Below are positions 1-64,000 of a DNA stretch of 64,000 bases, one piece after another. The DNA comes from Bacteroidota bacterium (GTDB taxonomy: Bacteria > Bacteroidota > Bacteroidia > Palsa-965). The stretch's first letter is position 1. The number at the start of each line of letters is the position of its first letter. The position numbers and the translations under genes were made by a program. The stretch lies in NCBI GenBank assembly GCA_006218065.1, contig VBWE01000007.1:62001-126000 (forward strand), written 5' to 3'. Below the pieces are notes generated by a model. The model worked only from the letters and a program-made list of their open reading frames with translations. It ran no database searches and had not been told where the DNA came from.

Positions 1-23
1 GGAATTGGCACCTTCTTTCATTA

Positions 24-123
24 TTCAAAGTTTAAGGTTTCATGTTTAATGTTCAATATTTGATGTTGCCAGGTTTTACCGCAGTCAACTCGAAACTTTG
101 AACATTAAACTTTAAACTTTGAA
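24..123. repeat. Imperfect inverted repeat, AT-rich TTTCATGTTTAA type
   Basis: Two arms, about 24-60 and 90-123, are imperfect reverse complements built from the words TTCAAAGTTTAA and AATGTTCAAA. A related inverted repeat made of the same words lies at 32523-32616, so this looks like a dispersed intergenic family. The rest of 1-247 holds no gene that I can support; it is the 3-prime flank of the minus-strand gene ending at 248. Confidence 0.6.
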
Positions 124-247
124 TAAATCCAGGGTTGCCAAGGTTTCATCGGGCGCAGTCCCTCCACCTTTCTGGATAAGCATTTTAAAGAACAGGTACA
201 AAAGTAATGATTTGGAAAACAACCGGCAAAAACGGGCCCGGCCGGGT

Positions 248-490
248 TTATCGCCACATCCCGCGTATTTCGCGGAAAAGTCCGATGATTCTTTTGCGGA
301 AAAAGAGGAAAAGCAGCAGGTACGGAACCGCCATCAGGTAGAGAATGCCGTCGTTGATGCCGCTGATGATGCTTCCGCCGTTTGAGCCGTCGCTTTCCAC
401 CACGGCTTTGCACATGGCGCATTGCGCACCGGCATCGGCTGTGATCAGCAAAGCGAACAGCAGGAATAATATGGTTTTGGTTGTTTTCAG
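248..490 (-). CDS. Small secreted/membrane protein of Bacteroidota, probable CTG start
   Basis: Short protein of about 80 residues. Read from a CTG codon at 490 it begins MKTTKTILFLL and shows a clean signal peptide ending near ADAGAQC. A CAMCKAVVES segment follows (a CxxC pair that might bind metal or form a disulfide), and a C-terminal membrane helix around PYLLLFLFFRKR. The frame is open up to a GTG at 529. I prefer 490 because a perfect TAnnTTTG element lies at 505-498, which would start transcription only a few bases before the CTG and downstream of the GTG. I recognise the pattern as a conserved Bacteroidota hypothetical, but its function is unknown. Alternative: translation from 529 on a longer transcript. 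Confidence 0.6.
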   Translation of the reverse strand: MKTTKTILFLLFALLITADAGAQCAMCKAVVESDGSNGGSIISGINDGILYLMAVPYLLLFLFFRKRIIGLFREIRGMWR

Positions 491-497
491 AACGGGA

Positions 498-505
498 CAA
501 ATATA
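498..505 (-). promoter_or_regulatory. Minus-7 promoter element TATATTTG
   Basis: Perfect match to the Bacteroidota TAnnTTTG box on the minus strand, about 7 bases before the proposed CTG start of the gene ending at 248. No convincing TTG at minus 33 is seen. Confidence 0.5.
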
Positions 506-556
506 CGGAAAATGCGGGGAAAGCCTCACCTTCTTCCTCTCCGAAGGAGAGGATAT

Positions 557-641
557 CGGTATCGGGGGAGCGGACGTTTCTTGCCGGTTTTCAGCGATAC
601 CTGCGGTATCGGCTTTTGGACTTTCGACACCTTCGGTATCG
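557..641. repeat. Cluster of CGGTATCG words
   Basis: CGGTATCG occurs at 557-564, 604-611 and 634-641, with the complementary CGATACC at 595-601, so short hairpins can form. It sits between the two small minus-strand genes. No coding potential is recognised. Confidence 0.35.
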
Positions 642-659
642 ACTCTTTTCAGCGGACTT

Positions 660-1073
660 TCAGCGGCTGGCTGTTTTCCGTAGCCTGTAATCCCCGATAA
701 CTGACAGGAAAATTGCTAAAGCAATTGCGGCTGCCTGCAAAACCAAGGGCATCCTGTTTGCACCGTGAGCTGGCAGATATCGAAACGATGCGCTCCAAAG
801 GGCTGAAAGAAACCAGGAATATGCCGCAACGCAGGAAATGATTAGCATCCCGTTTATTAAAAACCTGTGGGATTTGTTTTGCCTGGCGAGCCAGTAGTTT
901 ACAATTGCGAGGAAAACGGGTAAGAGCAGCACCGTTAAAACAAGAAACAACTTCTTGCCTTGCCTATCGGCATCATCATGACTGTCAAAAATCGGGATGG
1001 CGATCCAATAAAGGACAAAGCCGGGAAATACAGTGAGCAGGATTGCTTTAAACCAGTACGCCATTTTTTGCAT
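660..1073 (-). CDS. Hypothetical integral membrane protein
   Basis: A 137-residue protein with four likely membrane helices, at about residues 8-27, 41-60, 73-94 and 110-128, separated by short charged loops (a SHDDADRQGKK loop near 31-41). No family is recognised and no catalytic motif is visible. A second ATG four codons in (1064) could also be the start. It lies 26 bp downstream of the response regulator gene on the same strand, so it may be co-transcribed with the two-component system, though nothing shows a shared function. Moderately sure it is real because of the consistent helix pattern and minus-strand context. Confidence 0.6.
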   Translation of the reverse strand: MQKMAYWFKAILLTVFPGFVLYWIAIPIFDSHDDADRQGKKLFLVLTVLLLPVFLAIVNYWLARQNKSHRFLINGMLIISCVAAYSWFLSALWSASFRYLPAHGANRMPLVLQAAAIALAIFLSVIGDYRLRKTASR

Positions 1074-1099
1074 GCTGCTGCGTATTGAACCGACGCAGT

Positions 1100-1792
1100 T
1101 TACTTCGCCAGCAATTTAAAACCGCGTCCGTGGATGTTGATGATTTCCACCGTGGAATCTTCTTTGAGGTACTTGCGCAGTTTGGCGATATAAACATCCA
1201 TGCTCCGCGAATTGAAATAGCTGTCGTCGTGCCAGATGCTGTTCAGGGCGAACGAACGGTCGAGCACATCGTTGCGGTGCAGGCAGAGCAGGCGGAGCAG
1301 TTCGGCTTCCTTGGAGGTGAGTTTCTGCGATTTGCCGTCAAAAACCAGCTGCTGCCGGTTGTAATCGAACGTGTATGCACCGACGGAAAATTCCGTTTGC
1401 TCGGAATTGACATTCGGCTTGCTGCGGCGCAGGATGGCTTTCAGGCGGAGCAGGAGTTCTTCCATGCTGAACGGCTTGGTGATATAATCGTCGGCGCCGG
1501 CGTTGAATCCTTCGATGGTATCTTCCTTCATCGATTTGGCGGTGAGGAAAACGACCGGGATATTTTTATTGATGTTGCGGATCTCACGCGCGAGCGTGTA
1601 CCCGTCTTTTACCGGCATCATCACGTCGAGCAGGCAGATATCGTACGCCTGCTTTTTGAACTGGTCGAAGCCTTCCTTCCCGTTTACGGCCAGGTTTACT
1701 TCATAGCCTTTTGCTTCCAGGTATTCTTTCAGCAGGTTGCCCAGGTTCGGATCATCTTCGGCGAGCAGTACTTTAACCTTTTCCTCTTGCAT
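1100..1792 (-). CDS. rprY: OmpR/PhoB-family response regulator (RprY-like)
   Basis: DNA-binding response regulator of 230 residues, normal for the OmpR family. The receiver domain spans about 1-120, with the acidic pair in AEDD, the phospho-acceptor Asp near residue 56 (CLLDVMMP), Thr84 (FLTAKS) and Lys106 (YITKPF). A winged-helix output domain covers about 130-228, with the typical SxDVYIAKLRKYL recognition region. It starts 2 bp after the stop of the histidine kinase gene, so the pair is one transcript. The partner and sequence style match the RprX/RprY pair of Bacteroides. The gene symbol is by similarity; target genes are unknown. Confidence 0.9.
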   Translation of the reverse strand: MQEEKVKVLLAEDDPNLGNLLKEYLEAKGYEVNLAVNGKEGFDQFKKQAYDICLLDVMMPVKDGYTLAREIRNINKNIPVVFLTAKSMKEDTIEGFNAGADDYITKPFSMEELLLRLKAILRRSKPNVNSEQTEFSVGAYTFDYNRQQLVFDGKSQKLTSKEAELLRLLCLHRNDVLDRSFALNSIWHDDSYFNSRSMDVYIAKLRKYLKEDSTVEIINIHGRGFKLLAK

Positions 1793-1794
1793 GG

Positions 1795-3399
1795 TTATGC
1801 GGATATTTGGTTCGTATTATTAGGTAAATAAACGAAAAAGCGGCTTCCCTTTCCCGGTTCGCTGTCAACGCCTACCGTTCCGCCGTGTTTTTCAGCGATG
1901 GCTTTGACATAACTCAGGCCGAGGCCGAAACCTTTAACATCATGTACATTCCCGGTGGGAACACGGAACAATTTATCGAAAATCTTTTTCTGGTTGTCCT
2001 TGCTGATGCCGATACCGTTGTCCGAAACGCTGATCTCGATCCCCTGGCCGGTGTTCCGGGTTTCCACGCGGATTTCCGGTTTCCCGGGCGTGTATTTGAT
2101 GGCATTGTCGAGCAGGTTGTAGATCACGTTCAGCACGTGTGTTTTATCACATTCGATCACCGGGTTTTCCGCATGAAGCTGCACGGAAATGGTTCCTTCT
2201 TTTTTCTCCACCAGCAGGCGGATGTTGCCGATTGCGTGCGTGATCAGTTCGTGGATGTCCGTGGTTACCGGCTTGAGATTGAACTTGCCCTTTTCAAGAA
2301 TAGCGGTCTGCAGCACACTTTCCACGAGCACGCTCAGCCGTTTATTCTCGTCGCGGATCATCCTCACGTATTTATTCAGCCGTTCGGGTGTTTTATCGAT
2401 ACTGTTGTCGCCCAGGACTTCACAGGCAAGTGAAATTGTAGAAATGGGTGTTTTCAGTTCGTGCGTCATGTTGCTCACGAAATCGTTTTTGATCTCGGAA
2501 AGTTTTTTCTGCCGCAGGATCGTTACGATGGTAAAATAGAATGCGAAGATGATGAAGAGCACGAACAATCCCGAGAGCAGCAGCATCACCCACATGGTTT
2601 GGAGAATGTAGCCGCGCTCGTTCGGAAAATACACGCTGAGCATCTGCTGCTGGATAAAAATATTTTCGGGCGTGAGGTTGATGTGGTAATTGCTGGTGAG
2701 CAGGCTGTCCCAAACGGATTCGCGGAAATTTTTCGGCGTAACCGGTTTGGCCGGATCGTAAATCGCGTGTATGTATTTGGCGTTGATACCCTGGTTGTGC
2801 AGTTCCGCTTTCAGCAGCGAATCCACCAACTGCGTATCGAGCTGCGTGCGGTAATCGTTGTAGATGGTAATGCTGACCAGTTCATCGAAAATATCGTTCA
2901 CCACATCCGTGCGGCGGTTCACCCAATCGAGATTCTGCTGCTGCGAAACAACCGGCTGCTGCTGTTGCGGCATCATCTGGTTCACCACGCTCTGCATATC
3001 GACAAGCTGCGCGATATTGATACCGGAAGTATCCTGGATGCTGGCTGTATTGGTAACGGCATTGAGCGTTACATTGTTCGAATCGAGCCGCATCTGCTGC
3101 TGAAACTGGACATTGGTCGTGTTGTCCATCTGCGCCGGCATGCCGGTCGTGGCCGTGTCGGCTGCGTTGCGGCTGAGAATGCCCTGCTTGCGGTATTCGA
3201 GCCGCCGTTTGATACGCTGCGCGGCAAGCTGCTTGTCCAGTTTTTCCACCACGTCGTTCAATGCCGTGCGGACTTCCTGGCGGAAACGATCCTCGCGCAA
3301 CTTCACCGCGTTACCGATCCAGTAATATTGAATGATTACCAGCCCGACCAGGGCAAGGCCCGCAAGAATACTGATACGCCGGACGGAAACAAGATTCAT
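1795..3399 (-). CDS. rprX: Membrane sensor histidine kinase (RprX-like)
   Basis: A 534-residue sensor kinase. One membrane helix at about 10-28 and a second at about 268-290 enclose a large extracytoplasmic sensor region that is unusually Gln-rich (an MPQQQQPVVSQQQN stretch). The kinase core shows the phospho-accepting His in NMTHELKTP, the N box in NLLDNAIKYTP, and G boxes in VSDNGIGIS and GFGLGLSYVKAIAEKHGG. It should autophosphorylate and pass phosphate to the RprY-like regulator encoded directly downstream. The ATG at 3399 follows a TAATTTTG box by a few bases, so the mRNA may be nearly leaderless. The signal sensed cannot be inferred. Confidence 0.9.
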   Translation of the reverse strand: MNLVSVRRISILAGLALVGLVIIQYYWIGNAVKLREDRFRQEVRTALNDVVEKLDKQLAAQRIKRRLEYRKQGILSRNAADTATTGMPAQMDNTTNVQFQQQMRLDSNNVTLNAVTNTASIQDTSGINIAQLVDMQSVVNQMMPQQQQPVVSQQQNLDWVNRRTDVVNDIFDELVSITIYNDYRTQLDTQLVDSLLKAELHNQGINAKYIHAIYDPAKPVTPKNFRESVWDSLLTSNYHINLTPENIFIQQQMLSVYFPNERGYILQTMWVMLLLSGLFVLFIIFAFYFTIVTILRQKKLSEIKNDFVSNMTHELKTPISTISLACEVLGDNSIDKTPERLNKYVRMIRDENKRLSVLVESVLQTAILEKGKFNLKPVTTDIHELITHAIGNIRLLVEKKEGTISVQLHAENPVIECDKTHVLNVIYNLLDNAIKYTPGKPEIRVETRNTGQGIEISVSDNGIGISKDNQKKIFDKLFRVPTGNVHDVKGFGLGLSYVKAIAEKHGGTVGVDSEPGKGSRFFVYLPNNTNQISA

Positions 3400-3405
3400 G
3401 TCTCA

Positions 3406-3413
3406 CAAAATTA
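3406..3413 (-). promoter_or_regulatory. Minus-7 promoter element of the rprX-rprY operon
   Basis: TAATTTTG on the minus strand fits TAnnTTTG and ends 7 bases before the rprX ATG. No good minus-33 TTG is present at 18-21 bp. A GC-rich hairpin lies just upstream at 3429-3441. Confidence 0.4.
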
Positions 3414-3537
3414 ACTTTCCTCCCCGGCCCGGCTTCGCCGGCTTAACAAATATTAACAGCGGTTTCCATGAAACGCAGGCTGGCAGAAAGAAAGAGAAAT
3501 ATGATCTTTTTCATGTTTCCTTCCGTGAGAATAGCGT

Positions 3538-3545
3538 TAAATTTG
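3538..3545 (+). promoter_or_regulatory. Minus-7 promoter element TAAATTTG
   Basis: Perfect TAnnTTTG match 21 bases before the ATG at 3567. The minus-33 region is weak. Divergent to the rprX promoter. Confidence 0.45.
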
Positions 3546-3566
3546 GGAAAACAAAGCCCGATCCAG

Positions 3567-4979
3567 ATGAAAAAACCCTTACTCATTTTCCTGCTGGCAG
3601 CCGCTTCGGTTCCGGCAATCGCACAAATCACCATTCCCAATGGGAATTTCGAAAACTGGAATATGTTCCAGTTGCAGCAGCCCCAGTACTTCTGGCGCAC
3701 ATCCAACAGCGACCTTATTGAAAACGGTATCTATTCTAATTTCAATACGACACAAACAACCGATGCGCAGCTGAACACATTCGCCGTTCGTCTCGAAACC
3801 ATTACGATCAACAACGGGCAGGATACGATATTCGGGTACGTTACCCACGGCGATCCCGGTAACGGCCAGGGAGGTATTCCGTATGCCGAAAGACCGACTG
3901 CGCTTACCGGTTACTGGAAAGGCAGCGTGCCTGCAGGCGACACGGCGCTCGTACTTGTTTCATTCAAACTCGGCGGATCAGTGATCAGCATGGATGCCAT
4001 CCAGCTTTACGGAACTGTTTCATCGTACACCATGTTCACTATCCCGGTCAACCTGCCCCCGGTGGTTACACCTGATTCCGTGATTATCGCAGCGGCATCG
4101 AGCAACGCATTCGTTTCGCAGGGAATTCCCGGAAGTTTTATCCAGCTGGATAATTTCGTTTTTACCGGCGCACCGACTCAGCCTGCGATGCTTAACGGCG
4201 ATTTTGAATTATGGAACACGACGAATTACTACAGGCCGCAGGCGTGGACTGCGTATGGTGATTCCCTGTTCAGAACGACGGATAACTATGCCGGGAATTA
4301 CGCCATACAAATGGAAACCTACACATACGATCCGCAGAGTTTGAGTGTTTCGAGCTCTTATCTTTCCAACGGGACACTCGGTCAGAACGGTTTCAACGGA
4401 GGACAACCGTACACACTTACTACGGATACGATTTGCGGCTGGTATAAATATACTGCGGTTTCAACCGACAGCGCCGTTGTTTTTGCGCAGTTCACCAATA
4501 ACGGGAACATTGTAGGCGGGCTCGGTATTGCACTTCCGCCCGCAGCTACGTACACATACTTTGAAATGCCTTTCCTGCTGCCGGGCACACCGGATACTGC
4601 ACTCATCGTGGTGGCCAGTTCGGGCGGAACAGCTATGCCTGCCGATGTCGGGAACACGCTGATCCTGGATGAACTGCAATTCAAATCGCAGGCGCTGACT
4701 ACCGGGTTGAATACCATCAACTGGAAAAATGCGATGAACATGCAGGTATGGCCGAACCCGTCCGACGGCATTTTCAACCTGTCCTTCGACAATGCGTCCG
4801 GGGAATCCGCACGCCTGCTCATTACCGACGCGCTGGGCCGCGTGCTGCGCGACGAGCAGGTGAACGGTAAAGGATTGTTCACCGAACAGTTCGATTTCAG
4901 CGGGGAAGAAAAAGGCATTTACCTCGTACGCATTTTGCAGGGAAGTAAAACGTATTCGCGGAAGATCATCATACGCTGA
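3567..4979 (+). CDS. Type IX secretion cargo with C-terminal sorting domain
   Basis: Secreted protein of 470 residues. The ATG at 3567 gives a signal peptide (MKKPLLIFLLAAASVPAIAQ); in-frame codons further upstream lack that logic. The body contains two similar segments starting GNFENW and GDFELWN, the beta-sandwich style seen in Bacteroidota PCMD/carbohydrate-binding-like cargo. The last 80 or so residues are a type A sorting domain: WPNPSDGIFNLSF, then LLITDALGRVL, ending GIYLVRILQGSKTYSRKIIIR. This predicts export by type IX secretion and surface anchoring or release. No enzyme motif is visible. A strong terminator follows at 4989. Confidence 0.85.
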   Translation: MKKPLLIFLLAAASVPAIAQITIPNGNFENWNMFQLQQPQYFWRTSNSDLIENGIYSNFNTTQTTDAQLNTFAVRLETITINNGQDTIFGYVTHGDPGNGQGGIPYAERPTALTGYWKGSVPAGDTALVLVSFKLGGSVISMDAIQLYGTVSSYTMFTIPVNLPPVVTPDSVIIAAASSNAFVSQGIPGSFIQLDNFVFTGAPTQPAMLNGDFELWNTTNYYRPQAWTAYGDSLFRTTDNYAGNYAIQMETYTYDPQSLSVSSSYLSNGTLGQNGFNGGQPYTLTTDTICGWYKYTAVSTDSAVVFAQFTNNGNIVGGLGIALPPAATYTYFEMPFLLPGTPDTALIVVASSGGTAMPADVGNTLILDELQFKSQALTTGLNTINWKNAMNMQVWPNPSDGIFNLSFDNASGESARLLITDALGRVLRDEQVNGKGLFTEQFDFSGEEKGIYLVRILQGSKTYSRKIIIR

Positions 4980-4988
4980 TTCAGCAGT

Positions 4989-5033
4989 AAAACAAAGAGC
5001 CATCCTAGTATTACCAGGATGGCTCTTTGTTTT
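4989..5033. terminator. Bidirectional intrinsic terminator
   Basis: Perfect 18-bp stem, 4989-5006 paired with 5016-5033, around a 9-base loop. A-rich on the 5-prime side and T-rich on the 3-prime side. It sits between convergent genes ending at 4979 and 5043 and can serve both. Confidence 0.9.
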
Positions 5034-5042
5034 GGTATAAAC

Positions 5043-5780
5043 TTACAATCCCACTTTCGTTTTCGGTCCGTCGATAATATACACCCGGAAAACGGGAAGT
5101 GTTTTTTCCTCGCCGGTGGGCATTTCGCATTTGATGTCGCGGAAGATGAGCATACCGCCTTTTCCTTTCTCGAGACCATCGATCGCGATTTTCATATCCT
5201 GGGTAAGCTGGTTGCCGATCGCGGAAAGCGTATCGAGTTTCTGCCCGGGAATAACGAGGTTGAACGATTTGATAATGTATTTGTCGCCGGTGTATTTACT
5301 TCGCGCATGCAGCCTGCCGGATGCGATCAGTGTAAACCGGTCGATCACGGAATCGCATTTCACACCGTCGAGGTAAACATTCGGCACGGGCCGCGAAAAA
5401 ATTTTGTACTTCTTATTCAAGGCGAGCCGCATCGTTCCGTTCTGCATTTTCTCATATACCGAAAGCACGGCTTCCGTTCCGCCGGTTACTTTGAGAACAT
5501 AGGTGCTGTCCGTTTTTTTGTCCACTGTTCCGCCCAGGAGCTGCACTTTGCCCACGCTGTATTTACCGGTGTAACGTACGATGATCTTATTGTCTTCGTT
5601 CGTGTACAGGATATCGCGCGAGGGCAGCACGGTAACAACCAGTTTGGATTTCACATGAAAAGTATCCTGCTGCGCTTTCACCTGCCCGCAAACCAGGAGC
5701 AGGAAAAAAGAGACAACCGCGTACAGTGTTTTAACTGTACGCGGTTTCGGGAGAAAACCGTTGACGGGTTGCAGCCTCAT
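5043..5780 (-). CDS. Secreted protein with GldM C-terminal-like domain
   Basis: A 245-residue protein with an N-terminal signal sequence (core SFFLLLVCGQVKA, residues about 23-36). The C-terminal half resembles the last domains of the type IX motor protein GldM: a VPNVYLDGVKCDSVID segment, then YIIKSFNLVIPGQ and MLIFRDIKCEMPTGEEK. It lacks GldM's N-terminal membrane helix and long periplasmic coiled repeats, so it is not GldM itself. It starts 5 bp downstream of the 527-residue membrane protein and likely shares its transcript. A perfect 13-bp hairpin (5715-5746) falls inside the signal peptide codons. Its role is unknown; a periplasmic protein-protein interaction domain is my inference. Confidence 0.7.
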   Translation of the reverse strand: MRLQPVNGFLPKPRTVKTLYAVVSFFLLLVCGQVKAQQDTFHVKSKLVVTVLPSRDILYTNEDNKIIVRYTGKYSVGKVQLLGGTVDKKTDSTYVLKVTGGTEAVLSVYEKMQNGTMRLALNKKYKIFSRPVPNVYLDGVKCDSVIDRFTLIASGRLHARSKYTGDKYIIKSFNLVIPGQKLDTLSAIGNQLTQDMKIAIDGLEKGKGGMLIFRDIKCEMPTGEEKTLPVFRVYIIDGPKTKVGL

Positions 5781-5785
5781 ATACT

Positions 5786-7369
5786 TCAGATATTCAGGAA
5801 AGCTTTGGCTTCGCCGGTGCTTTCGAATTTTTTATCCGTTACTTTCAGTTTCAGCACCACTTCTTTTTTTGTCGTGTCGATGCGATCGAATTCGTCGGGC
5901 TGCAGCACAGCGATCTTGTTGTCGCCGGTAATACACCAAAGCAGGTTCTCCGCATCGGGATTGTATTTGAAGTTGGCCAGGGAATAATCGTAGTATGTAA
6001 AGATAGCATTCCTGCTTTTTTCCACAAGGTAAATGTGTTTGGCCACCAGCGGGTTGTTGTTCGCTGCGTTCTGCAGTCTGACAGCCAGTTCAACGCCCTG
6101 CGGCAAAGAACTCGGGCAGTCCGAATTCCAGATTCCGAATTTGTCGATAATGAATACGCGGAAAACGACATCTTCACTCGTGGTATTAAAGTTCCTGCGG
6201 TTGGCCATCGCCTGCTGAAGCGCCTGCAGGTTCCGGGCAATCCGGTCGCTGTCCATTTTCACCAGCTGCTTCTCCAGTTTGGCCTGCTTATCCGACTCCA
6301 GGGCCTTGCGCATCTTCAGGGTTTCCTTGTACGCTTTGTACCGGTCGTCGTACTGCTTCATGGCTGTTGCAAAATCTTTGCCATTCACTACCGCGTACGT
6401 TACAAAGACTTCGGTTTGATTCCCTTTCGTGAACCTGACTTCGTATGTATTGGTATTCATCAGGCGGCTGATCTGCGCATCTTCCCAGGTGATTTTCGAA
6501 AGCGCGGGATCGTACGGTGTTTTGTCCACATCCACTTCAAAAAGGATTCCTTCGTACAAAGCCAGTTCCGGGAATTCTGCAGGATTTACTGCGATGTTGA
6601 AGCTGGGCCGTTTCGGGTTGGCTTTCTGTGGTTTCATCGGCTCGGTTGCCAGTGCAGCCAGTGCGAGCGAATCGGTTTTGCTCAACCCGCTGTCCTGCTC
6701 AACAGCCAGCAGTTCGGCTTTGTCTTTCCGGATATATTCCCAGTTCTTTTTCGCCGTGTCGAGGTAATACACGTTGAACTTGGGTTCATCGGTATGCGAA
6801 ACCATCCGGACTTTGATCGGCCGCGAAGGGCTGATCTTAAGCGGTTCGCCGTCTTTCATCGCTACGATTTCAAACATACCGGCCGATTCAAAGTGGCGGC
6901 GTTCGCCTGCGGAGTCGTAGGTCATCGGTATTCCGGCGATGACGATATCGCCCGGGTCGTGGTATTCGCGGTAGCGTATTTCGACCTTACCGGTTACCGG
7001 CTGCCCGTTTTTATCCAGGAATGCGCCTTCGGGAATTTCGATCTGCGAACCGTTGAAGTAGTCCAGTTTCGCCCCGCTTGCCGCATCTACGGTGTAATTT
7101 GTATCGTTCACGGAGAGTCCCGGTATCATCGGATCGATGAAGGGTGTTGTTGTTTTTGTGAGCTCGCCGCCGCCGTCGTTCAGCATGAGCATGGTGCCGA
7201 TGGCGATGAGTCCGCCGGTAACCGCTACGCTGAGATAGAACTTCGTGGTTTTATAGAAAGGAGTTTGTCTTGCTGCATAATCGGACAGGACACGCTCGAA
7301 ATTCTTCCCTTTCTCCACCTCTTCCGGCGTCAGCTCTCCTTTATTCCGATTGATTTTTAAGTCGCCCAT
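5786..7369 (-). CDS. Large single-pass membrane protein paired with an ECF sigma factor
   Basis: A 527-residue protein with a cytoplasmic N-terminus of about 45 residues, one membrane helix at about 46-63, and a large extracytoplasmic part. The latter has a conserved-looking segment reading IEIPEGAFLDKNG then PVTGKVEIRYREY, and a long helical Lys-rich region near residues 330-400. It starts 2 bp after the ECF sigma gene, the position of an anti-sigma factor. However, no ZAS or FecR motif is visible, so an anti-sigma role is inference from context. Alternative: a target or signal-sensing partner of the sigma factor. I do not recognise a named family. Confidence 0.7.
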   Translation of the reverse strand: MGDLKINRNKGELTPEEVEKGKNFERVLSDYAARQTPFYKTTKFYLSVAVTGGLIAIGTMLMLNDGGGELTKTTTPFIDPMIPGLSVNDTNYTVDAASGAKLDYFNGSQIEIPEGAFLDKNGQPVTGKVEIRYREYHDPGDIVIAGIPMTYDSAGERRHFESAGMFEIVAMKDGEPLKISPSRPIKVRMVSHTDEPKFNVYYLDTAKKNWEYIRKDKAELLAVEQDSGLSKTDSLALAALATEPMKPQKANPKRPSFNIAVNPAEFPELALYEGILFEVDVDKTPYDPALSKITWEDAQISRLMNTNTYEVRFTKGNQTEVFVTYAVVNGKDFATAMKQYDDRYKAYKETLKMRKALESDKQAKLEKQLVKMDSDRIARNLQALQQAMANRRNFNTTSEDVVFRVFIIDKFGIWNSDCPSSLPQGVELAVRLQNAANNNPLVAKHIYLVEKSRNAIFTYYDYSLANFKYNPDAENLLWCITGDNKIAVLQPDEFDRIDTTKKEVVLKLKVTDKKFESTGEAKAFLNI

Positions 7370-7371
7370 GG

Positions 7372-7944
7372 CTACTGAAGTTTTGTGATCATGTTTTTCA
7401 TGCGTTCAAGCAGTCTGTAAAGTCGCGCTTTCACTGCCGGCTCCTGGATATCGAGAATATCTGCGATTTCCTTAAAAGCTCTTTTTTCGAAGAAGCGCAT
7501 TTCCACCAACTGAATTTCTTCGGGTTCCAGTTGTTTGAGTACCAGCATCAGCCGCGAATCGGTTTCCGCCGTGTTCTCGTGCCCGATTTCCAGCAGGATG
7601 TCGGATACCTGTTCATCGTCGACGTTTACCGCCTGCCTGACTTTGTTCTTCCGGAACATTTTATTGAGCTCATTCGAAGCGATCCGGAAAAGCCAGGCCG
7701 AAAACGGCACGCCCTGGTGTTTGTACTTTTTCAGGTTTTCAAGTGCACTGATGAAAACCTGCGACGTGATGTCGTACGCATCGTCTCTCGAATCGGTACG
7801 CTGGTAAACGAACCGTAAAATGCGTTCGTAATACCGGTTGTACAACGGCTCGAAAAGGGCCGGTTCGCGCTGTGCCGCCACGATCTCGTCGTGCTCGCTC
7901 AGAATCTGTTCCTTGCTGGCGTGATACTTTGACTCTGCATTCAT
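7372..7944 (-). CDS. ECF-type RNA polymerase sigma-70 factor
   Basis: A 190-residue sigma factor of extracytoplasmic-function size. Region 2 is at about 25-90 (PLYNRYYERILRFVYQRT, then AYDITSQVFISALENL) and region 4 at about 130-185 (LEPEEIQLVEMRFFEKRAFKEIADIL). I chose the ATG at 7944 (MNAESK) because longer in-frame starts run into non-conserved sequence. It directs polymerase to a small regulon, unknown here. First gene of a likely three-gene unit with the membrane protein at 5786-7369 and the GldM-C-like protein. Confidence 0.88.
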   Translation of the reverse strand: MNAESKYHASKEQILSEHDEIVAAQREPALFEPLYNRYYERILRFVYQRTDSRDDAYDITSQVFISALENLKKYKHQGVPFSAWLFRIASNELNKMFRKNKVRQAVNVDDEQVSDILLEIGHENTAETDSRLMLVLKQLEPEEIQLVEMRFFEKRAFKEIADILDIQEPAVKARLYRLLERMKNMITKLQ

Positions 7945-8077
7945 AAATAGTGCATTAGCGTAGAACATCCTGCATCGTTTTCCTGCTGTTTGACAGCATA
8001 AACCATGCGATACCGAAAAGTAACGTTTTGCCGGGGAAGTATATGCGGAAACCTGTAGAATACAGGAAGGGACGTAG

Positions 8078-8333
8078 TCCGGGGACTCACCCCCCTGACC
8101 CCCTCTCTCCGGGCAGGTTTTGTTCGTCTTCCAAAATACTGTTTTTACATCACCTGCCCGCAAAGAGGGGGAATCGTAATATGTAATACATAATCCTAAC
8201 GTCTTTCGACGTTAGGATTAATTTGAAATATATAGTGTAGTATTCCCCCTCTTTGCATCTTCGATGCAAAACGCACTTCCCGCTCCATCAACTCATCGAA
8301 GATGGAGAGAGGGGGTCAGGGGGTGAGTCCCGG
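8078..8333. repeat. Nested inverted-repeat element, MITE-like
   Basis: Outer arms 8078-8110 and 8304-8333 are reverse complements apart from two single-base indels. Inside are a 15-bp perfect pair (8160-8174 with 8242-8256), an 8-bp pair (8111-8118 with 8152-8159), a terminator-like 13-bp hairpin (8191-8203 with 8208-8220) and small hairpins at 8252-8270 and 8283-8307. There is no ORF inside. The element fills most of the 370-bp gap between the ECF sigma and DUF420 genes, and its right arm encodes the last residues and stop of the DUF420 protein. The motif words resemble repeats common in Bacteroidota intergenic DNA. Confidence 0.75.
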
Positions 8334-8861
8334 AAAACGATAGTACGGCGATATCATCAGGTAAATCACCGGACCGGTAATGCATACGTAAAGCCATACC
8401 GGGTAAGTAAACCGCACAAGCTTACGGTGTTTTTTAATATCGTTTTTCAGTCCGTACCAGAACGACATGAGAATCATCGGGAGCACGATGCCGGCAAGTA
8501 TAATATGGCTGACGAGTATCGTCATATATACCGGGCGAAGGGAATTGTCCTTGGGGAAAATCGTTTCTTCCACCAGCCAGTGGTAAGTAATGTAGCAGAC
8601 GAGAAAAAGCGCGGAAAGAAAAAAGGCAACAAGGTTGATGCGTTTGTGCATCACGATGTTTTTCTTGCGGATAAAGTACAGGGACAACAGCAGCAGCACC
8701 GCGCAGGTACCGTTGATCAGGGCGTTGACTTTCGGCAGCTGGTACACGAACTGCGGAAATTCGGCCGGCACGGGAAGCACGCGGCGGTTGAGTATGATCA
8801 CCGCCCCGAGTACAACGACCGAGAGGAGCAGGACGATACGGAATATGGTTTTTTCGGACAT
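8316..8861 (-). CDS. DUF420 membrane protein, cytochrome oxidase assembly
   Basis: A 181-residue protein with five likely membrane helices and conserved His-containing stretches (MHKRINLVAFFLSALFLVCYITYHWL, shown in part, and ILVSHIILAGIVLP). This is the DUF420 family; the Staphylococcus member CtaM is needed for a heme-copper oxidase. It sits 13 bp downstream of an SCO gene in a cytochrome oxidase accessory cluster. The final residues PGLTP and the stop codon lie within the right arm of the inverted-repeat element, so the C-terminus was probably rewritten by repeat insertion. Confidence 0.85.
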   Translation of the reverse strand: MSEKTIFRIVLLLSVVVLGAVIILNRRVLPVPAEFPQFVYQLPKVNALINGTCAVLLLLSLYFIRKKNIVMHKRINLVAFFLSALFLVCYITYHWLVEETIFPKDNSLRPVYMTILVSHIILAGIVLPMILMSFWYGLKNDIKKHRKLVRFTYPVWLYVCITGPVIYLMISPYYRFPGLTP

Positions 8862-8874
8862 GACGGATGTGATT

Positions 8875-9525
8875 TTATTTTTTTGAAAACTCTTCCAGCA
8901 GCAGGTTCATATCCCCGATCATCAGGTCGACGCTTACGGAATCGGTTCCGTCGTAGTACCCGCGGATACGCATTTTCGGATCGAGCAGGACCAGTTGTTC
9001 ACTGTGAATAAAATCGCCTGGACCGCCGTCGCCCGGGGCAACCGCAAGCCTGTAGCCGGTGCGGGCCACGTCGTAGATCGTTTTTTTTCCGCCCGTAAGC
9101 AGCAGCCACCTGTTTTTATCCGTGCCGTATTGCTGCGCATAGGTTGCAAGCACCGGCACACTGTCGTTTTCCGGGTCGATCGAATAGGAAATGATGCGGA
9201 CTTCGTTATTGTCCAGGAAATAACGCTGCACGCGGCTCAGCTGCGAACTCATCATCGGGCAGATGTTTTTACAGCGCGAAAAGAAAAAATCGGCTACGAC
9301 CACTTTTCCTTTTACCTGGTCGATGGCGAAGGAGTCGCCGGTATGTGTGATGAGCTTATGCGGGGGAATAACGAGATATACGGAATCACCTTTCGGGTCG
9401 ACGGAATCGTACGAATAAAAAATGGGGAGTTTTTTCGGCGTGCGGGCTGTTGTGTCTTTATCGTTTTGCTCCCTGCCGGAACAGGCACAGATCAGCAGGA
9501 TTAAAAAAAAGAAACTGGTTTTCAT
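8875..9525 (-). CDS. SCO1/SenC copper chaperone lipoprotein
   Basis: A 216-residue SCO-family protein that delivers copper to the CuA centre of cytochrome c oxidase subunit II. It has a lipoprotein signal (LLICACSG, lipobox Cys near residue 15), the copper-binding CxxxC in SRCKNICPM, and the distal His in GDFIHSEQ. The thioredoxin fold length is normal. Its ATG overlaps the stop of the preceding gene (ATGA at 9525-9522), so translation is coupled to the second SCO-like gene. Location: periplasmic face, membrane anchored. Confidence 0.92.
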   Translation of the reverse strand: MKTSFFFLILLICACSGREQNDKDTTARTPKKLPIFYSYDSVDPKGDSVYLVIPPHKLITHTGDSFAIDQVKGKVVVADFFFSRCKNICPMMSSQLSRVQRYFLDNNEVRIISYSIDPENDSVPVLATYAQQYGTDKNRWLLLTGGKKTIYDVARTGYRLAVAPGDGGPGDFIHSEQLVLLDPKMRIRGYYDGTDSVSVDLMIGDMNLLLEEFSKK

Positions 9526-10220
9526 TTTTGTTTCTGTTCGATCTTCGTCTGCCGTGTAGTTTCTTCGGCCTCATCATGCTGCAGGATATGCCGGATATCT
9601 TCTTTCAGTTCTTTCACTTTCCCGGGATAACGGCCGTTGTAATACCCGCGGATCTTTCCTTCTTTATCCACCAGTACCAGGTCGTACATTTTTTGCGTGA
9701 ACGGTTCTTTCTGCCGTGCCGGGTCGCTGATGAAATAGGTAGCGCTCCGCAGCGAATCGTATTGCTGTTTCGGCAGGCAGATGATGAGGGCCGAGTCTTT
9801 GGAAATTTTCAGTTGTGCGGCCAGGTCGGGCGCCGGGGCAGCCGACGACGAATCCGAAGGCCAGAAAAACAGGAAGCTGATCCGCCGGTATTCGCCTTTT
9901 TTAATTTTGTACTCGGTAAGCAGCGGGCCCATATTATACCCGTTCTTCGACGAGTCGGGATGGAGGAATGCGGTAACGTACATCCGGCCCTGGTAGGCCG
10001 ATAAAGAGAAATTCCCGCCTTCGCAGCGTTTAGCTTCAAAAGCGGGAATCTTAAAATAACTGGTATCTGTTTTTTTCTTTCCGTCCGTGCCGGTGATTTC
10101 TATCGCCTGGCGTGGTCCGAAAACCGGTGTGCGACGGTAACGCTCAACACCGTAAGACAGGAAAATGTAGAACGCAGTGGGGAAAACCAGAATGACAAAA
10201 AGTATAATGAACTTTTTCAT
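9522..10220 (-). CDS. SCO-like membrane-anchored protein lacking the copper motif
   Basis: A 232-residue protein with one N-terminal membrane helix (about 4-24) and a thioredoxin-like remainder that parallels the adjacent SCO protein. It shows the GNFSLSAYQGRMYVTAFL beta-strand region and the DLVLVDKEGKIRGYYNG segment shared with SCO. The CxxxC that binds copper is replaced by sequence around FLHPDSSKNG, and no distal His is obvious. It probably works with the neighbouring SCO in oxidase assembly, but a redox or copper role is unlikely for it alone. This non-cysteine SCO paralog is common in Bacteroidota oxidase clusters. Confidence 0.75.
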   Translation of the reverse strand: MKKFIILFVILVFPTAFYIFLSYGVERYRRTPVFGPRQAIEITGTDGKKKTDTSYFKIPAFEAKRCEGGNFSLSAYQGRMYVTAFLHPDSSKNGYNMGPLLTEYKIKKGEYRRISFLFFWPSDSSSAAPAPDLAAQLKISKDSALIICLPKQQYDSLRSATYFISDPARQKEPFTQKMYDLVLVDKEGKIRGYYNGRYPGKVKELKEDIRHILQHDEAEETTRQTKIEQKQK

Positions 10221-10223
10221 CCT

Positions 10224-10640
10224 TTAGTGATGCTCGCCACCGCCTCCTTTGTGTTGTTCCGTTGCAGGGGGCAAATCATGGCGCGCTTCTTTCGAGAAAT
10301 TTCCTTCACCGATGGTCATCATAAAGATGAGGTAAAGGATAAATCCGCTGTAAGGTGCGATGATTACCCATTTCAGCCATTTTACTTCGTCTCCAAGGTG
10401 CATGAAAGAATAGATAATGTAATAGGCCTTGAGGATAGTAAAGCTGATGAAGAACACCTTGAGGAAGAGTTTGCTCGCTCCCCAATCGGCAGCCATCATA
10501 CCAACAAAAATTTCAACGATGGTTACAACGAGCAGCAGGGTGAATACCAACCAGATTTTTTTCCTGGTCTTTTTCCCCGATGCCTCATCGTGGTTGGCCA
10601 TGGTTTCGTACGAAGGATAATCGTCGTGAAATTCTGACAT
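10224..10640 (-). CDS. Cytochrome c oxidase subunit IV family protein
   Basis: A 138-residue small subunit with three membrane helices, at about 28-48, 56-78 and 86-108, preceded by a charged cytoplasmic tail and followed by a His-rich tail (HKGGGGEHH). Matches the prokaryotic COX IV family (helix 1 IWLVFTLLLVVTIVEIFVG, then MHLGDEVKWLKW). Three bp separate its stop from the SCO-like gene, and it follows the COX III gene, consistent with an oxidase operon. It has no catalytic residues; the family stabilises the oxidase. Confidence 0.85.
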   Translation of the reverse strand: MSEFHDDYPSYETMANHDEASGKKTRKKIWLVFTLLLVVTIVEIFVGMMAADWGASKLFLKVFFISFTILKAYYIIYSFMHLGDEVKWLKWVIIAPYSGFILYLIFMMTIGEGNFSKEARHDLPPATEQHKGGGGEHH

Positions 10641-10683
10641 AGTCGTTTTTCTTTATCAGGTTGAACTTCTTTTTTCGTTCGGA

Positions 10684-11520
10684 TCAGAGCAGGTAGAAGA
10701 AGGTGAATACAAATACCCACACCAGATCCACAAAGTGCCAGTAGAGTCCTACTTTTTCCACCATTTCATAATGACCGCGACGCTGCATCATGCCACGCGC
10801 AACCATGATGAAAATAACCAGGTTGATCATGACTCCGCTGAATACGTGGAAGCCGTGAAAGCCGGTGATGAAGAAGAAAAAGTCGCCGAAAAGTGTATGA
10901 CCGTATTCGTTCTGACGAAGACTTGCTCCGTAAACGCGTTTGCCTGATGCCTTCAGCTTGCCGCTTTCTTCTACGGAAAGCGCTTCGTGTCCGCCGGGAG
11001 GAACCAGGCGCGTGGTATCGATCACATGGGTTTTGTGGTCAGAATAGAACTGGAATGTTTTTACGTCACCGTGATGCATGGCACGAACGGCTCCCTGCTC
11101 ATTACCGGAAATAAAGTTGTACCACTCCCAGGCCTGTGAACCGACGAATCCGAAACCGCCGATGATGGTAAGACCGAGCCAGAAAAGAACGGCCTGCTTT
11201 TTCATCCGGTGGCCGGCTTCCACGGCAAGTACCATAGTAACCGAACTCATGATGAGGATGAAGGTCATGAAACCTACATACAGCAGCGGAAGGTGTTTGC
11301 CGTGCAGGAAGGGGAAGTGATGGAATACCGCTGCAGGATCGGGCCATTCACCAGCGAACTTGTGGCGCATGAATCCATACGCGCAAAGGAATCCGGAGAA
11401 TGTGAGCGCATCGGAAATGAGAAAGAACCACATGAATACTTTACCGTAGCTGGCGCCCAGGGGCGAAACTCCTCCACCCCATCCGGAATATTTATGCATT
11501 TCAGCTGAATGACCTGCCAT
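10684..11520 (-). CDS. coxC: Cytochrome c oxidase subunit III (heme-copper oxidase)
   Basis: A 278-residue COX III with several membrane helices and the hallmark C-terminal motif FITGFHGFHVFSGVMIN followed by GLYWHFVDLVWVFVFTFFYLL. The usual early motif is present in KVFMWFFLISDALTFSG. A soluble insertion of about 60 residues (HHGDVKTFQFYSDHKTH onward) sits between helices, longer than in proteobacterial subunit III. It lies 45 bp downstream of a second, shorter subunit III gene. Part of the terminal oxidase whose subunits I and II are encoded at 54.5-57.5 kb. Confidence 0.9.
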   Translation of the reverse strand: MAGHSAEMHKYSGWGGGVSPLGASYGKVFMWFFLISDALTFSGFLCAYGFMRHKFAGEWPDPAAVFHHFPFLHGKHLPLLYVGFMTFILIMSSVTMVLAVEAGHRMKKQAVLFWLGLTIIGGFGFVGSQAWEWYNFISGNEQGAVRAMHHGDVKTFQFYSDHKTHVIDTTRLVPPGGHEALSVEESGKLKASGKRVYGASLRQNEYGHTLFGDFFFFITGFHGFHVFSGVMINLVIFIMVARGMMQRRGHYEMVEKVGLYWHFVDLVWVFVFTFFYLL

Positions 11521-11565
11521 ACGTCGTGTTGAATTTGATGGTTGGTTTTTATTTCGGTTGCAAGT

Positions 11566-12159
11566 TTACTTAAAAAATGTTAAAAACAGGAACAGGTATA
11601 TCCATAAACCGTCGAGAAAATGCCAGTAGATGGAACAAAGCTGTACACCCAGGAAATTATCGGGACTGTAACGGCCCATTCTTGCTTTGGTAAATGTAAC
11701 GCCAAGCGCCCCCAGGCCGAAAACCAGGTGAACCAGGTGCACGAACGAAACCACGTAAACCATGCCGATGGATGCGCTGAACGTAGGCCCGGCGAAGAAC
11801 AACCCGTTATCGATCATGGTCATCCAGCCGCTGTACTGGAAAGCTGCGAAGCTTATGCCCAGCACAAGCGTCGCTAAAATCCACCAGGAAGCGACCCGGT
11901 TATTTCCTTTTTTCACGGCCGACTGGCCGAAGTTCATGGTCAGGCTGCTTACCAGGATGATCGCTGAACTGATCCAGAAAGCCTGCGGCAGTTCGATGGA
12001 GATCCAGCCTCTTTTGCCCATGCTTACTACGTAATAGCTGGTAAAGCCTCCGAAAACCATGATGATGCTGAAAATTCCCAGCCAAAGCAGGTTTTTCCTG
12101 CTCTTCTCATGGATCGCTTTGCGTTCCTGCTGTGAATATCCGGTGCTCAATGCTTGCAT
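11566..12159 (-). CDS. Second cytochrome c oxidase subunit III-like protein
   Basis: A 197-residue protein with five membrane helices. It shows COX III signatures: FWISSAIILVSSLTMNFGQ, SFVHLVHLVFGLGALG and the ending CSIYWHFLDGLWIYLFLFLTFFK. It is shorter than the adjacent subunit III and lacks its soluble insertion. Two adjacent COX III genes are usual in Bacteroidota caa3-type loci. It starts 10 bp after ctaB on the same strand, so heme O synthase and subunit III are co-transcribed. Confidence 0.88.
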   Translation of the reverse strand: MQALSTGYSQQERKAIHEKSRKNLLWLGIFSIIMVFGGFTSYYVVSMGKRGWISIELPQAFWISSAIILVSSLTMNFGQSAVKKGNNRVASWWILATLVLGISFAAFQYSGWMTMIDNGLFFAGPTFSASIGMVYVVSFVHLVHLVFGLGALGVTFTKARMGRYSPDNFLGVQLCSIYWHFLDGLWIYLFLFLTFFK

Positions 12160-12169
12160 AATTTTTATA

Positions 12170-13036
12170 TCAGTATCCGATCAGGAGCGCCAGCTGGACT
12201 ACCGGCAGGTAGATGAATGAGCCGAACATCAGGCGTTGTGCCGAACGGATTTCAAGGTCTTTGTAAAGTTTCAGGGCCTGGACCAGGAAAACAGTTCCAC
12301 AGGCCAGTGTAATTCCCGCCGTAACTAATCCCGACATGTTGAACATGAGCGGAAGCAGGCTGGTAGGAATCAGGAAAATGGAATAAACCACTACCTGGAA
12401 TGCGCTTGATTTATCGCGGTGCCGGGTGGGCAACAGGCGGAAACCCGCTTTTTTGTAATCATCGTCAGCTACCCAGGCAATGGCCCAGAAATGCGGGAAC
12501 TGCCACATGAACTGGACTGCAAAAAGGATAACGGCAGGCAAACCGATTGTTCCGAAACCGTCGGAGGCGGCCACCCAGCCCAGCATGGGAGGAATAGCGC
12601 CGGGCAAAGCGCCCACGAAAACGGCAAAAGGAGTAATTTGTTTCAGGGGCGTATAGGCCGCAACATAGAGTACCAGGGCCAGTGCGCCGAGAATACCACT
12701 GAGCGGATTCATAAAATATGCGAGGATAAAAACACCGGCTGCACCCATCACCGAAGCCACGATCATGGCTTCACTCACACTCATCCGCCCCTGCGGCAAA
12801 GGCCGGTTGCCCGTACGGGTCATCAGTTTATCCAGGTTCCGCTCAATCACCTGGTTGAACCCGTTGCTTGCACCGGTAACGAGAAAACCGCCCAAAACGA
12901 GCCAGCCCATGCCTGCCCAGTCCATGCTGATGCCGAATGAACGGCAGCCCATGGCATAACCAATAGCCGCCGACAATACTACAATAGCAGAAAGTCTGAG
13001 TTTAGTGAATTGAGCATAGTCGGAGAATTTGGACAT
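12170..13036 (-). CDS. ctaB: Protoheme IX farnesyltransferase (heme O synthase)
   Basis: UbiA-superfamily membrane enzyme that adds a farnesyl group to heme B to make heme O, the precursor of the oxidase heme. The ATG at 13036 gives 288 residues starting MSKFSDYAQFTKLRLSAIVV; in-frame upstream codons to 13105 look non-coding. The first Asp-rich motif reads NGFNQVIERNLDKLMTRTGNRPLP (only part quoted: NLDKLMTRT), and the second is WVADDDYKKAGFRLLP. Eight to nine membrane helices. First gene of the oxidase accessory operon running to 8316. Confidence 0.93.
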   Translation of the reverse strand: MSKFSDYAQFTKLRLSAIVVLSAAIGYAMGCRSFGISMDWAGMGWLVLGGFLVTGASNGFNQVIERNLDKLMTRTGNRPLPQGRMSVSEAMIVASVMGAAGVFILAYFMNPLSGILGALALVLYVAAYTPLKQITPFAVFVGALPGAIPPMLGWVAASDGFGTIGLPAVILFAVQFMWQFPHFWAIAWVADDDYKKAGFRLLPTRHRDKSSAFQVVVYSIFLIPTSLLPLMFNMSGLVTAGITLACGTVFLVQALKLYKDLEIRSAQRLMFGSFIYLPVVQLALLIGY

Positions 13037-13250
13037 CACCCCGGCCGGTTTTGAGATACTATGTGCTTTGGAAGCGAGCAAAATACACGTTAAAATTGCG
13101 CGCAAGTTTACTCATTCTTATCCGCTCGGCAATGATTAAAAAAAGAATTTAGATCACTTCTAAATAATTGCGGATGAAGGCTGTCCCGGAACTGTCGAAT
13201 AGCCTGCTTAAAATTCCTCCCGGTAAACGGTATCTCAAAGTGATTTTTAA

Positions 13251-13365
13251 GTCGGAATAGCTTGTCTTCAAGCGGCAGTTGGAGTAGATCGTTGTCCGAA
13301 GCTGGGAGCTTCGGACAGCAAGTATGATACTGCCGCTGCCTACTGGATTTGAAAACTATTCCGAC
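13251..13365. other. Nested three-helix hairpin, possible structured RNA or palindromic repeat
   Basis: The 380-bp gap between ctaB and the Wzi-like gene holds a 115-base element with three perfect nested helices: 13251-13260 with 13356-13365 (10 bp), 13271-13279 with 13329-13337 (9 bp), and 13293-13303 with 13307-13317 (11 bp, GGG loop). No ORF and no terminal U tract. It could be an untranslated structured RNA, a 3-prime UTR structure of the gene ending at 13417, or a palindromic repeat. I see nothing else in 13037-13250. Confidence 0.6.
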
Positions 13366-13416
13366 GTTGATGATCCCGGTTTGTAATGGATACTTTGAAG
13401 AATTTTAACCCGACCC

Positions 13417-15027
13417 TCAAAAATCACGATAATCATTGAAAAGGCCGGTGCGGATGCCGAGCCAGAACCAGGCGTTTTTGTCGCTCCACTGCACGTTTTC
13501 CTCCGTTCGCATAACCAGCGCTGCTTCTATTTTCAGGTTGACCGGCGGATACAGGAGCCAGGCTGCACGAAGCTCCGCCTGCACCAGGTCTGTTTGAAGA
13601 CCCTGGAATAATGTATTCCCGTATTCGTTCGGACGCTGGAGATAGGAAACAAAAATGTTGTGCCCGTAGTCCAAACCGGCTGTGTCCAGTCCGTACCGGC
13701 ATGCAAGTAGTTTTCCTTCCACCAACAGGCGGTTTTTCCGGTAACGGAGAAAGCCCACCGCTTCGGCAAAATTGGCGCCCTGCGGATGCGCGAGCGAAAC
13801 ATTGGCATGACCGTAATTCTGCTGCACGCTGCCGTGCGCATAAGTATAAGGTCGCACCACGTTCACTTCGCCCTGGATATCGAGGTTTTTTACTTTGAAC
13901 AGGTTGAATCCCTTGAAACCGACTTGTCCGCCCTGCTTGTTGGCCCACCAGCCGTTGCGCGCCTTGATCTCCTTCAGGTAAAATTCGTCGAGAATGAGCT
14001 GCCCGTAAAACTGCAGTGATTTCGCGGCTTTGAGTTTAAAGGCAAAGCCCAGCATCGCGTTATCCGACGAGCCCAGCGAATATTCCACCGGGCGGAAAAA
14101 GATCAGCGGGTTGAGGTAATTCGGATCGAATCCCCGGTAGCGGTTTTCATCTTCGCCCTGCCAGACCACGGCTTCAAAAACCCCGATATTCAGGCGTTTG
14201 GTGGCATTCCAGCTGATGTAATGAAAGGTTCCGAATTTGCTGCGGAAATTATTTTTTACGCCCAGCGGATCGGTCATGTCGGTGTGCATGGCGTAAAGAC
14301 TGGTGTATTGCAGCTTCCAGATGGACGCGTTGATTTTCAGGAAAGGATATGCTCCGCCGGCATCCGACAGGAAGAGCGAACGATAACCGTCGCCCCAGAA
14401 ATGTTTATCGCGGCCCGCCTGGAAGCTGAATACTTTATTCGGAACCCAGGAAACATAGCCGGAAGCATGCTGCCAGGCATAACGTCCCGTATCGGACATA
14501 TATGCACGGTCGCCCCAGCCGGGCGCAACACGCATGTACTTTGCCATGGAATCCTGGTAGCCGGAAAGCGCCGAAGTTCCCGCGGCAAATCGCAGGTCCC
14601 AGGCCAGTTTGTTCGTGTAATTTCCATCTATGCGCAGGCCGCCGGCAAATTCCATCAAAGGCGATTTTCCCGCAGCATCAAATCCTCCGCGCAGGTCGAG
14701 TATCCCGTTAATCCCGATATCCGATTTGGATGGTTTGGAAGCAACGGAATCGTTTTTCTTTCGTGAATCGGCCGTCGGACGGATCCCGGGAATTTTATAC
14801 CCGGTAATGGAATCGCGGAGCGGCTCCAGTTGCTGATCACGGTAAGGTTTGATGGCGGTATGCTGGTTTACAAAACGGCTGTTGAGCGCCCTTTCATACG
14901 CGTTGGTATGATCGCGGTCGAGCGGCAGGTAGTATTGTGCGAGCAGGCCGGGCGGACATAAAAAAACGATGCCGGCAAGCAGGAAAAAAAATCGGGCGGA
15001 AATTTTCGTGTGTTTCGTGCAGCGCAT
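13417..15027 (-). CDS. Outer membrane beta-barrel, Wzi/RemB-like
   Basis: A 536-residue outer membrane protein. The ATG at 15027 is preferred: it gives a signal peptide (RFFFLLAGIVFLCPPGLLAQ), lies outside the upstream gene, and follows a TATATTTG box. The remainder is beta-barrel-like with the family hallmark AGRDKHFWGDGYRSLFLSD. Capsule-assembly Wzi proteins and the gliding protein RemB of Flavobacterium share this pattern, so a role in exporting or anchoring surface polysaccharide is likely. A paralog with the same hallmark is at 16403-18088, on the other side of the WecA-like gene. Ends in a Phe (NDYRDF), as barrels often do. Confidence 0.8.
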   Translation of the reverse strand: MRCTKHTKISARFFFLLAGIVFLCPPGLLAQYYLPLDRDHTNAYERALNSRFVNQHTAIKPYRDQQLEPLRDSITGYKIPGIRPTADSRKKNDSVASKPSKSDIGINGILDLRGGFDAAGKSPLMEFAGGLRIDGNYTNKLAWDLRFAAGTSALSGYQDSMAKYMRVAPGWGDRAYMSDTGRYAWQHASGYVSWVPNKVFSFQAGRDKHFWGDGYRSLFLSDAGGAYPFLKINASIWKLQYTSLYAMHTDMTDPLGVKNNFRSKFGTFHYISWNATKRLNIGVFEAVVWQGEDENRYRGFDPNYLNPLIFFRPVEYSLGSSDNAMLGFAFKLKAAKSLQFYGQLILDEFYLKEIKARNGWWANKQGGQVGFKGFNLFKVKNLDIQGEVNVVRPYTYAHGSVQQNYGHANVSLAHPQGANFAEAVGFLRYRKNRLLVEGKLLACRYGLDTAGLDYGHNIFVSYLQRPNEYGNTLFQGLQTDLVQAELRAAWLLYPPVNLKIEAALVMRTEENVQWSDKNAWFWLGIRTGLFNDYRDF

Positions 15028-15051
15028 TCCGGGCAGTAAAACAGTGCTGTT

Positions 15052-15059
15052 CAAATATA
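15052..15059 (-). promoter_or_regulatory. Minus-7 promoter element TATATTTG
   Basis: Perfect TAnnTTTG on the minus strand, 25 bases before the ATG at 15027 and just inside the gap after the WecA-like stop. Supports the 15027 start and a separate transcript. Confidence 0.5.
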
Positions 15060-15064
15060 CTGTT

Positions 15065-16198
15065 TTATGCCGCATCCGTATTGAGGCTGCGTTCTGCGGG
15101 ATCGCCTTTTTTACGCAGGTGCTGTTTTTTGAGCAGGTATGGAATCTGCGAAAGGATGGTTGCGGAAATTCCGACGATAATAAAGGACCAGGTGCCGGAG
15201 AGCCCGTCGAGTATCCAGGCCAGGCCGATGATAAACAGGTTGGCGACATAAATCGCGATCACCGTCCAGCGATGGCTGAAACCACTGTCGATGAGCTGGT
15301 GGTGCATGTGGTTGCGATCTGCCGAGAAAGGCGAAAGTCCGCGGGAAGTCCGGTAAATAAATATCCGGAGCGTATCCACCAGCGGGTAAAAAAGTACGGC
15401 CATCACAAAAACCGGCGAATAGAACGGAAGGTATGCCGCATCGACCGCGAGACGATCGAATTCCACGAATTTGATGGCCATCACGCAAACCAGCAAGCCG
15501 ATACTCAGTGAACCGGAATCGCCCATGAATATTTTCGCGGGTGAAAAATTGAAAATCAGGAAAGCCATCAAAGCCCCGACCAGCGAAAAACACAAGGTGG
15601 CCATAACGAGGTCGCCGCCCAGGAAAAATCCGACTCCGAAAGTAGCCGAACAAATTACGCCGACTCCGCCCGCAAGCCCGTCCACGCCGTCAATCAGGTT
15701 GAAAGCATTAACCACTACTATATACGTAAAGAGCGAAAGGAAAACACTGGCCCAGTGCGGCAGGTTTTCGTGGATACCGAAAAGGCCGTGCATGCTTTTG
15801 ATGCGGATATCAGCCATCAGGACAAGCACCAGTCCGACAATGACGTGCGCCGCCAGTTTTTTGATGGGGGCTGTGCCGATGATATCGTCTTTTACTCCGA
15901 CAAAAAACAAGATGAGCAGGGTGGCGACGATGAACTTGAAATCTTTGATGGAACCCATCACTTTACCGTATTCGGTAAGCATATCCGAAGGAAACCATAA
16001 AGCATAAGCGAAAAGGGCGCCGGCGAAAATGATGATTCCGCCGATTGTGGGAACCATGCGTTTATGCAGTTTCCGTTCACCGGGCTCATCGAACAGGCGT
16101 TTCAGGAAAGCGACTTTGATCAATGCCGGAGTGGCCAACAGCACGACCATAAAGGCCGTAATAAAGGGCAAAACAAGCGTGAGGAATAGATTTTCCAC
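15065..16198 (-). CDS. Glycosyltransferase family 4, WecA/MraY-like
   Basis: A 377-residue polytopic membrane enzyme that transfers a sugar-1-phosphate from a UDP-sugar to undecaprenyl phosphate, the first step of lipid-linked polysaccharide synthesis. About 10-11 membrane helices. Visible motifs: PTIGGIIIF, VGVKDDIIG (Asp-rich), NAFNLIDGVDGLAGG, and SIGLLVCVMAIKFVEFD, with FSADRNHMHHQLIDSGFS as the HxHH-type loop. WecA-type rather than MraY because of the long C-terminal extension and the polysaccharide context. GTG start at 16198. A canonical promoter lies 40 bp upstream. Confidence 0.9.
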   Translation of the reverse strand: MENLFLTLVLPFITAFMVVLLATPALIKVAFLKRLFDEPGERKLHKRMVPTIGGIIIFAGALFAYALWFPSDMLTEYGKVMGSIKDFKFIVATLLILFFVGVKDDIIGTAPIKKLAAHVIVGLVLVLMADIRIKSMHGLFGIHENLPHWASVFLSLFTYIVVVNAFNLIDGVDGLAGGVGVICSATFGVGFFLGGDLVMATLCFSLVGALMAFLIFNFSPAKIFMGDSGSLSIGLLVCVMAIKFVEFDRLAVDAAYLPFYSPVFVMAVLFYPLVDTLRIFIYRTSRGLSPFSADRNHMHHQLIDSGFSHRWTVIAIYVANLFIIGLAWILDGLSGTWSFIIVGISATILSQIPYLLKKQHLRKKGDPAERSLNTDAA

Positions 16199-16237
16199 TG
16201 TCAGCTAACTGTTAATAAGATGTTGAAAAGCCGGCCA

Positions 16238-16268
16238 CAAAGGTAGATAAAATCGTTTGTCGGCCAAA
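16238..16268 (-). promoter_or_regulatory. Canonical Bacteroidota promoter for the WecA-like gene
   Basis: Minus-strand TTTG at 16268-16265, 19-bp spacer, TACCTTTG at 16245-16238. This exactly fits the Bacteroidota sigma-A consensus and predicts a start near 16231 and a 30-base leader. Confidence 0.75.
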
Positions 16269-16402
16269 CTGGTGCATTGCCCACCTGATACGCTGGCTTC
16301 GTCGGAAGGGTTACGGCACTCGTCCCAAACTATTGTAAATACCTGGTAAATAGACTGTTATTTATCTAAAAATATTTCCCGGGGGACTAAATTTTAGCTA
16401 AA

Positions 16403-18088
16403 TCAAAAATCCCAATACAAATTGTTCAGCGCTGTCCGCAGTCCGAAATAGATCAGCGGCGTTTGCATTTCGGGCGATCCTGCTGCGGTGAAAATGCGGT
16501 TACTGTACCCGGCAAAAAGATTCAGGTTCGTGGCGTAAGATAAAACATAACCGATCCGGACTTCCTGGTGCACGATGTTCGTGGAAACGCCTTGCCCGAT
16601 TTCGTTGACCGTGGAATTCACACCGTAAAATGCATCGTGGTCGCTGGCAAAAATATTACTGCCGAAACTGCGGCCGGACGAATCGGCGCCGACTTCGGCC
16701 ACACTGTAGCGCAGTTCGATATAAAAGTCGCGGATTTTATAATTGAGAAAACCGATGTACTCTTTAAAGTTCGCGCCGAGGGGATGCGCGAGGGCCTGGT
16801 TATAATGACTCCAGTTTTGCAGGCTGTCGCGGGTGGCGTAAGCGTACGGACGTACCTGGTTATACTCGAGCTGCAGGTGCAGATGCGGAATACGCAGTAC
16901 GTTAAAATATTTTACACCGGCCTGGAAGCCGCGTTTGTTGTGAATGGATCCGGGCTTTTTCTTTTCTCCTTTTTCATCCAGCATACATTGCCCGTACCAT
17001 TCGATGCTGCGCATGAAACGCCATTTCCAGGTCAGGCCGAGCATGGCGTTCTTGCTGCTGTTCAATCCGTAATGCGGCAGGCTGGTGAACATCACCGGGT
17101 TGAAATAATGGAAATTCAGGTGCTGCCGGTTGTTCGTGTCGGCCGCTTCCCAGATCAATCCCTGGAATACGCCGAGCTGCAAACGTTTCTTTTTAAAGAT
17201 GCGCACATTGAGGTGATGAAAAGACGCCGCTTTTTTCTGGAAAAGGCGCTCGGTTCCCGGCGGGATATTATTTCCTCCCGGGATAAGGTTCATCAGCGAT
17301 GCATAAATATTCGTGTACTGCAGCCAGCTCCGGAAATTAGTCGTGAAACGCGCGTACGGGTAATTGAAACTGTTGTCCGACAAAAGCAATGAACGATACC
17401 CGTCGCCGACCAGGTGTTTTCCATGCCCGAGCTGCACGTTGAAATTTTTGCAGGGCGAGTACGACATATAGCCCGAAGCCATCGCGTAATCGTACCCGCG
17501 CGTTTTGAATTTTTTCCAGCGGCCCTGGCCGGGAACAACAAGGTATTTGTCGTTGAATGCTTTGATGTAATCGGGAAACGTGGACTGGTTTTCCCAGAAC
17601 GATGTTTCAAACGAAAACTTATTCCCGATATCGCCCCGCGCCATCACCCCGCGCGTATTCATAAACGAAGTGGCAGAAACGGCTGTATCCGAAAAATCTT
17701 TTTTACCGTACTGCAGGTTGAACAGCGGATCGATGCGCAGGTTGAGCCAACCGTCCTCGCCGCTGTGACGTACGTTTATAAAACTCTCGCCGTGATGTTT
17801 CCGGCAGCACCAGGCCGATACTTTTTTTCCGAAACCTGTGGCCGTGTCCTGGTTGCAGGAAAAATCACCGTAACCGATATTGGCCGACACGTAATCCGTG
17901 TACTTCATCCGCGACGTTTCGCGCACAGGCCGCATGGACGAATGAACGTGCAGCGCAGTATCTTTTATAAACTGCGCGTCCGCTTCGAGGCTCCACTGCC
18001 TGTTGAGCGGCAACTGCAATTGCTGCGCCGGGAGCACTTGCGCGAACAATGCACAAAAAACAAATGCGATACTTTTTATCTTCTTCAT
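16403..18088 (-). CDS. Outer membrane beta-barrel, Wzi/RemB-like (second copy)
   Basis: A 561-residue outer membrane protein with a signal peptide (KKIKSIAFVFCALFAQVLPAQ) and the hallmark LGHGKHLVGDGYRSLLLSD. It is a paralog of the barrel at 13417-15027; both also share an RPYAYA motif and an ALAHPLGANF-type segment. The ATG at 18088 is used; a TTG one codon earlier is unlikely. It overlaps the fcl stop by one base (TGATG), so it is translationally coupled to the GDP-fucose genes. Likely role: translocating or anchoring a fucose-containing surface polysaccharide, or gliding as for RemB. Context supports polysaccharide. Confidence 0.8.
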   Translation of the reverse strand: MKKIKSIAFVFCALFAQVLPAQQLQLPLNRQWSLEADAQFIKDTALHVHSSMRPVRETSRMKYTDYVSANIGYGDFSCNQDTATGFGKKVSAWCCRKHHGESFINVRHSGEDGWLNLRIDPLFNLQYGKKDFSDTAVSATSFMNTRGVMARGDIGNKFSFETSFWENQSTFPDYIKAFNDKYLVVPGQGRWKKFKTRGYDYAMASGYMSYSPCKNFNVQLGHGKHLVGDGYRSLLLSDNSFNYPYARFTTNFRSWLQYTNIYASLMNLIPGGNNIPPGTERLFQKKAASFHHLNVRIFKKKRLQLGVFQGLIWEAADTNNRQHLNFHYFNPVMFTSLPHYGLNSSKNAMLGLTWKWRFMRSIEWYGQCMLDEKGEKKKPGSIHNKRGFQAGVKYFNVLRIPHLHLQLEYNQVRPYAYATRDSLQNWSHYNQALAHPLGANFKEYIGFLNYKIRDFYIELRYSVAEVGADSSGRSFGSNIFASDHDAFYGVNSTVNEIGQGVSTNIVHQEVRIGYVLSYATNLNLFAGYSNRIFTAAGSPEMQTPLIYFGLRTALNNLYWDF

Positions 18089-19047
18089 CAACGGTCCCGG
18101 TTTTCGCCGGCCATTTGTTTTTCAAACAATGCTTTTGCCTCTTCGTAGGTTGCGCGGATGCCTTCTTCCAGCGCGATCCGGTGCTTCCAGCCGAGACGGC
18201 GCAATTTACTCACATCCGTCAACTTGCGCGGTGTGCCGTCGGGTTTTGACGGATCGAATTTCAGTTCGCCTTCGTAACCGGTGATTTTTTTGATGAGCAG
18301 GGCCAGGTCTTTGATGCTGATATCGGTTCCTGTGCCGATGTTCACAAAACCCGGTTCGTCGGCATGCAGCATCATGTACACGCAGGCATCGGCCATATCG
18401 TCCACGTGCAGGAATTCGCGCAGCGGCGAGCCTGTTCCCCAGATTTCAACGGCGGCGGCGGCGGTTGTTTTCGCCACGTGAAATTTCCGCAGCAGGGCGG
18501 GAAGCACGTGCGAATTGTTCAGATCGTAATTATCGTTCGGCCCGTACAGGTTGGTCGGCATCACGGAAATAAAATTGCATCCGTACTGGTGACGGTACGC
18601 ATCGCACATTTTGATACCGGCGATTTTGGCGATCGCATACGGCTCGTTGGTGGGTTCGAGTTCACCGGTGAGCAGGTACTCTTCTTTCAGCGGTTGCGGC
18701 GCCAGCTTCGGGTAGATGCAGGTGGAGCCGAGGAACAACAGTTTTTTCGCATCGTTCAGGTGCGCCGCATGAATCACGTTGTTCTGGATCATAAGGTTAT
18801 CGTACAGGAACTCGGCGCGGTACGTGTTGTTGGCGTGAATTCCGCCGACTTTCGCGGCAGCGAGGAATACGAATTCCGGTTTCTCTTTTTCAAAAAAATC
18901 AGCGACTGCCTTTTGGTTGCGGAGATCGAGTTCGGATGAGCTGCGGGAAATGATATTCGTGTAGCCGGCTTTTTGCAGATTGCGCACAATGGCGGAACCA
19001 ACCATGCCTTTGTGTCCTGCGACGTATATTTTGGAGGATGCGTTCAT
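18088..19047 (-). CDS. fcl: GDP-L-fucose synthase
   Basis: Short-chain dehydrogenase of 319 residues, normal length, that converts GDP-4-keto-6-deoxymannose to GDP-L-fucose using NADPH. Rossmann glycine motif in [16 protein letters not shown], Ser motif FLGSTCIYP, catalytic Tyr-Lys in PYAIAKIAG, and the substrate region [12 protein letters not shown]. Upstream on the same strand is gmd, which makes its substrate; a 164-bp gap with an inverted repeat separates them. Cytoplasmic. Confidence 0.95.
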
Positions 19048-19100
19048 TTACAGTATCCGTATTCTTACCTCGCAGCGGTAATCGGTTTAGTTTGTCATTT

Positions 19101-19169
19101 CGAGCGCAGCGCGGCAATCGCTTGATTTGGCAACGTTACACTTCGTAAGCGATTGCTTCGCTGCGCTCG
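19101..19169. repeat. Palindromic intergenic repeat (CGAGCGCAGCG...CAATCG type)
   Basis: Arms 19101-19123 and 19147-19169 pair over 23 positions with 2 mismatches around a 23-base loop. This resembles the widely scattered GAGCG-AGCG-AATCG repeat family of many bacteria. Fills the fcl-gmd gap; no ORF. Confidence 0.75.
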
Positions 19170-19210
19170 CAATAACTTACATTATGTTTGCTTGATGCGC
19201 TCAAGAACGT

Positions 19211-20299
19211 TCAATCATAAAACCCTTTTACATCCAGCCCCTGCTCTTTCAATGCTTTTTCTCTTTCGAAATGGGCGAGATCGGACTTTACCATTTCCGC
19301 GCACAATTCTTCCACGGTATATTTCGGTTCCCAGCCGAGTTTGTTTTTCGCTTTCGAATAATCTCCCACAAGCAGATCGACTTCGGTGGGGCGGAAATAA
19401 TTCGCATCGATTTCCACGATCACTTTACCGGTAGCAGTATCGATTCCTTTTTCATCTGCCCCGTTTCCTTTCCATGCTACGGTTATGCCTGCTTCGGCAA
19501 AAGCGAGTTCGGCAAAACGGCGCACCGAAATTTTCCGGCCGGTAGCCAGCACAAAGTCTTCCGCAGTATCCTGCTGCAGCATGCGCCACATGCCTTCCAC
19601 GAAATCTTTGGCGTGTCCCCAGTCGCGCTCGGCGTGCAGGTTTCCTACGTAAAGTTTTTCCTGCAAACCCAGTTTGATCCGGGCAACGGCGCGTGAAATT
19701 TTCCGTGTTACAAATGTTTCGCCGCGGATCGGGCTTTCGTGGTTGAACAGGATTCCGTTACAGGCAAACAGGTTGTATGCTTCCCGGTAATTTTTCGTAA
19801 TCCAGAATGCATACAGTTTGGCTACGCCGTAAGGACTCCGCGGATAAAAAGGCGTGTCTTCGTTTTGCGGGACAGCCTGCACTTTCCCGTACATTTCGGA
19901 AGTGGATGCCTGGTAAAATTTTGTTTTTTTCTCGAGCCCGAGTATACGGATTGCTTCGAGCAGGCGCAGGGTACCTATCGCATCGGAGTTCGCGGTATAT
20001 TCCGGCGTCTCGAAAGAAACCTTTACGTGTGATTGCGCCGCGAGATTGTAAATTTCATCCGGCTGTGTTTCCTGCACGATCCGGATCAGGTTGGTTGCAT
20101 CCGTCAGGTCGCCGTAGTGCAGGAAAAGACGCACGTTTTTCTCGTGCTGATCTTTATACAGGTGATCGATGCGCTGTGTATTGAAAAGCGAACTGCGGCG
20201 TTTTATGCCGTGGACAGTGTATCCTTTTGCGAGCAGCAGTTCGGCCAGGTAAGCGCCGTCTTGCCCGGTAATGCCGGTAATCAGTGCGGTTTTTGACAT
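19211..20299 (-). CDS. gmd: GDP-mannose 4,6-dehydratase
   Basis: A 362-residue extended short-chain dehydrogenase that turns GDP-D-mannose into GDP-4-keto-6-deoxymannose. The ATG at 20299 ([20 protein letters not shown]) is preferred over an earlier in-frame codon because the family begins here. NADP motif [23 protein letters not shown], catalytic TSEMYG and YGVAKLYA (Tyr-xxx-Lys), and [16 protein letters not shown] at the active site rim. Works with fcl to supply GDP-L-fucose for the surface polysaccharide. A TAACTTTG box lies 25 bases upstream. Confidence 0.95.
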
Positions 20300-20323
20300 T
20301 CCAGAATAATCAGGTGATGCAGT

Positions 20324-20331
20324 CAAAGTTA
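20324..20331 (-). promoter_or_regulatory. Minus-7 promoter element TAACTTTG upstream of gmd
   Basis: Perfect TAnnTTTG on the minus strand, 25 bases before the gmd ATG; the minus-33 TTG is not clear. Confidence 0.45.
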
Positions 20332-20358
20332 ATACTTAGCCGCAGATTCATGCATGCC

Positions 20359-22008
20359 TCAGCGATAGAGTGACACGAAACCTTTTCGCAGCGCTTCTTC
20401 CCCGTTCACCATCGTTACTTTCAGCACATAATAATAAACGCCGTCGCTGAGCAGGTTGCCCTGGGTGGAATGCCCGTCCCATTTTTTTGCAGGATCGGTG
20501 GTTTCGAAAACGATTTGTCCCCAGCGGTTGAAAATTTTCCAGTCCACGGTTTCCACGCAGGCTCCGTCGATCAGCTCAAAATCATCGTTGATGCCGTCGC
20601 CGTTCGGCGTGAACACGAGCGGAACAACGGCGGTACACTCTACAGTTGGCGTGGGTGGCGGAGGAGGAGGCGGGCCGTTCTGAACATAACATCCGCCGTT
20701 GAGGCGGGCAACAAAACCATCTTTACGCCCGATAACCGGCAAATTATCACTTCCGAAATCAGCGGAAGGAGCGTCGATAAAACCGGCGACGTAAATCCGG
20801 CAACCCGCGGTATCGATCGCGATTCCGTTCCCGCGGTCTTCATCCGGGCCGCCTGCCTGCACCGCCCATTTCCAGTCGCCGCTGGTATCGATACAGGCCG
20901 CAAAAATCTGGAGCGTATCCGCCGCCGCGCAAAATACCGTCGTATCGTTTCCGAAATGCACATTGCCACGCATCTGGCCGGTTACAAAAAGTAATCCTTT
21001 ATGATCCGTCGTGATGGCATTGCCGCGATCCCCTCCGCTGGTGGCGCCCGCACGCTGAGCCCAGACCCAGTTTCCCTGTGTAGTCAGCTTGGCGACAAAA
21101 ATATCCCGTCCGCCCGGTCCGCCGTAATTGTTTATCGTATCGGCGGTACCGAATCCTACCCTGTCGCGGAATTCGCCGGTGATGTAAATGTTTTGTGCCT
21201 TGTCGATGCAGATGCCGTTGGCGCGATCGTCGAGCGAATCACCTGCCGTAACCACCCACTGGAAATTCCCGGTACTGTCCCACTTGGCTACAAAAATGTC
21301 GCGGCTGTTTACCGTACTGGTCAGCGTTTGCGGACCGAACGTACGTGTACGGTAAAATCCGCCAGCCACATAAACATTGCCCAGCGAATCCAGCGCAATA
21401 TCATTATCCCGTTCCACGTCGTTGCCTCCGAATGTTTTCACCCAGAGCCAGGTTCCTGCGGCAGAAAGTTTCCCGACATACGCGATCGAATCGTATATCT
21501 GGAAGGCAGGCAGGTTGCCGAATGCAACACCCGAAGGAACCGGTCCGTAATGCGTCGAAAGAAAACCGGTTACGTAATGATCGCCGCGCGCATCGGAAAC
21601 CACGTCAAAACAATGGTCATCGCCCGAACTGCCGCCGTGCTGCGCCCACAGGAGACCTCCGTTCGAATCGTATTTTGCAATAAACGATTCGTCAGCGCTG
21701 CCGCCGGTGTTCGTGGCCTGGAAAGTTCCGTTGTACCAGTAAGTCCCCGTGAAAAGTACATTGTCGAAAGGATCGACATGCACACCGAGCCCGCGGTCGT
21801 CGAGCCCGCTGTGGCAGCTCCGCACCCAGATGTAATTGCCGAGCGAATCGAGTTTGGCCACGTAGGCTTCCTTACTCGATGCATAGAAAGGCATGTTGAT
21901 CGGGCCGAATGTTCCCTGGTTATTGTAAAAACCGCTGACATATACATCGCCCTGCGAGTCTACGTCAACGTCAAGCGATTTGTCCGAATCGGATGAGCCG
22001 TTTCCCAC
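20359..22008 (-). pseudogene. SBBP-repeat protein with type B sorting domain, signal peptide region disrupted
   Basis: About 550 residues of tandem SBBP-type beta-propeller repeats (recurrent DSLGNVYVAGGF, DIFVAKWDSTGNFQWV and RGNGIAIDTAG units), a Pro-rich linker, and a C-terminal gliding-type domain (FTPNGDGINDDFELIDG, IFNRWGQIVFETTDP, GVYYYVLKV). That is a type B type IX sorting signal, which requires an N-terminal signal peptide. The open frame from the GTG at 22008 has none. In frame upstream one reads TILVNAQSWNWAV, the likely end of a signal peptide, then a stop at 22059. The only ATG with a promoter before it (22060) is in another frame and stops after nine codons. A short deletion or assembly error in the first codons is likely; the rest looks intact. 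Confidence 0.6.
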
Positions 22009-22089
22009 AGCCCAGTTCCAGCTTTGCGCATTAACGAGTATGGTGAATGTTCCTGTTCATGTCGGGTCAGGTAAATGCAGGAGAATTTA

Positions 22090-22118
22090 CTAAGATAACA
22101 ATTTGTAAACCTCCGCAA
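22090..22118 (-). promoter_or_regulatory. Promoter for the SBBP-repeat gene
   Basis: Minus-strand TTG at 22118-22116, 18-bp spacer, TATCTTAG at 22097-22090 (one mismatch to TAnnTTTG). It lies about 30 bases before the ATG at 22060, supporting that codon as the original start of the disrupted gene. Confidence 0.4.
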
Positions 22119-22145
22119 AACTTTGTTTTAACCCCGGAAAACAGA

Positions 22146-22961
22146 TCAAAGACCCGGGGCAGAAGCCAGGAACCAGGGATTGCGCAGTTCTTCGCGGTTG
22201 TAACGAAGCGGCGCATTGCCGGGATGGACAAACACCTTGCCCCCGGCCGCTTCGAGAATGGCCTGCCCGGCGGCGGTGTCCCATTCCATCGTCGGGGCGA
22301 AGCGTGGATAATAATGCGCTTTGCCTTCGGCGAGCAAACAGAATTTCAGCGAGCTTCCGGAAGCGGCAAAATTCACTTCACCGTGCTGCTTTTGCATGTC
22401 TTTGATGTACGCTTCCGTTTCCGGCGAAGCGTGCGAACGGCTGCCGACGATGGTGCAGACTTCCGGCAAAGCCTGTGCAGGAAGCATGAGTTCAGTTCGT
22501 TTTTCCCAATCGCCGATGAGTTTTTCGCGATCATCCACTTGCGGAATTTTAAAAGCCCCGATACCTTCGGCGCCGTAATATAAAGTCCGCATTACGGGAA
22601 CGTAGATCACGCCGAGTACCGGTTTGCCGTTGCGCACCAGGGCGATGTTCACAGTAAATTCGCCGTTGCGTTTTACAAACTCTTTCGTTCCGTCGAGCGG
22701 ATCGACGACGAAAAGTTCGGACCAGTTTTTCCGCTCTTCGAACGGAATCGATTTTCCTTCTTCGCTGAGCACAGGAATGCCGGGCGGCGAAAGAATGGCG
22801 GTGATAACGCGATGTGCATTTTCATCCGCACGGGTGAGCGGCGATTCATCCGTTTTATATTCGACGGAAAAATCCGAATCATATACCTGCATGATTTCTT
22901 CCCCGGCTGCGAGAGCCGCTTCAACGGCTGTGCGGAGAATGGACTGCATATCTTTTGACAT
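22146..22961 (-). CDS. cysQ: 3'(2'),5'-bisphosphate nucleotidase
   Basis: Inositol-monophosphatase-superfamily enzyme of 271 residues that hydrolyses PAP (and PAPS) to AMP, clearing a product of sulfate assimilation. Metal-site motifs: LSEEGKSIPFEER (Glu), VVDPLDGTKEFVKRNGEF (the DPLDGT signature) and TMEWDTAAGQAILEAAGG. It fits with cysC/D/N encoded 5 kb away on the other strand. Starts 29 bp after the half-size aldehyde dehydrogenase gene, so it may be transcribed with deoC and the dehydrogenases rather than with the other cys genes. Confidence 0.93.
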   Translation of the reverse strand: MSKDMQSILRTAVEAALAAGEEIMQVYDSDFSVEYKTDESPLTRADENAHRVITAILSPPGIPVLSEEGKSIPFEERKNWSELFVVDPLDGTKEFVKRNGEFTVNIALVRNGKPVLGVIYVPVMRTLYYGAEGIGAFKIPQVDDREKLIGDWEKRTELMLPAQALPEVCTIVGSRSHASPETEAYIKDMQKQHGEVNFAASGSSLKFCLLAEGKAHYYPRFAPTMEWDTAAGQAILEAAGGKVFVHPGNAPLRYNREELRNPWFLASAPGL

Positions 22962-22990
22962 CGTGCGTATGAATGGGCGAAAATCCCGGG

Positions 22991-23872
22991 TTAATATTTC
23001 GCTCCCGATGTCCCGATATTTTCAACCGGGTGCCAGGTGGTTTTTATTTCCTGCGTGTCGAGAATATAATACGGGTTTTGTTCGGCAGGATCGTTCCAGT
23101 TTTTATCGTACACGAAAACGCGCTTGACATTATTCGCCGCCGTTTCGCGCGCCAGTTTTATTTCGTCCTTATTTTTTCCGCAGTACACCAGCGCGTTTAC
23201 GTCCATGTGCGAGGCCATGTGCGTGAGCAGTTCTTTCGTGTTCCCGGTGAGTATATTCACCACGCCGCCGGGAAGGTCGCTGGTGGCAAGCACTTCAGCA
23301 AAGCTGATCGCGGATAAGGGTTTCTTTTCCGAAGCCAGCGCCACGCAGCAGTTTCCTCCCGCAATCACCGGCGCGATGGCGGAGATCAAACCGGCGAATC
23401 CGCTTTCCTGCGGCGCAACAATAGCCACGACACCGGAAGGTTCCGGCAGCGAAAAATTGAAATGCGAAGACTGCACCGGGTTCACCGAACTGAAAACCTG
23501 CATGTATTTGTCGCACCAGCCGGCATAATAAACCAGGCGATCGATCGCGAGGCTGATTTCTTTTTTTGCAGCGAAAATAGTTTCGCCCTGCAGGATCAGT
23601 TCCGCTTCGAACTGCGAACGGCGTCCTTCGAGCATTTCGGCGATGCGGTACAGGACCTGGCTGCGGTTATAGGCGTTGCGTCCCGACCAACCCGCAAAAG
23701 CGCCCCGCGCAGCCACCACGGCGTTGCGGAAATCCTTGCGCGAGCCCTGGCATATGTTCGCGAGCACTTTTCCTTTTTTATCCGTCAGCGTATAATACCG
23801 CCCCGACTCCGTCCGCGGAAACTGCCCGCCGATGTAGAGTTTGTAGGTTTTCTGTATTTCGATTCGTTCCAT
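22991..23872 (-). CDS. Half-size aldehyde dehydrogenase-like protein
   Basis: A 293-residue protein matching only the N-terminal NAD-binding part of aldehyde dehydrogenases (YKLYIGGQFPRTESGR, YRIAEMLEGRRSQFEAEL, VVAIVAPQESGFAGL, IAGGNCCVALASEKKP, LPGGVVNILTG). The C-terminal catalytic domain with the active-site Cys and general-base Glu is missing, so it should not be catalytic alone. A half-size partner next to a full-size dehydrogenase and deoC is a recurring arrangement, also seen in actinomycetes, so this is a natural short form, not a decay product. Probably forms a complex with the full-length enzyme at 24382-25887. The GxxExxY unit separates the two genes here. Confidence 0.8.
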   Translation of the reverse strand: MERIEIQKTYKLYIGGQFPRTESGRYYTLTDKKGKVLANICQGSRKDFRNAVVAARGAFAGWSGRNAYNRSQVLYRIAEMLEGRRSQFEAELILQGETIFAAKKEISLAIDRLVYYAGWCDKYMQVFSSVNPVQSSHFNFSLPEPSGVVAIVAPQESGFAGLISAIAPVIAGGNCCVALASEKKPLSAISFAEVLATSDLPGGVVNILTGNTKELLTHMASHMDVNALVYCGKNKDEIKLARETAANNVKRVFVYDKNWNDPAEQNPYYILDTQEIKTTWHPVENIGTSGAKY

Positions 23873-23887
23873 TATGTTTTTCTTTTT

Positions 23888-24342
23888 ACCACAGAGCGCG
23901 CAGAGAAGGCACAGAGCGCACGGAGGTGATCAGTTTGCAATTCTCTTTATTCCGTTGGTCATGACTTTTACATTAAAGTTCATCAAAAGTCCGATTTTGC
24001 ATCCGGATAATTTCAGGTATGTAAGCACCTGGGCGAGGTGAACATCATTTAATGCATCAACGGCTTTTATTTCAACTATCACCTTATCCTCCACGATCAA
24101 ATCGGCACGGTAACCTATTTCCATTTTTACTGTTTCGTAAATCAACGGCATGGCTATTTGTCTTTTCATGTTCATACCGAAGTTTACTATTTCATAAGCA
24201 AGACATTCCTCATAGGCTGACTCCAGCAACCCGGGACCAAGAGCTTTGTGAACCTTGATCGCACAGCCGATTATTTTTGCTGTTATTTCGTTTTCAATCA
24301 TTTTCTCTGTGTGCTCTGTGCCTTCTCTGTGTGCTCTGTGGT
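23888..24342. mobile_element. Minimal GxxExxY unit with 39-bp inverted ends
   Basis: Left end 23888-23926 and right end 24304-24342 are reverse complements over 39 positions with five differences, all G versus A. Each end contains tandem ACAGAG words. The single gene inside fills the space almost completely: its start codon is 2 bp from the right end and its stop 3 bp from the left end. It separates two dehydrogenase genes that are normally adjacent. No transposase is present and no clear target-site duplication was identified. Calling it mobile is inference from the boundaries and the location. Confidence 0.65.
23930..24301 (-). CDS. GxxExxY family protein
   Basis: A 123-residue protein with the defining GLLESAY motif (Gly-x-x-Glu-x-x-Tyr) near residues 24-30, and a nuclease-like core RADLIVEDKVIVEIKAVD resembling the D-x(n)-ExK of PD-(D/E)XK folds. 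The family (GxxExxY, TIGR04256/PDDEXK_3) is widespread but has no established function; a nuclease or DNA-binding role is inference. ATG at 24301. AT-rich compared with neighbours (many AAA and ATT codons), suggesting recent arrival. Exactly enclosed by inverted repeats. Confidence 0.9.
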   Translation of the reverse strand: MIENEITAKIIGCAIKVHKALGPGLLESAYEECLAYEIVNFGMNMKRQIAMPLIYETVKMEIGYRADLIVEDKVIVEIKAVDALNDVHLAQVLTYLKLSGCKIGLLMNFNVKVMTNGIKRIAN

Positions 24343-24381
24343 TAGTTTCAGTAATTTATACACAAAGGAAAACGTCCCTGT

Positions 24382-25887
24382 TTACTTCAGATTCACATAC
24401 CCCATTAAACCGTGCAATCCGCCTTCCCGGCCGTAGCCGCTTTCTTTGTATCCGCCGAAAGGCGAAGTGGGATCGAACTTGTTGAACGTATTCGCCCAGA
24501 CAACACCGGCGCGCATCTTGCTCATCATGTTGAAAATTTTCGAGCCTTTATCCGTCCACACGCCGGCCGATAAACCATACGGTGTGTTATTCGCTTTTTC
24601 GATCACTTCTTCCACCGTACGGAAAGTTTGTACCGTGAGCACCGGTCCGAAAATTTCTTCCTGCACCACGCGGTGCGATTGTGAAGCGTTGAGGAACAAA
24701 GTCGGGCGGCAGAAATATCCTTTGGAAGGAATACTGCAGGAGCTCTCGTAGAACTCGGCGCCTTCATTTTTCCCGATACCGATGTATTCCCGGATTTTTT
24801 CCAGCTGCATTTTCGAATTGATCGCGCCGATGTCCGTGTTTTTATCCAGCGGGTCACCCACGATGAGCGATTCCATCCGGGCTTTCAGTTTACGGATCAC
24901 TTTAGCCGCCACGCTTTCCTGGATGAAAAGCCGTGAACCTGCGCAGCACACATGTCCCTGGTTGAAAAATATACCGTTGATGATTCCTTCCACCGCCTGG
25001 TCCAGCGGCGCGTCTTCGAAAATAATATTGGCCGCTTTTCCGCCGAGTTCCAGCGTAACTTTTTTGTCCGTTCCCGCCACCGCGCGCTGGATCAGCTTGC
25101 CCACATCCGTGGAACCGGTGAAGGCGATTTTATTGATGTCCTTGTGATTGACGATCGACGCGCCGGTTTTTCCCGCACCGGTGATGATGTTGACCACGCC
25201 CGGCGGAAGACCTGCATCGCGGATAATTTCTGCGAGCTTGAGCGCGGTGAGCGGCGTGGTTTCTGCGGGTTTCAGCACCACGGTATTCCCGGCAGCGAGC
25301 GCGGGAGCGATTTTCCACGCGGCCATCAGCAACGGGAAATTCCAGGGAATGATCTGGCCCGCAACGCCGAGTGGTGAAACTTTCCGGTTAGGGAAAGCAT
25401 AATCGAGTTTGTCGGCCCAGCCGGCATAATAAAAGAAATGCGCCGCAGCCAGCGGAACATCCACATCGCGCGATTCGCGGATCGGTTTTCCGCCGTCCAT
25501 ACTTTCGATCACTGCCAGTTCGCGCGAACGTTCCTGGATCATGCGCGCAATGCGGTACAGGTATTTACCCCGCTCCGCAGCCGGCATTTTACTCCATACT
25601 TTATTGTACGCAGTGCGTGCAGCTTTCACGGCGTCGTTCACGTCTTTTTCTTCGGCCAGCGCCACCTGCGCGAGATGCTCTTCGTTTGCCGGGTTGATGG
25701 TTCCGAAATATTTTCCCGACGAGGGTTTTACAAATTCACCGTTGATGAACAGGCCGTATTTTTTCTCCAGGCGGATATGATCTTTGCTTTCCGGCGAAGG
25801 ATCGTAATTCCATCCCGAACTGAAATCGAGCGCCGCTTTTTTTGAGCCGGCCGATCCGTTCTTTGAAGTTTTCAGTTTGTTTTCCAT
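24382..25887 (-). CDS. NAD-dependent aldehyde dehydrogenase
   Basis: Full-length enzyme of 501 residues that oxidises an aldehyde to the acid. ATG at 25887 chosen (MENKLKTSKNGSAG); upstream in-frame sequence is repeat-like. Motifs: IPWNFPLLMAAWKIAPALAAG, FTGSTDVGKLIQ (nucleotide site), LELGGKAANIIFED (general-base Glu), FFNQGHVCCAGSRLF (catalytic Cys), and EEIFGPVLTV. The neighbouring deoC makes acetaldehyde from deoxyribose-5-phosphate, so acetaldehyde to acetate is a plausible reaction, perhaps together with the half-size partner. Substrate is inferred from context only. Confidence 0.92.
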   Translation of the reverse strand: MENKLKTSKNGSAGSKKAALDFSSGWNYDPSPESKDHIRLEKKYGLFINGEFVKPSSGKYFGTINPANEEHLAQVALAEEKDVNDAVKAARTAYNKVWSKMPAAERGKYLYRIARMIQERSRELAVIESMDGGKPIRESRDVDVPLAAAHFFYYAGWADKLDYAFPNRKVSPLGVAGQIIPWNFPLLMAAWKIAPALAAGNTVVLKPAETTPLTALKLAEIIRDAGLPPGVVNIITGAGKTGASIVNHKDINKIAFTGSTDVGKLIQRAVAGTDKKVTLELGGKAANIIFEDAPLDQAVEGIINGIFFNQGHVCCAGSRLFIQESVAAKVIRKLKARMESLIVGDPLDKNTDIGAINSKMQLEKIREYIGIGKNEGAEFYESSCSIPSKGYFCRPTLFLNASQSHRVVQEEIFGPVLTVQTFRTVEEVIEKANNTPYGLSAGVWTDKGSKIFNMMSKMRAGVVWANTFNKFDPTSPFGGYKESGYGREGGLHGLMGYVNLK

Positions 25888-25895
25888 CGTATGTA

Positions 25896-26050
25896 TTGTA
25901 TTCAGATGTGAGATATGAGATATGAGACTGTTTCGCATGCTAGCCAGGTCTCGTCCCGATAGCTATCGGGAGCCTCCCGACCTGACAAGTAAATGGTAAA
26001 GTAGGTCGGCAGGTAAACGAGTAGGTCTAAAATCTCATATCTCAAATCTG
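25896..26050. repeat. Composite repeat region with 18-base palindrome
   Basis: The gap between deoC and the dehydrogenase contains a perfect 18-base palindrome at 25954-25971 (TCCCGATAGCTATCGGGA), inverted AGATATGAGA / TCTCATATCT blocks near 25907-25927 and 26034-26045, and repeated AGTAGGTC words between them. The palindrome is a familiar recurring word in Bacteroidota intergenic DNA. No ORF. Confidence 0.65.
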
Positions 26051-26056
26051 TTTAAA

Positions 26057-26968
26057 TCAATCTTTCGAAAAATAATCTCCGCCCTGGTACGCGCCGGTTG
26101 TTTCTTTGGCGAGCTGCATCAGGATATCGTTTGCGAGACTGCTCGCGCCGAAACGGAACCAGTGATTATTGAGCCAGGCATTGCCGAGCGTTTCTTTAAC
26201 CATGACTAAATTCTGCAAAGCGCCTTTGGCCGTCGAAATGCCGCCCGCCGGTTTCATACCGATCATGATTCCCGTTTCAAAATAATAGTCGCGGATCGCT
26301 TCGAGCATCACCAGCGTTACCTGCGGCGTGGCGGCGGGCTGTACTTTGCCGGTGGATGTTTTGATGAAATCCGCCCCGGCGCGCATGGCAATTTCACTTG
26401 CACGGCGCACATTGTCGAGCGTGGAAAGTTCGCCGGTTTCGAGAATCACTTTCAGGCGCGCATTTCCGCAGGCTTCTTTGATCGCTGCGATTTCATCAAA
26501 CACATAATTATAATTCCCGGTGAGGAATGCGCCGCGCGAAATAACCATATCCACTTCATCCGCGCCTTCGGAAACGGCGAATTTCGTATCGGCGATTTTA
26601 ATTTCCGCCGTGGATTGTCCCGAAGGGAAAGCCGTAGCCACCGAAGCCACTTTGATGGCGGAATCACCGAGCGCTTTTCTCGCCGTGCGCACCATCGTGG
26701 GATAAACGCATACTGCGGCAACACCGGGCAGCCCGGGCAGGTGATCGTGCAGGTGCATGGCTTTGTAGCACATCTGCTTCACCTTTCCCTCGGTATCTTT
26801 TCCTTCGAGCGTGGTGAGATCAATCATGTTCAGCGCCAGCTTCAGCCCGGCCACCTTGGATGATTTTTTGATGCTGCGCGAATTCAGGCGCGATACCCGT
26901 TCATCGATACCGACCTGGTCGACTACCGGTGAGTGACTAAAATCGTATGCAGGTGATTTTTGTTGCAT
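26057..26968 (-). CDS. deoC: Deoxyribose-phosphate aldolase
   Basis: Class I aldolase splitting 2-deoxyribose-5-phosphate into glyceraldehyde-3-phosphate and acetaldehyde, in nucleoside catabolism. The ATG at 26968 gives 303 residues (MQQKSPAYDFSH), the longer eukaryote-like DERA form. Active-site residues: Schiff-base Lys in FIKTSTGK, Lys in GMKPAGGIS, and the Asp-Lys relay region KVILETGEL. A TATCTTTA box in the end of the upstream gene (about 26996-27003) may drive it. Heads a unit with the two dehydrogenases and cysQ. Confidence 0.93.
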   Translation of the reverse strand: MQQKSPAYDFSHSPVVDQVGIDERVSRLNSRSIKKSSKVAGLKLALNMIDLTTLEGKDTEGKVKQMCYKAMHLHDHLPGLPGVAAVCVYPTMVRTARKALGDSAIKVASVATAFPSGQSTAEIKIADTKFAVSEGADEVDMVISRGAFLTGNYNYVFDEIAAIKEACGNARLKVILETGELSTLDNVRRASEIAMRAGADFIKTSTGKVQPAATPQVTLVMLEAIRDYYFETGIMIGMKPAGGISTAKGALQNLVMVKETLGNAWLNNHWFRFGASSLANDILMQLAKETTGAYQGGDYFSKD

Positions 26969-27011
26969 GTTCCGTAAAGGCAGAATATGCAGTAAAGATA
27001 GCCGATTCCGT

Positions 27012-27497
27012 TCAATCAAACCGGATGTTGATCTGGTTGCTTTGCAGCATATCCACCATCGCGATCCATCCGAGCACAAGCAAACCGGCTGCAACATACG
27101 TGATCAATCCGAAAACAAGGCTCGTCTTTATCTTTTGCCTGGACGGCATTTTTTCTTCCGGGAAAACGACCAGGAACCAGCTCAATCCGAAACCGAGCAG
27201 TACCGAACAAATCACCATGCCCGCACTGGTCAGTCGCCCCGGGAAAAAATCGACGAAATACAGGAAGGATTGAAAAAAAGTAAAAAGCAGGGCATAACTT
27301 CCTCCGCGCCGCAGTCCTTTCAGTATTTCCCGGTCGCCTTCACCGATGCGGATAGCGACAAAAACCAGCGTCTGCATAAAAAGTGCGCGCAGCACAAACA
27401 TCGGTTCGCTTGAAAAAACGCCCACACTCCAGGTTACCAGGAACGAAACCAGGCATCCTGCCAGCGGCCATTTCAGGAAGGAAAACAGTTCCCGCAC
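27012..27497 (-). CDS. Hypothetical four-helix membrane protein
   Basis: A 161-residue protein with four or five predicted membrane helices (about 8-27, 36-52, 68-86, 90-112, 129-151) and a basic loop SRQKIKTS. No family recognised. GTG start at 27497; a perfect TATCTTTG box ends 4 bases upstream, so the transcript would be nearly leaderless. It is separated from deoC by 43 bp on the same strand. Confidence 0.65.
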   Translation of the reverse strand: MRELFSFLKWPLAGCLVSFLVTWSVGVFSSEPMFVLRALFMQTLVFVAIRIGEGDREILKGLRRGGSYALLFTFFQSFLYFVDFFPGRLTSAGMVICSVLLGFGLSWFLVVFPEEKMPSRQKIKTSLVFGLITYVAAGLLVLGWIAMVDMLQSNQINIRFD

Positions 27498-27501
27498 GGG
27501 G

Positions 27502-27509
27502 CAAAGATA
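27502..27509 (-). promoter_or_regulatory. Minus-7 promoter element TATCTTTG
   Basis: Perfect TAnnTTTG on the minus strand, 4 bases from the GTG start at 27497. Suggests leaderless transcription. Confidence 0.5.
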
Positions 27510-27534
27510 AGTTTATGTAAGCATTCCTTCTGAG

Positions 27535-27652
27535 CAAGGAACGCACAATGCCAAACGTTCAATTATCAATGAACATTGAACAAATTCATTGGTAATTGAG
27601 CGTTGTGCGTTTGGCGTTGTGCGTTTTTATTTCACTGCTCTGATGGTATAAA
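27535..27652. repeat. Dispersed inverted repeat, copy A
   Basis: Begins CAAGGAACGCACAATG, has an 18-bp arm (27540-27557 region) matched with one mismatch by its reverse complement near 27600-27625, and ends with a conserved tail around TATTTCACTG. Copy B with the same start, arms and tail is at 43659-43776. The copies differ in the middle. No ORF. Confidence 0.75.
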
Positions 27653-27674
27653 TACCTAAGTTTATGCTGTCCGA

Positions 27675-27707
27675 TTTGTTTCTTCCCCGGGAATTGCTTT
27701 ACCTTTG
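27675..27707 (+). promoter_or_regulatory. Promoter of the cys leader-cysCDN transcript
   Basis: TTTG at 27675-27678, 21-bp spacer, TACCTTTG at 27700-27707, a full TAnnTTTG match. Predicted start near 27711, a few bases before the leader ORF. Confidence 0.65.
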
Positions 27708-27714
27708 CCCCGCA

Positions 27715-27792
27715 ATGATCATCCATCGTTTCCGTCAAGTAATGAAAGCCTGCTGCTGCATGATGTGCTGCTGCATGAAGCCTTTCGCCTGA
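27715..27792 (+). CDS. Cysteine-rich leader peptide upstream of cysC
   Basis: A 25-codon ORF with six TGC codons in two triplets separated by two ATG codons; from the internal ATG at 27742 it reads MKACCCMMCCCMKPFA. Cys codons are at 27751-27759 and 27766-27774, Met codons at 27742, 27760, 27763 and 27775. The stop codon TGA (27790-27792) directly precedes the first strand of an antiterminator. This is the classic form of an amino-acid attenuator leader: ribosomes stall on Cys codons when charged tRNA-Cys is scarce. Whether translation begins at 27715 (nearly leaderless) or 27742 is open. No function is expected for the peptide beyond its translation. Confidence 0.75.
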   Translation: MIIHRFRQVMKACCCMMCCCMKPFA

Positions 27793-27834
27793 ACGGAGAG
27801 ACGAAATCCTATATTTCAAAAAGGGTCTTTCCGT
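27793..27834 (+). promoter_or_regulatory. Antiterminator helix of the cysteine attenuator
   Basis: 27793-27802 (ACGGAGAGAC) pairs with 27825-27834 (GTCTTTCCGT) over 10 bp with one G-U pair. The second strand includes the left arm of the terminator, so the two folds exclude each other. A ribosome paused on any leader Cys codon leaves the first strand free; one at the leader stop codon covers it. Confidence 0.65.
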
Positions 27835-27859
27835 AACCGGTAAGACCCTTTTTTGTTTT
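27818..27859 (+). terminator. Intrinsic terminator (attenuator) before cysC
   Basis: Stem 27818-27829 with 27842-27853 (12 bp), extended past one mismatch by a 3-bp CCG/CGG top with a TAAC loop, followed by a T-rich tract to 27859. It ends 13 bases before the cysC ATG, and after the leader ORF, so it would block cysCDN transcription unless antiterminated. Confidence 0.85.
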
Positions 27860-27872
27860 GTAAACGATACGT

Positions 27873-28475
27873 ATGAGCGACGATAAAAACATTCACCCGG
27901 TATTCAACCGGCTCCTGCAGCGCAGCGACAAGGAAAAGCTGCTGAAGCAGCGCGCGCGCGTGATCTGGCTCACCGGGCTTTCCGGTTCGGGCAAAACCAC
28001 GCTGGCCATCGCGCTCGAGCGGGAACTGCACAACCGGGGTTTTCTCACGCAGGTGCTCGATGGGGATAATATCCGCGCGGGAATCAACAACAATCTCGGT
28101 TTCAGCGAAGAAGACCGTACCGAAAACATCCGCCGGATTGCCGAAGTATCCAAACTTTTCCTGGATGCGGGCATCATTACCATCAATTGTTTTGTAAGCC
28201 CGGCGCGTGCGATGCGCGAGTTAGCGCGTAACATCATCGGCGCCGGCGATTTCATCGAAATTTACATCAACGCTTCGCTCGAAACCTGCGAACAGCGCGA
28301 TGTGAAAGGCCTTTATGCCAAAGCGCGAAAAGGAGAAATTAAAGATTTTACTGGGATCCACACACCTTTCGAAGCGCCGGAAAATCCTGCCGCAGAAATT
28401 CTGACCGACCGGCAAAGCATTGAAGAAAGCGCACAAATCCTGATTCAAACCATCGAACCGCTGATCCGACCATGA
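27873..28475 (+). CDS. cysC: Adenylylsulfate (APS) kinase
   Basis: A 200-residue kinase that phosphorylates APS to PAPS in sulfate activation. P-loop GLSGSGKTTLA near residues 35-45, substrate region LDGDNIRAGINNNLGFSEEDRTEN (DGDN quoted as key), and the lid segment FVSPARAMRELARNIIG. Normal length. First structural gene after the attenuator; its stop overlaps the cysD start (ATGA at 28472), so translation is coupled. PAPS can feed sulfate reduction or sulfation of surface glycans. Confidence 0.95.
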   Translation: MSDDKNIHPVFNRLLQRSDKEKLLKQRARVIWLTGLSGSGKTTLAIALERELHNRGFLTQVLDGDNIRAGINNNLGFSEEDRTENIRRIAEVSKLFLDAGIITINCFVSPARAMRELARNIIGAGDFIEIYINASLETCEQRDVKGLYAKARKGEIKDFTGIHTPFEAPENPAAEILTDRQSIEESAQILIQTIEPLIRP

Positions 28476-29380
28476 ATACACACAGCCTGAAACACCTGCA
28501 GGAACTTGAAGCCGAATCCATTTTCGTTTTGCGCGAGCTGGCCGCACAATTTGAACGCCCGGCTTTGCTTTTTTCCGGCGGAAAGGATTCGATCGTGGTG
28601 AGTCACCTCGCCCGCAAAGCTTTCCATCCCGCGAAAATTCCGTTCCCGCTGCTGCATATCGATACCGGGCATAATTTCCCGGAAACACTCGGGTACCGCG
28701 ACTGGTGGGTGAACGAAGTGCTCGGCGCAAAACTGCTGGTCCGTTCGGTGCAGGATACCATCGACCAGGGCCGCGTTACGGAAGAAAAAGGGATCAACTC
28801 GAGCCGTAACGTTTTACAAACCACCACGCTGCTCGATGCGATCGAAGAACTGAAACTCGACTGCGCAATAGGCGGTGCGCGGCGCGACGAAGAAAAAGCA
28901 AGAGCGAAAGAACGGTTCTTCTCGCACCGCGACGATTTCGGCCAGTGGGATCCGAAAAACCAGCGCCCGGAACTGTGGAATATTTTCAACGGCCGGAAAA
29001 ATATGGGAGAACATTTCCGCGTATTCCCGATCAGCAACTGGACCGAGATGGATGTATGGCAATACATCCTGCATGAAAATATACCGCTTCCGAAAATTTA
29101 TTTCTCACATAAACGCCTGGTGATCGAGCGCGACGGCGTACTCCTGTACAAGTCGGAATTCCTGGTCACCAAACCGAATGAAATCGCGGAAGAACGCATC
29201 ATCCGTTTCCGCACCATCGGCGACATGACCTGTACCGGTGCGGTGGAATCCACGGCATCCACGCTGGAAGAAATCATCCGCGAAGTAGCCGCCTCCCGCA
29301 CCACCGAACGCGGCACCCGCGCCGACGACAAACGCTCGGACGCAGCCATGGAAGACCGGAAAAAAGCGGGGTATTTTTAG
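28472..29380 (+). CDS. cysD: Sulfate adenylyltransferase subunit 2 (ATP sulfurylase small subunit)
   Basis: A 302-residue PP-loop ATP pyrophosphatase-fold enzyme that adenylates sulfate to APS. PP-loop LLFSGGKDSIVV near residues 30-41, then HIDTGHNFPETL, GGARRDEEKARAKER and the C-terminal ERGTRADDKRSDAAMEDRKK tail, all typical of CysD. It works as a heterodimer with the GTPase CysN encoded next. A 77-bp gap with a palindromic repeat separates it from cysN. Confidence 0.96.
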   Translation: MNTHSLKHLQELEAESIFVLRELAAQFERPALLFSGGKDSIVVSHLARKAFHPAKIPFPLLHIDTGHNFPETLGYRDWWVNEVLGAKLLVRSVQDTIDQGRVTEEKGINSSRNVLQTTTLLDAIEELKLDCAIGGARRDEEKARAKERFFSHRDDFGQWDPKNQRPELWNIFNGRKNMGEHFRVFPISNWTEMDVWQYILHENIPLPKIYFSHKRLVIERDGVLLYKSEFLVTKPNEIAEERIIRFRTIGDMTCTGAVESTASTLEEIIREVAASRTTERGTRADDKRSDAAMEDRKKAGYF

Positions 29381-29420
29381 CATATACGTAAGGGCGATGC
29401 TCCTATAAAATCAACTGTAC

Positions 29421-29441
29421 GGGCGATGCAATGCATCGCCC
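29421..29441. repeat. Short perfect palindrome GGGCGATGCA-A-TGCATCGCCC
   Basis: Ten-bp arms around a single A, in the cysD-cysN gap. A second partial word GGGCGATGC lies at about 29393. The sequence resembles a GGGCGATGCA repeat scattered in many genomes. It could fold in the mRNA between the two subunit genes. Confidence 0.6.
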
Positions 29442-29457
29442 CAGTGAACCTGATACT

Positions 29458-30723
29458 ATGGAAAACGCAACCTACCTGGACATGGAACTGCTCCGCTTCA
29501 CCACAGCCGGAAGCGTGGACGACGGGAAAAGCACGCTGATCGGGCGGCTGCTGTACGATACGAAATCCATTTTCGAGGACCAGTACGAAGCCATCAAAGC
29601 AACCAGCGACAAACGCGGCGAGGAATACGTAAATCTCGCACTGCTTACCGACGGATTGCGCGCAGAACGCGAGCAGGGCATCACGATCGACGTGGCTTAC
29701 CGGTATTTCGCTACGCCGAAACGGAAATTCATCATCGCCGATACGCCGGGACATATCCAGTACACGCGCAACATGGTCACCGGGGCGTCAACAGCCAATC
29801 TCGCCATTATCCTGATCGACGCGCGCAAAGGCGTGATCGAACAAACCATGCGACACGCATACATCGCTTCGCTGCTGCGTATTCCGCACCTCGCGGTCTG
29901 CATCAACAAAATGGACCTGGTGGATTATAACCGGGAAACCTTCGAATCGATCCGCAAAACGTTCAGCGATTTCGCCACCAAACTCGATATCGTGGACGTG
30001 CATTTCATCCCAATCAGCGCGCTCAAAGGCGACAACGTGGTTGACCGCAGCGCAAATACATCCTGGTACGACGGGCCTACCCTGCTCCACCTGCTCGAAA
30101 ATATCCACATCGCCAGCGACAACAATATGGTGGACGCGCGGTTCCCGGTACAATACGTCATCCGCCCGATGAGCACGGAACACCATGACTATCGCGGCTT
30201 TGCCGGGCGTATGGCCGGAGGCATTTTCAAAAAAGGAGATCAAGTGACCGTACTGCCTTCCGGATTTTCTTCTTCCATTAAATCCATCGACGTGTATGAA
30301 GGTGAACTGGAAGAAACATTCACGCCGCAATCCGTTACGATCACGCTGAACGACGAGATCGACATCAGCCGCGGCGATATGATCGTGAAAGAAGATAACC
30401 AGCCGCAGGTTTCACAGGATATCGACGTGATGCTCTGCTGGATGAACGAAAAAAAATTAATCCCCGGCGGAAAATATGCGCTCAAACATACCAGCAAAGA
30501 TGTCCGCTGCATCGTGAAAGACGTGCTGCATAAAGTGAACATCAATACGCTGGAAGATATTACGGACGATAAAACCATCGGGCTGAACGATATTTTCAGG
30601 GCGCGCCTGCGGACTACGGCTCCCCTGTTTTTCGATTCATATAAAAGCAACCGCGTAACCGGCTCGCTCATCCTGGTTGATGAAGGAACGAATGAAACCG
30701 TAGCCGCCGGCATGATCGTATGA
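29458..30723 (+). CDS. cysN: Sulfate adenylyltransferase subunit 1 (GTPase)
   Basis: A 421-residue EF-Tu-like GTPase that drives CysD-catalysed APS formation. ATG at 29458 (MENATYLDMELLRFTTAGSV) preferred to an in-frame codon at 29431 inside the palindrome. G1 GSVDDGKSTLIGRL, G2/G3 GITIDVAYRYF and IADTPGHIQYTRNM, G4 INKMDLVDYN, then beta-barrel domains from about 230. It has no C-terminal APS kinase fusion, consistent with a separate cysC. Its stop overlaps the acetyltransferase start (ATGA). Confidence 0.96.
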   Translation: MENATYLDMELLRFTTAGSVDDGKSTLIGRLLYDTKSIFEDQYEAIKATSDKRGEEYVNLALLTDGLRAEREQGITIDVAYRYFATPKRKFIIADTPGHIQYTRNMVTGASTANLAIILIDARKGVIEQTMRHAYIASLLRIPHLAVCINKMDLVDYNRETFESIRKTFSDFATKLDIVDVHFIPISALKGDNVVDRSANTSWYDGPTLLHLLENIHIASDNNMVDARFPVQYVIRPMSTEHHDYRGFAGRMAGGIFKKGDQVTVLPSGFSSSIKSIDVYEGELEETFTPQSVTITLNDEIDISRGDMIVKEDNQPQVSQDIDVMLCWMNEKKLIPGGKYALKHTSKDVRCIVKDVLHKVNINTLEDITDDKTIGLNDIFRARLRTTAPLFFDSYKSNRVTGSLILVDEGTNETVAAGMIV

Positions 30724-31229
30724 CGGTAATCGTAGAAACCGAACGATTGCTGCTCCGCGAGATCGTCGCGGAAGATGCGCCGCTGTTATACGAACTGAAC
30801 AGCGACCCGGAAGTGGTCCGCTACACGGGCGATCCGCCTTTCGAATCGCCGGAAGCCGCCGCTGAATTCACACGGAACTACATCGCGAAAAACAGCGGGA
30901 CCGGTTACGGGCGCTGGGCCGTTATCCAAAAAGAAAGCGGCGAATTCCTCGGCTGGTGCGGCTTGAAAATCCTCGAAGAAACGGGCGAGGTCGACCTGGG
31001 CTATCGTTTTTACCGGAAGCACTGGGGAAAAGGCTATGCAACGGAATCGGCGCTGGCCGTGCTGAAATACGGTTTCGGAAAATTAAAACTGGAAAAGATC
31101 ATCGGGCGTTCGCGCGTGGAAAATCTTCCGTCCATTCACGTGCTGGAAAAATGCGGGATGACATTCGAAAAATATTTCACCGACCACGACGGGGAATGCT
31201 TGACGATGGCCATTTATGCCGGGCGGTAA
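30720..31229 (+). CDS. GNAT acetyltransferase, RimJ/RimL type
   Basis: A 169-residue acetyl-CoA transferase. N-terminal TERLLLREIVAEDAPLLYEL is the RimJ/RimL/YdaF style start. The acetyl-CoA motif region is YRFYRKHWGKGYATESALAV (Gln/Arg-x-x-Gly-x-Gly/Ala-like, here WGKGYA), then LPSIHVLEKCGM. Overlaps cysN by 4 bp and so belongs to the cys transcript, though a sulfur role is not indicated. Converges with and overlaps the ElaA-like gene by 16 bp. Substrate unknown. Confidence 0.88.
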   Translation: MTVIVETERLLLREIVAEDAPLLYELNSDPEVVRYTGDPPFESPEAAAEFTRNYIAKNSGTGYGRWAVIQKESGEFLGWCGLKILEETGEVDLGYRFYRKHWGKGYATESALAVLKYGFGKLKLEKIIGRSRVENLPSIHVLEKCGMTFEKYFTDHDGECLTMAIYAGR

Positions 31230-31681
31230 ATCATCTCCACGTGCGGAATATCGTCTTCTAAGTACTCTTCTTTTTCCGTTCTCGTGAAACCGAATTTCTC
31301 ATAGTATTTCTGCAGGTAACTCTGCGCCGAAACTCGCACAGGGACATCACCGAAAAAATCAATGATGTACTGCATCGTTTTTCCCATCAGCGCCAGCCCC
31401 GCGCCTGTTCCGCGGGCTTCGGATGAAGTGGCGACACGGCCTACCGAAACTTCATCGTAAGAAACGCCCGCGGGCAGGATGCGTGCGCAGGCCACGAGCA
31501 CATCGCCTCTCCAGCCCATCACGTGCAGGCCGTATTCGTCTTTACTGTCCGTATCGAGATAAACGCAGTGCTGTTCCACTACGAAAACCGCCGAACGCAA
31601 CTGGAGCAGGCGGTAAAGCTCCGCAGCGCGAAGTTCATGAAACGGTTTGCATTGCCAGGTAATCCGCGACAGTTCAGCCAT
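31214..31681 (-). CDS. ElaA-family GNAT acetyltransferase
   Basis: A 155-residue GNAT enzyme of the ElaA type: LSRITWQCKPFHELRAAELY at the start, FVVEQHCVYLDTDSKDEYGLHV, acetyl-CoA site VGRVATSSEARGTGAGLALMGK, and AQSYLQKYYEKFGF. The start overlaps the 3-prime end of the VanZ gene by 8 bp, forming a gcvH-vanZ-elaA unit. Converges with the RimJ-like gene. Substrate not known. Confidence 0.88.
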   Translation of the reverse strand: MAELSRITWQCKPFHELRAAELYRLLQLRSAVFVVEQHCVYLDTDSKDEYGLHVMGWRGDVLVACARILPAGVSYDEVSVGRVATSSEARGTGAGLALMGKTMQYIIDFFGDVPVRVSAQSYLQKYYEKFGFTRTEKEEYLEDDIPHVEMIYRPA

Positions 31682-32081
31682 GGTTCGAATTTAAGTGAAG
31701 AAATCTGATTTTTGCCACCAGGAAATTGAACAGCAGGAATGCCGACACCGCACCGAAACTATTCGCGATAAAGTCGTAAATATCGGCGCTGCGTTCCACG
31801 AATATCGCTCCCTGCAGCAGTTCCAGGATTCCGCCGTAAACAACACAACAGGAAAGCGCAATTAGTTTTCCATGCTTCCGGGCAAAAGCGAATTTGTTTT
31901 GAATTATCAATCCGCGCGCCAGTAAAATCACCAGGACAAAAAAAACGCCGGCATGCACCCACTTATCGAAAGCCAGCATTTCCAAAAAAGAAATATGCGG
32001 AATATCCCTTCCGGGAATTCCGCATAGTATGGCGATTAACAGGGCCCAGAAGAATGCCCAGCGGGTATGCTTCCAGAACAT
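31674..32081 (-). CDS. VanZ-family membrane protein
   Basis: A 135-residue protein with four membrane helices and VanZ-like features: FDKWVHAGVFFVLVILLARG (Lys-x-x-His), and ILELLQGAIFVERSADIYDFIANSFGAVSA (only its ERSADIYDFIAN core is the key, with the Glu-Leu-Gln and Asp conserved). VanZ proteins are linked to glycopeptide resistance in enterococci, but most family members, including Bacteroidota ones next to gcvH, have no proven role. Eight bp separate it from gcvH. Confidence 0.85.
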   Translation of the reverse strand: MFWKHTRWAFFWALLIAILCGIPGRDIPHISFLEMLAFDKWVHAGVFFVLVILLARGLIIQNKFAFARKHGKLIALSCCVVYGGILELLQGAIFVERSADIYDFIANSFGAVSAFLLFNFLVAKIRFLHLNSNHG

Positions 32082-32089
32082 GTTTGTTT

Positions 32090-32470
32090 TTATTGACCGA
32101 TCATGGCTTTGTAATCCGCTGCACTCATCAGCCCTGCCAGCTCGGAAGGATTGGCAATGGCAACCTTGATCATCCAGCCTTCGCCGTAAGGATCTTTGTT
32201 CACCGATTCGGGATTGGCATCGATGGCCGGATTTTTCTCAAGCACCACGCCGGTAACCGGCATGAAGAGATCCGACACTGTTTTTACTGCTTCCACCGTT
32301 CCGAAAACATCGTGCTGCCCGAGTTCTTCACCCACCGTTTCGATTTCCACGTAAACGATATCGCCCAATTCGCCCTGGGCAAATTCAGTGATGCCGATTG
32401 TGGCGGTTTCTCCATTTACCAATACCCATTCGTGGTCCTTGGTGTACTTCAGGTTGTCAGGGAAATTCAT
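32090..32470 (-). CDS. gcvH: Glycine cleavage system H protein
   Basis: A 126-residue lipoyl carrier that shuttles the aminomethyl intermediate between the P, T and L proteins. Typical start MNFPDNLKYTKDHEWVLVNG; lipoylated Lys within GTVEAVKTVSDLFMPV; tail LMSAADYKAMIGQ. It stands without other gcv genes, in the usual Bacteroidota order sprA, gcvH, vanZ. A promoter at 32497-32526 starts it independently of sprA. Confidence 0.95.
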   Translation of the reverse strand: MNFPDNLKYTKDHEWVLVNGETATIGITEFAQGELGDIVYVEIETVGEELGQHDVFGTVEAVKTVSDLFMPVTGVVLEKNPAIDANPESVNKDPYGEGWMIKVAIANPSELAGLMSAADYKAMIGQ

Positions 32471-32496
32471 ACGCTTTGCTTTGTTGAATTGAAGCG

Positions 32497-32526
32497 CAAA
32501 GTTAGTCTTTTACGAATAAGTTCAAA
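32497..32526 (-). promoter_or_regulatory. Promoter of gcvH
   Basis: Minus-strand TTTG at 32526-32523, 18-bp spacer, TAACTTTG at 32504-32497. The minus-33 element falls in the edge of an intergenic repeat. Confidence 0.65.
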
Positions 32527-32616
32527 GTTTCACGTCTCCTGTTTCATGTTCAAAGTTTTCACTCAGAAAACTTCAAACATGAAACTTTAAACTTGAGACG
32601 TTAAACATGAAACGTT
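32523..32616. repeat. Imperfect inverted repeat, TTTCATGTTCAAA type
   Basis: Arms about 32523-32561 and 32572-32616 are imperfect reverse complements made of TTTCATGTT and CAAAGTTT words, like the element at 24-123. It occupies the sprA-gcvH gap and donates part of the gcvH promoter. Confidence 0.6.
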
Positions 32617-32619
32617 GCA

Positions 32620-35600
32620 TTATTGTGAGAGCGTAAAGCGCAGGCTGATCCCGGCGTTCGTATTCGCTGTCTTGAACGATGACGACACCAGCGGGTTAGT
32701 TACGATCCTGTCGCAGAAGAGGCGGATGTTCAGCTTATCGTTGAGTACATAATCCGCCGACGTTTTAATCGCCAGGATATTCTGACCCGAAGTGAGCTGG
32801 TTGTAATTCTCCACCGCTTTGCGGATCACCGTCTGGTTGTTCCGGTACGAAATATCGGCGCGTACGTTCAGGTCGCTCTTCGGCGGCTTGTTCCGGAAAA
32901 TTTTCTTCAGGAACGCAAGCTCCACTTTCTTGAAACGGTAGCCGAGACCTACAACATACTCGCGGCCACTGATTTCCGTGAGCTGCGTATTGGCTAAGCT
33001 CAGGTTCATCGTACGGTCTTTCTTGAATTCTATTTTCGTGCTCAGGCTGTTCTGCCAGGTCATGTCGATATTCACCAGCGGGCTGAACTGTTCCGAAATC
33101 GCTACGGAGTTCAACTGGTATTTGTTCTCGAAATCGCCGGCGGAATTGCGCACGTTGTCCGAAAAGCCGTCGCCGTCCGCATCCACGTAATTCAGGTTCG
33201 TAAGGAAAGAACCGATGCTGTACGTGCTGCGGTACCCGTGGCTCAGCGTTACCGATTTGAACGTCTTTTTCAGTTTCTCGATTTTCGAAAGGCCGTCATA
33301 TGTAACGCGCCAGTTCGGAAGCGGGATCGCGGGCATGATGCCGAGTGAAGTTCCCGCAGCATTCTTTCCGCGATACGCTGCGAGGAAAGCGGGAACAACC
33401 ACATCCTGCGAAGTAGCGCTGTACCCGTCGCGGAACACGCCGTTGGAAGCGTAACCGTTCGAGTTCACATTCTGTTCACCGATGCGCTGCGAAATCGTGG
33501 CGCGGTTGTTCAGGAATTGTTCGAACACTTCGGAAATATGCTCCTTGTTGTCTTTCTTGAACGCCGTTCTCCAGGCGATGAAAGACATGCTGAAGTTTCC
33601 GTTCTCTGTCGGTGTTTCACGCACGTAGTCGTTAATGGAATAATTCCACCGGAAGAATTCGCTCTTGTTGATCGCATACGTGCGCGAAGCGTTCAGTTCA
33701 ACTTTCAGATCGGGGAACGGCTCCAGGTTGGCGCGCGCGGTGAAGTTCTGCGTGCTGGTGCGCGTAAACGGCGTGTACAGCGATTGCGTTTGCACCAGCC
33801 AGCCCTGTTCCGCGGCATACAGCGGGAATTCCACGTTGTCCGGTCCGAACCCGGTCTGCTGACCAAAAAGGAATCCGGGCGAAGGTCCTTCGAAATTCGG
33901 ATCCATGCCCATCATGTGCGTCTTCTGCTTGTAGCCCGGAAGGCCCATGCCCGAGTTAGTCGAGAAGTTCACGTTCACTGTGCGCAGGCTCATCACTAAG
34001 CGCGCGAGGTAATCCAGGATTTCGTACTGGTTGTCTTTTTTCGTCGTGTCCTTTTTGGGATCGGTTCCGCCTTTGCCGACAGGCGTGGTTCCGCCTTTAC
34101 CGGTGGCTTTCGGCGGTGTATTGCCTTTACCTTTCTGGTTGACTTTCTTGAAGTACGGAATCTTGTTGTACAGCGTAGTCAGGTTGCCCTGCGCGGTGAG
34201 CTGCCACTGCTGCGTATTCGCGATCGAGTTACCTACCGTGTCGGCGGCAAAAGGCGCGCGGATCCAGCTGTACGTAGTCGTGTAGCGGGCGCTCGAAGTC
34301 ACCCAGTCCATCATCGGCAGTTTGTTGATCGGCAGGTTCCAGTTCACGCTGGTATTGTGGCGGTAATTCATATTCTCGCCCAGGTGCTTCAGGTTTTCGC
34401 GGATCGTATCGCGTTCTTCTTTCGTATCGATACGGCCTTCCGGCTCGAGTACGCGCGAATCGTTATCGGCGGAGAATTCCAGCTTCAGGTTCTTCGTCAG
34501 GTCCCAGCGCAGGTCGTAATTCCTGTTCCACACGAAATTCTTGTTGAAGAACGGCTGGATGATCACGTCGTTCTCGCCAGTGATGTTGCGGTTCTTCTGC
34601 TCGCCGTATGTCCTGTTCAGATCCGTATTAAAACCGATCATCGCGGGCAGCGGCGTGAAGTTGATGTCGCGGATAATCGCCAGGCTTTTCTTGTTCAGCG
34701 CTTTTACTTTCTCGAACGGCTTGATGTTCTTCGGCTGCATATTGCAGATGTAGGTCAGTCCGCCACGGTAGTTCACGTTATCGCTCACTTCCAGGTTCAC
34801 ATTATGCCGCGTCATTTCGGTAAATGCAAAACTTGCCGAGAAATTTTCAACGTCCCACGGTTTCACCTTCTTCGATCCTTTTCCGCGTTCCTTCCGCACA
34901 TTCGTCAGGTTGAAACTTCGCCTGCGCATAATGTCCACGGTAACATCCGCGATCGAGTCACGCAAATGCTGGTCGAGGTTTTCATCATCCAGTACCGGTT
35001 TCAGCAAAATGTCCGGATCGAGCGGGTTGAACTGCGGCGTGATGCGCGTTTCACCGTAACCCCAGAACAGCGGGATACGCAGGTTCCATTTTTCCGGGAA
35101 GAATTTGCCCATTTCAAGCTGCGTCGAAATATCGTAGCTCAGCTGGTTTTCACGCAGGCGTTCACTTACTTTTTTCTCGATGCTTCCGAATCCGGGCGTA
35201 GCCATGTTGCCGCTCAGGTTCAGCGTACCGAAATCGGCCAGCTTGGCTGTGATGCGCGCTGTTGCCGCCCATCCGCCCTGGTCGTCGAAATCCGTCAGGC
35301 GAAGTTCGTTCACCCACACTTCCGCACATTTCGACAATCCGTCGTCGCTCGATCCCGGTAATTTTTTCGGGTTGCGGATGCCGACCATCATCACACGGAT
35401 ATTGCTCAGGTTCGGATTTCCTTTTACACGAACCGTACGTTCACTGTTGTCCGGATCGTACGTTACATATTCCGTGGTAAGCGCGATGGAGCCGTTCGCC
35501 ACTTCGATATTCCGGTTTTGTTTCGCTTTCTGCAGCGTGGTGAAAGCCAGTTCCATGTTGTTGGCTTCCGGCCATACTTTTTTCCGCTCGGCATCGTCGT

Positions 35601-37671
35601 TCGCACCGTAATTGCCCGGTGGAGTCACCTTCATCGGGATTTCATATTCGTAGTAGTTGTCGGTAAGGTCGGTACCGAGGCGGACGAAAACCGTGATGTC
35701 GTTATCGTTCAATACTTCCGTGCTTCCGGGAGCTGCTTCCGCGTGTACGTACATGCGCAGTTTTTTGTACGAGCGCACGTCGAGGTTCGAGTTTTTGTAT
35801 GCTGCGCGGGCGTCGCCGTCTTCGAGTCCGCAAACACGCATCGAAAGCGACTGTTCGTTCAGGCGGACAAGGTTCGCGCTCTGTACGTTCTGCTCGCGGT
35901 CGATGCCGGGAGGCAGCACATAGTTTACAGGAACACGGTTTCCGTTCTCTTCGATATTCACCGCCGATACGTTGAACTCCGTTCCGCTCTGGTCGTTGCC
36001 GAGGTATTCGCCCGGGTTGATGAGCGAGAACAAATATTTCCGCCAGTCGCTGCGTACCAGTTCGAGGCGTGCGAAACGGCAGGTTACCTGCCTGTCCACA
36101 TCGTTGAAGAACATGCGAATGAAACGGATCGAGTTGAAGTTGTCGATGTTGCCGACCTTCTGGTTGAAGCTGCGCACCGGCACTTTAAACTGGTACCAGG
36201 TGATCGGGCGTGTGCGTCCGTCGGCTGTAACAACCGTAGTCTGCAGCACGTCGCTGATAAAGTTGTTCCCTACGTTCGCGGGATTGATATCGTTCGGCGT
36301 CAGCTTCAGGCGGTACTGGAAATAACTTTCCGTTTCGCTCAGCGTATTGTCGCGGTTCACGTCTTCCTGGTTCGGCAGCGTGGTGCTCTGCGGCGTATGG
36401 TCGCCTTTCCCGTCGGTCTGCTGCACCGAATTGGAATTGCCGTCCATGCCGTTGAATTTCCTGTAACGCTCGATGATCGAATCCAGGTTCGCATCGTGAG
36501 TCGAACTGCGGTAGTAGCTGTAACCGTCTCCCGACGGGTCGCCGCTCGCATTCTGGTAAGCCGCTGAACCGGTTCCGTAAGCCGCAGCAACGGCGTTGAG
36601 ATACGTGGCGAAGAATGTGGTTTCATCCGCGTTGCTCAAACCGTCCAGGCCCACATCCTGCATGGCGCGTTTTGTTTCGTCGTTGTCGAAAGCATTTACA
36701 ACGGACTGCAGGATCGGCACACGGCCCCAGGCCGTAGTATCGATGAGTGTCGGCGGTGTAACTGTCGGCAAACCGTTTTCGAACGAGTTACGTCCGTCTT
36801 TCAGCACATCTTCCGAAATATTACCGAGGTTGATGATCAGTTCGCCGGAAGTATTCGGATTCGGATTGTCTTCGTTGAACGGATCCATCAGCCAGAACTG
36901 GATGAATTCGATATTCGCCGCTTCAAAATCGTTCGTCTCGATCTTGCGCATCACACCGCCCCAGCGGGATGACGGGTTGTTCAGCGTACCGTTGGCATTC
37001 AAACCGGCGGAATAAATTCCCGGGCTCACGTCGAAGTTATACGGTCCGCGCAAACTCGGGTAATACGTCAGGTCGAACGACGGGATGTTCAGCGGCTGGC
37101 CCTGCGGAGGCTGCTTGTTCGGGAACACTTCCGTTTCCAGGATTTCGCGCACGTTGTGGTCAGACTGCTGGCCCGGATCGATATGATCGGGTTTCAGGTT
37201 GTTGGCGTTGCCGCCGTAGCGGGTGAACAACGGATCGATCGTGTACCAGGAAAGCAGGGCCCGATTGTAGCCAATGGCAAGGTCATCATGCAATTGCGCT
37301 TCCGGGAAAAGCCCCGGCTGTCCCTGCGGGATCGAAGCCAGCGACCAGCCCTGCGGCGAACGGATATCGATAAGCGACTGCGTGCCTTCAAAATCATCGA
37401 TATACGAAGTTCCTGTTTTGCCGATGGCTTTATTCACGCCGGGAAGCAGGTACGCCACTTCACCAAGTGCGCTGATTGTTGACATTTCCTTCGTACTCAG
37501 CAGCGGAAGTTTGTCGATCAGGCGCGTGAGGAACGGCGCTTCGGTGCGGTAATTCACATCCATACCGAAGATCCAGTTACTCATCGGCTCTTCGCCGATA
37601 TTCACTTTCTGCGTCAGCGGACGTTCCGTGAGGTTCATCATCGTGGCGCCCACGTTGAAATCCTTACTCAC
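32620..37671 (-). CDS. sprA: Gliding/type IX translocon protein SprA, C-terminal part (frame-broken)
   Basis: The last two thirds (about 1,683 residues from the ATG at 37671) of SprA, the giant outer membrane barrel that forms the type IX secretion pore. Typical segments: GATMMNLTERPLTQK, TYIDDFEGTQSLIDIR-like (here SYIDDFEGTQSLIDIRSP), and barrel-like repeats to the end (NTNAGISLRFTLSQ). The frame stays open upstream of the ATG through SLESNSLFSIQSKTLFG, so the ATG is an accident of the break, not a real start. With the 5-prime part the total is about 2,400 residues, the family length. Expression as a separate protein is unlikely to be functional. Confidence 0.9.
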   Translation of the reverse strand: MSKDFNVGATMMNLTERPLTQKVNIGEEPMSNWIFGMDVNYRTEAPFLTRLIDKLPLLSTKEMSTISALGEVAYLLPGVNKAIGKTGTSYIDDFEGTQSLIDIRSPQGWSLASIPQGQPGLFPEAQLHDDLAIGYNRALLSWYTIDPLFTRYGGNANNLKPDHIDPGQQSDHNVREILETEVFPNKQPPQGQPLNIPSFDLTYYPSLRGPYNFDVSPGIYSAGLNANGTLNNPSSRWGGVMRKIETNDFEAANIEFIQFWLMDPFNEDNPNPNTSGELIINLGNISEDVLKDGRNSFENGLPTVTPPTLIDTTAWGRVPILQSVVNAFDNDETKRAMQDVGLDGLSNADETTFFATYLNAVAAAYGTGSAAYQNASGDPSGDGYSYYRSSTHDANLDSIIERYRKFNGMDGNSNSVQQTDGKGDHTPQSTTLPNQEDVNRDNTLSETESYFQYRLKLTPNDINPANVGNNFISDVLQTTVVTADGRTRPITWYQFKVPVRSFNQKVGNIDNFNSIRFIRMFFNDVDRQVTCRFARLELVRSDWRKYLFSLINPGEYLGNDQSGTEFNVSAVNIEENGNRVPVNYVLPPGIDREQNVQSANLVRLNEQSLSMRVCGLEDGDARAAYKNSNLDVRSYKKLRMYVHAEAAPGSTEVLNDNDITVFVRLGTDLTDNYYEYEIPMKVTPPGNYGANDDAERKKVWPEANNMELAFTTLQKAKQNRNIEVANGSIALTTEYVTYDPDNSERTVRVKGNPNLSNIRVMMVGIRNPKKLPGSSDDGLSKCAEVWVNELRLTDFDDQGGWAATARITAKLADFGTLNLSGNMATPGFGSIEKKVSERLRENQLSYDISTQLEMGKFFPEKWNLRIPLFWGYGETRITPQFNPLDPDILLKPVLDDENLDQHLRDSIADVTVDIMRRRSFNLTNVRKERGKGSKKVKPWDVENFSASFAFTEMTRHNVNLEVSDNVNYRGGLTYICNMQPKNIKPFEKVKALNKKSLAIIRDINFTPLPAMIGFNTDLNRTYGEQKNRNITGENDVIIQPFFNKNFVWNRNYDLRWDLTKNLKLEFSADNDSRVLEPEGRIDTKEERDTIRENLKHLGENMNYRHNTSVNWNLPINKLPMMDWVTSSARYTTTYSWIRAPFAADTVGNSIANTQQWQLTAQGNLTTLYNKIPYFKKVNQKGKGNTPPKATGKGGTTPVGKGGTDPKKDTTKKDNQYEILDYLARLVMSLRTVNVNFSTNSGMGLPGYKQKTHMMGMDPNFEGPSPGFLFGQQTGFGPDNVEFPLYAAEQGWLVQTQSLYTPFTRTSTQNFTARANLEPFPDLKVELNASRTYAINKSEFFRWNYSINDYVRETPTENGNFSMSFIAWRTAFKKDNKEHISEVFEQFLNNRATISQRIGEQNVNSNGYASNGVFRDGYSATSQDVVVPAFLAAYRGKNAAGTSLGIMPAIPLPNWRVTYDGLSKIEKLKKTFKSVTLSHGYRSTYSIGSFLTNLNYVDADGDGFSDNVRNSAGDFENKYQLNSVAISEQFSPLVNIDMTWQNSLSTKIEFKKDRTMNLSLANTQLTEISGREYVVGLGYRFKKVELAFLKKIFRNKPPKSDLNVRADISYRNNQTVIRKAVENYNQLTSGQNILAIKTSADYVLNDKLNIRLFCDRIVTNPLVSSSFKTANTNAGISLRFTLSQ

Positions 37672-39842
37672 GCGGTAATCGAAATGCGTTCCGAAAAGCG
37701 TTTTCGACTGGATGCTGAAGAGCGAATTACTTTCCAGCGAAATTTTGATCCGCCGGCTGTAACCGTAACCGAGCCCTGCGGAATGTTTACGGCGTTCAGC
37801 GCGATTTCACTGCTCGACGAGGATTTGTACTGTCCTTTCAGCTTGAACCGGTTCTTCGACTGGATCTGCTGTGCGGCTGTTTTCGTGGAATCGTAAAGTT
37901 CCTGGTACGTGTAGCCGATGTATTGCCCGTCGCCGACAAATCCGTTGGGCGAGTTGAAGTAATTATTTCCGAACGGTTCTTTCTGCGGGAAGATCACGCG
38001 GCCGTTGGCGGCCATGATGGTAACACCTTCGAGGAAGTCGAACACACCGTCGGGTGTAGCCTGGGCCTGGTAGTTCAGCTTATCGAGATTCATCACCTGG
38101 AGCAGGAGCTTGCCTTTATTCGGACCAACGGGAACGTAGTTCACATCCGTGCCGGTCGACTGGTTATTGTACCAGACATCGAGGCGGAAATCCTGCGGGT
38201 TCACCTGGTACGCGCCGATGGAATAAATATTTTTCATCATCAGATCCCACAGCTTATAGTTCGTGTAGGTATTTGTGTTCGGATCGGTGACTTTCGGAAC
38301 GAGGTTGGTTCCTTTCAGCAGTTTCAGGAAAATCGCATCCTGACCGGAAATACCGCCGTCGGAAAATTCACCGACCTGGTACACGGTATTTCCTACCGTG
38401 TACTGGTAAGCAACGGCAAGCACCTCGTCGTAATTCAGCGACTGGTTGAGCGAGATGAAACCTAAACGCGGGTTGTAGGTGTATTCCGTCTGCGCCAGTT
38501 TACGTGCGTTCGAAATTTTCTCGTAGCTCGTACCCAGGTTGAAATTATCCGAAGCGGCGAGCGGCGCAAGTACCGACTGCACGTTGTTGATGTCGCGGAT
38601 GCCGACGTACGTCGTAGTCAGGTCAGGATACAGCGAGTTGGTTTCATTGTCCGGCGTCGCCCCGGCTACCGGTACGGTGATGAAACCGGAACCGATATTT
38701 TCCAGCGAGCTTTCACCGAGGTCGGTAAAGGCGACGATGTTCCTCGTATTGTCTACCGAGCCGCTGCGGTTTGTTACCCAGACTTCCATCCGGGTGATGT
38801 TGGTCGCAGAATTTACTACGGGGAAATTAGCGAGTGAAGCGTCGTAGTTTTCGTAAAAATACTGCGAGAGGAAAAAATGTTTGTTCCCTTCGTAGTTCGC
38901 GCCTTCCACTTCGAACGTATTGGTTTGTGCGCCGCCCTGCACGTTCACTTCCGATTTTTTCCCTTTCTCCTGCGAGATGACGGAAGTAACGGTGAGTTTT
39001 CCGAACTGCAGCTGCGTTTTTAAACCGAAGAGGCTCTGGCTGCCGGTGATCAGCGATCCGTTCAGCGGAAGGTTTACGTTACCGGCTTCGATCTTTTTGA
39101 TGATCTCGTCTTCATAACCGGTGTACTCCAGTTTCATCTGGTTCTCGAAATCGAAAGTCGCTTCAGTATTGTAGTTCGTGGTCAGTTTCAGTTTATCACC
39201 GATTTTACCAACTACGTTGAGCTGGATTTTTTCATCGAAATCAAACGTGGAAATACGGCGCTGGCGTTCGGGAAGCGCGGGGTTTTCCGTGCGGTTGATA
39301 TTGACGCCGAAGATAAGTTCCGCCGATCCCTGTGGGCGGATATCGATCGTGCCGCCGCCAAAAATCCGGTCGAATGCCTGGCTGTTGATTTTAATCGGCG
39401 GAATCAGTCCGCGGCTGCCGGCCTGGTTCTGGCTCTCGGCATGCGAGCGCGATTTCCAGTAGTCGCGCACCGATTTGTTCATGTCGTACTGGATGTATTC
39501 GTCCAGCGTTACGTATGTCGGCGGCCGGTACTGCAATCCGCCCACGTTCTGCTCGATGAGGTAAATATTCGAATCCGGGTTGTACGTAATGCTGGTTTTG
39601 ATGTTCGAAGGGTCGTTCAGTGTCAGGTTCCCGTTGTTGTCGAAAAACAACGGATCAAGTCCTGACTGATCGTCGAAAGGGTAAGGCAGCGTATCATCGC
39701 CGCTCCCGGTATCGGCTGCCGGCGGATCGTCCTGGAAGCCGTAGCCTCCGGGTGTCCAGCCGCGGGCTTCACTGCGCAGGAATATCGAGAGGAAACAAAT
39801 CGCCGCGAACCCTGCAAATGTGTATTTAAAAAATTGCTTCAC
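37668..39842 (-). CDS. sprA: Gliding/type IX translocon protein SprA, N-terminal part (frame-broken)
   Basis: The first 724 codons of SprA: signal peptide (FAGFAAICFLSIFLRSEARG), then YVTLDEYIQYDMNKSVRDYW, GGTIDIRPQGSAELIFGVNIN and TTNYNTEATFDFENQMKLEY, all typical. Conserved reading ends at VPQGS-like NIPQGSVTVTAGG; the next 25 or so residues are out of frame, to a TGA at 37668. The other frame resumes with IKISLESNSLFSIQSKT. Compared with my recollection of the family, about 30 residues between these points are absent, so a small deletion with frame change lies near 37747-37760. It follows ruvA by 22 bp. Confidence 0.9.
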   Translation of the reverse strand: MKQFFKYTFAGFAAICFLSIFLRSEARGWTPGGYGFQDDPPAADTGSGDDTLPYPFDDQSGLDPLFFDNNGNLTLNDPSNIKTSITYNPDSNIYLIEQNVGGLQYRPPTYVTLDEYIQYDMNKSVRDYWKSRSHAESQNQAGSRGLIPPIKINSQAFDRIFGGGTIDIRPQGSAELIFGVNINRTENPALPERQRRISTFDFDEKIQLNVVGKIGDKLKLTTNYNTEATFDFENQMKLEYTGYEDEIIKKIEAGNVNLPLNGSLITGSQSLFGLKTQLQFGKLTVTSVISQEKGKKSEVNVQGGAQTNTFEVEGANYEGNKHFFLSQYFYENYDASLANFPVVNSATNITRMEVWVTNRSGSVDNTRNIVAFTDLGESSLENIGSGFITVPVAGATPDNETNSLYPDLTTTYVGIRDINNVQSVLAPLAASDNFNLGTSYEKISNARKLAQTEYTYNPRLGFISLNQSLNYDEVLAVAYQYTVGNTVYQVGEFSDGGISGQDAIFLKLLKGTNLVPKVTDPNTNTYTNYKLWDLMMKNIYSIGAYQVNPQDFRLDVWYNNQSTGTDVNYVPVGPNKGKLLLQVMNLDKLNYQAQATPDGVFDFLEGVTIMAANGRVIFPQKEPFGNNYFNSPNGFVGDGQYIGYTYQELYDSTKTAAQQIQSKNRFKLKGQYKSSSSSEIALNAVNIPQGSVTVTAGGSKFRWKVIRSSASSRKRFSERISITA

Positions 39843-39864
39843 TGTTAATGTTGAAGGGGTTAAG

Positions 39865-40449
39865 TTAAAGATTTTTGAGCGTTAACTTGATCAGGTGTTC
39901 GACCGATACTACGTTTCCTTCCGCTTTCAGCACTTTGTCCACTGCTTTTTCCGAAACAGCCCGCGCAAAGCCGAGTGTTACCAGCGCCGTTAACGCCTCC
40001 TCGCGCACTTTATTGTCGCCGGGGAAGAAATTGGCGGGCAGGTCCTGTGTTTTACCGATTTTGCCTTTCAGGTCGACAATGATCCGTTGCGCCGATTTTT
40101 CCCCGATCCCTTTGATGGCCTTCAGCGCCGATACATCTCCGCCCAGGATAGCCTGCCGGATTTCTGCGGGCGACATGGAGGAAAGAATCATGCGTGCTGT
40201 TCCGGGTCCTACGCCGGAAACAGATATCAATTCAAGGAACAGGACACGTTCGTCTTTATCGGCAAAACCATACAGGACATGGGCATCTTCACGGATGGCC
40301 AGGTGCGTGTACAACCTGCAGGCGGCGTTGCCGGATATTTTCGAGAACGTATTCAGGGAAATGTGCACCAGGTAACCCACTCCGCCGCAATCGATCACGG
40401 CGTACGTCGGCGTCTTTTCAACCAATTTTCCCTCGATGTGATGAATCAT
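39865..40449 (-). CDS. ruvA: Holliday junction branch migration protein RuvA
   Basis: A 194-residue DNA-binding subunit that tetramerises on Holliday junctions and loads RuvB. OB-fold start MIHHIEGKLVEKTPTYAVID, helix-hairpin-helix segments ELISVSGVGPGTARMILSS and LKAIKGIGEKSAQRIIVDLKGK, and the flexible C-terminal domain III from about 145. Order maeB-ruvA-sprA is the usual Bacteroidota arrangement. ruvB is at 52731-53768. Confidence 0.95.
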   Translation of the reverse strand: MIHHIEGKLVEKTPTYAVIDCGGVGYLVHISLNTFSKISGNAACRLYTHLAIREDAHVLYGFADKDERVLFLELISVSGVGPGTARMILSSMSPAEIRQAILGGDVSALKAIKGIGEKSAQRIIVDLKGKIGKTQDLPANFFPGDNKVREEALTALVTLGFARAVSEKAVDKVLKAEGNVVSVEHLIKLTLKNL

Positions 40450-40513
40450 GTGTTCTGTTGTCTGCCGGCACTCGCGAATACAGGCAGGTATTCATTTAGC
40501 CAAATTTCTTTAC

Positions 40514-42784
40514 TCATTTCTTGCCCTGGGCGTCCACTACGGCGATAGTGACCATATTGACGATTTCCCTGACCGAACTGCCGAGCTGCAGCACGTGTAC
40601 CGGTTTCTTCATCCCCAGCAGCACCGGGCCGATTGCTTCGGCCTGGGCCATTTCCTGGATCAGTTTGTAGGCGATGTTGCCTGACGCCAGGTTGGGGAAA
40701 ATCAGCGTGTTAACCCGCTTGTCCACCAGTTCGCTGAACGGAAACTGTTCCTTCAGCAGCTCGTTATTCAGTGCGAAATTGGCCTGCACCTCCCCGTCCA
40801 CAATCAGGCCCGGGTAGTTTTTATGAAGCAGGGCGGCAGCTTCGCGCATTTTCCGGGGCAGGTGATCGTCAACCGACCCGAAATTGGAATACGACAGCAG
40901 CGCGATCCGCGGAACAATGCCGAACTGTTTTACCGTTTGTGCCGTGAGTACGGTAATGTCCACGATTTCCTGCGCTGTCGGTTCTACATTCATAGTCGTA
41001 TCAGCAAAGAAATAGTTGCCTTGCTTGACCGACATGATATACATACCAGCTACCCGGTTTACGCCTTCCTGCACCCCGATGCACTGGAGGGCCGGCTTGA
41101 TGGGTACCGAATATTTCCGGGTAAGTCCCGAGATCATCGCGTCGGCCATACCCGATTCCACCATCATCGCACCAAAATAGTTCCGGTCCTGCATCACTTT
41201 GCGGGCTTCGTACTGGGTATAACCCCGGCGGCGGCGGCGGGCGAAGAAGGCATCCCCGAACCGGTTGCGCGTTTCTTCCTGTTCCGCATCGCGGGGATCG
41301 ATAAGCGGGATATCACCGATATCGAGGTGATGTTCCTCGATCAGCCGCCTGATTTTTTCTTTGTCGCCGAGCAGAATGGGCTTCGCGATGCCTTCATCAC
41401 GGACCATCTGGGCGGCTTTCAGCATTTTGTAGTGATCGGCTTCAGCAAAAACCACCCGCTTGGGATTCTGCTTGGCTTTGACTGCCAGGCTGCGGATCAT
41501 TTTATTGTCGTGGCCCAGCCTGTTATTCAGTTCCAGTTTGTATGCTTCCCAGTCGGTGATGATTTTGCGTGCAATACCGCTTTCAATGGCCGCTTTGGCC
41601 ACTGCCGGCGCTACCGTGGAAATCAGGCGCGAGTCGATCGGTTTGGGAATAATATACGTCGGACCGAAAGCCAGGTCGCGCGTTCCGTAAACCATGTTCA
41701 CGGAATCGGGTACCGGTTCTTTGGCCAGTTGTGCAATGGCATAAACCGCCGCAAGTTTCATTTCTTCATTGATCTGTGAAGCACGCACATCGAGCGCTCC
41801 GCGGAAAATGAAAGGAAAACCGAGTACGTTGTTCACCTGGTTCGGATGGTCGCTGCGACCCGTGGCGATAATAATATCCTCGCGCGCGGCCGCCGCTTCT
41901 TCGTAAGGAATTTCCGGGTCGGGATTCGCCAGCGCAAATACGATCGCATTTTTGGCCATCGAACGGACCATATCCGCCGAAACCACGTTCCCTTTGGAAA
42001 GACCGACAAATACATCGGCGCCTTTCATGGCCTCCTCCAGGGTTTTTATGCCGTTCGGCTTCTGCGCAAAAAATGTTTTGTTTTCGTCCAGGTCTTTCCG
42101 GTCGGTGGTCAGCAATCCTTTGCTGTCCAGCATCAGGATATTTTCTTTTTTCGCCCCTACGGAAATATAGAGTTTCGCGCAGGAAATAGCCGATGCGCCG
42201 GCGCCATTGACGACAATTTTGACCTTATCCAGTTTTTTGCCGGCTACTTCACAGGCGTTGAGCAGGGCTGCCGCCGAGATGATGGCCGTTCCGTGCTGGT
42301 CGTCGTGCATAACCGGAATGTCCAGCTCCGCCTTCAGGCGTTTTTCGATCTCGAAACATTCCGGGGCCTTGATATCTTCCAGGTTTATGCCGCCGAATGT
42401 GGGTGAAATGGCTTTGACCGTGGCGACGAAGCTGTCGATATCCTTACTATCCACTTCAATATCAAAAACATCGATATCGGCATAGATCTTAAACAGCATG
42501 CCTTTGCCTTCCATCACCGGCTTGGAGGCCAGCGGACCGATATCGCCGAGGCCGAGTACCGCGGTACCGTTGGAGATGACCGCAACGAGGTTTCCTTTCG
42601 CGGTGTATTTGTACACATCTTCCGGGTTCTTTTCTATCTCCAGGCAGGGCACTGCCACACCGGGAGAATAGGCTAATGAAAGATCGCGCTGGGAGCTGTA
42701 TGGTTTGACCGGAACAACTTCGATTTTACCCGGTCGGCCCTGGGAATGATAATCGAGTGCATCCTGCTTTCTGAACTTCGTCAT
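40514..42784 (-). CDS. maeB: NADP-dependent malic enzyme (MaeB type, with phosphotransacetylase-like domain)
   Basis: A 756-residue two-domain enzyme converting malate to pyruvate and CO2 with NADP. Malic domain at about 10-420 ([88 protein letters not shown]). A phosphotransacetylase-like domain from about 430 to the end ([31 protein letters not shown]), which in MaeB is regulatory, binding acetyl-CoA, rather than catalytic. Supplies NADPH and pyruvate. Divergent from the sirtuin gene. Confidence 0.95.
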
Positions 42785-42883
42785 TGCTGGTGTTTTACCT
42801 TAAAACTTGGGAAGGACGAAGGTAATAAGAAAGACCTTACACACGCCGCCTTCCGGGCAAAAGGAATTGTCCCTTTCCTGGGA

Positions 42884-42914
42884 TTGACGGGCTCGTCCGA
42901 TTGTACTATCTTTC
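42884..42914 (+). promoter_or_regulatory. Promoter of the sirtuin gene
   Basis: TTG at 42884-42886, 20-bp spacer, TATCTTTC at 42907-42914 (last base differs from TAnnTTTG). It ends 17 bases before the ATG at 42932. Confidence 0.5.
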
Positions 42915-42931
42915 AGCGCTTTATCCTGAGT

Positions 42932-43633
42932 ATGAAAAAGAAAATTGTCGTATTTACCGGGGCCGGAGTAAGTGCCGAAAGCGGCATTAAAACCTTTCGC
43001 GACAGCGGCGGCCTCTGGGAAGAATACGATGTCCGTGATGTGGCTACGCCGGAAGCCTGGGCGAAAAACCCGGGACTGGTCCTTCGTTTTTATAATGAGC
43101 GCCGCAACCAGGTGATCGATGCAAAACCGAATGCGGCCCATCATGCCATTGCTTCGCTCCAGAAAAAATTCGACGTTCACGTGGTTACGCAAAATATCGA
43201 TGACCTGCACGAAAGGGCCGGCTCGAAAAATGTGCTTCACCTGCACGGCGAAATCCTGAAAGCCCGGAGCAGCGTGGATCCGGCGCTGATTTACCCGATG
43301 AAAAACCGGGAAATCAAGATCGGGGATAAATGTGAAAAAGGATCGCAGCTTCGTCCGCATATCGTCTGGTTCGGCGAAGCTGTTCCGAATTACGAGCTTG
43401 GAATCAATATCTGCCACGAAGCGGAATTGCTGATCATCATCGGCACATCGCTCAACGTGTACCCGGCAGCGGGAATCGTACATTATGCAAAACCGGAAGT
43501 CCGGAAATTCCTGATCGATCCGCAGGATATTCCGCATGGCAGTATCGAAAACCTCACATCCATCAAAGAAAAAGCAGGAACCGGCATGCAACAGCTGGCC
43601 GAACGTATCCTGTCCGGGGAAATTGTTTTGTAA
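42932..43633 (+). CDS. SIR2-family NAD-dependent protein deacylase (sirtuin)
   Basis: A 233-residue sirtuin that removes acyl groups from lysines using NAD. ATG at 42932 (MKKKIVVFTGAGVSAESGIK); upstream in-frame codons overlap the maeB start region. NAD site GAGVSAESGIKTFRDSGGLW, TQNIDDLHERAG, catalytic His in LHLHGEI, GTSLNVYPAAGIVHYAK. The four Cys of the structural zinc site are not present; only one Cys (GDKCEKG) lies in that region, typical of zinc-less bacterial sirtuins. Monocistronic, with its own promoter and a terminator near 43788. Confidence 0.9.
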   Translation: MKKKIVVFTGAGVSAESGIKTFRDSGGLWEEYDVRDVATPEAWAKNPGLVLRFYNERRNQVIDAKPNAAHHAIASLQKKFDVHVVTQNIDDLHERAGSKNVLHLHGEILKARSSVDPALIYPMKNREIKIGDKCEKGSQLRPHIVWFGEAVPNYELGINICHEAELLIIIGTSLNVYPAAGIVHYAKPEVRKFLIDPQDIPHGSIENLTSIKEKAGTGMQQLAERILSGEIVL

Positions 43634-43658
43634 AAAAAGTATGTACTCCTTACCTGGA

Positions 43659-43776
43659 CAAGGAACGCACAATGTCAAACGCACAATGCTCAACTCACAA
43701 TGAATTTGTCCAATGATCCTTGCTCATTATGCGTTTGGCGTTGAGCGTTTTTTATTTCACTGTTCGGATAGCATAA
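43659..43776. repeat. Dispersed inverted repeat, copy B
   Basis: Shares with copy A (27535-27652) the start CAAGGAACGCACAATG, the arms around GTCAAACG / CGTTTGGCGTTG, and the tail TTTATTTCACTG followed by GATAGCATAA-like sequence. It lies between the sirtuin stop and the terminator. Confidence 0.75.
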
Positions 43777-43787
43777 CCACCAATAAA

Positions 43788-43820
43788 AAAACCGGGACTC
43801 CTTATCGGAATCCCGGTTTT
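43788..43820. terminator. Bidirectional intrinsic terminator
   Basis: Stem 43788-43797 with 43811-43820 (10 bp), continuing past a mismatch with 3 bp at the top; A-rich before, T-rich after. Between convergent genes (sirtuin and the type IX cargo ending at 43838). Confidence 0.85.
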
Positions 43821-43837
43821 GATTTATAGTGTTTTTA

Positions 43838-44566
43838 TCAGCGTGTTACAACCAGCTTGCGCGTGGCAACAGCTTTGCCGTCGACCGTGAGCGAGCAGAA
43901 ATAAATGCCCTGCTGCATGGTACTTACATCAATACGAAGCGTGCCTTTTTCTTCGGTCATCGTAATTTCTTTCACTTTTTCGCCGAGCATGTTGAAGATT
44001 ACCAGCTGCGATGAAGCGATTTTGTGTCCTACTTCAAACTGCATGGAAGCCACAGACGAAGCCGGGTTCGGTGCAGGAGCGGAAAGCGTAAGATTTACAG
44101 GAGTTACAGGCTGGATACCGGTAACGCCGTTGTAAACGATCACGAAATAAATCGAGTCACTCGGGTTACTCATATCCCATGCAGAATAACGTATCGCAGA
44201 AGTTCCCGGCGTTGCGCTTTCGGGCTTGTACTGTGCTTTGAGATCCAGCGTGTCTCCCTGGGGAACTGTTGTAGCGTTCGGTGTAACGTATACGCTGGAC
44301 AGGTAGCAAAGTTGGTTGGTGCAGAATTGTGTAGTGATTCCGCCGGGCTCGTACAGGTGCGTTTTGCGTACTTTAATGTTCGCGCTGCTGCTCAGGTTAT
44401 GGATGATATACGTATGAATATCGTAGAATGTACCCGGGTCGGTATGGGTAGCCGTCAGCGTGCTGCCGCTGGCGAGCCCCTGCCCGTTATAAACAAACTG
44501 CAGTACCTGCGCCTGGGCGACAAATCCGAAAGCCAGTGCAGCAACAAGGAGTAATTGTTTTTTCAT
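43838..44566 (-). CDS. Type IX secretion cargo with C-terminal sorting domain
   Basis: A 242-residue secreted protein. ATG at 44566 gives signal peptide MKKQLLLVAALAFGFVAQAQ. The middle (residues about 22-150) has an Ig-like beta style with a Cys pair in FCTNQLCYLS. A type A sorting domain fills the last 75 residues: APAPNPASSVASMQFEV, LVIFNMLGEKVKEI, GIYFCSLTVDGKAVATRKLVVTR. Predicted to be surface-anchored or released by type IX secretion; no enzyme motif. Own promoter at 44599-44629. Confidence 0.85.
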   Translation of the reverse strand: MKKQLLLVAALAFGFVAQAQVLQFVYNGQGLASGSTLTATHTDPGTFYDIHTYIIHNLSSSANIKVRKTHLYEPGGITTQFCTNQLCYLSSVYVTPNATTVPQGDTLDLKAQYKPESATPGTSAIRYSAWDMSNPSDSIYFVIVYNGVTGIQPVTPVNLTLSAPAPNPASSVASMQFEVGHKIASSQLVIFNMLGEKVKEITMTEEKGTLRIDVSTMQQGIYFCSLTVDGKAVATRKLVVTR

Positions 44567-44598
44567 GATTTCTTCCTGTATTGAATTATTGAGGATTA

Positions 44599-44629
44599 CA
44601 AACATAATGAAATTTGATTCCCCGGTCAA
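44599..44629 (-). promoter_or_regulatory. Promoter of the type IX cargo gene
   Basis: Minus-strand TTG at 44629-44627, 20-bp spacer, TATGTTTG at 44606-44599, a full match, 33 bases before the ATG at 44566. Confidence 0.65.
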
Positions 44630-44786
44630 GTCACCGGCCAACATATACGTCCGTAAATCGGGAATCCGGGTACAAATCCTATTCCCGGGGACATAAATAC
44701 TAAACCGGTTTAAAAGCTGTAAAAGCGCAGAGCATAGATTTACTATTTAAGCGGGATATAAAATTGGTCGTTGTAAAATCGCGATT

Positions 44787-44893
44787 CATCTTTGCACCGT
44801 TGACTTTTGCAGTTATTCTTTCAAAATCTATGCCGTGGGCCGGGCTCTCTTCTCTAAGTTTATGGGTTCACTTTCACATCGCCCGGCCCCGGC
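44787..44893 (+). other. Promoter-led structured element of unknown role
   Basis: In the 467-bp gap 44567-45033. A near-consensus box CATCTTTG (44787-44794) is followed by a long hairpin: 44832-44845 pairs with 44881-44893 over 13 bp with one bulged T and a 35-base loop. A 22-codon ORF (44830-44898) spans the hairpin. It could be a small RNA, an upstream regulatory RNA for the TlpA operon, or chance. 44645-44786 shows nothing recognisable. Confidence 0.4.
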
Positions 44894-44910
44894 ATTAATT
44901 CCCCGAATAA

Positions 44911-44942
44911 TTGTACTTTTAAATCCGCACCCGATACATTTG
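44911..44942 (+). promoter_or_regulatory. Promoter of the TlpA-DUF6029-Omp28 operon
   Basis: TTG at 44911-44913, 21-bp spacer, TACATTTG at 44935-44942, a full TAnnTTTG match. Predicts a leader of about 85 bases before the ATG at 45034. Confidence 0.65.
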
Positions 44943-45033
44943 AGTAATTAATTCCGGGAAACGGGCGGTTTGGTGCAGTATTTGCAAATCACCAGCGGCC
45001 GGTTTTCCAGGTACCGGATCAAAAAAGAAAACC

Positions 45034-45540
45034 ATGAAAAAAGTATTCTCTGTCGTCGCCCTCCTGCTGGTTGCCAGCGTATTTACCGGTTTCAAAAAAA
45101 CGGATAACCAGAAACTGCCTTCGGTAACATTAAAAACCGTTGACGGCAAAACCATCAACTCGGCTGATTTTAAAAACGATGGAAAACCGATCGTGATCAG
45201 TTTCTGGGCCACCTGGTGCGCTCCCTGCAAAAAGGAACTGAACTCTATTGCCGAAGACTATCCCGACTGGCAGAAAGAAACCGGCGTGAAACTGATCGCC
45301 ATTTCGATCGATGACGCGCGGAATTCTCCCAACGCTAAAAAATACGCAAACGACAAAGCCTGGGAATACGAAGTATATCTCGACGAGAACCAGGATTTCA
45401 AACGCGCGATGAACGTCAATAACGTTCCGCATACCTTCGTGCTCAATGGCAACGGCGAAATCGTATGGCAGGTCAACAGCTTCGTGGAAGGCGGCCATAA
45501 AGACATTTACGAGGCCGTGAAAAAGGCCGCGGGTAAATAA
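45034..45540 (+). CDS. TlpA-like thioredoxin-fold oxidoreductase
   Basis: A 168-residue exported thiol-disulfide protein. Signal sequence MKKVFSVVALLLVASVFTGF, then a thioredoxin fold with the active site FWATWCAPCKKEL (WCxxC) near residues 57-65 and cis-Pro in NNVPHTFVLNGNGEIVW. Reductase or disulfide role in the periplasm. First gene of a unit with the DUF6029 protein and the CxxC-bearing Omp28 lipoprotein, a recurrent Bacteroidota trio, suggesting that it services that pair. Confidence 0.92.
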   Translation: MKKVFSVVALLLVASVFTGFKKTDNQKLPSVTLKTVDGKTINSADFKNDGKPIVISFWATWCAPCKKELNSIAEDYPDWQKETGVKLIAISIDDARNSPNAKKYANDKAWEYEVYLDENQDFKRAMNVNNVPHTFVLNGNGEIVWQVNSFVEGGHKDIYEAVKKAAGK

Positions 45541-45577
45541 TACCCGCGTCAGAACTATTATTTCCCGGATTTTTTCA

Positions 45578-45607
45578 TTTTTCCGCAAAGCACCCGTTGC
45601 GGAAAAA
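45578..45607. repeat. Perfect 11-bp inverted repeat
   Basis: TTTTTCCGCAA (45578-45588) and TTGCGGAAAAA (45597-45607) around 8 bases, between TlpA and DUF6029 genes. T-first, A-last polarity is opposite to that of a terminator on both strands, so it may be an mRNA hairpin or binding site. Confidence 0.55.
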
Positions 45608-45637
45608 CGATTACTTTTAACGCTACAAATCTGAAAC

Positions 45638-47272
45638 GTGAAGAAGTCCCTCTACCTCTCATTGCTGGGTGTCGCAATGCTGACAACCGCTTTCGCACAG
45701 GACCTTTCCAAAGGCCGTATCAGCGGAAATTTTGAAATCGACGCGCAGTATTACAACCCCGATTCCGCAATCGGCGCTCCGGCTGTTCCGGAAAAAGCCC
45801 TGATGAACGGCTGGGGAAATATCAACTACGTGAACGGGAAATTTTCCGCCGGCGTCCGGTACGAAAGTTACCTGAACGTGATGCAGGGATACGATCCGCG
45901 TAACAAAGGAACAGGACTCCCGTATCGCTTCGCCAGTTACAATAACGAAGATCTCGAAATCACCGTCGGCAGTTTCTACGAACAGTTCGGCACCGGGCTC
46001 ACGCTTCGCGCGTATGAAGACCGCGGACTGCTTTACGACAATGCACTCGACGGTGTGCGCGCCAGGTTCAAGGTACGCGACGGACTTTACCTGAAAGGCC
46101 TCTGGGGAAAACAGCGTACGTTTTTCACCACCAGCCCGGGCATCGTGCGCGGCTTCGACGGCGAGATCAACCTGAATGAATTTTTTGCGAACGCGTTCGA
46201 TTCCTGCAAAACAACCGTCATCCTCGGAGGCTCGTTCGTGAGCAAGTACCAGGCCGACCAGGATCCTTCGCTCGTATTGCCCGAGAACGTGGGCGTGAGC
46301 GCGGGACGCTTCAACATCATCCGAGGCAAAATCAATTTTTCCGGCGAGTATGCTTATAAGATCAATGATCCGTCCACAACCAACGGATTCATTTACAAAC
46401 CCGGCGAAGCAATTTTCACCTCGCTGGTGTATTCGCAGAAAGGACTCGGCATTGCGCTTTCCGCAAAGCGTATCGACAACATGAGCTATCGCTCCGACCG
46501 CTCGGCCACGCTCACTGCCGCCATGATCAATTACCTGCCTGCACTCACACGCCAGCATACTTACCCGCTCGCCGCATTTTACCCGTACGCCACGCAACCC
46601 AACGGCGAAGTCGGCTGGCAGGCGGATATCGGGTACAAGTTCAAAAAAGGAACGAAGTTCGGAGGCAAATACGGCACCGATATCGCCGTCAACTATTCCG
46701 CAGCATACGGACTCGATACCACGAACCTGAACGACGAGAACGGTCGCCGCTTCGGGTACAGCGCAGCCTATTTTTCCACCGGCGAAGAATTTTTCCAGGA
46801 CATCAACGTAGAGATTTCGAAAAAGATCAGCAAGAAACTGAAAGGCACCCTGCTGTATTCCAACATCCGGTACAACAAAAACGTGATCGAAGGAAAAAGC
46901 GGTTACCCGATCATCGCTTCACATATCGCCGTGGTGGATATCATCTACCGCATCACCGACGATGTTGCCCTGCGCACCGACCTGGAACATCTTTACGCTA
47001 CTGAAGATCACGGAAGCTGGGCCGTAGCGCTGGTGGAACTTACGATGGCCCCGCACTGGTTCGTCGCCGGTATTGATCAGTACAATTATGGAAACGAGCA
47101 CGTGGACGAACGGATTCATTATTTCAGTACACAGGTCGGTTATACACGCGGCACCAACCGGATTGCGCTCGGTTACGGCAAACAGCGGGCGGGTATTTTC
47201 TGCGTGGGCGGGGTTTGCCGTTTTGTACCGGCATCCAACGGCTTTACGCTGGTCATCACCAGCTCGTTCTGA
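45638..47272 (+). CDS. DUF6029 outer membrane protein
   Basis: A 544-residue protein with a signal peptide (KKSLYLSLLGVAMLTTAFAQ) and a barrel-like body typical of DUF6029: GRISGNFEIDAQYYNPDS, GSFYEQFGTGLTLRAYEDRGLLYDNALDG (core YEQFGTGLTLRAYEDRGL), IRYNKNVIEGKSGYP. Ends VITSSF, a barrel-like terminal Phe. GTG start at 45638; no better ATG. Usually found beside Omp28-type lipoproteins and TlpA, as here. Its function is not established. Confidence 0.88.
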   Translation: MKKSLYLSLLGVAMLTTAFAQDLSKGRISGNFEIDAQYYNPDSAIGAPAVPEKALMNGWGNINYVNGKFSAGVRYESYLNVMQGYDPRNKGTGLPYRFASYNNEDLEITVGSFYEQFGTGLTLRAYEDRGLLYDNALDGVRARFKVRDGLYLKGLWGKQRTFFTTSPGIVRGFDGEINLNEFFANAFDSCKTTVILGGSFVSKYQADQDPSLVLPENVGVSAGRFNIIRGKINFSGEYAYKINDPSTTNGFIYKPGEAIFTSLVYSQKGLGIALSAKRIDNMSYRSDRSATLTAAMINYLPALTRQHTYPLAAFYPYATQPNGEVGWQADIGYKFKKGTKFGGKYGTDIAVNYSAAYGLDTTNLNDENGRRFGYSAAYFSTGEEFFQDINVEISKKISKKLKGTLLYSNIRYNKNVIEGKSGYPIIASHIAVVDIIYRITDDVALRTDLEHLYATEDHGSWAVALVELTMAPHWFVAGIDQYNYGNEHVDERIHYFSTQVGYTRGTNRIALGYGKQRAGIFCVGGVCRFVPASNGFTLVITSSF

Positions 47273-47306
47273 AAAAAATCACTAACTTTATTAAAAGCAC
47301 ATATAC

Positions 47307-48188
47307 ATGAATTTGCTTAAAACAATCGGACTTTTTGCGGGGTTGGCCATGCTGACTACTTCCTGCGATTATGTTTCCGTTCCCCAGCAGGTTGGCGGAA
47401 CTACCGGCGGCGGGCAGGACAGCGGCGTTACCCGCGTCGTACTCCTCGAAGACTATACCGGTCACTTCTGCCCCAACTGCCCGCGCGGCGCGGAAGCAAT
47501 AGACAGCATTCATACCTTGTTTGGTGATGATGTGATTGCCATTTCCATTCATGCGGGTGATTTTGCCAAACCCGGCCCGGAATACGGATTGCCCGTCAAT
47601 TATCCTCCGAATTCTTTTCCGGAAGATTTCAGGACAACTCCCGGTAATGAATGGAATGTCTATTTCGGATTATTTGCATACCCGCTGGGGATGGTTAACC
47701 GTGTTCCGAATCCGACCAATACCAACCTGTTAAACCTGAACAGCGAATGGGCCACGATGGTATCGCTCGAACTGGCAAAAGCGCCGACAGCCGACTTACA
47801 AATTGCACCTACGTATAACTCCGGCACACGCACATTGAATGTGACCATCAGCGGAGAAATGCTCCAGGATACTTCCGGAACATTCATGATCAAAACCGTG
47901 CTGGTAGAAGACAGTATCTATGAGTGGCAAGTTGACAATGAGCTCACTCCCGATTATACCCAATACTATCATAATCACATGCTCCGCGGCGCTGTTGATT
48001 TTCCCAACTCGGGATGGGGCGACCAGGTACTGAGCGGAACCATTGCAGCCACACAATCCAGCTTCACGAAAAGTTATACCTACGTCGTGAATAACAATTG
48101 GGATGACGATCACCTGTATATCGTTTCTTTCCTGTACGACGATGCCAACAAGCAGATTCTGCAGGCGGCGAAGGTGAAGCTGAAATAA
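47307..48188 (+). CDS. Omp28-related outer membrane lipoprotein
   Basis: A 293-residue lipoprotein: signal ending LTTSCDY (lipobox Cys at about 20), then an Omp28 domain beginning VVLLEDYTGHFCPNCPRGAEAI with a thioredoxin-like CPNC pair, IHAGDFAKPGPEYG, and a C-terminal beta domain (YHNHMLRGAV, DHLYIVSFLYD). Omp28 is known from Porphyromonas as an adhesin-like surface protein; the CxxC suggests a redox-active fold, possibly maintained by the TlpA protein. Third gene of the operon, 34 bp after DUF6029. Confidence 0.9.
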   Translation: MNLLKTIGLFAGLAMLTTSCDYVSVPQQVGGTTGGGQDSGVTRVVLLEDYTGHFCPNCPRGAEAIDSIHTLFGDDVIAISIHAGDFAKPGPEYGLPVNYPPNSFPEDFRTTPGNEWNVYFGLFAYPLGMVNRVPNPTNTNLLNLNSEWATMVSLELAKAPTADLQIAPTYNSGTRTLNVTISGEMLQDTSGTFMIKTVLVEDSIYEWQVDNELTPDYTQYYHNHMLRGAVDFPNSGWGDQVLSGTIAATQSSFTKSYTYVVNNNWDDDHLYIVSFLYDDANKQILQAAKVKLK

Positions 48189-48254
48189 AACCTGAAAATC
48201 ATTTGTCCAGGGGCGTCCTTCCGGCGCCTCTTTTCATTTTACCCGCTGTTCGCC

Positions 48255-48262
48255 TATCTTTG
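48255..48262 (+). promoter_or_regulatory. Minus-7 promoter element TATCTTTG
   Basis: Perfect TAnnTTTG ending 6 bases before the ATG at 48269, implying a nearly leaderless transcript. No clear minus-33 TTG. Confidence 0.55.
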
Positions 48263-48268
48263 CCTGTA

Positions 48269-48904
48269 ATGCGTTTTACGACAGCTATATTGTTTTTCCT
48301 GTTTCTGCCCGGCCTGGCCACAGCCCAGCGCACCTTCAAAGCCGGCGTGCTTGCCGGCATCAACGGCAGCCAGATTCACGGGGATGATGCCTGGGGTTAT
48401 GATAAAGGCGGCTTCGTGGGCGGAATTTTCGTTTCCACCGATCCCGAGAAAAGAGTGTACGGGGAAATGGAAATGCAATACACCATGAAAGGCAGCCGGA
48501 AACTCGCTGCTCCCGACAAAGGTGATTTTTTCGCTTTCGAGTACCGGCTCAACTACGTGGAAGTGCCCGTACTGCTCCGCATCAATTACAAGAAACTGTT
48601 TTTCGAAATCGGGCCGGGATTCGGCGTGCTGGTAAATGACCGCCAGTTCGACAACCTGGGATATGAAATTCACCGGTTCGATTTTCGCCGGACGGAACTT
48701 TCCTATATCGGCGGAGTCGGTTACGCGATCAACGAGCACTGGCTGGTCAATTTCCGCAGTACCAATTCGCTGCTGCCGGTTTACAAAACCACCGCCATCT
48801 ACTACCCGAACTGGTGGGGACAATTGTTCAACCGCGGCATGTACAATAATGTCATCGGGCTTACGGCGCAATACCGTTTCCAGAAAGCAAAACCCAAAGA
48901 GTAA
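48269..48904 (+). CDS. PorT/outer membrane beta-barrel family protein
   Basis: A 211-residue protein with signal peptide MRFTTAILFFLFLPGLATAQ and an eight-strand-barrel-like body: FKAGVLAGINGSQIHGDD, GGFVGGIFVSTD, EMEMQYTMKGSRK, VEVPVLLRINYKKLFFEIGPGFGVLVN. This is the PorT-like outer membrane barrel family common in Bacteroidota; the paralog PorT itself serves type IX secretion but this one cannot be assigned that role. ATG at 48269 chosen because of the signal peptide and the promoter just before it. ubiX follows 16 bp downstream. Confidence 0.85.
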   Translation: MRFTTAILFFLFLPGLATAQRTFKAGVLAGINGSQIHGDDAWGYDKGGFVGGIFVSTDPEKRVYGEMEMQYTMKGSRKLAAPDKGDFFAFEYRLNYVEVPVLLRINYKKLFFEIGPGFGVLVNDRQFDNLGYEIHRFDFRRTELSYIGGVGYAINEHWLVNFRSTNSLLPVYKTTAIYYPNWWGQLFNRGMYNNVIGLTAQYRFQKAKPKE

Positions 48905-48920
48905 TATTTTTCCAGCCTGT

Positions 48921-49496
48921 ATGCAAACGCCTCCGGGAAAAAAAATCGTACTTGCTGTTACCGGGGCCAGCGGTTCCGTTTACGCGCAGGTATTGCTGCG
49001 CAAACTCGAATCACTCTCCGCGCAGATCGAATCCGTAGGTATCGTGATGAGCGATAATGCGCGCGAAGTCTGGAAACACGAAATCGGTGATACTTCATAT
49101 TCCGGTTTCAAATTCCCGGTTTACGATAAAAACGATTTCTCCGCTCCTTTTGCTTCCGGTTCCGCACGGTATGATACGATGATCGTTTGTCCCTGCTCCA
49201 TGGGTACGCTGGCGCGGATCGCCGGCGGAATTTCAAACGATCTCACCACCCGCGCCGCCGATGTGATGCTAAAAGAAAGAAGACGGCTCATTCTCGTTAC
49301 CCGCGACACGCCGCTCAATCTCATTCATATCAACAACATGAAAACGGTGACCGAAGCGGGAGCCATCGTTTGCCCGGCCAGCCCTTCCTTCTACAGCAGG
49401 CCGGAAAGTATAGAAGATGTCGCCCTGACCGTGATCGACCGGGTAATTGATCTTTGCGGCTTAAACCAGGACACCTTCAGGTGGGGCAACATTTAA
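48921..49496 (+). CDS. ubiX: Flavin prenyltransferase UbiX
   Basis: A 191-residue flavoprotein that prenylates FMN to make the cofactor of UbiD-type decarboxylases. FMN loop LAVTGASGSVYAQVLLRKL, VCPCSMGTLARIAGGISNDL, and the phosphate-binding RRRLILVTRDTPLNLIHINNM region. ATG at 48921; the in-frame sequence further upstream is a shadow of the barrel gene. No ubiD gene is in the window, so its partner lies elsewhere. Confidence 0.92.
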   Translation: MQTPPGKKIVLAVTGASGSVYAQVLLRKLESLSAQIESVGIVMSDNAREVWKHEIGDTSYSGFKFPVYDKNDFSAPFASGSARYDTMIVCPCSMGTLARIAGGISNDLTTRAADVMLKERRRLILVTRDTPLNLIHINNMKTVTEAGAIVCPASPSFYSRPESIEDVALTVIDRVIDLCGLNQDTFRWGNI

Positions 49497-49637
49497 AAAT
49501 AAGTCCCTCTTTTTCAGTCATTTCCCTGTCACACCTTCTTAGCGTTAGGATTTATTAACCTTTTTATCGAACTTTTCCTACAATAGAAACGTTCACTACG
49601 TCGTCTTATAGCTATACTTGTTTTATCCATTAAAAAA

Positions 49638-49642
49638 GGAGG
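49638..49642 (+). promoter_or_regulatory. Strong Shine-Dalgarno GGAGG
   Basis: AAGGAGGTTTT ends 4 bases before the ATG at 49647. Such a perfect anti-Shine-Dalgarno match is rare in Bacteroidota, where initiation usually ignores it; other genes inspected in this window lack one. A TATACTTG box (49613-49620, one mismatch) would start the transcript just upstream. Confidence 0.7.
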
Positions 49643-49646
49643 TTTT

Positions 49647-49841
49647 ATGCTCGAGTTCAGTAAGCAAATCCTCGAGAAGGTAAGTTTCGATAAATTTCTT
49701 TTCCGGAAGGAGCTTTCCAAAGCTGTTAACTGGGTGAAGAAAGATGAGTTGATCATGTTGCACGCCTGGTGTATCACTACATTCGGCGCAGTTTACGGAG
49801 ACGTAATTTCCGAGGTTTTCCGCTCGACAGGCAAAGCCTGA
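49647..49841 (+). CDS. Conserved small protein with strong Shine-Dalgarno
   Basis: A 64-residue soluble, mostly helical protein (FSKQILEKVSFDKFLFRKEL, then LSKAVNWVKKDELIMLHAWC). It is not ribosomal protein bS21. I recognise it only as a short protein common in Bacteroidota of unknown function. Notable for an ideal Shine-Dalgarno 4 bp before the ATG and for its own terminator right after (49855-49895), so it is a compact single-gene unit of about 250 bases, typical of abundantly made small proteins. Confidence 0.85.
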   Translation: MLEFSKQILEKVSFDKFLFRKELSKAVNWVKKDELIMLHAWCITTFGAVYGDVISEVFRSTGKA

Positions 49842-49854
49842 TTCTATTCAACAT

Positions 49855-49895
49855 AAATAGCTCTCCGTGCACATCTTCCACACGGGGAGCTATTT
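49855..49895 (+). terminator. Intrinsic terminator after the 64-residue protein gene
   Basis: Stem 49855-49869 with 49881-49895, 15 bp with one T-G pair, 11-base loop, followed by TATTTT. A-rich upstream, so it could also act on the minus strand. Confidence 0.88.
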
Positions 49896-49900
49896 ATTTT

Positions 49901-50024
49901 AGGACCCCTCTGAAAACTTCGAATTTCTTCGCCGGGCTCCATTTGAAAATGCTCATTTGCACGAGCAAACTGCGCTTTTCAAATGTTCGCCCGTCTCGAA
50001 CTTCTGTGTTTTCAGAGGGGTCCT
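49901..50024. repeat. 124-base nested palindrome
   Basis: Outer arms 49901-49917 and 50008-50024 pair perfectly (17 bp). Inside, in order: TTCGA/TCGAA, CGGGC/GCCCG, ATTTGAAAA/TTTTCAAAT (9 bp) and TGCTC/GAGCA, giving one long stepped hairpin with a small loop near 49955-49962. No ORF. It directly abuts the queG stop. It may be a palindromic mobile repeat or serve as the queG 3-prime structure. Confidence 0.8.
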
Positions 50025-50966
50025 TTATGTATGTTTATGACTTAGGAAACGGATATTTCTTTTCAGCCCTTCGAACTTTGTTCTTTTTACCGGCGAACGT
50101 TTGAATAATTCACCGAAGACTTCTTCGTTCAGATCTTCCCAGTCATTACGATTCATGGCGAGCAGTTCTTCCGGCGGCTCGAAACGCGGTTCTGCATGTT
50201 TTTTTGAAAAACGATTCCACGGACAAACATCCTGGCACACGTCGCAGCCGAAAGCCCAGTTGTCGAATTTTCCGCGCATGCTTTCAGGTAATTGCTGCGA
50301 CTTCAGTTCGATGGTGAAATAGGAAATACATTTGCTGCCGTCAACCAGGTAAGGATCTGCAATGGCGTCGGTGGGGCAGGCGTCGATGCAGCGTGTGCAG
50401 GTTCCGCAATAATCTTTTACAGGTCCGTCGGCTTCGAGTTCGAGATCGATGATCAGTTCCGCGATAAAAAAGAAAGATCCCTGCTCTTTGTTGATCAGGT
50501 TCGTGTGCTTGCCCACCCAGCCGAGCCCGCTTTTCTTCGCCCAGGCTTTTTCAAGAACCGGCGCCGAATCCACGAAAACGCGTCCTTCGATCGTTCCGCC
50601 GATTTTTTCGCGGATGATTTCGAAAAGGCTGCGCAACTTCTCCTTCACCACGAAATGATAATCTTCGCCGTAGGCGTATTTGGAAACCTTCGGCGCTTCG
50701 GGATCGGCCTGTTTTTTACCGGTGTAATAATTATACAAAAGCGAGATCACCGATTTTGCGCCGGGCACCAGCAACCGCGGATCGAGGCGCATATCGAAAT
50801 GATTGGCCATATAGCTCATTTCACCCTGCATCTGCTGCTTCAGCCACTGCTCCAGCCGCGGGGCTTCTTCTTCCAGGAATTCCGCTTTCGAAATGCCGCA
50901 AAAATCAAAACCGAGCCGTTTCGCTTCCGTTTTGATAATCTGTGCGCGGGTAGCCTTGTCCATCAT
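50025..50966 (-). CDS. queG: Epoxyqueuosine reductase
   Basis: A 313-residue cobalamin-dependent iron-sulfur enzyme performing the last step of queuosine synthesis in tRNA. Two [4Fe-4S] motifs, [16 protein letters not shown] and [14 protein letters not shown], plus ALLYNYYTG-like region ([13 protein letters not shown]), [20 protein letters not shown] and [10 protein letters not shown], all typical QueG. A stop within a few bases of the 124-base palindrome. Fourth gene of the ruvB-lysE-ATP-grasp-queG run. Confidence 0.95.
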
Positions 50967-50998
50967 GCTAAAGGTAGGAAGATCGTGCGGAGATCGTT

Positions 50999-52081
50999 TT
51001 AAGCATTCTCCTTATCCGCCTGCTGCCCGCTGATCCTTTCCACTTTTTTCTTTTTCGACAGTTTGTGCAGCCAGAGCAGGCGTACAACTTCGGAAAGCGG
51101 TGCCGGGCGTATGCCACGTTTGCGGTTGATGCGTGAAATCCGCGCAAGCTGCTTCCAGTGCCAGGCCACATCGCGCATCGATCGCCAGAAGCCGGTACGC
51201 TGATCGAAAATATGACCGGGATCCGAACTCGCGCCGTTAAGCTCGAGCACACGGATAGATTCTCCACGGTAAAGTGCATCGATATTCGCCACTTTCAGAT
51301 CGAAGCGGCCGTAGTAAAATCCGTCCATCGGTGCTGCGATACGGTTGAAAACCGCATGCAGTTGTTCGTTGATCAGGTGGTTCCCGTTCACAAAACGGGT
51401 TCCGCGACTGTGATTCCCGATCGGTTCGAGCAGCCGTGTTTCTCCTGCCGGGATAATTTCGTTGATGCCTTCGCCCAGCTGCGCCTGCATGCTCACGACC
51501 TGGAAACGTGCGCGCGCATCGGCCTGCAGCAGTTGGAGGATACTCGAACGGCCGTCGCCTTTCACGGATAAAAATTCCTTGATCACAACCGATGTGACTT
51601 TCCCCTTTTCCTCGCCGGGCATGCGGATATAAAAAACACCGAGTTCCAGCGGCTCTTCCGCAAAACCCTGTATGATATAATCCTCACCGATACTTTCGTG
51701 GTACACGGCCAGGTGCGCCCACGAAACAATTACTTCCACGCCTTTTCCGCCGCCACCCACATCCGGTTTTGCGATGAAAGGGAAAACGATCTTTTTTTCT
51801 TCCGCCTGCCGCTGCGCTTCCGCGAAGGGTGCATCCAGGCGAATGAATACGGTGGGCGGCAAAAACTCTTCCGGGATTTGTTCCAGGATGGCGATTTTAC
51901 TTTCGCCGTAAAATCCGCCGAGTTCGATATTCGTATTCGATGCGGTGAAAAACGTAAACGAACGCGACCGGATGGCCAGCCAGAACCAGTAAGGCATCAG
52001 CGGCAGGAACAACAGCCACATCGGCCAGTATTCGTAATTGAATACTTTTACGAAAAAGCCCGCCGTTTTGCCGCCGCTCAT
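50999..52081 (-). CDS. ATP-grasp family protein with N-terminal membrane helix
   Basis: A 360-residue protein. N-terminal hydrophobic stretch [21 protein letters not shown] (about residues 17-36, partly membrane), then an ATP-grasp domain like D-alanine-D-alanine ligase: [52 protein letters not shown] and [18 protein letters not shown] (metal-binding Glu/Asn). It should ligate a carboxylate to an amine with ATP, but the substrate is unknown. Overlaps lysE by 4 bp. A basic C-terminus ([12 protein letters not shown]) is unusual. Confidence 0.8.
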
Positions 52082-52713
52082 CGCAAAATCAGTTTACCTG
52101 TTTGCAGTACAGCCAGGCCGATAAAAAGAAAACCGAATACCTTATTGACGTTCCACTTGCTCAGCCGGCGAAGAAAAAAATCGCGGTACCTGTGCGTGAG
52201 CGCGGCGATGGTCGAGAGCAGCACATATTCACCCGCGCCCGTACCCAGCACGAATGCCGTTTTTTCGGCTATGCTTTCGATATGAAAAAAAGCATAACCG
52301 TTCAGCATGATCAGGATCGAAAGCCAGAAGGGCAGCATCTGCGGATTGAACAGCGAAATGATGAAGCCTTTGAAAAAATGAATGCCGCTTTTACTTTTCT
52401 GCTCTTCGTCGGGGTTCTTCGGTTTCGTTTTTTTCAGCAGGTTCATGATCCCGAGTCCGAGGAGTAAAGGCACAATGCCCCATTCGAGCACGATGACTAC
52501 CTGCGCGTGCTGTTCGAGCCACGAAGCCGCTATCAGCGCGAGGAAAGCGTAAATGAATTCCGGGATACATCCGCCGAGCGCCACCATACGTCCCGACGCG
52601 CTGCCGTGTGTGAGCGTGGCCTGCATCGTCGCCAGGTTCAGTGGTCCCATCTGCAATGATCCCGTAAAACTGATCAGGCTCGTGACGAGAAAAATAACGA
52701 GAATATGAACCAT
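52078..52713 (-). CDS. LysE-family transporter
   Basis: A 211-residue inner membrane exporter with six helices and LysE hallmarks: SFTGSLQMGPLNLATMQATLTHG at the N-terminus (Gly-Pro-x-Asn), ALGGCIPEFIYAFLALIAAS, GFIISLFNPQMLPFWLSIL, GEYVLLSTIAAL. Family members export amino acids or related small molecules; the substrate is not deducible. Sits 17 bp after ruvB and overlaps the ATP-grasp gene by 4 bp, so the two may act on the same compound (inference). Confidence 0.85.
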   Translation of the reverse strand: MVHILVIFLVTSLISFTGSLQMGPLNLATMQATLTHGSASGRMVALGGCIPEFIYAFLALIAASWLEQHAQVVIVLEWGIVPLLLGLGIMNLLKKTKPKNPDEEQKSKSGIHFFKGFIISLFNPQMLPFWLSILIMLNGYAFFHIESIAEKTAFVLGTGAGEYVLLSTIAALTHRYRDFFLRRLSKWNVNKVFGFLFIGLAVLQTGKLILR

Positions 52714-52730
52714 GCGGGGTAAACAGAATG

Positions 52731-53768
52731 TTATTCGGAATCGAACAGGGTTCCTTTATTAACACCGGGAACACGGCCGAGATGTTTATAAGCCATTTCC
52801 GTAGCCTGCCTCCCGCGCGGCGTACGGACGAGATATCCTTCCTGGATCAGGAACGGTTCGTACACTTCTTCGATCGTTCCGGCTTCTTCGCCTACGGCGG
52901 TGGAAATGGTCGTAATGCCCACCGGGCCGCCTTTGAATTTATCGATCAGCGCGGAAAGAATGCGGATATCCATTTCGTCCAGCCCGTTCTTGTCCACATT
53001 CAGTGCGGATAAAGCGAACTGCGCGATTTCCATGCCGATGCTTCCGTCGCCTTTGATCTGTGCAAAATCACGCACACGGCGAAGCAGTGCATTTGCGATG
53101 CGCGGTGTTCCCCGGCTTCGCCGTGCGATTTCGTGGGCGGCTTCTTCGGTAATCGCTACATCGAGTATGCCGGATGAACGCTCCACGATTTTTTTCAGCA
53201 GGTTTGCATCGTAATATCCCAGCCGCGAATTGATCCCGAAACGCGCACGGAGCGGGGAAGTCAGCAAACCCGAACGGGTGGTCGCACCGACCAGCGTAAA
53301 CGGGTTCAGTTTGATCTGCACGCTGCGGGCATTCGGTCCGCTGTCGAGCATGATGTCGATTTTGTAATCCTCCATCGCCGAATAGAGGTATTCTTCGACC
53401 ACGGGACTGAGGCGATGGATTTCATCGATAAAAAGTACGTCGAACTGCTCGAGGTTAGTGAGCAGGCCTGCAAGATCGCCGGGCTTGTCGAGCACGGGGC
53501 CCGACGTGATCCGGATATTCACGCCCAGTTCGCCGGCAACGATATTCGCCAGGGTTGTTTTTCCAAGTCCCGGAGGGCCGTGCAGCAAAACATGGTCGAG
53601 CGCTTCGCCGCGCTGCTTCGCCGCCTGCACAAAAATTTTCAGGTTTTCGACAACGGCTTCCTGCCCGGTAAAATCACCGAATTCCTGCGGACGGAGTAAT
53701 TTCTCCATTTCCTTTTCTGCAGGACTCAGGTTCTCTCCTTCGGGATCGATATGCGGGTTTAGTGCCAA
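52731..53768 (-). CDS. ruvB: Holliday junction DNA helicase RuvB
   Basis: A 345-residue AAA+ motor that drives branch migration with Ruv[23 protein letters not shown], Walker [19 protein letters not shown], Walker [19 protein letters not shown], sensor [18 protein letters not shown], and the winged-helix end [21 protein letters not shown]. The start codon is TTG at 53768; a stop lies two codons upstream in frame, so no ATG is possible without losing conserved sequence. Leads a four-gene unit ending with queG. Confidence 0.95.
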
Positions 53769-53793
53769 GGCTTACAAAAGTACGTATTAGTAG

Positions 53794-54453
53794 CTACAGT
53801 CTTTTCGCCAGTTTTGATCCCGGGAAGACCATTTTATAAAGCTCTCCCCAGTAAATGATGCTGTAAAAAGAATAGATGGGCGAATTGAAATTTTCGGGGA
53901 TTGCATCGTTGTTCCTGATCATCCAGCGAAACCCGAGATCCGTTCCTGCTCCCAGCCAGCGAAAAATTCGGTACGAAACCGCGATATTGTTTTCATACAC
54001 GATCACCGTCTTTTTATCTGTGCGGAAACTTTCCCCGGCATAATCATAATCGTACCGGGAACGTCCGAAACCGATCTGCAGCGGGGTAACGCTGAACTTC
54101 CAGCGTTTGCTCTGGTAATACACGTATCGCGCGAAATAACTGAAGTAGGCAAAACGCAGTGTAGCTTCCGTAGAGTCGAGCCCGCCGCCGGCTTTCGGAA
54201 GAAAAATTTCTTTGGTGAGGTTATTCGTATGCATATTCCAGCCTCCTCCGAACGACAGTTTCCCGCCGAATTCTGCACCGATCTTAACACCCCAGATATT
54301 GGCCCGGCGATCGCTGATGAACGAATTCCGGGAGTCGAGGAAACAGATCAGCGAAGCTTTCCGGTTGATGCACACACGAAGCGTATCCATGAACTGGGCT
54401 TTTGCCGAAACACAGCTGAATAAAAAGATAACTGCAAGTCTCATCCGGAACAT
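53794..54453 (-). CDS. Hypothetical secreted/outer membrane protein
   Basis: About 219 residues from the ATG at 54453 (or 216 from 54444). Signal peptide MRLAVIFLFSCVSAKAQ, then beta-rich sequence: SDRRANIWGVKIGAEFGGKL, FARYVYYQSKRWKFSVTPLQIGFG, NIAVSYRIFRWLGAGTDLGFRWM. This resembles a Bacteroidota outer membrane barrel of unknown role. Longer in-frame starts would cross the terminator at 54480-54509 and are rejected. Its stop is 25 bp upstream of the ruvB start, so the two may share a transcript. Confidence 0.75.
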   Translation of the reverse strand: MFRMRLAVIFLFSCVSAKAQFMDTLRVCINRKASLICFLDSRNSFISDRRANIWGVKIGAEFGGKLSFGGGWNMHTNNLTKEIFLPKAGGGLDSTEATLRFAYFSYFARYVYYQSKRWKFSVTPLQIGFGRSRYDYDYAGESFRTDKKTVIVYENNIAVSYRIFRWLGAGTDLGFRWMIRNNDAIPENFNSPIYSFYSIIYWGELYKMVFPGSKLAKRL

Positions 54454-54479
54454 GTTCAGAGAGATTCTTTTGTCCAAAA

Positions 54480-54509
54480 AAAATGTCCTTACCAAAGTAA
54501 GGACATTTT
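54480..54509. terminator. Intrinsic terminator after ctaD
   Basis: Perfect 13-bp stem, 54480-54492 with 54497-54509, CAAA loop, A and T flanks. It ends the minus-strand respiratory operon (ctaD stop at 54534) and separates it from the gene starting at 54453. Confidence 0.9.
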
Positions 54510-54533
54510 CGATCAGCGTTTTTGTTGTTTCTT

Positions 54534-56378
54534 TTAATGGCCGCCGCCATCCTCTTCGCCTTCGGCGAGCGGAACGGTTTGCGGGATGAAATCTTTTTCG
54601 GCGCCGGGCTTGCTGTAATCATACGGCCAGCGGTGTACTTCCGGGATCGCGCCGGGCCAGTTGCCGTGCGTATGTGCCATCGGCGTAGTCCATTCGAGCG
54701 TATTCGCTCCGTAAGGATTCTGCGGCGATTTGGGACCACGGAACATACTGTAGAAGAAGTTGAACAGGAAAATCACCTGGGCAAATGCGCCAAGGATGGC
54801 AAACCAGGTAACCACTTCGTTGATGTCCTGCAGGTTATCGAAGATCGGGAATGCCGTGTTGGTGTAATAACGGCGGGGAACTCCGGAAAGTCCGAGGAAG
54901 TGCATCGGGAAGAACACACCGTAGGCTGCAATGAATGTCAGCCAGAAGTGAATGTATCCCATGTTTTTGTTCATCTGGCGCAGGAAGAGTTTCGGGAACC
55001 AATGATATACACCCGCAATCATACCGAGGATGGCCGAAAGACCCATTACGATGTGGAAGTGCGCAACCACGAAATACGTATCGTGCAGCGGGATATCCAG
55101 GGCCGAGTCGGCGAGGATGATACCGGTAACACCACCCGTAACGAACGTGGAAACAAGACCGATCGCGAACATCATGCCCGGGGTAAACTGAATGTTTCCT
55201 TTCCAGAGCGTGGTGATGTAGTTAAAGGCTTTAACGGCCGATGGTATCGCAATAAGCAGTGTCGTGAACACGAATACCGATCCGAGGAACGGGTTCATAC
55301 CCGTAATGTACATGTGGTGTCCCCAAACGATGAACGAAAGGAAACCGATCGCGAGGATCGAAGTAACCATCGCGCGATACCCGAAGATCGGCTTGCGCGC
55401 ATTCACCGAAATAATTTCCGATGTGAGTCCGAGCGCCGGCAGGATGATAATGTACACTTCCGGGTGACCAAGGAACCAGAACAGGTGCTGGAAGAGGATC
55501 GGGCTTCCGCCCATATTGTCGAGCGCGTGCCCGTCGATATAAATCTCGCTCAGGTAGAAACTGGTTCCGAAACTTCGGTCGAAGATCAGGAGCAGTGCAG
55601 CGGAGAAAAGTACCGGGAACGAAAGTACACCGAGAATAGCGGTAACGAAGAATGCCCATATGGTCAGCGGCAGGCGTGTCATCTTCATGCCTTTGGTCCG
55701 CATGTTCAGTACGGTAATGATATAATTCAGACCGCCGAGCAGGGACGAAACGATGAACAAACTCATGGATACCAGCCAAAGCGTCATACCTAAGCCTGAA
55801 CCGGGCATCGCCTGCGGGAGTGCGCTGAGCGGGGGATAAACCGTCCATCCGCCGGATGCAGGACCGCCTTCCACGAACATACCCATAACCATGAATAAGC
55901 TGGAAGCGAAGAAGAACCAGTACGAGAGCATGTTCAGGAATCCTGAAGCCATGTCGCGCGCACCGATCTGGTAAGGGATAAGCAGGTTGGAGAACGTTCC
56001 GCTGAGTCCGCCGGTAAGTACCATGAACACCATGATCGTACCGTGGATGGTCACAAGACCCATGTACATATTCGGGTCGAGGATGCCTTCCGGCGCCCAT
56101 TTGTCGCCGAGCAGTGCGTTGGCAATGGCGAATTTTTCACCCGGCCAGGCCAGTTGCAGGCGGAACAGGATAGACATCATCATGCCGATCACCGCCATAA
56201 TCACCGCTGTAATCAGGAATTGGCGGGAGATCGTTTTATGATCCATGCTGAAGACATACTTCGTGATGAAGGATTCTTCGTGATGATGGTGGTCATCATG
56301 ATGATGATCATCGTGCGCATGCTCCTTTCCAAGGTCCTGGGCATGAAGATCATGATGTTCGTGATGTGCCGTTCCCAT
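54534..56378 (-). CDS. ctaD: Cytochrome c oxidase subunit I
   Basis: A 614-residue catalytic subunit that reduces oxygen to water and pumps protons. Twelve membrane helices; metal ligand motifs WFLGHPEVYIIILPALG (CuB His and the cross-linked Tyr), VWGHHMYITGMNP (CuB His pair), and YFVVAHFHIVMG (heme a3 and a His). Early heme a His in TIHGTIMVFMVL. The N-terminus carries an unusual tail with 14 His in the first 36 residues, possibly metal-binding. Encoded 39 bp after subunit II and followed by a terminator. Confidence 0.97.
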   Translation of the reverse strand: MGTAHHEHHDLHAQDLGKEHAHDDHHHDDHHHHEESFITKYVFSMDHKTISRQFLITAVIMAVIGMMMSILFRLQLAWPGEKFAIANALLGDKWAPEGILDPNMYMGLVTIHGTIMVFMVLTGGLSGTFSNLLIPYQIGARDMASGFLNMLSYWFFFASSLFMVMGMFVEGGPASGGWTVYPPLSALPQAMPGSGLGMTLWLVSMSLFIVSSLLGGLNYIITVLNMRTKGMKMTRLPLTIWAFFVTAILGVLSFPVLFSAALLLIFDRSFGTSFYLSEIYIDGHALDNMGGSPILFQHLFWFLGHPEVYIIILPALGLTSEIISVNARKPIFGYRAMVTSILAIGFLSFIVWGHHMYITGMNPFLGSVFVFTTLLIAIPSAVKAFNYITTLWKGNIQFTPGMMFAIGLVSTFVTGGVTGIILADSALDIPLHDTYFVVAHFHIVMGLSAILGMIAGVYHWFPKLFLRQMNKNMGYIHFWLTFIAAYGVFFPMHFLGLSGVPRRYYTNTAFPIFDNLQDINEVVTWFAILGAFAQVIFLFNFFYSMFRGPKSPQNPYGANTLEWTTPMAHTHGNWPGAIPEVHRWPYDYSKPGAEKDFIPQTVPLAEGEEDGGGH

Positions 56379-56417
56379 GTGCTATTGATTTATTTCGTTT
56401 CGTTAAAATTCTATTAA

Positions 56418-57494
56418 TTACTTGATCGTGTCAGTCTTTTCTTTGCCGGAAGCCTCGGCTGTCACCGGCGCTGTTTTTGCTCCTCCGAACGTTTTCTGCC
56501 CGGCCAGCCAGATGTCATATTCTTTCCTGCTTACGATCACCACTTTCATTTTCATGTTCCAGTGGCTGGCTCCGCAGATTTTATTGCAAAGCAGCCAGTA
56601 ATCGAACACGATCGGTTTTTCGCCTTTGGCCTTACGGATGGCATTGACTTCTGCAATATGCCCGACAACATCCGGATCCTTGCGCATATCCGCCGTAGTA
56701 ATCGTCGGTTTGAATTTGAAATTCGTCTGCATACCCGGAACGGTATTCATCTGCGCCCGGAAATGCGGCAGGAAAGCGCTGTGGATAACATCCTGCGAAC
56801 GGAATACCAGGTTCACATCTTCGTTCACCGGGAGGTAAAGTTCACCGACCACGATATCATCCTGCGCATGCTGGTCGGTTGAATCCAGACCGAGTTCGTT
56901 TGTTGCGGAGATATAACGGAAGCTTGCTTTTCCGAGTTCTTTATCCGCACCGGAATAACGGGCAACCCAGTTGAACTGTTTGGAATATACTTCCACCCGG
57001 CGCACGTCTTTGGATATTTCGCTCTGCGTAACATCGTTCCACAGCGTGATACCCCAGAAAATGATTACGGCGAGGACCACGGCAGGAACGCCTGTCCAAA
57101 GCATTTCCAGCTTGTTGTTATGTGTAATGTAAGCTGACTTCGATTTATCACGGCCATAATATTTGTACGCCATGAGAAACAGCGCACCATTGGTCAGGAA
57201 GAATACGGCGATCACGATGTACCAGTTGAAGTTCATCAGGTCGTCGATGCGCTGGCCTTCTTCGGAAGCGGCCCTGGGCAGGGTGCGCGAACCGTATTCG
57301 AAGAGTTGCCAGATGACCCAGATGAACATCACGGAAATAAAAGTGATCATCAGAACACCGTTCATGCGGTTGTCGTTTTCGGTCACCTTGTTCGGGTCGT
57401 TACCTTTCAGATCATTCGACAATTCCACCACCCGCATAATCTGCCAGATGGTGGCAGCTGCGAGGATCAGGATAAGGTAGATCAGGAACTCCAT
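56418..57494 (-). CDS. ctaC: Cytochrome c oxidase subunit II
   Basis: A 358-residue subunit that takes electrons from cytochrome c through CuA. Two membrane helices in the N-terminal part plus an extra early one (FLIYLILILAAATIWQIM), then the cupredoxin domain. CuA ligands in DVIHSAFLPHFRAQ (His) and LLCNKICGASHWNMKMKV (two Cys, His, Met). VPGMQTNFKF is also typical. The N-terminal extension with the helix from residue 2 is longer than in proteobacteria and usual for Bacteroidota. No cytochrome c fusion, so Alternative Complex III probably passes electrons through ActE or a separate carrier. Confidence 0.96.
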   Translation of the reverse strand: MEFLIYLILILAAATIWQIMRVVELSNDLKGNDPNKVTENDNRMNGVLMITFISVMFIWVIWQLFEYGSRTLPRAASEEGQRIDDLMNFNWYIVIAVFFLTNGALFLMAYKYYGRDKSKSAYITHNNKLEMLWTGVPAVVLAVIIFWGITLWNDVTQSEISKDVRRVEVYSKQFNWVARYSGADKELGKASFRYISATNELGLDSTDQHAQDDIVVGELYLPVNEDVNLVFRSQDVIHSAFLPHFRAQMNTVPGMQTNFKFKPTITTADMRKDPDVVGHIAEVNAIRKAKGEKPIVFDYWLLCNKICGASHWNMKMKVVIVSRKEYDIWLAGQKTFGGAKTAPVTAEASGKEKTDTIK

Positions 57495-57542
57495 AGTCGA
57501 TGCGTTTGTTTATGTACTGCGTTGTCGCTTGCTTTTGAAAAA

Positions 57543-58808
57543 TTAAATATTGTGCCCGAGGCCTTCCTCCAGGTACGGGTGATTTTTGGCCACCAGCGGC
57601 GCTTTGGAAAGCGCGTTCATGATCCAGAAAATAAATCCGCCGAGGAAGAACAGGAACATGCCTATTTCCAGTGAACCGATTCCCCAATGCTCGCCTACCG
57701 ATCCGGGCATGATGAGCATGAAAGTATCGCACCAGTGGAAAATGAAAATCAGCGTGCCTACAAAAAGCAGGTAATGTTTGTTCCGTTTCGCATCACGCGA
57801 CATGAGCATGATCATCGGGAAAGCGAAGTTCACGAACATGGTCACCCAGAACAGGCCGTTGAAATACTCCCAGCGCTGCTGGAAATAAACTACTTCTTCC
57901 GGGATATCCGAATACCAGATGAGCATGAACTGCGAGAACCAGAGATAGGTCCACAGGAAGCTGATCGCGAACATCCATTTTCCAAGGTCGTGCGTATGGC
58001 TGGCGTTTACGAATTCCATCTGGCCGCGGTTCTTCAGGTGAAGCAGGATCATGATGAAGGTGATGATCGCGCCGATCCACATGCCGGCAAATACATACCA
58101 GCCGAAGAGCGTGCTGTACCAGTGCGCATCAATGCTCATGATCACGTCCCAGGAAAATACGCTGGAGGTGAACCCGAAGAATACCAGGAATATCGCCGCT
58201 TTGGTAATGTTTTTCTTGAAGATGGAATCACCGCCCACGAGATCTTCCTCGAGCGTTCTTTTGCGTGCCCAGCGCTGGTACATGATCCAGCCGCCGATGA
58301 AGAGTATGATGCGTGCCCAGAAGAATGCGTCTGCAAAATACGCGTGTTTGTGCGCAAGAATCGAGTCATAGTGTTCCGAACTGATATCGTAAACCGACTG
58401 ATCCATCCAGTGGTAAATGTGATGCCCGCCGAAACGGCCTACTGCCAGGACAACAAGGATGATGATCAGGCCAACCGGGAGAAAGGTGCTCACCGCGCTG
58501 AAGATGCGCTGGAAAACCACGCTCCAGGCGACCTGCGCAGCATACTGCAATGCGTAGAAGAAGGTAGCGGCAAGCGCTATCGCGCCGAAGAAAAATCCGT
58601 TTACCAGCAGGTTGGCCCAGACACGCTGACCCAAATGTGCCCTGGGATCGTCACCGCCATGGGCATCCACTGCCGCATGTTCATGTCCCATGTTCATCAC
58701 CACGCCAAGAATAAGCAGGATAACCCCGAGTCCCATCAGGATAAACAGGTTCCGCTTGCTTTTGGCGGTGAAGTCGTACTTCAGGTTATTCAGTTCGATC
58801 GCGCTCAT
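57543..58808 (-). CDS. actF: Alternative Complex III subunit ActF
   Basis: A 421-residue polytopic membrane protein with about ten helices, the NrfD-like quinol subunit of Alternative Complex III. Start LNNLKYDFTAKSKRNLFILMG, FFGAIALAATFFYALQYAAQVAW, SIDAHWYSTLFGWYVFAGMW, MFAISFLWTYLWFSQFMLIWYSDIPEE, all typical of ActF in Bacteroidota. Paralog of ActC. It is last of the act genes and is followed by ctaC-ctaD, so complex and oxidase are made together. Confidence 0.93.
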   Translation of the reverse strand: MSAIELNNLKYDFTAKSKRNLFILMGLGVILLILGVVMNMGHEHAAVDAHGGDDPRAHLGQRVWANLLVNGFFFGAIALAATFFYALQYAAQVAWSVVFQRIFSAVSTFLPVGLIIILVVLAVGRFGGHHIYHWMDQSVYDISSEHYDSILAHKHAYFADAFFWARIILFIGGWIMYQRWARKRTLEEDLVGGDSIFKKNITKAAIFLVFFGFTSSVFSWDVIMSIDAHWYSTLFGWYVFAGMWIGAIITFIMILLHLKNRGQMEFVNASHTHDLGKWMFAISFLWTYLWFSQFMLIWYSDIPEEVVYFQQRWEYFNGLFWVTMFVNFAFPMIMLMSRDAKRNKHYLLFVGTLIFIFHWCDTFMLIMPGSVGEHWGIGSLEIGMFLFFLGGFIFWIMNALSKAPLVAKNHPYLEEGLGHNI

Positions 58809-58844
58809 AGTTTGATTGCCGTATTGCGTCGTTCCTCGAATTAG

Positions 58845-59522
58845 TTATTTATGATTCGGCATAGCTGCATGAGCCGCTACACTGTCTTTTCCTTTGGTTG
58901 TGTCGGCAGTTGCTTTTGCCTGGTCTGCCATCCACTGGCTGTGCGCCACACCGCCGCGCTGCAGACGCTGCACGTAACGGATCACTTTCCAGCGCTCCTC
59001 GATATTGAGTTGCGACGAATGTGAGCCCATCATGTTTTTGCCGTACATAATCACATGATAAATGTGACCTTCGGGCAGAATTTTTTTGTCGGCTGCAGTA
59101 AAGTCTGTAGGCTTGTTCGGGAATTTTCCGTTGCTGAACAGCAGTCCGTCTCCTTTGCCTGCGTCACCGTGACAATGGATGCAGAACTGCTCGTACAATA
59201 CTTTGCCCTGCTCTTCCACCGCGTCGTTCTGCGGAAGCGGCGATTTCCAGTACACGCCGGCAAGGCTGTCACCCACCGCAGTGTTCGGGTAAGGATAAGG
59301 CATCCATCCGCGTGCGATCGATCCTTCGGCAGGCAACCGGTTGGCCATGACAAGCCCGGAATCACCGGGAAACTGGGTAGCCATATTGGTTTCCAGCGCA
59401 GGCGTGCGATACATATCCGGGAAGTATTCATACCCCGGACTCTGCGGATCTTTGCTGCACGAACCCAGGAACATTGCAGCAGCAATGACGGGCAGTGTGA
59501 TGTATTTGGTTCTTTTCTTCAT
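58845..59522 (-). CDS. actE: Alternative Complex III cytochrome c subunit ActE
   Basis: A 225-residue lipoprotein mono-heme cytochrome c. Lipobox in FLGSCSKDPQ, then EYFPDMYRTPALETN, heme-binding CIHCHGDAGKGDG (CxxCH), and Met ligand region IMYGKNMMGSHSSQL. It hands electrons from the complex to the oxidase on the periplasmic side. Located between actD and actF in the usual order. Confidence 0.95.
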   Translation of the reverse strand: MKKRTKYITLPVIAAAMFLGSCSKDPQSPGYEYFPDMYRTPALETNMATQFPGDSGLVMANRLPAEGSIARGWMPYPYPNTAVGDSLAGVYWKSPLPQNDAVEEQGKVLYEQFCIHCHGDAGKGDGLLFSNGKFPNKPTDFTAADKKILPEGHIYHVIMYGKNMMGSHSSQLNIEERWKVIRYVQRLQRGGVAHSQWMADQAKATADTTKGKDSVAAHAAMPNHK

Positions 59523-59543
59523 TGTCTTTCGTCAACAATGCGA

Positions 59544-60068
59544 TTATTTCACATTCACTTCCGAAGCGCCTGTTTCGCGCAGCATGGCTACGACACGGGC
59601 TTCATCTTCGGGTTTAACTTCAAGTTCCATCAGGAACTTGTTATCGGTTGTGCGCGGGTCCGGATTTTTCGGTGATACACCGGGCAGGATCCAGCTGCGC
59701 AGGAAAAAGGTAATCGCCAGGCCATGACCGGCGCAGAAAACAGTCGATTCAAAAGTTACCGGGATGAAAGCCGGCCAGTTCTGGTAGTAAAAGAAGTTCG
59801 GTTTGCCACCGATGTCGATCGGACCCCAGTCGGAAACCATCATGTACCAGGTCATCAGGATAGCGAGACCCGCACCCGTCAACCCGTAGATAAAAGCACA
59901 GATCGCAATGCGCGTGCGCTTCAGCCCTATCGCATGATCGAGACCGTGTACCGGGAAAGGCGTAAACACTTCCTTGATGCGGAAATGATTGTCGCGCACC
60001 CGCTCCACGCCCTCCAGGAGTTGCTCCTCGTCGTCGTAGATACCGTGTATGAGTTTCATCGTGTTCAT
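59544..60068 (-). CDS. actD: Alternative Complex III subunit ActD
   Basis: A 174-residue DUF3341 subunit with two membrane helices (about 55-75 and 98-115). Typical FTPFPVHGLDHAIGLKRTRI motif and IGGKPNFFYYQNWPAFIPVTFE. Structural, no cofactor. ATG at 60068 (MNTMKLIHGIYDDEEQLLEG); ATG at 60059 also possible. Lies 24 bp after actC. Confidence 0.93.
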   Translation of the reverse strand: MNTMKLIHGIYDDEEQLLEGVERVRDNHFRIKEVFTPFPVHGLDHAIGLKRTRIAICAFIYGLTGAGLAILMTWYMMVSDWGPIDIGGKPNFFYYQNWPAFIPVTFESTVFCAGHGLAITFFLRSWILPGVSPKNPDPRTTDNKFLMELEVKPEDEARVVAMLRETGASEVNVK

Positions 60069-60092
60069 ATGCTGTCGGTGCAATGCTTTATT

Positions 60093-61505
60093 TTAATAAT
60101 CGACCTTAACTCCTTTGCTTTCGGCAAACTTGCGTTTGTACTGCGAGCCCGATGATTTCAGGATCGTCTTCATTTCACTGAAGGCGATAACCGGGAATAC
60201 GCGGGCGAAGAGCAGGAAGAACGTGAAAAACATGCCGATGGTTCCGATAAAAATACCCACCTCGATCCAGGTCGGGTGATACATGGTCCAGCTCGAAGGC
60301 AGGTAATCGCGGTGCAGCGAGGTTACGATGATCACGAAACGCTCGAACCACATACCGATATTTACCACGATGGAAAGAATGAATGTAGCAAGCAGGCTGG
60401 TACGGATTTTTTTGAACCAGAAAAGCTGCGGTGAAATTACGTTGCAGGTCATCATACCCCAGTAGCTCCACCAGTACGGACCGGTAGCACGGTTCATGAA
60501 TGCGTATCCTTCATATTCAACGCCCGAATACCAGGAGATGAAAAGTTCGGAGAGATACGCCACGCCCACCATCGAACCGGTCATGATGATGATGATGTTC
60601 ATGTATTCGATGTGCTTGATGCCGATATAATGTTCGAGCTTGAACACTTTACGCATGATCAGCAGCAGGGTAAGTACCATCGCGAAACCGGAGAAGATAG
60701 CGCCGGCAACGAAGTAAGGCGGGAAGATGGTGGTATGCCAGCCCGGAACGATCGAGGTGGCAAAGTCCATAGATACAATCGAGTGAACCGAGAATACGAG
60801 CGGCGTGGAAAGGCCGGCAAGTACCAGGGAAACTTCTTCGAAACGTTGCCAGTCTTTGGCGCGGCCGCTCCAGCCGAAGCTGAGGATGCGGTAAATTTTT
60901 TCCTGCATCGGTTTGCCTTTGATCTTGAAACGATCGCGGACGCCGGCGAAATCAGGAATAAGACCAGTGTACCAGAAAACAAGCGAGATGGTGAAGTAAG
61001 TCGATACCGCGAATACGTCCCACATCAGCGGGGAGTTAAAATTCACCCACAGGGAACCGAACTGGTTGGCATGCGGAAACAGCCAGTAGTCCAGCCAGGG
61101 GCGGCCGGTGTGCATGGTTACGAAAACAGCCGCGCAAAGTACCGCGAAGATGGTCATCGCTTCGGCAGAACGGTTGATCGCCATACGCCATTTCTGACGG
61201 AAAAGCAGGAGCACCGCGGAGATAAGCGTACCGGCGTGACCGATACCGATCCACCAAACGAAATTGGTAATGTCCCAGGCCCAACCTACTGTTTTGTTTG
61301 CACCCCACTGCCCGATACCGGTCCCGATGGTCATGGCTAAACAGCTGAAACCCCAGATGAAGGCAATTACCGCGACGGTAAATACCAGGTACCAGTACTT
61401 GTTCGCCTTGCCTTCGATGGGCCTGCAAACTTCGGCAGTGATATCGCTGTACGTTTTGTCGCCGAGAACCAACGGTTCCCTGAGCACTGATTCGTGGCTT
61501 GACAT
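60093..61505 (-). CDS. actC: Alternative Complex III subunit ActC (NrfD-like)
   Basis: A 470-residue membrane subunit with about ten helices that binds and oxidises the quinol. FVWWIGIGHAGTLISAVLLL, FNSPLMWDVFAVSTYFTISLVFWY, FATSIVPGWHTTIFPPYFVAGA, and GVEYEGYAFMNRATGPYW, all characteristic. Follows actB by 44 bp. Confidence 0.95.
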   Translation of the reverse strand: MSSHESVLREPLVLGDKTYSDITAEVCRPIEGKANKYWYLVFTVAVIAFIWGFSCLAMTIGTGIGQWGANKTVGWAWDITNFVWWIGIGHAGTLISAVLLLFRQKWRMAINRSAEAMTIFAVLCAAVFVTMHTGRPWLDYWLFPHANQFGSLWVNFNSPLMWDVFAVSTYFTISLVFWYTGLIPDFAGVRDRFKIKGKPMQEKIYRILSFGWSGRAKDWQRFEEVSLVLAGLSTPLVFSVHSIVSMDFATSIVPGWHTTIFPPYFVAGAIFSGFAMVLTLLLIMRKVFKLEHYIGIKHIEYMNIIIIMTGSMVGVAYLSELFISWYSGVEYEGYAFMNRATGPYWWSYWGMMTCNVISPQLFWFKKIRTSLLATFILSIVVNIGMWFERFVIIVTSLHRDYLPSSWTMYHPTWIEVGIFIGTIGMFFTFFLLFARVFPVIAFSEMKTILKSSGSQYKRKFAESKGVKVDY

Positions 61506-61549
61506 ATCGTTCTTGTTATTCGATGATATTCGTTACTACGTTTCTTTTA

Positions 61550-64000
61550 TTAGTGGTGTGCGGCTTCTTTCTTTTCTTCGCCGTGTCCGCCTTTTGCTTT
61601 TTCCGGCCCGGCTTCTTCTTCACGGTTCCACACCTTGGTCATATAGAATACTGACGGGCGTGCACCTACCTGCTCCATCACCTCGAACTTGCGCCCGTCA
61701 TGCAGCATCTGCGCGATCAGGCTGGTTTCGTCGTTGATGTCGCCGAATACGATCGCGTTTGTTGGGCAGGACTGCGAGCAGGCCGTCTGGATTGCTCCAT
61801 CGTCCAGCGCTTTCCCGGCTTTCTTCGCTTCGAGTTTACCGGCCTGGATACGCTGCTGGCACATGGAACATTTTTCCATGACACCACGCGAACGGACAAC
61901 CACATCCGGGTTAAGTACCATACGTCCGTAATCGTCGGCGATCGGGTTCGGGTTGTGTCCCGGGTTCTGGTTGATGCCTTCCATCGGGCGGTGATAACCG
62001 ACGTAGTTGAACCAGTTGAAGCGACGTACTTTGTACGGGCAGTTGTTGGCGCAATAACGTGTTCCCACACAACGGTTGTAAGCCATCTGGTTGAGGCCTT
62101 CGCTGCTGTGGTTGGTTGCGAGAACCGGGCAAACCGTTTCGCAGGGAGCGTGATTGCAATGCTGGCACATCATGGGCTGGAACATCACTTTCGGGTTATC
62201 GAAAGTGGGGCTCTCCATGAGGCGGTAAAGTTCTTTTGTTCCGTATTTATCGCTGTCGGCCGGTGTGGTATCGCTGCTGTAGTAGCGGTCGATACGGATC
62301 CAGTGCATTTCACGGCTGCGGCGCACTTCGTCTTTTCCGACTACGTGAACGTTGTTCTCGGCATTGCAGCTCACCACGCAGGCGCCGCATCCGGTGCAGG
62401 CGTTCAGGTCGATGGCCATAGCCCACTGGTGACCGGGGCGATCGTGGTCTTCCCAGAGGTTGACTTCTTCCGCCCGTTTTTCGCCGGCGTAAGTATGCAG
62501 CATTTCCGATTCGCTTACCTGGCCTTTTTTGCTGACGTATTCGGCGATAGTAACTTCCTGGATGATGTGTTCGTTACGACCCATCATGGTGCCGTGCGTT
62601 TGCGTGCAGGCAATCCAGTGTTTTTCTTCTGTCGGTGTGATTTTGGCTTCGATGCCTTCGTACGACATCGTTTTGCCGGAAGTCATGCCGAGCGCCGGGA
62701 ATGCGTTTGCGCCGACACCTTTGGATGTATTTCCGAAAGAATCGCTGCGGCCGTAACCCATGGCAATACCGATCGTTCCGCGTGCCTGGCCGGGCTGAAC
62801 CCAAACCGGCAGTTTCATATCGTGACCGTTTGCAGATACCGTAACGATATCCAGCTGATCTTCCATCTGGTCGAAACGTACCGTAATGTCTTCGCCTTCA
62901 CCTTCGAGCAAACCGAAAAGTTTGTTCGCTTTCACATCCATCGGGTGCATGGTAACCACGTTATCCCAGGTGATCTTGGTAATCGGGTCGGGCATTTCCT
63001 GGAGCCAGGGGTTATTCGACTGGCTGCCGTTACCCATCGCTGTGCTCTGGAAAACAACAAGCTCGAGCGTCGCTTCTTTTATTCCTGCAATAGCGGATTT
63101 CGCTTCGTCAAGGGTGATGCCGTTACCTGTCGTAACAGGAGCCTCAACCGGCGCTTCGTCTTTTGCGGGTTCCGGTTTCGCGGCGGGTTTATTTACTGCG
63201 AGCGAATCTGCGGCCGGAATTTCGGGTGCCGATCCGGTGGGCAGCGAGATTATACCGTCATGCACGCTCTGGTTCCAGAATGAACTGTGATCAGCCACGT
63301 TATTAAAGAGCACCTTCCAGGTGTTCTGCATGTAGATGTAATAGCTGTTGTTGTTTCCCGACCATTTGAGGAGCGTGTCCTGCGCCTGGCGCGTGTTGAA
63401 GATCGGGCGGATAGCGGGTTGCTGTGTGCTGTATTCTCCTTTGCGCGGGTTGTGATCGTTCCACGATTCGAGGTAATGGCTGTCGGGGCAGATCCAGTCG
63501 CAAAGCGATGCGGTTTCATCCGCACGGTCTGCAAAAGAAATCTTCACCGGAACTTTCGAAAGTTTTTCTGCGAAGCCGAGTGATTTCGGAGCCGTGTATG
63601 CGGGATTGCAGCCGTAGAAAATCACGGCGCCCATGCCGCTCATTTCTTCCTTCACGAATTTTGCAAATGTTTCGTCATCGCCCTGGTGGGTATTATCCGG
63701 GATATCGATGTCGATGATCTTGCTTTCGTAAGCGCCGAGGTTTTTATTGATTTCGCAAACGACGCGCTGGATGGCGGGATCGTTGGAGCCGCAAACCACG
63801 AGGGCTTTGCCCTGCGCGCCTTTGAGTGCGTCGATGGCTTTTTTCACACCGGCATCCGAAGATGTTCCGCTCAGCATTTCCAGGGCGATTTTGCCCAGTT
63901 TCGAAGGCTTCACGGGGAAACGTTCGTCGGCATTTGCACCGGTAAGTGACATGATGGCTTCGAACTGGAAGTGGCGCGACATTTTCATTTTGTCTTTGCT
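61550..64000 (-). CDS. actB: Alternative Complex III iron-sulfur subunit ActB (partial at window end)
   Basis: At least 816 codons; the frame stays open to 64000, so the N-terminus lies beyond the window. The N-terminal part is molybdopterin-oxidoreductase-like without Mo ligands (GAVIFYGCNPAYTAPKSLGF, ADETASLCDWICPDSHYLES). A linker rich in Pro/Ala/Glu follows (near 63170), then a ferredoxin-like domain with CTGCGACVVSCNAENN, CQHCNHAPCETVCPV, CVGTRYCANNCPYKVRRFNW and a last cluster motif with CSMCQQRI and ACSQSCP, for four clusters. It conducts electrons from the quinol subunits. The His-rich C-terminus ends KKEAAHH. Confidence 0.94.
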   Translation of the reverse strand, partial: SKDKMKMSRHFQFEAIMSLTGANADERFPVKPSKLGKIALEMLSGTSSDAGVKKAIDALKGAQGKALVVCGSNDPAIQRVVCEINKNLGAYESKIIDIDIPDNTHQGDDETFAKFVKEEMSGMGAVIFYGCNPAYTAPKSLGFAEKLSKVPVKISFADRADETASLCDWICPDSHYLESWNDHNPRKGEYSTQQPAIRPIFNTRQAQDTLLKWSGNNNSYYIYMQNTWKVLFNNVADHSSFWNQSVHDGIISLPTGSAPEIPAADSLAVNKPAAKPEPAKDEAPVEAPVTTGNGITLDEAKSAIAGIKEATLELVVFQSTAMGNGSQSNNPWLQEMPDPITKITWDNVVTMHPMDVKANKLFGLLEGEGEDITVRFDQMEDQLDIVTVSANGHDMKLPVWVQPGQARGTIGIAMGYGRSDSFGNTSKGVGANAFPALGMTSGKTMSYEGIEAKITPTEEKHWIACTQTHGTMMGRNEHIIQEVTIAEYVSKKGQVSESEMLHTYAGEKRAEEVNLWEDHDRPGHQWAMAIDLNACTGCGACVVSCNAENNVHVVGKDEVRRSREMHWIRIDRYYSSDTTPADSDKYGTKELYRLMESPTFDNPKVMFQPMMCQHCNHAPCETVCPVLATNHSSEGLNQMAYNRCVGTRYCANNCPYKVRRFNWFNYVGYHRPMEGINQNPGHNPNPIADDYGRMVLNPDVVVRSRGVMEKCSMCQQRIQAGKLEAKKAGKALDDGAIQTACSQSCPTNAIVFGDINDETSLIAQMLHDGRKFEVMEQVGARPSVFYMTKVWNREEEAGPEKAKGGHGEEKKEAAHH

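Follow-up and report, generated by a model that had tools for sequence, protein, structure and literature searches.

A putative cysteine-codon transcription attenuator upstream of cysCDN in a Bacteroidota genome, with related leaders at other sulfur genes

The region immediately upstream of cysCDN in the window (the whole 64-kb stretch of DNA analysed here) raises the question of whether these sulfate-assimilation genes are controlled by a ribosome translating cysteine codons in a short leader. A first-pass annotation, made from the sequence alone, had described a promoter, a short ORF, its stop codon, a 10 bp antiterminator and an exclusive terminator ahead of cysC, and had interpreted them as a ribosome-mediated cysteine attenuator. 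The parts held base for base, and the interpretation is supported by comparison of relatives, with the response to cysteine inferred. The genes downstream, on the forward strand like the leader, were assigned using NCBIfam and Pfam. They are cysC (27873–28475; TIGR00455, PF01583), encoding adenylyl-sulfate kinase and the first gene under the proposed control; cysD (28472–29380; TIGR02039), encoding the small subunit of sulfate adenylyltransferase and overlapping cysC by 4 nt; and cysN (29431–30723; TIGR02034), encoding the large subunit.

The promoter (27675–27707) is of the Bacteroidota type, with TTTG at 27675–27678 and the TAnnTTTG box TACCTTTG at 27700–27707. A TAnnTT(T/C)G box is present upstream of 35 of the 37 leader ORFs scanned. 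The leader ORF (27715–27792) comprises 25 codons, from an ATG at 27715 to a TGA at 27790–27792, and encodes the peptide MIIHRFRQVMKACCCMMCCCMKPFA. Only 7 nt separate its ATG from the TAnnTTTG box, a gap that is larger in other leaders; a leaderless start is thus a possibility inferred from the promoter position. Six Cys codons, at 27751–27759 and 27766–27774, fall within nine codons, with three internal Met codons among or beside them and one more Met further upstream. A long imperfect hairpin of about −49 kcal/mol (27537–27628) is located just 5' of the promoter; it may be a terminator acting in both directions, or else a mobile palindromic repeat.

Immediately 3' of the stop codon is region 2 (27793–27802, ACGGAGAGAC), the 5' strand of the antiterminator, which pairs over 10 bp, one G-U included, with region 3 (27825–27834, GTCTTTCCGT). 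The bases of region 3 also belong to an intrinsic terminator (27818–27859), where they contribute to its 5' arm and to the loop side; the terminator stem spans 27818–27853 and is followed by a T-rich tail to 27859. Terminator and antiterminator are mutually exclusive because both use 27825–27834. In the ribosome-free fold the post-stop strand is taken up by pairing with 27725–27735, near the beginning of the ORF, so that termination is the default state. This possible region 1, which would form a 1:2 protector stem, is tentative; the pairing folds in the window, and by-eye inspection found it in only some relatives.

The first-pass annotation had proposed folding the RNA in both states. The folding energies for the window leader are −19.4 kcal/mol for the terminator and −13.7 kcal/mol for the antiterminator. 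The terminator helix is thus the stronger at equilibrium, and antitermination must therefore be kinetic, winning by forming first. The positions available to a ribosome fit this scheme. With the footprint edge set at 12 nt beyond the A-site, a stall at any of the six Cys codons leaves 27793–27802 uncovered, while a ribosome at the stop codon masks exactly these ten bases. All 35 leaders included in the count have one or more Cys codons at which a stalled ribosome leaves the antiterminator strand free, and in 34 of them a ribosome at the stop codon masks at least 3 nt of that strand. The count omits one weak cysC leader (G008) and the peroxiredoxin leaders of G001 and G003, in which the terminator finder picked the wrong hairpins.

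The sequence parts, their conservation, covariation and geometry are shown. The cysCDN leader is likely to be a transcription attenuator that works through a translating ribosome and senses charged tRNA-Cys, and perhaps also tRNA-Met, with stalling, kinetics, the cysteine response and methionine as a second input all inferred in the absence of expression data. RNA polymerase would make a short leader, the ORF of which is translated. When Cys-tRNA is plentiful, the ribosome would reach the stop codon and cover 27793–27802, the terminator at 27818–27859 would form and cysCDN would be off. When Cys-tRNA is scarce, the ribosome would stall on one of the six Cys codons, and the exposed 27793–27802 strand would capture 27825–27834 before the 3' arm of the terminator is made, allowing polymerase to continue into cysC, cysD and cysN. 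Without translation, termination would occur by default. The sulfate-assimilation enzymes would then probably be made only when charged cysteine tRNA is short, a response that is likely in vivo but inferred without RNA data. The same logic probably also applies in this genome to sulfite reductase, which has two attenuators in series, and to korAB.

The Cys run exceeds what chance would give. None of 5000 dinucleotide shuffles of the leader gave six Cys codons in nine within an ATG-to-stop ORF, and the window leader is the sole short ORF with at least four Cys codons in nine on either strand of the 64-kb window. The 151-nt leader RNA has a folding z of −3.7. No Rfam riboswitch, T-box or leader family matched the window leader at the gathering score, only sub-threshold chance matches being seen, and a riboswitch or T-box was accordingly rejected. 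At the edge of the window, a SAM riboswitch (RF00162, 47.3 bits; 1–182, minus strand), truncated by the window boundary, precedes a class I methyltransferase-like ORF on the same strand (L224:3637–4392).

cysC is present in 102 of 197 related genomes. Among the cysC loci read, the leader is found upstream in seven genomes of the window's family, f1 (G000, which is the window's genome, G001, G002, G004, G005, G008 and G010), as well as in family f21 and in two f44 genomes, making three families in total. Three further f1 genomes (G006, G009 and G011) carry cysC without a recognisable leader, and in many other families deoC and cysC lie back to back with no leader between them. The leader is therefore a real but patchy feature, not a universal one. 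The nearest relatives are in Bacteroidota. A Cys/Met run near the C terminus of the peptide is kept in relatives, with about three internal Met codons per leader and both Cys codons in use (80 TGC, 69 TGT). In G008 the antiterminator of the cysC leader is weak. In another cysC leader (L082; G390:C4:128307–128416) the stems are intact and the ORF has lost most of its Cys codons (MVYCMIRYF), which we read as a decayed sensor with a retained terminator. The first-pass annotation would have been refuted had Cys codons and stems not been conserved in relatives; this was checked and was not the case. Compensatory stem changes, which it had suggested looking for, were found, and the geometry of stall, stop codon and antiterminator holds in all leaders tested but one.

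For the terminator, covariation was scored on an alignment of 32 leaders fitted to the covariance model; a MAFFT alignment was not used, as its 3' arm was misregistered. Changes on both sides occur in 12 of 13 pairs. There are 51 doubly changed cells, compared with 3–13 after partners have been displaced by one to three columns, and no shuffle of 500 reaches this result. The result is favoured by the alignment having been fitted to that structure. For the antiterminator, each leader was allowed its register of best complementarity. The mean score was 19.9, against 12.0 for shuffled post-stop sequence (0/200 sets as high) and 17.5 when terminator arms were swapped between leaders (0/2000 permutations as high); the tests include the weak G008 leader and the G001 and G003 peroxiredoxin leaders with wrong hairpins, which lower the mean. 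On fixed columns, 87.8% of antiterminator cells pair, above every slid version, but the column counts are weak against column shuffles, and 12 of 32 rows are unpaired at columns 60–127. At column 127, a U in the terminator arm is often opposite a post-stop A, and a G often opposite a C; two leaders of the G001/G005 type have C in the arm with the A kept in the strand, giving a mismatch. Support for the antiterminator thus comes from the per-sequence registers rather than fixed-column counts, on which it is weaker. None of the covariation and pairing tests was corrected for relatedness.

Are such leaders confined to cysC? When 395 genomes of the class were searched with a covariance model built from the cysC leaders, further Cys-rich leaders were matched upstream of a ferredoxin-type sulfite/nitrite reductase, of a tauE-like gene with cysH, of homoserine dehydrogenase (hom) and of korAB (2-oxoacid:ferredoxin oxidoreductase). 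The reductase is named by homology, and its preference for sulfite over nitrite is inferred; the targets are mostly sulfur genes. The korAB leader of the window's genome (L101; G000:C40:134094–134208) encodes MCCCMMCAVNSGRD and is Cys-rich, with a terminator ahead of korAB; L109, L110, L113 and L115 have the same arrangement. The evidence for an antiterminator is weaker in the korAB leaders. Cys codons outnumber Met codons in the cysCDN and korAB leaders. Matches without a Cys ORF (among them L091, L094, L095, L097, L098, L111, L112, L114, L117 and L118) were set aside as plain terminators or unrelated sequences. The first-pass annotation contained none of this wider set (sulfite reductase, cysH, korAB and the looser Met relatives), nor the serial pairs, the linked tRNA-Cys or the Met codons beside Cys.

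A second model, built after removal of reverse-strand and terminator-only matches, was run over the phylum. It found looser, Met-richer leaders upstream of metY-like genes in several families and of a metN-like gene. These genes, together with tauE and trpE, were named by eye from sequence. Met/Cys leader ORFs with terminators precede O-acetylhomoserine sulfhydrylase-like metY genes at six loci (L205, L206, L208, L210, L211 and L214); several of these ORFs end in Lys-Gly or similar codons, which constitute the antiterminator strand. The metY-type antiterminators sit inside the ORF; of six, five score above shuffled sequence. The leader MRNNSLNMKNYYNCGTMMCCNTVM precedes a metN-like ABC transporter gene (L209; G557:C1:4944071–4944181), and a Trp-codon attenuator of the same layout, with the peptide MINTQNIWWWNSLKR, precedes a trpE-like gene (L213; G142:C1:285423–285532). 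The Cys:Met ratio is 159:116 in leaders of cysteine-pathway genes and 21:33 before metY, metN and hom (Fisher p = 0.011). Matches to this model that lacked a Cys ORF, such as L207, L212 and L217, were set aside as plain terminators or unrelated sequences.

At sulfite reductase the attenuators are doubled. In the window's genome (G000:C78:235100–235850; L121 and L122), two Cys leaders lie in series upstream of the gene, each with its own terminator. Twelve sulfite-reductase leaders, drawn from five families, had enough sequence downstream to be judged, and all of them carry two non-identical Cys attenuators in series. The first resembles the cysC leader. The antiterminator strand of the second is usually GCGGAAG; it is located within the ORF, three to several codons past the Cys run, and its partner in the terminator is CTTCCGC. 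Both sides have changed in G136 (CGGGAGG/CCTCCCG) and in G000 (TCCGGAA/TTCCGGA). As a set the second antiterminators score above shuffled sequence (0/300), whereas swapping partners gave a borderline result (248/5000) because their sequences are alike.

In G000 the T-run of the second terminator is immediately followed by a tRNA-Cys(GCA) gene. In G001 and G007 the tRNA-Cys gene is flanked by a peroxiredoxin gene and sulfite reductase, and in all these cases the genes share one strand. In G001, G003 and G007 the attenuators are followed by peroxiredoxin. BLAST of G000 revealed no other full-length copy of tRNA-Cys, without an anticodon census of all tRNAs, and no TAnnTTTG box was seen between the second ORF and tRNA-Cys. 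It is possible, as an inference, that tRNA-Cys is transcribed only by read-through, which would place the gene for the sensed molecule behind the gate. In a separate genome (L102; G199:C10), the second terminator is followed by a sequence that resembles tRNA-Cys but has a palindrome inserted in the T arm; it was not called by ARAGORN and is possibly a broken tRNA gene.

Other explanations of the leader can be weighed against the attenuator. The nascent Cys/Met-rich peptide might itself sense a metal such as copper, or redox state, and stall or release the ribosome, as has been proposed for upstream ORFs that respond to copper. The RNA switch would be the same, with a signal other than tRNA charging. 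Met and Cys are Cu(I) ligands, the motif MMCCMMC recurs, and the peroxiredoxin genes noted above are suggestive of redox. However, only the density of Cys and Met is common to the leaders, with no fixed arrangement (CCCMMCCC, MCCCMC, MACMCCKFCTCGDCF, NCCWMCM), and the targets are genes of sulfate assimilation and sulfite reduction, with no metal-export gene seen. Met-richer leaders occur at Met genes and a Trp leader at trpE in the same layout; since the codon mix follows the pathway, amino-acid sensing is favoured over metal sensing, and the peptide sensor is considered very unlikely.

Methionine, or translation status in general, could alternatively be the main signal, through stalls at internal AUG codons or poor initiation. 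The recurrent internal Met codons and the Met-richer leaders before metY, metN and hom are in keeping with this. Nevertheless, Cys exceeds Met in the cysCDN and korAB leaders, Cys stalls fall at the right distance and these genes make cysteine, so this too has very little probability. The remaining possibility, an ordinary terminator beside a chance Cys-rich ORF with no regulation, draws on the fact that intrinsic terminators are common and that the covariance model also matches plain terminators elsewhere. It is all but ruled out by the shuffles (0/5000), by conservation across families and loci and by covariation in the terminator; moreover, the placement of the promoter makes the terminator act on the leader transcript. 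Attenuation by charged tRNA-Cys remains the preferred reading.

Taken alone, the cysCDN locus would add one more attenuator to a known type. What is new is the serial pair, the mixture of Cys and Met, the spread of the regulon and the link to tRNA-Cys. The attenuator interpretation is well supported in anatomy and evolution, and the function is inferred. A bolder joint reading can be proposed, to which we give slightly less than an even chance. Under it, parts of the Bacteroidota would run a whole sulfur-amino-acid regulon by attenuation. The codon mix of the Cys/Met leaders would grade between cysteine genes and methionine genes, and sulfite reductase would stand behind two non-identical serial Cys attenuators. 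In some species tRNA-Cys would depend on this double gate for all its expression, and 2-oxoacid:ferredoxin oxidoreductase would be tied in, perhaps to supply reduced ferredoxin to sulfite reduction. If true, the Bacteroidota would have a cysteine-control system, of which no description was found in the open-access literature searched, that rests on an RNA switch among the oldest known. With two terminations multiplied, the serial pair would keep expression very tightly off. The tRNA-Cys gene located after it would return the sensed molecule to the circuit, and the korAB leader would tie a central-carbon enzyme to cysteine supply. These predictions are directly testable with reporters in tractable Bacteroidota.

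The first-pass annotation knew of no described case in Bacteroidota. This is consistent with the open-access literature searched, supplements excluded, in which no description of a cysteine attenuator in this phylum was found; what transcriptome papers on Flavobacterium psychrophilum and Bacteroides thetaiotaomicron say about 5' regions resembling leader peptides is general and does not refer to cysteine. Like the trp, his and leu attenuators of Proteobacteria, the leaders described here have a short ORF rich in codons for the pathway amino acid, exclusive antiterminator and terminator, and stop-codon geometry. They differ in their Cys (and Met) codons, in their occurrence in Bacteroidota, in the serial pairs at sulfite reductase and in a 1:2 stem that is not clearly conserved. 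Cys-codon leaders have been predicted before cys operons of Actinobacteria, in mycobacteria without conserved terminator hairpins (PMC1262725), and mycobacterial polycysteine leaderless short ORFs are cysteine-responsive (Canestrari 2020, doi 10.1111/mmi.14498, via PMC9031893 and PMC9094748). These share a Cys run near the stop codon of a short ORF that precedes cys genes and lies, in the window by inference only, at the very 5' end of a transcript, whereas the Bacteroidota leaders, from a different phylum, have a conserved terminator and antiterminator. By inference the window leader works like the mycobacterial leaders, but it is not a member of that group, as its conserved terminator shows. 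uORFC-8-2 of Rhodobacterales is likewise a predicted Cys-codon attenuator with a U-run terminator, but has two tandem Cys codons and is found exclusively upstream of cysS (PMC8632094). The present leaders precede sulfate and sulfite genes (cysCDN, not cysS, in the window), have more Cys codons together with Met codons, and include tandem devices. Tandem attenuators with two short ORFs in one leader are known from Salmonella mgtCBR (PMC3641672). That leader responds to other signals. In the Bacteroidota pairs, by comparison, both ORFs are Cys-rich and each has a terminator of its own.
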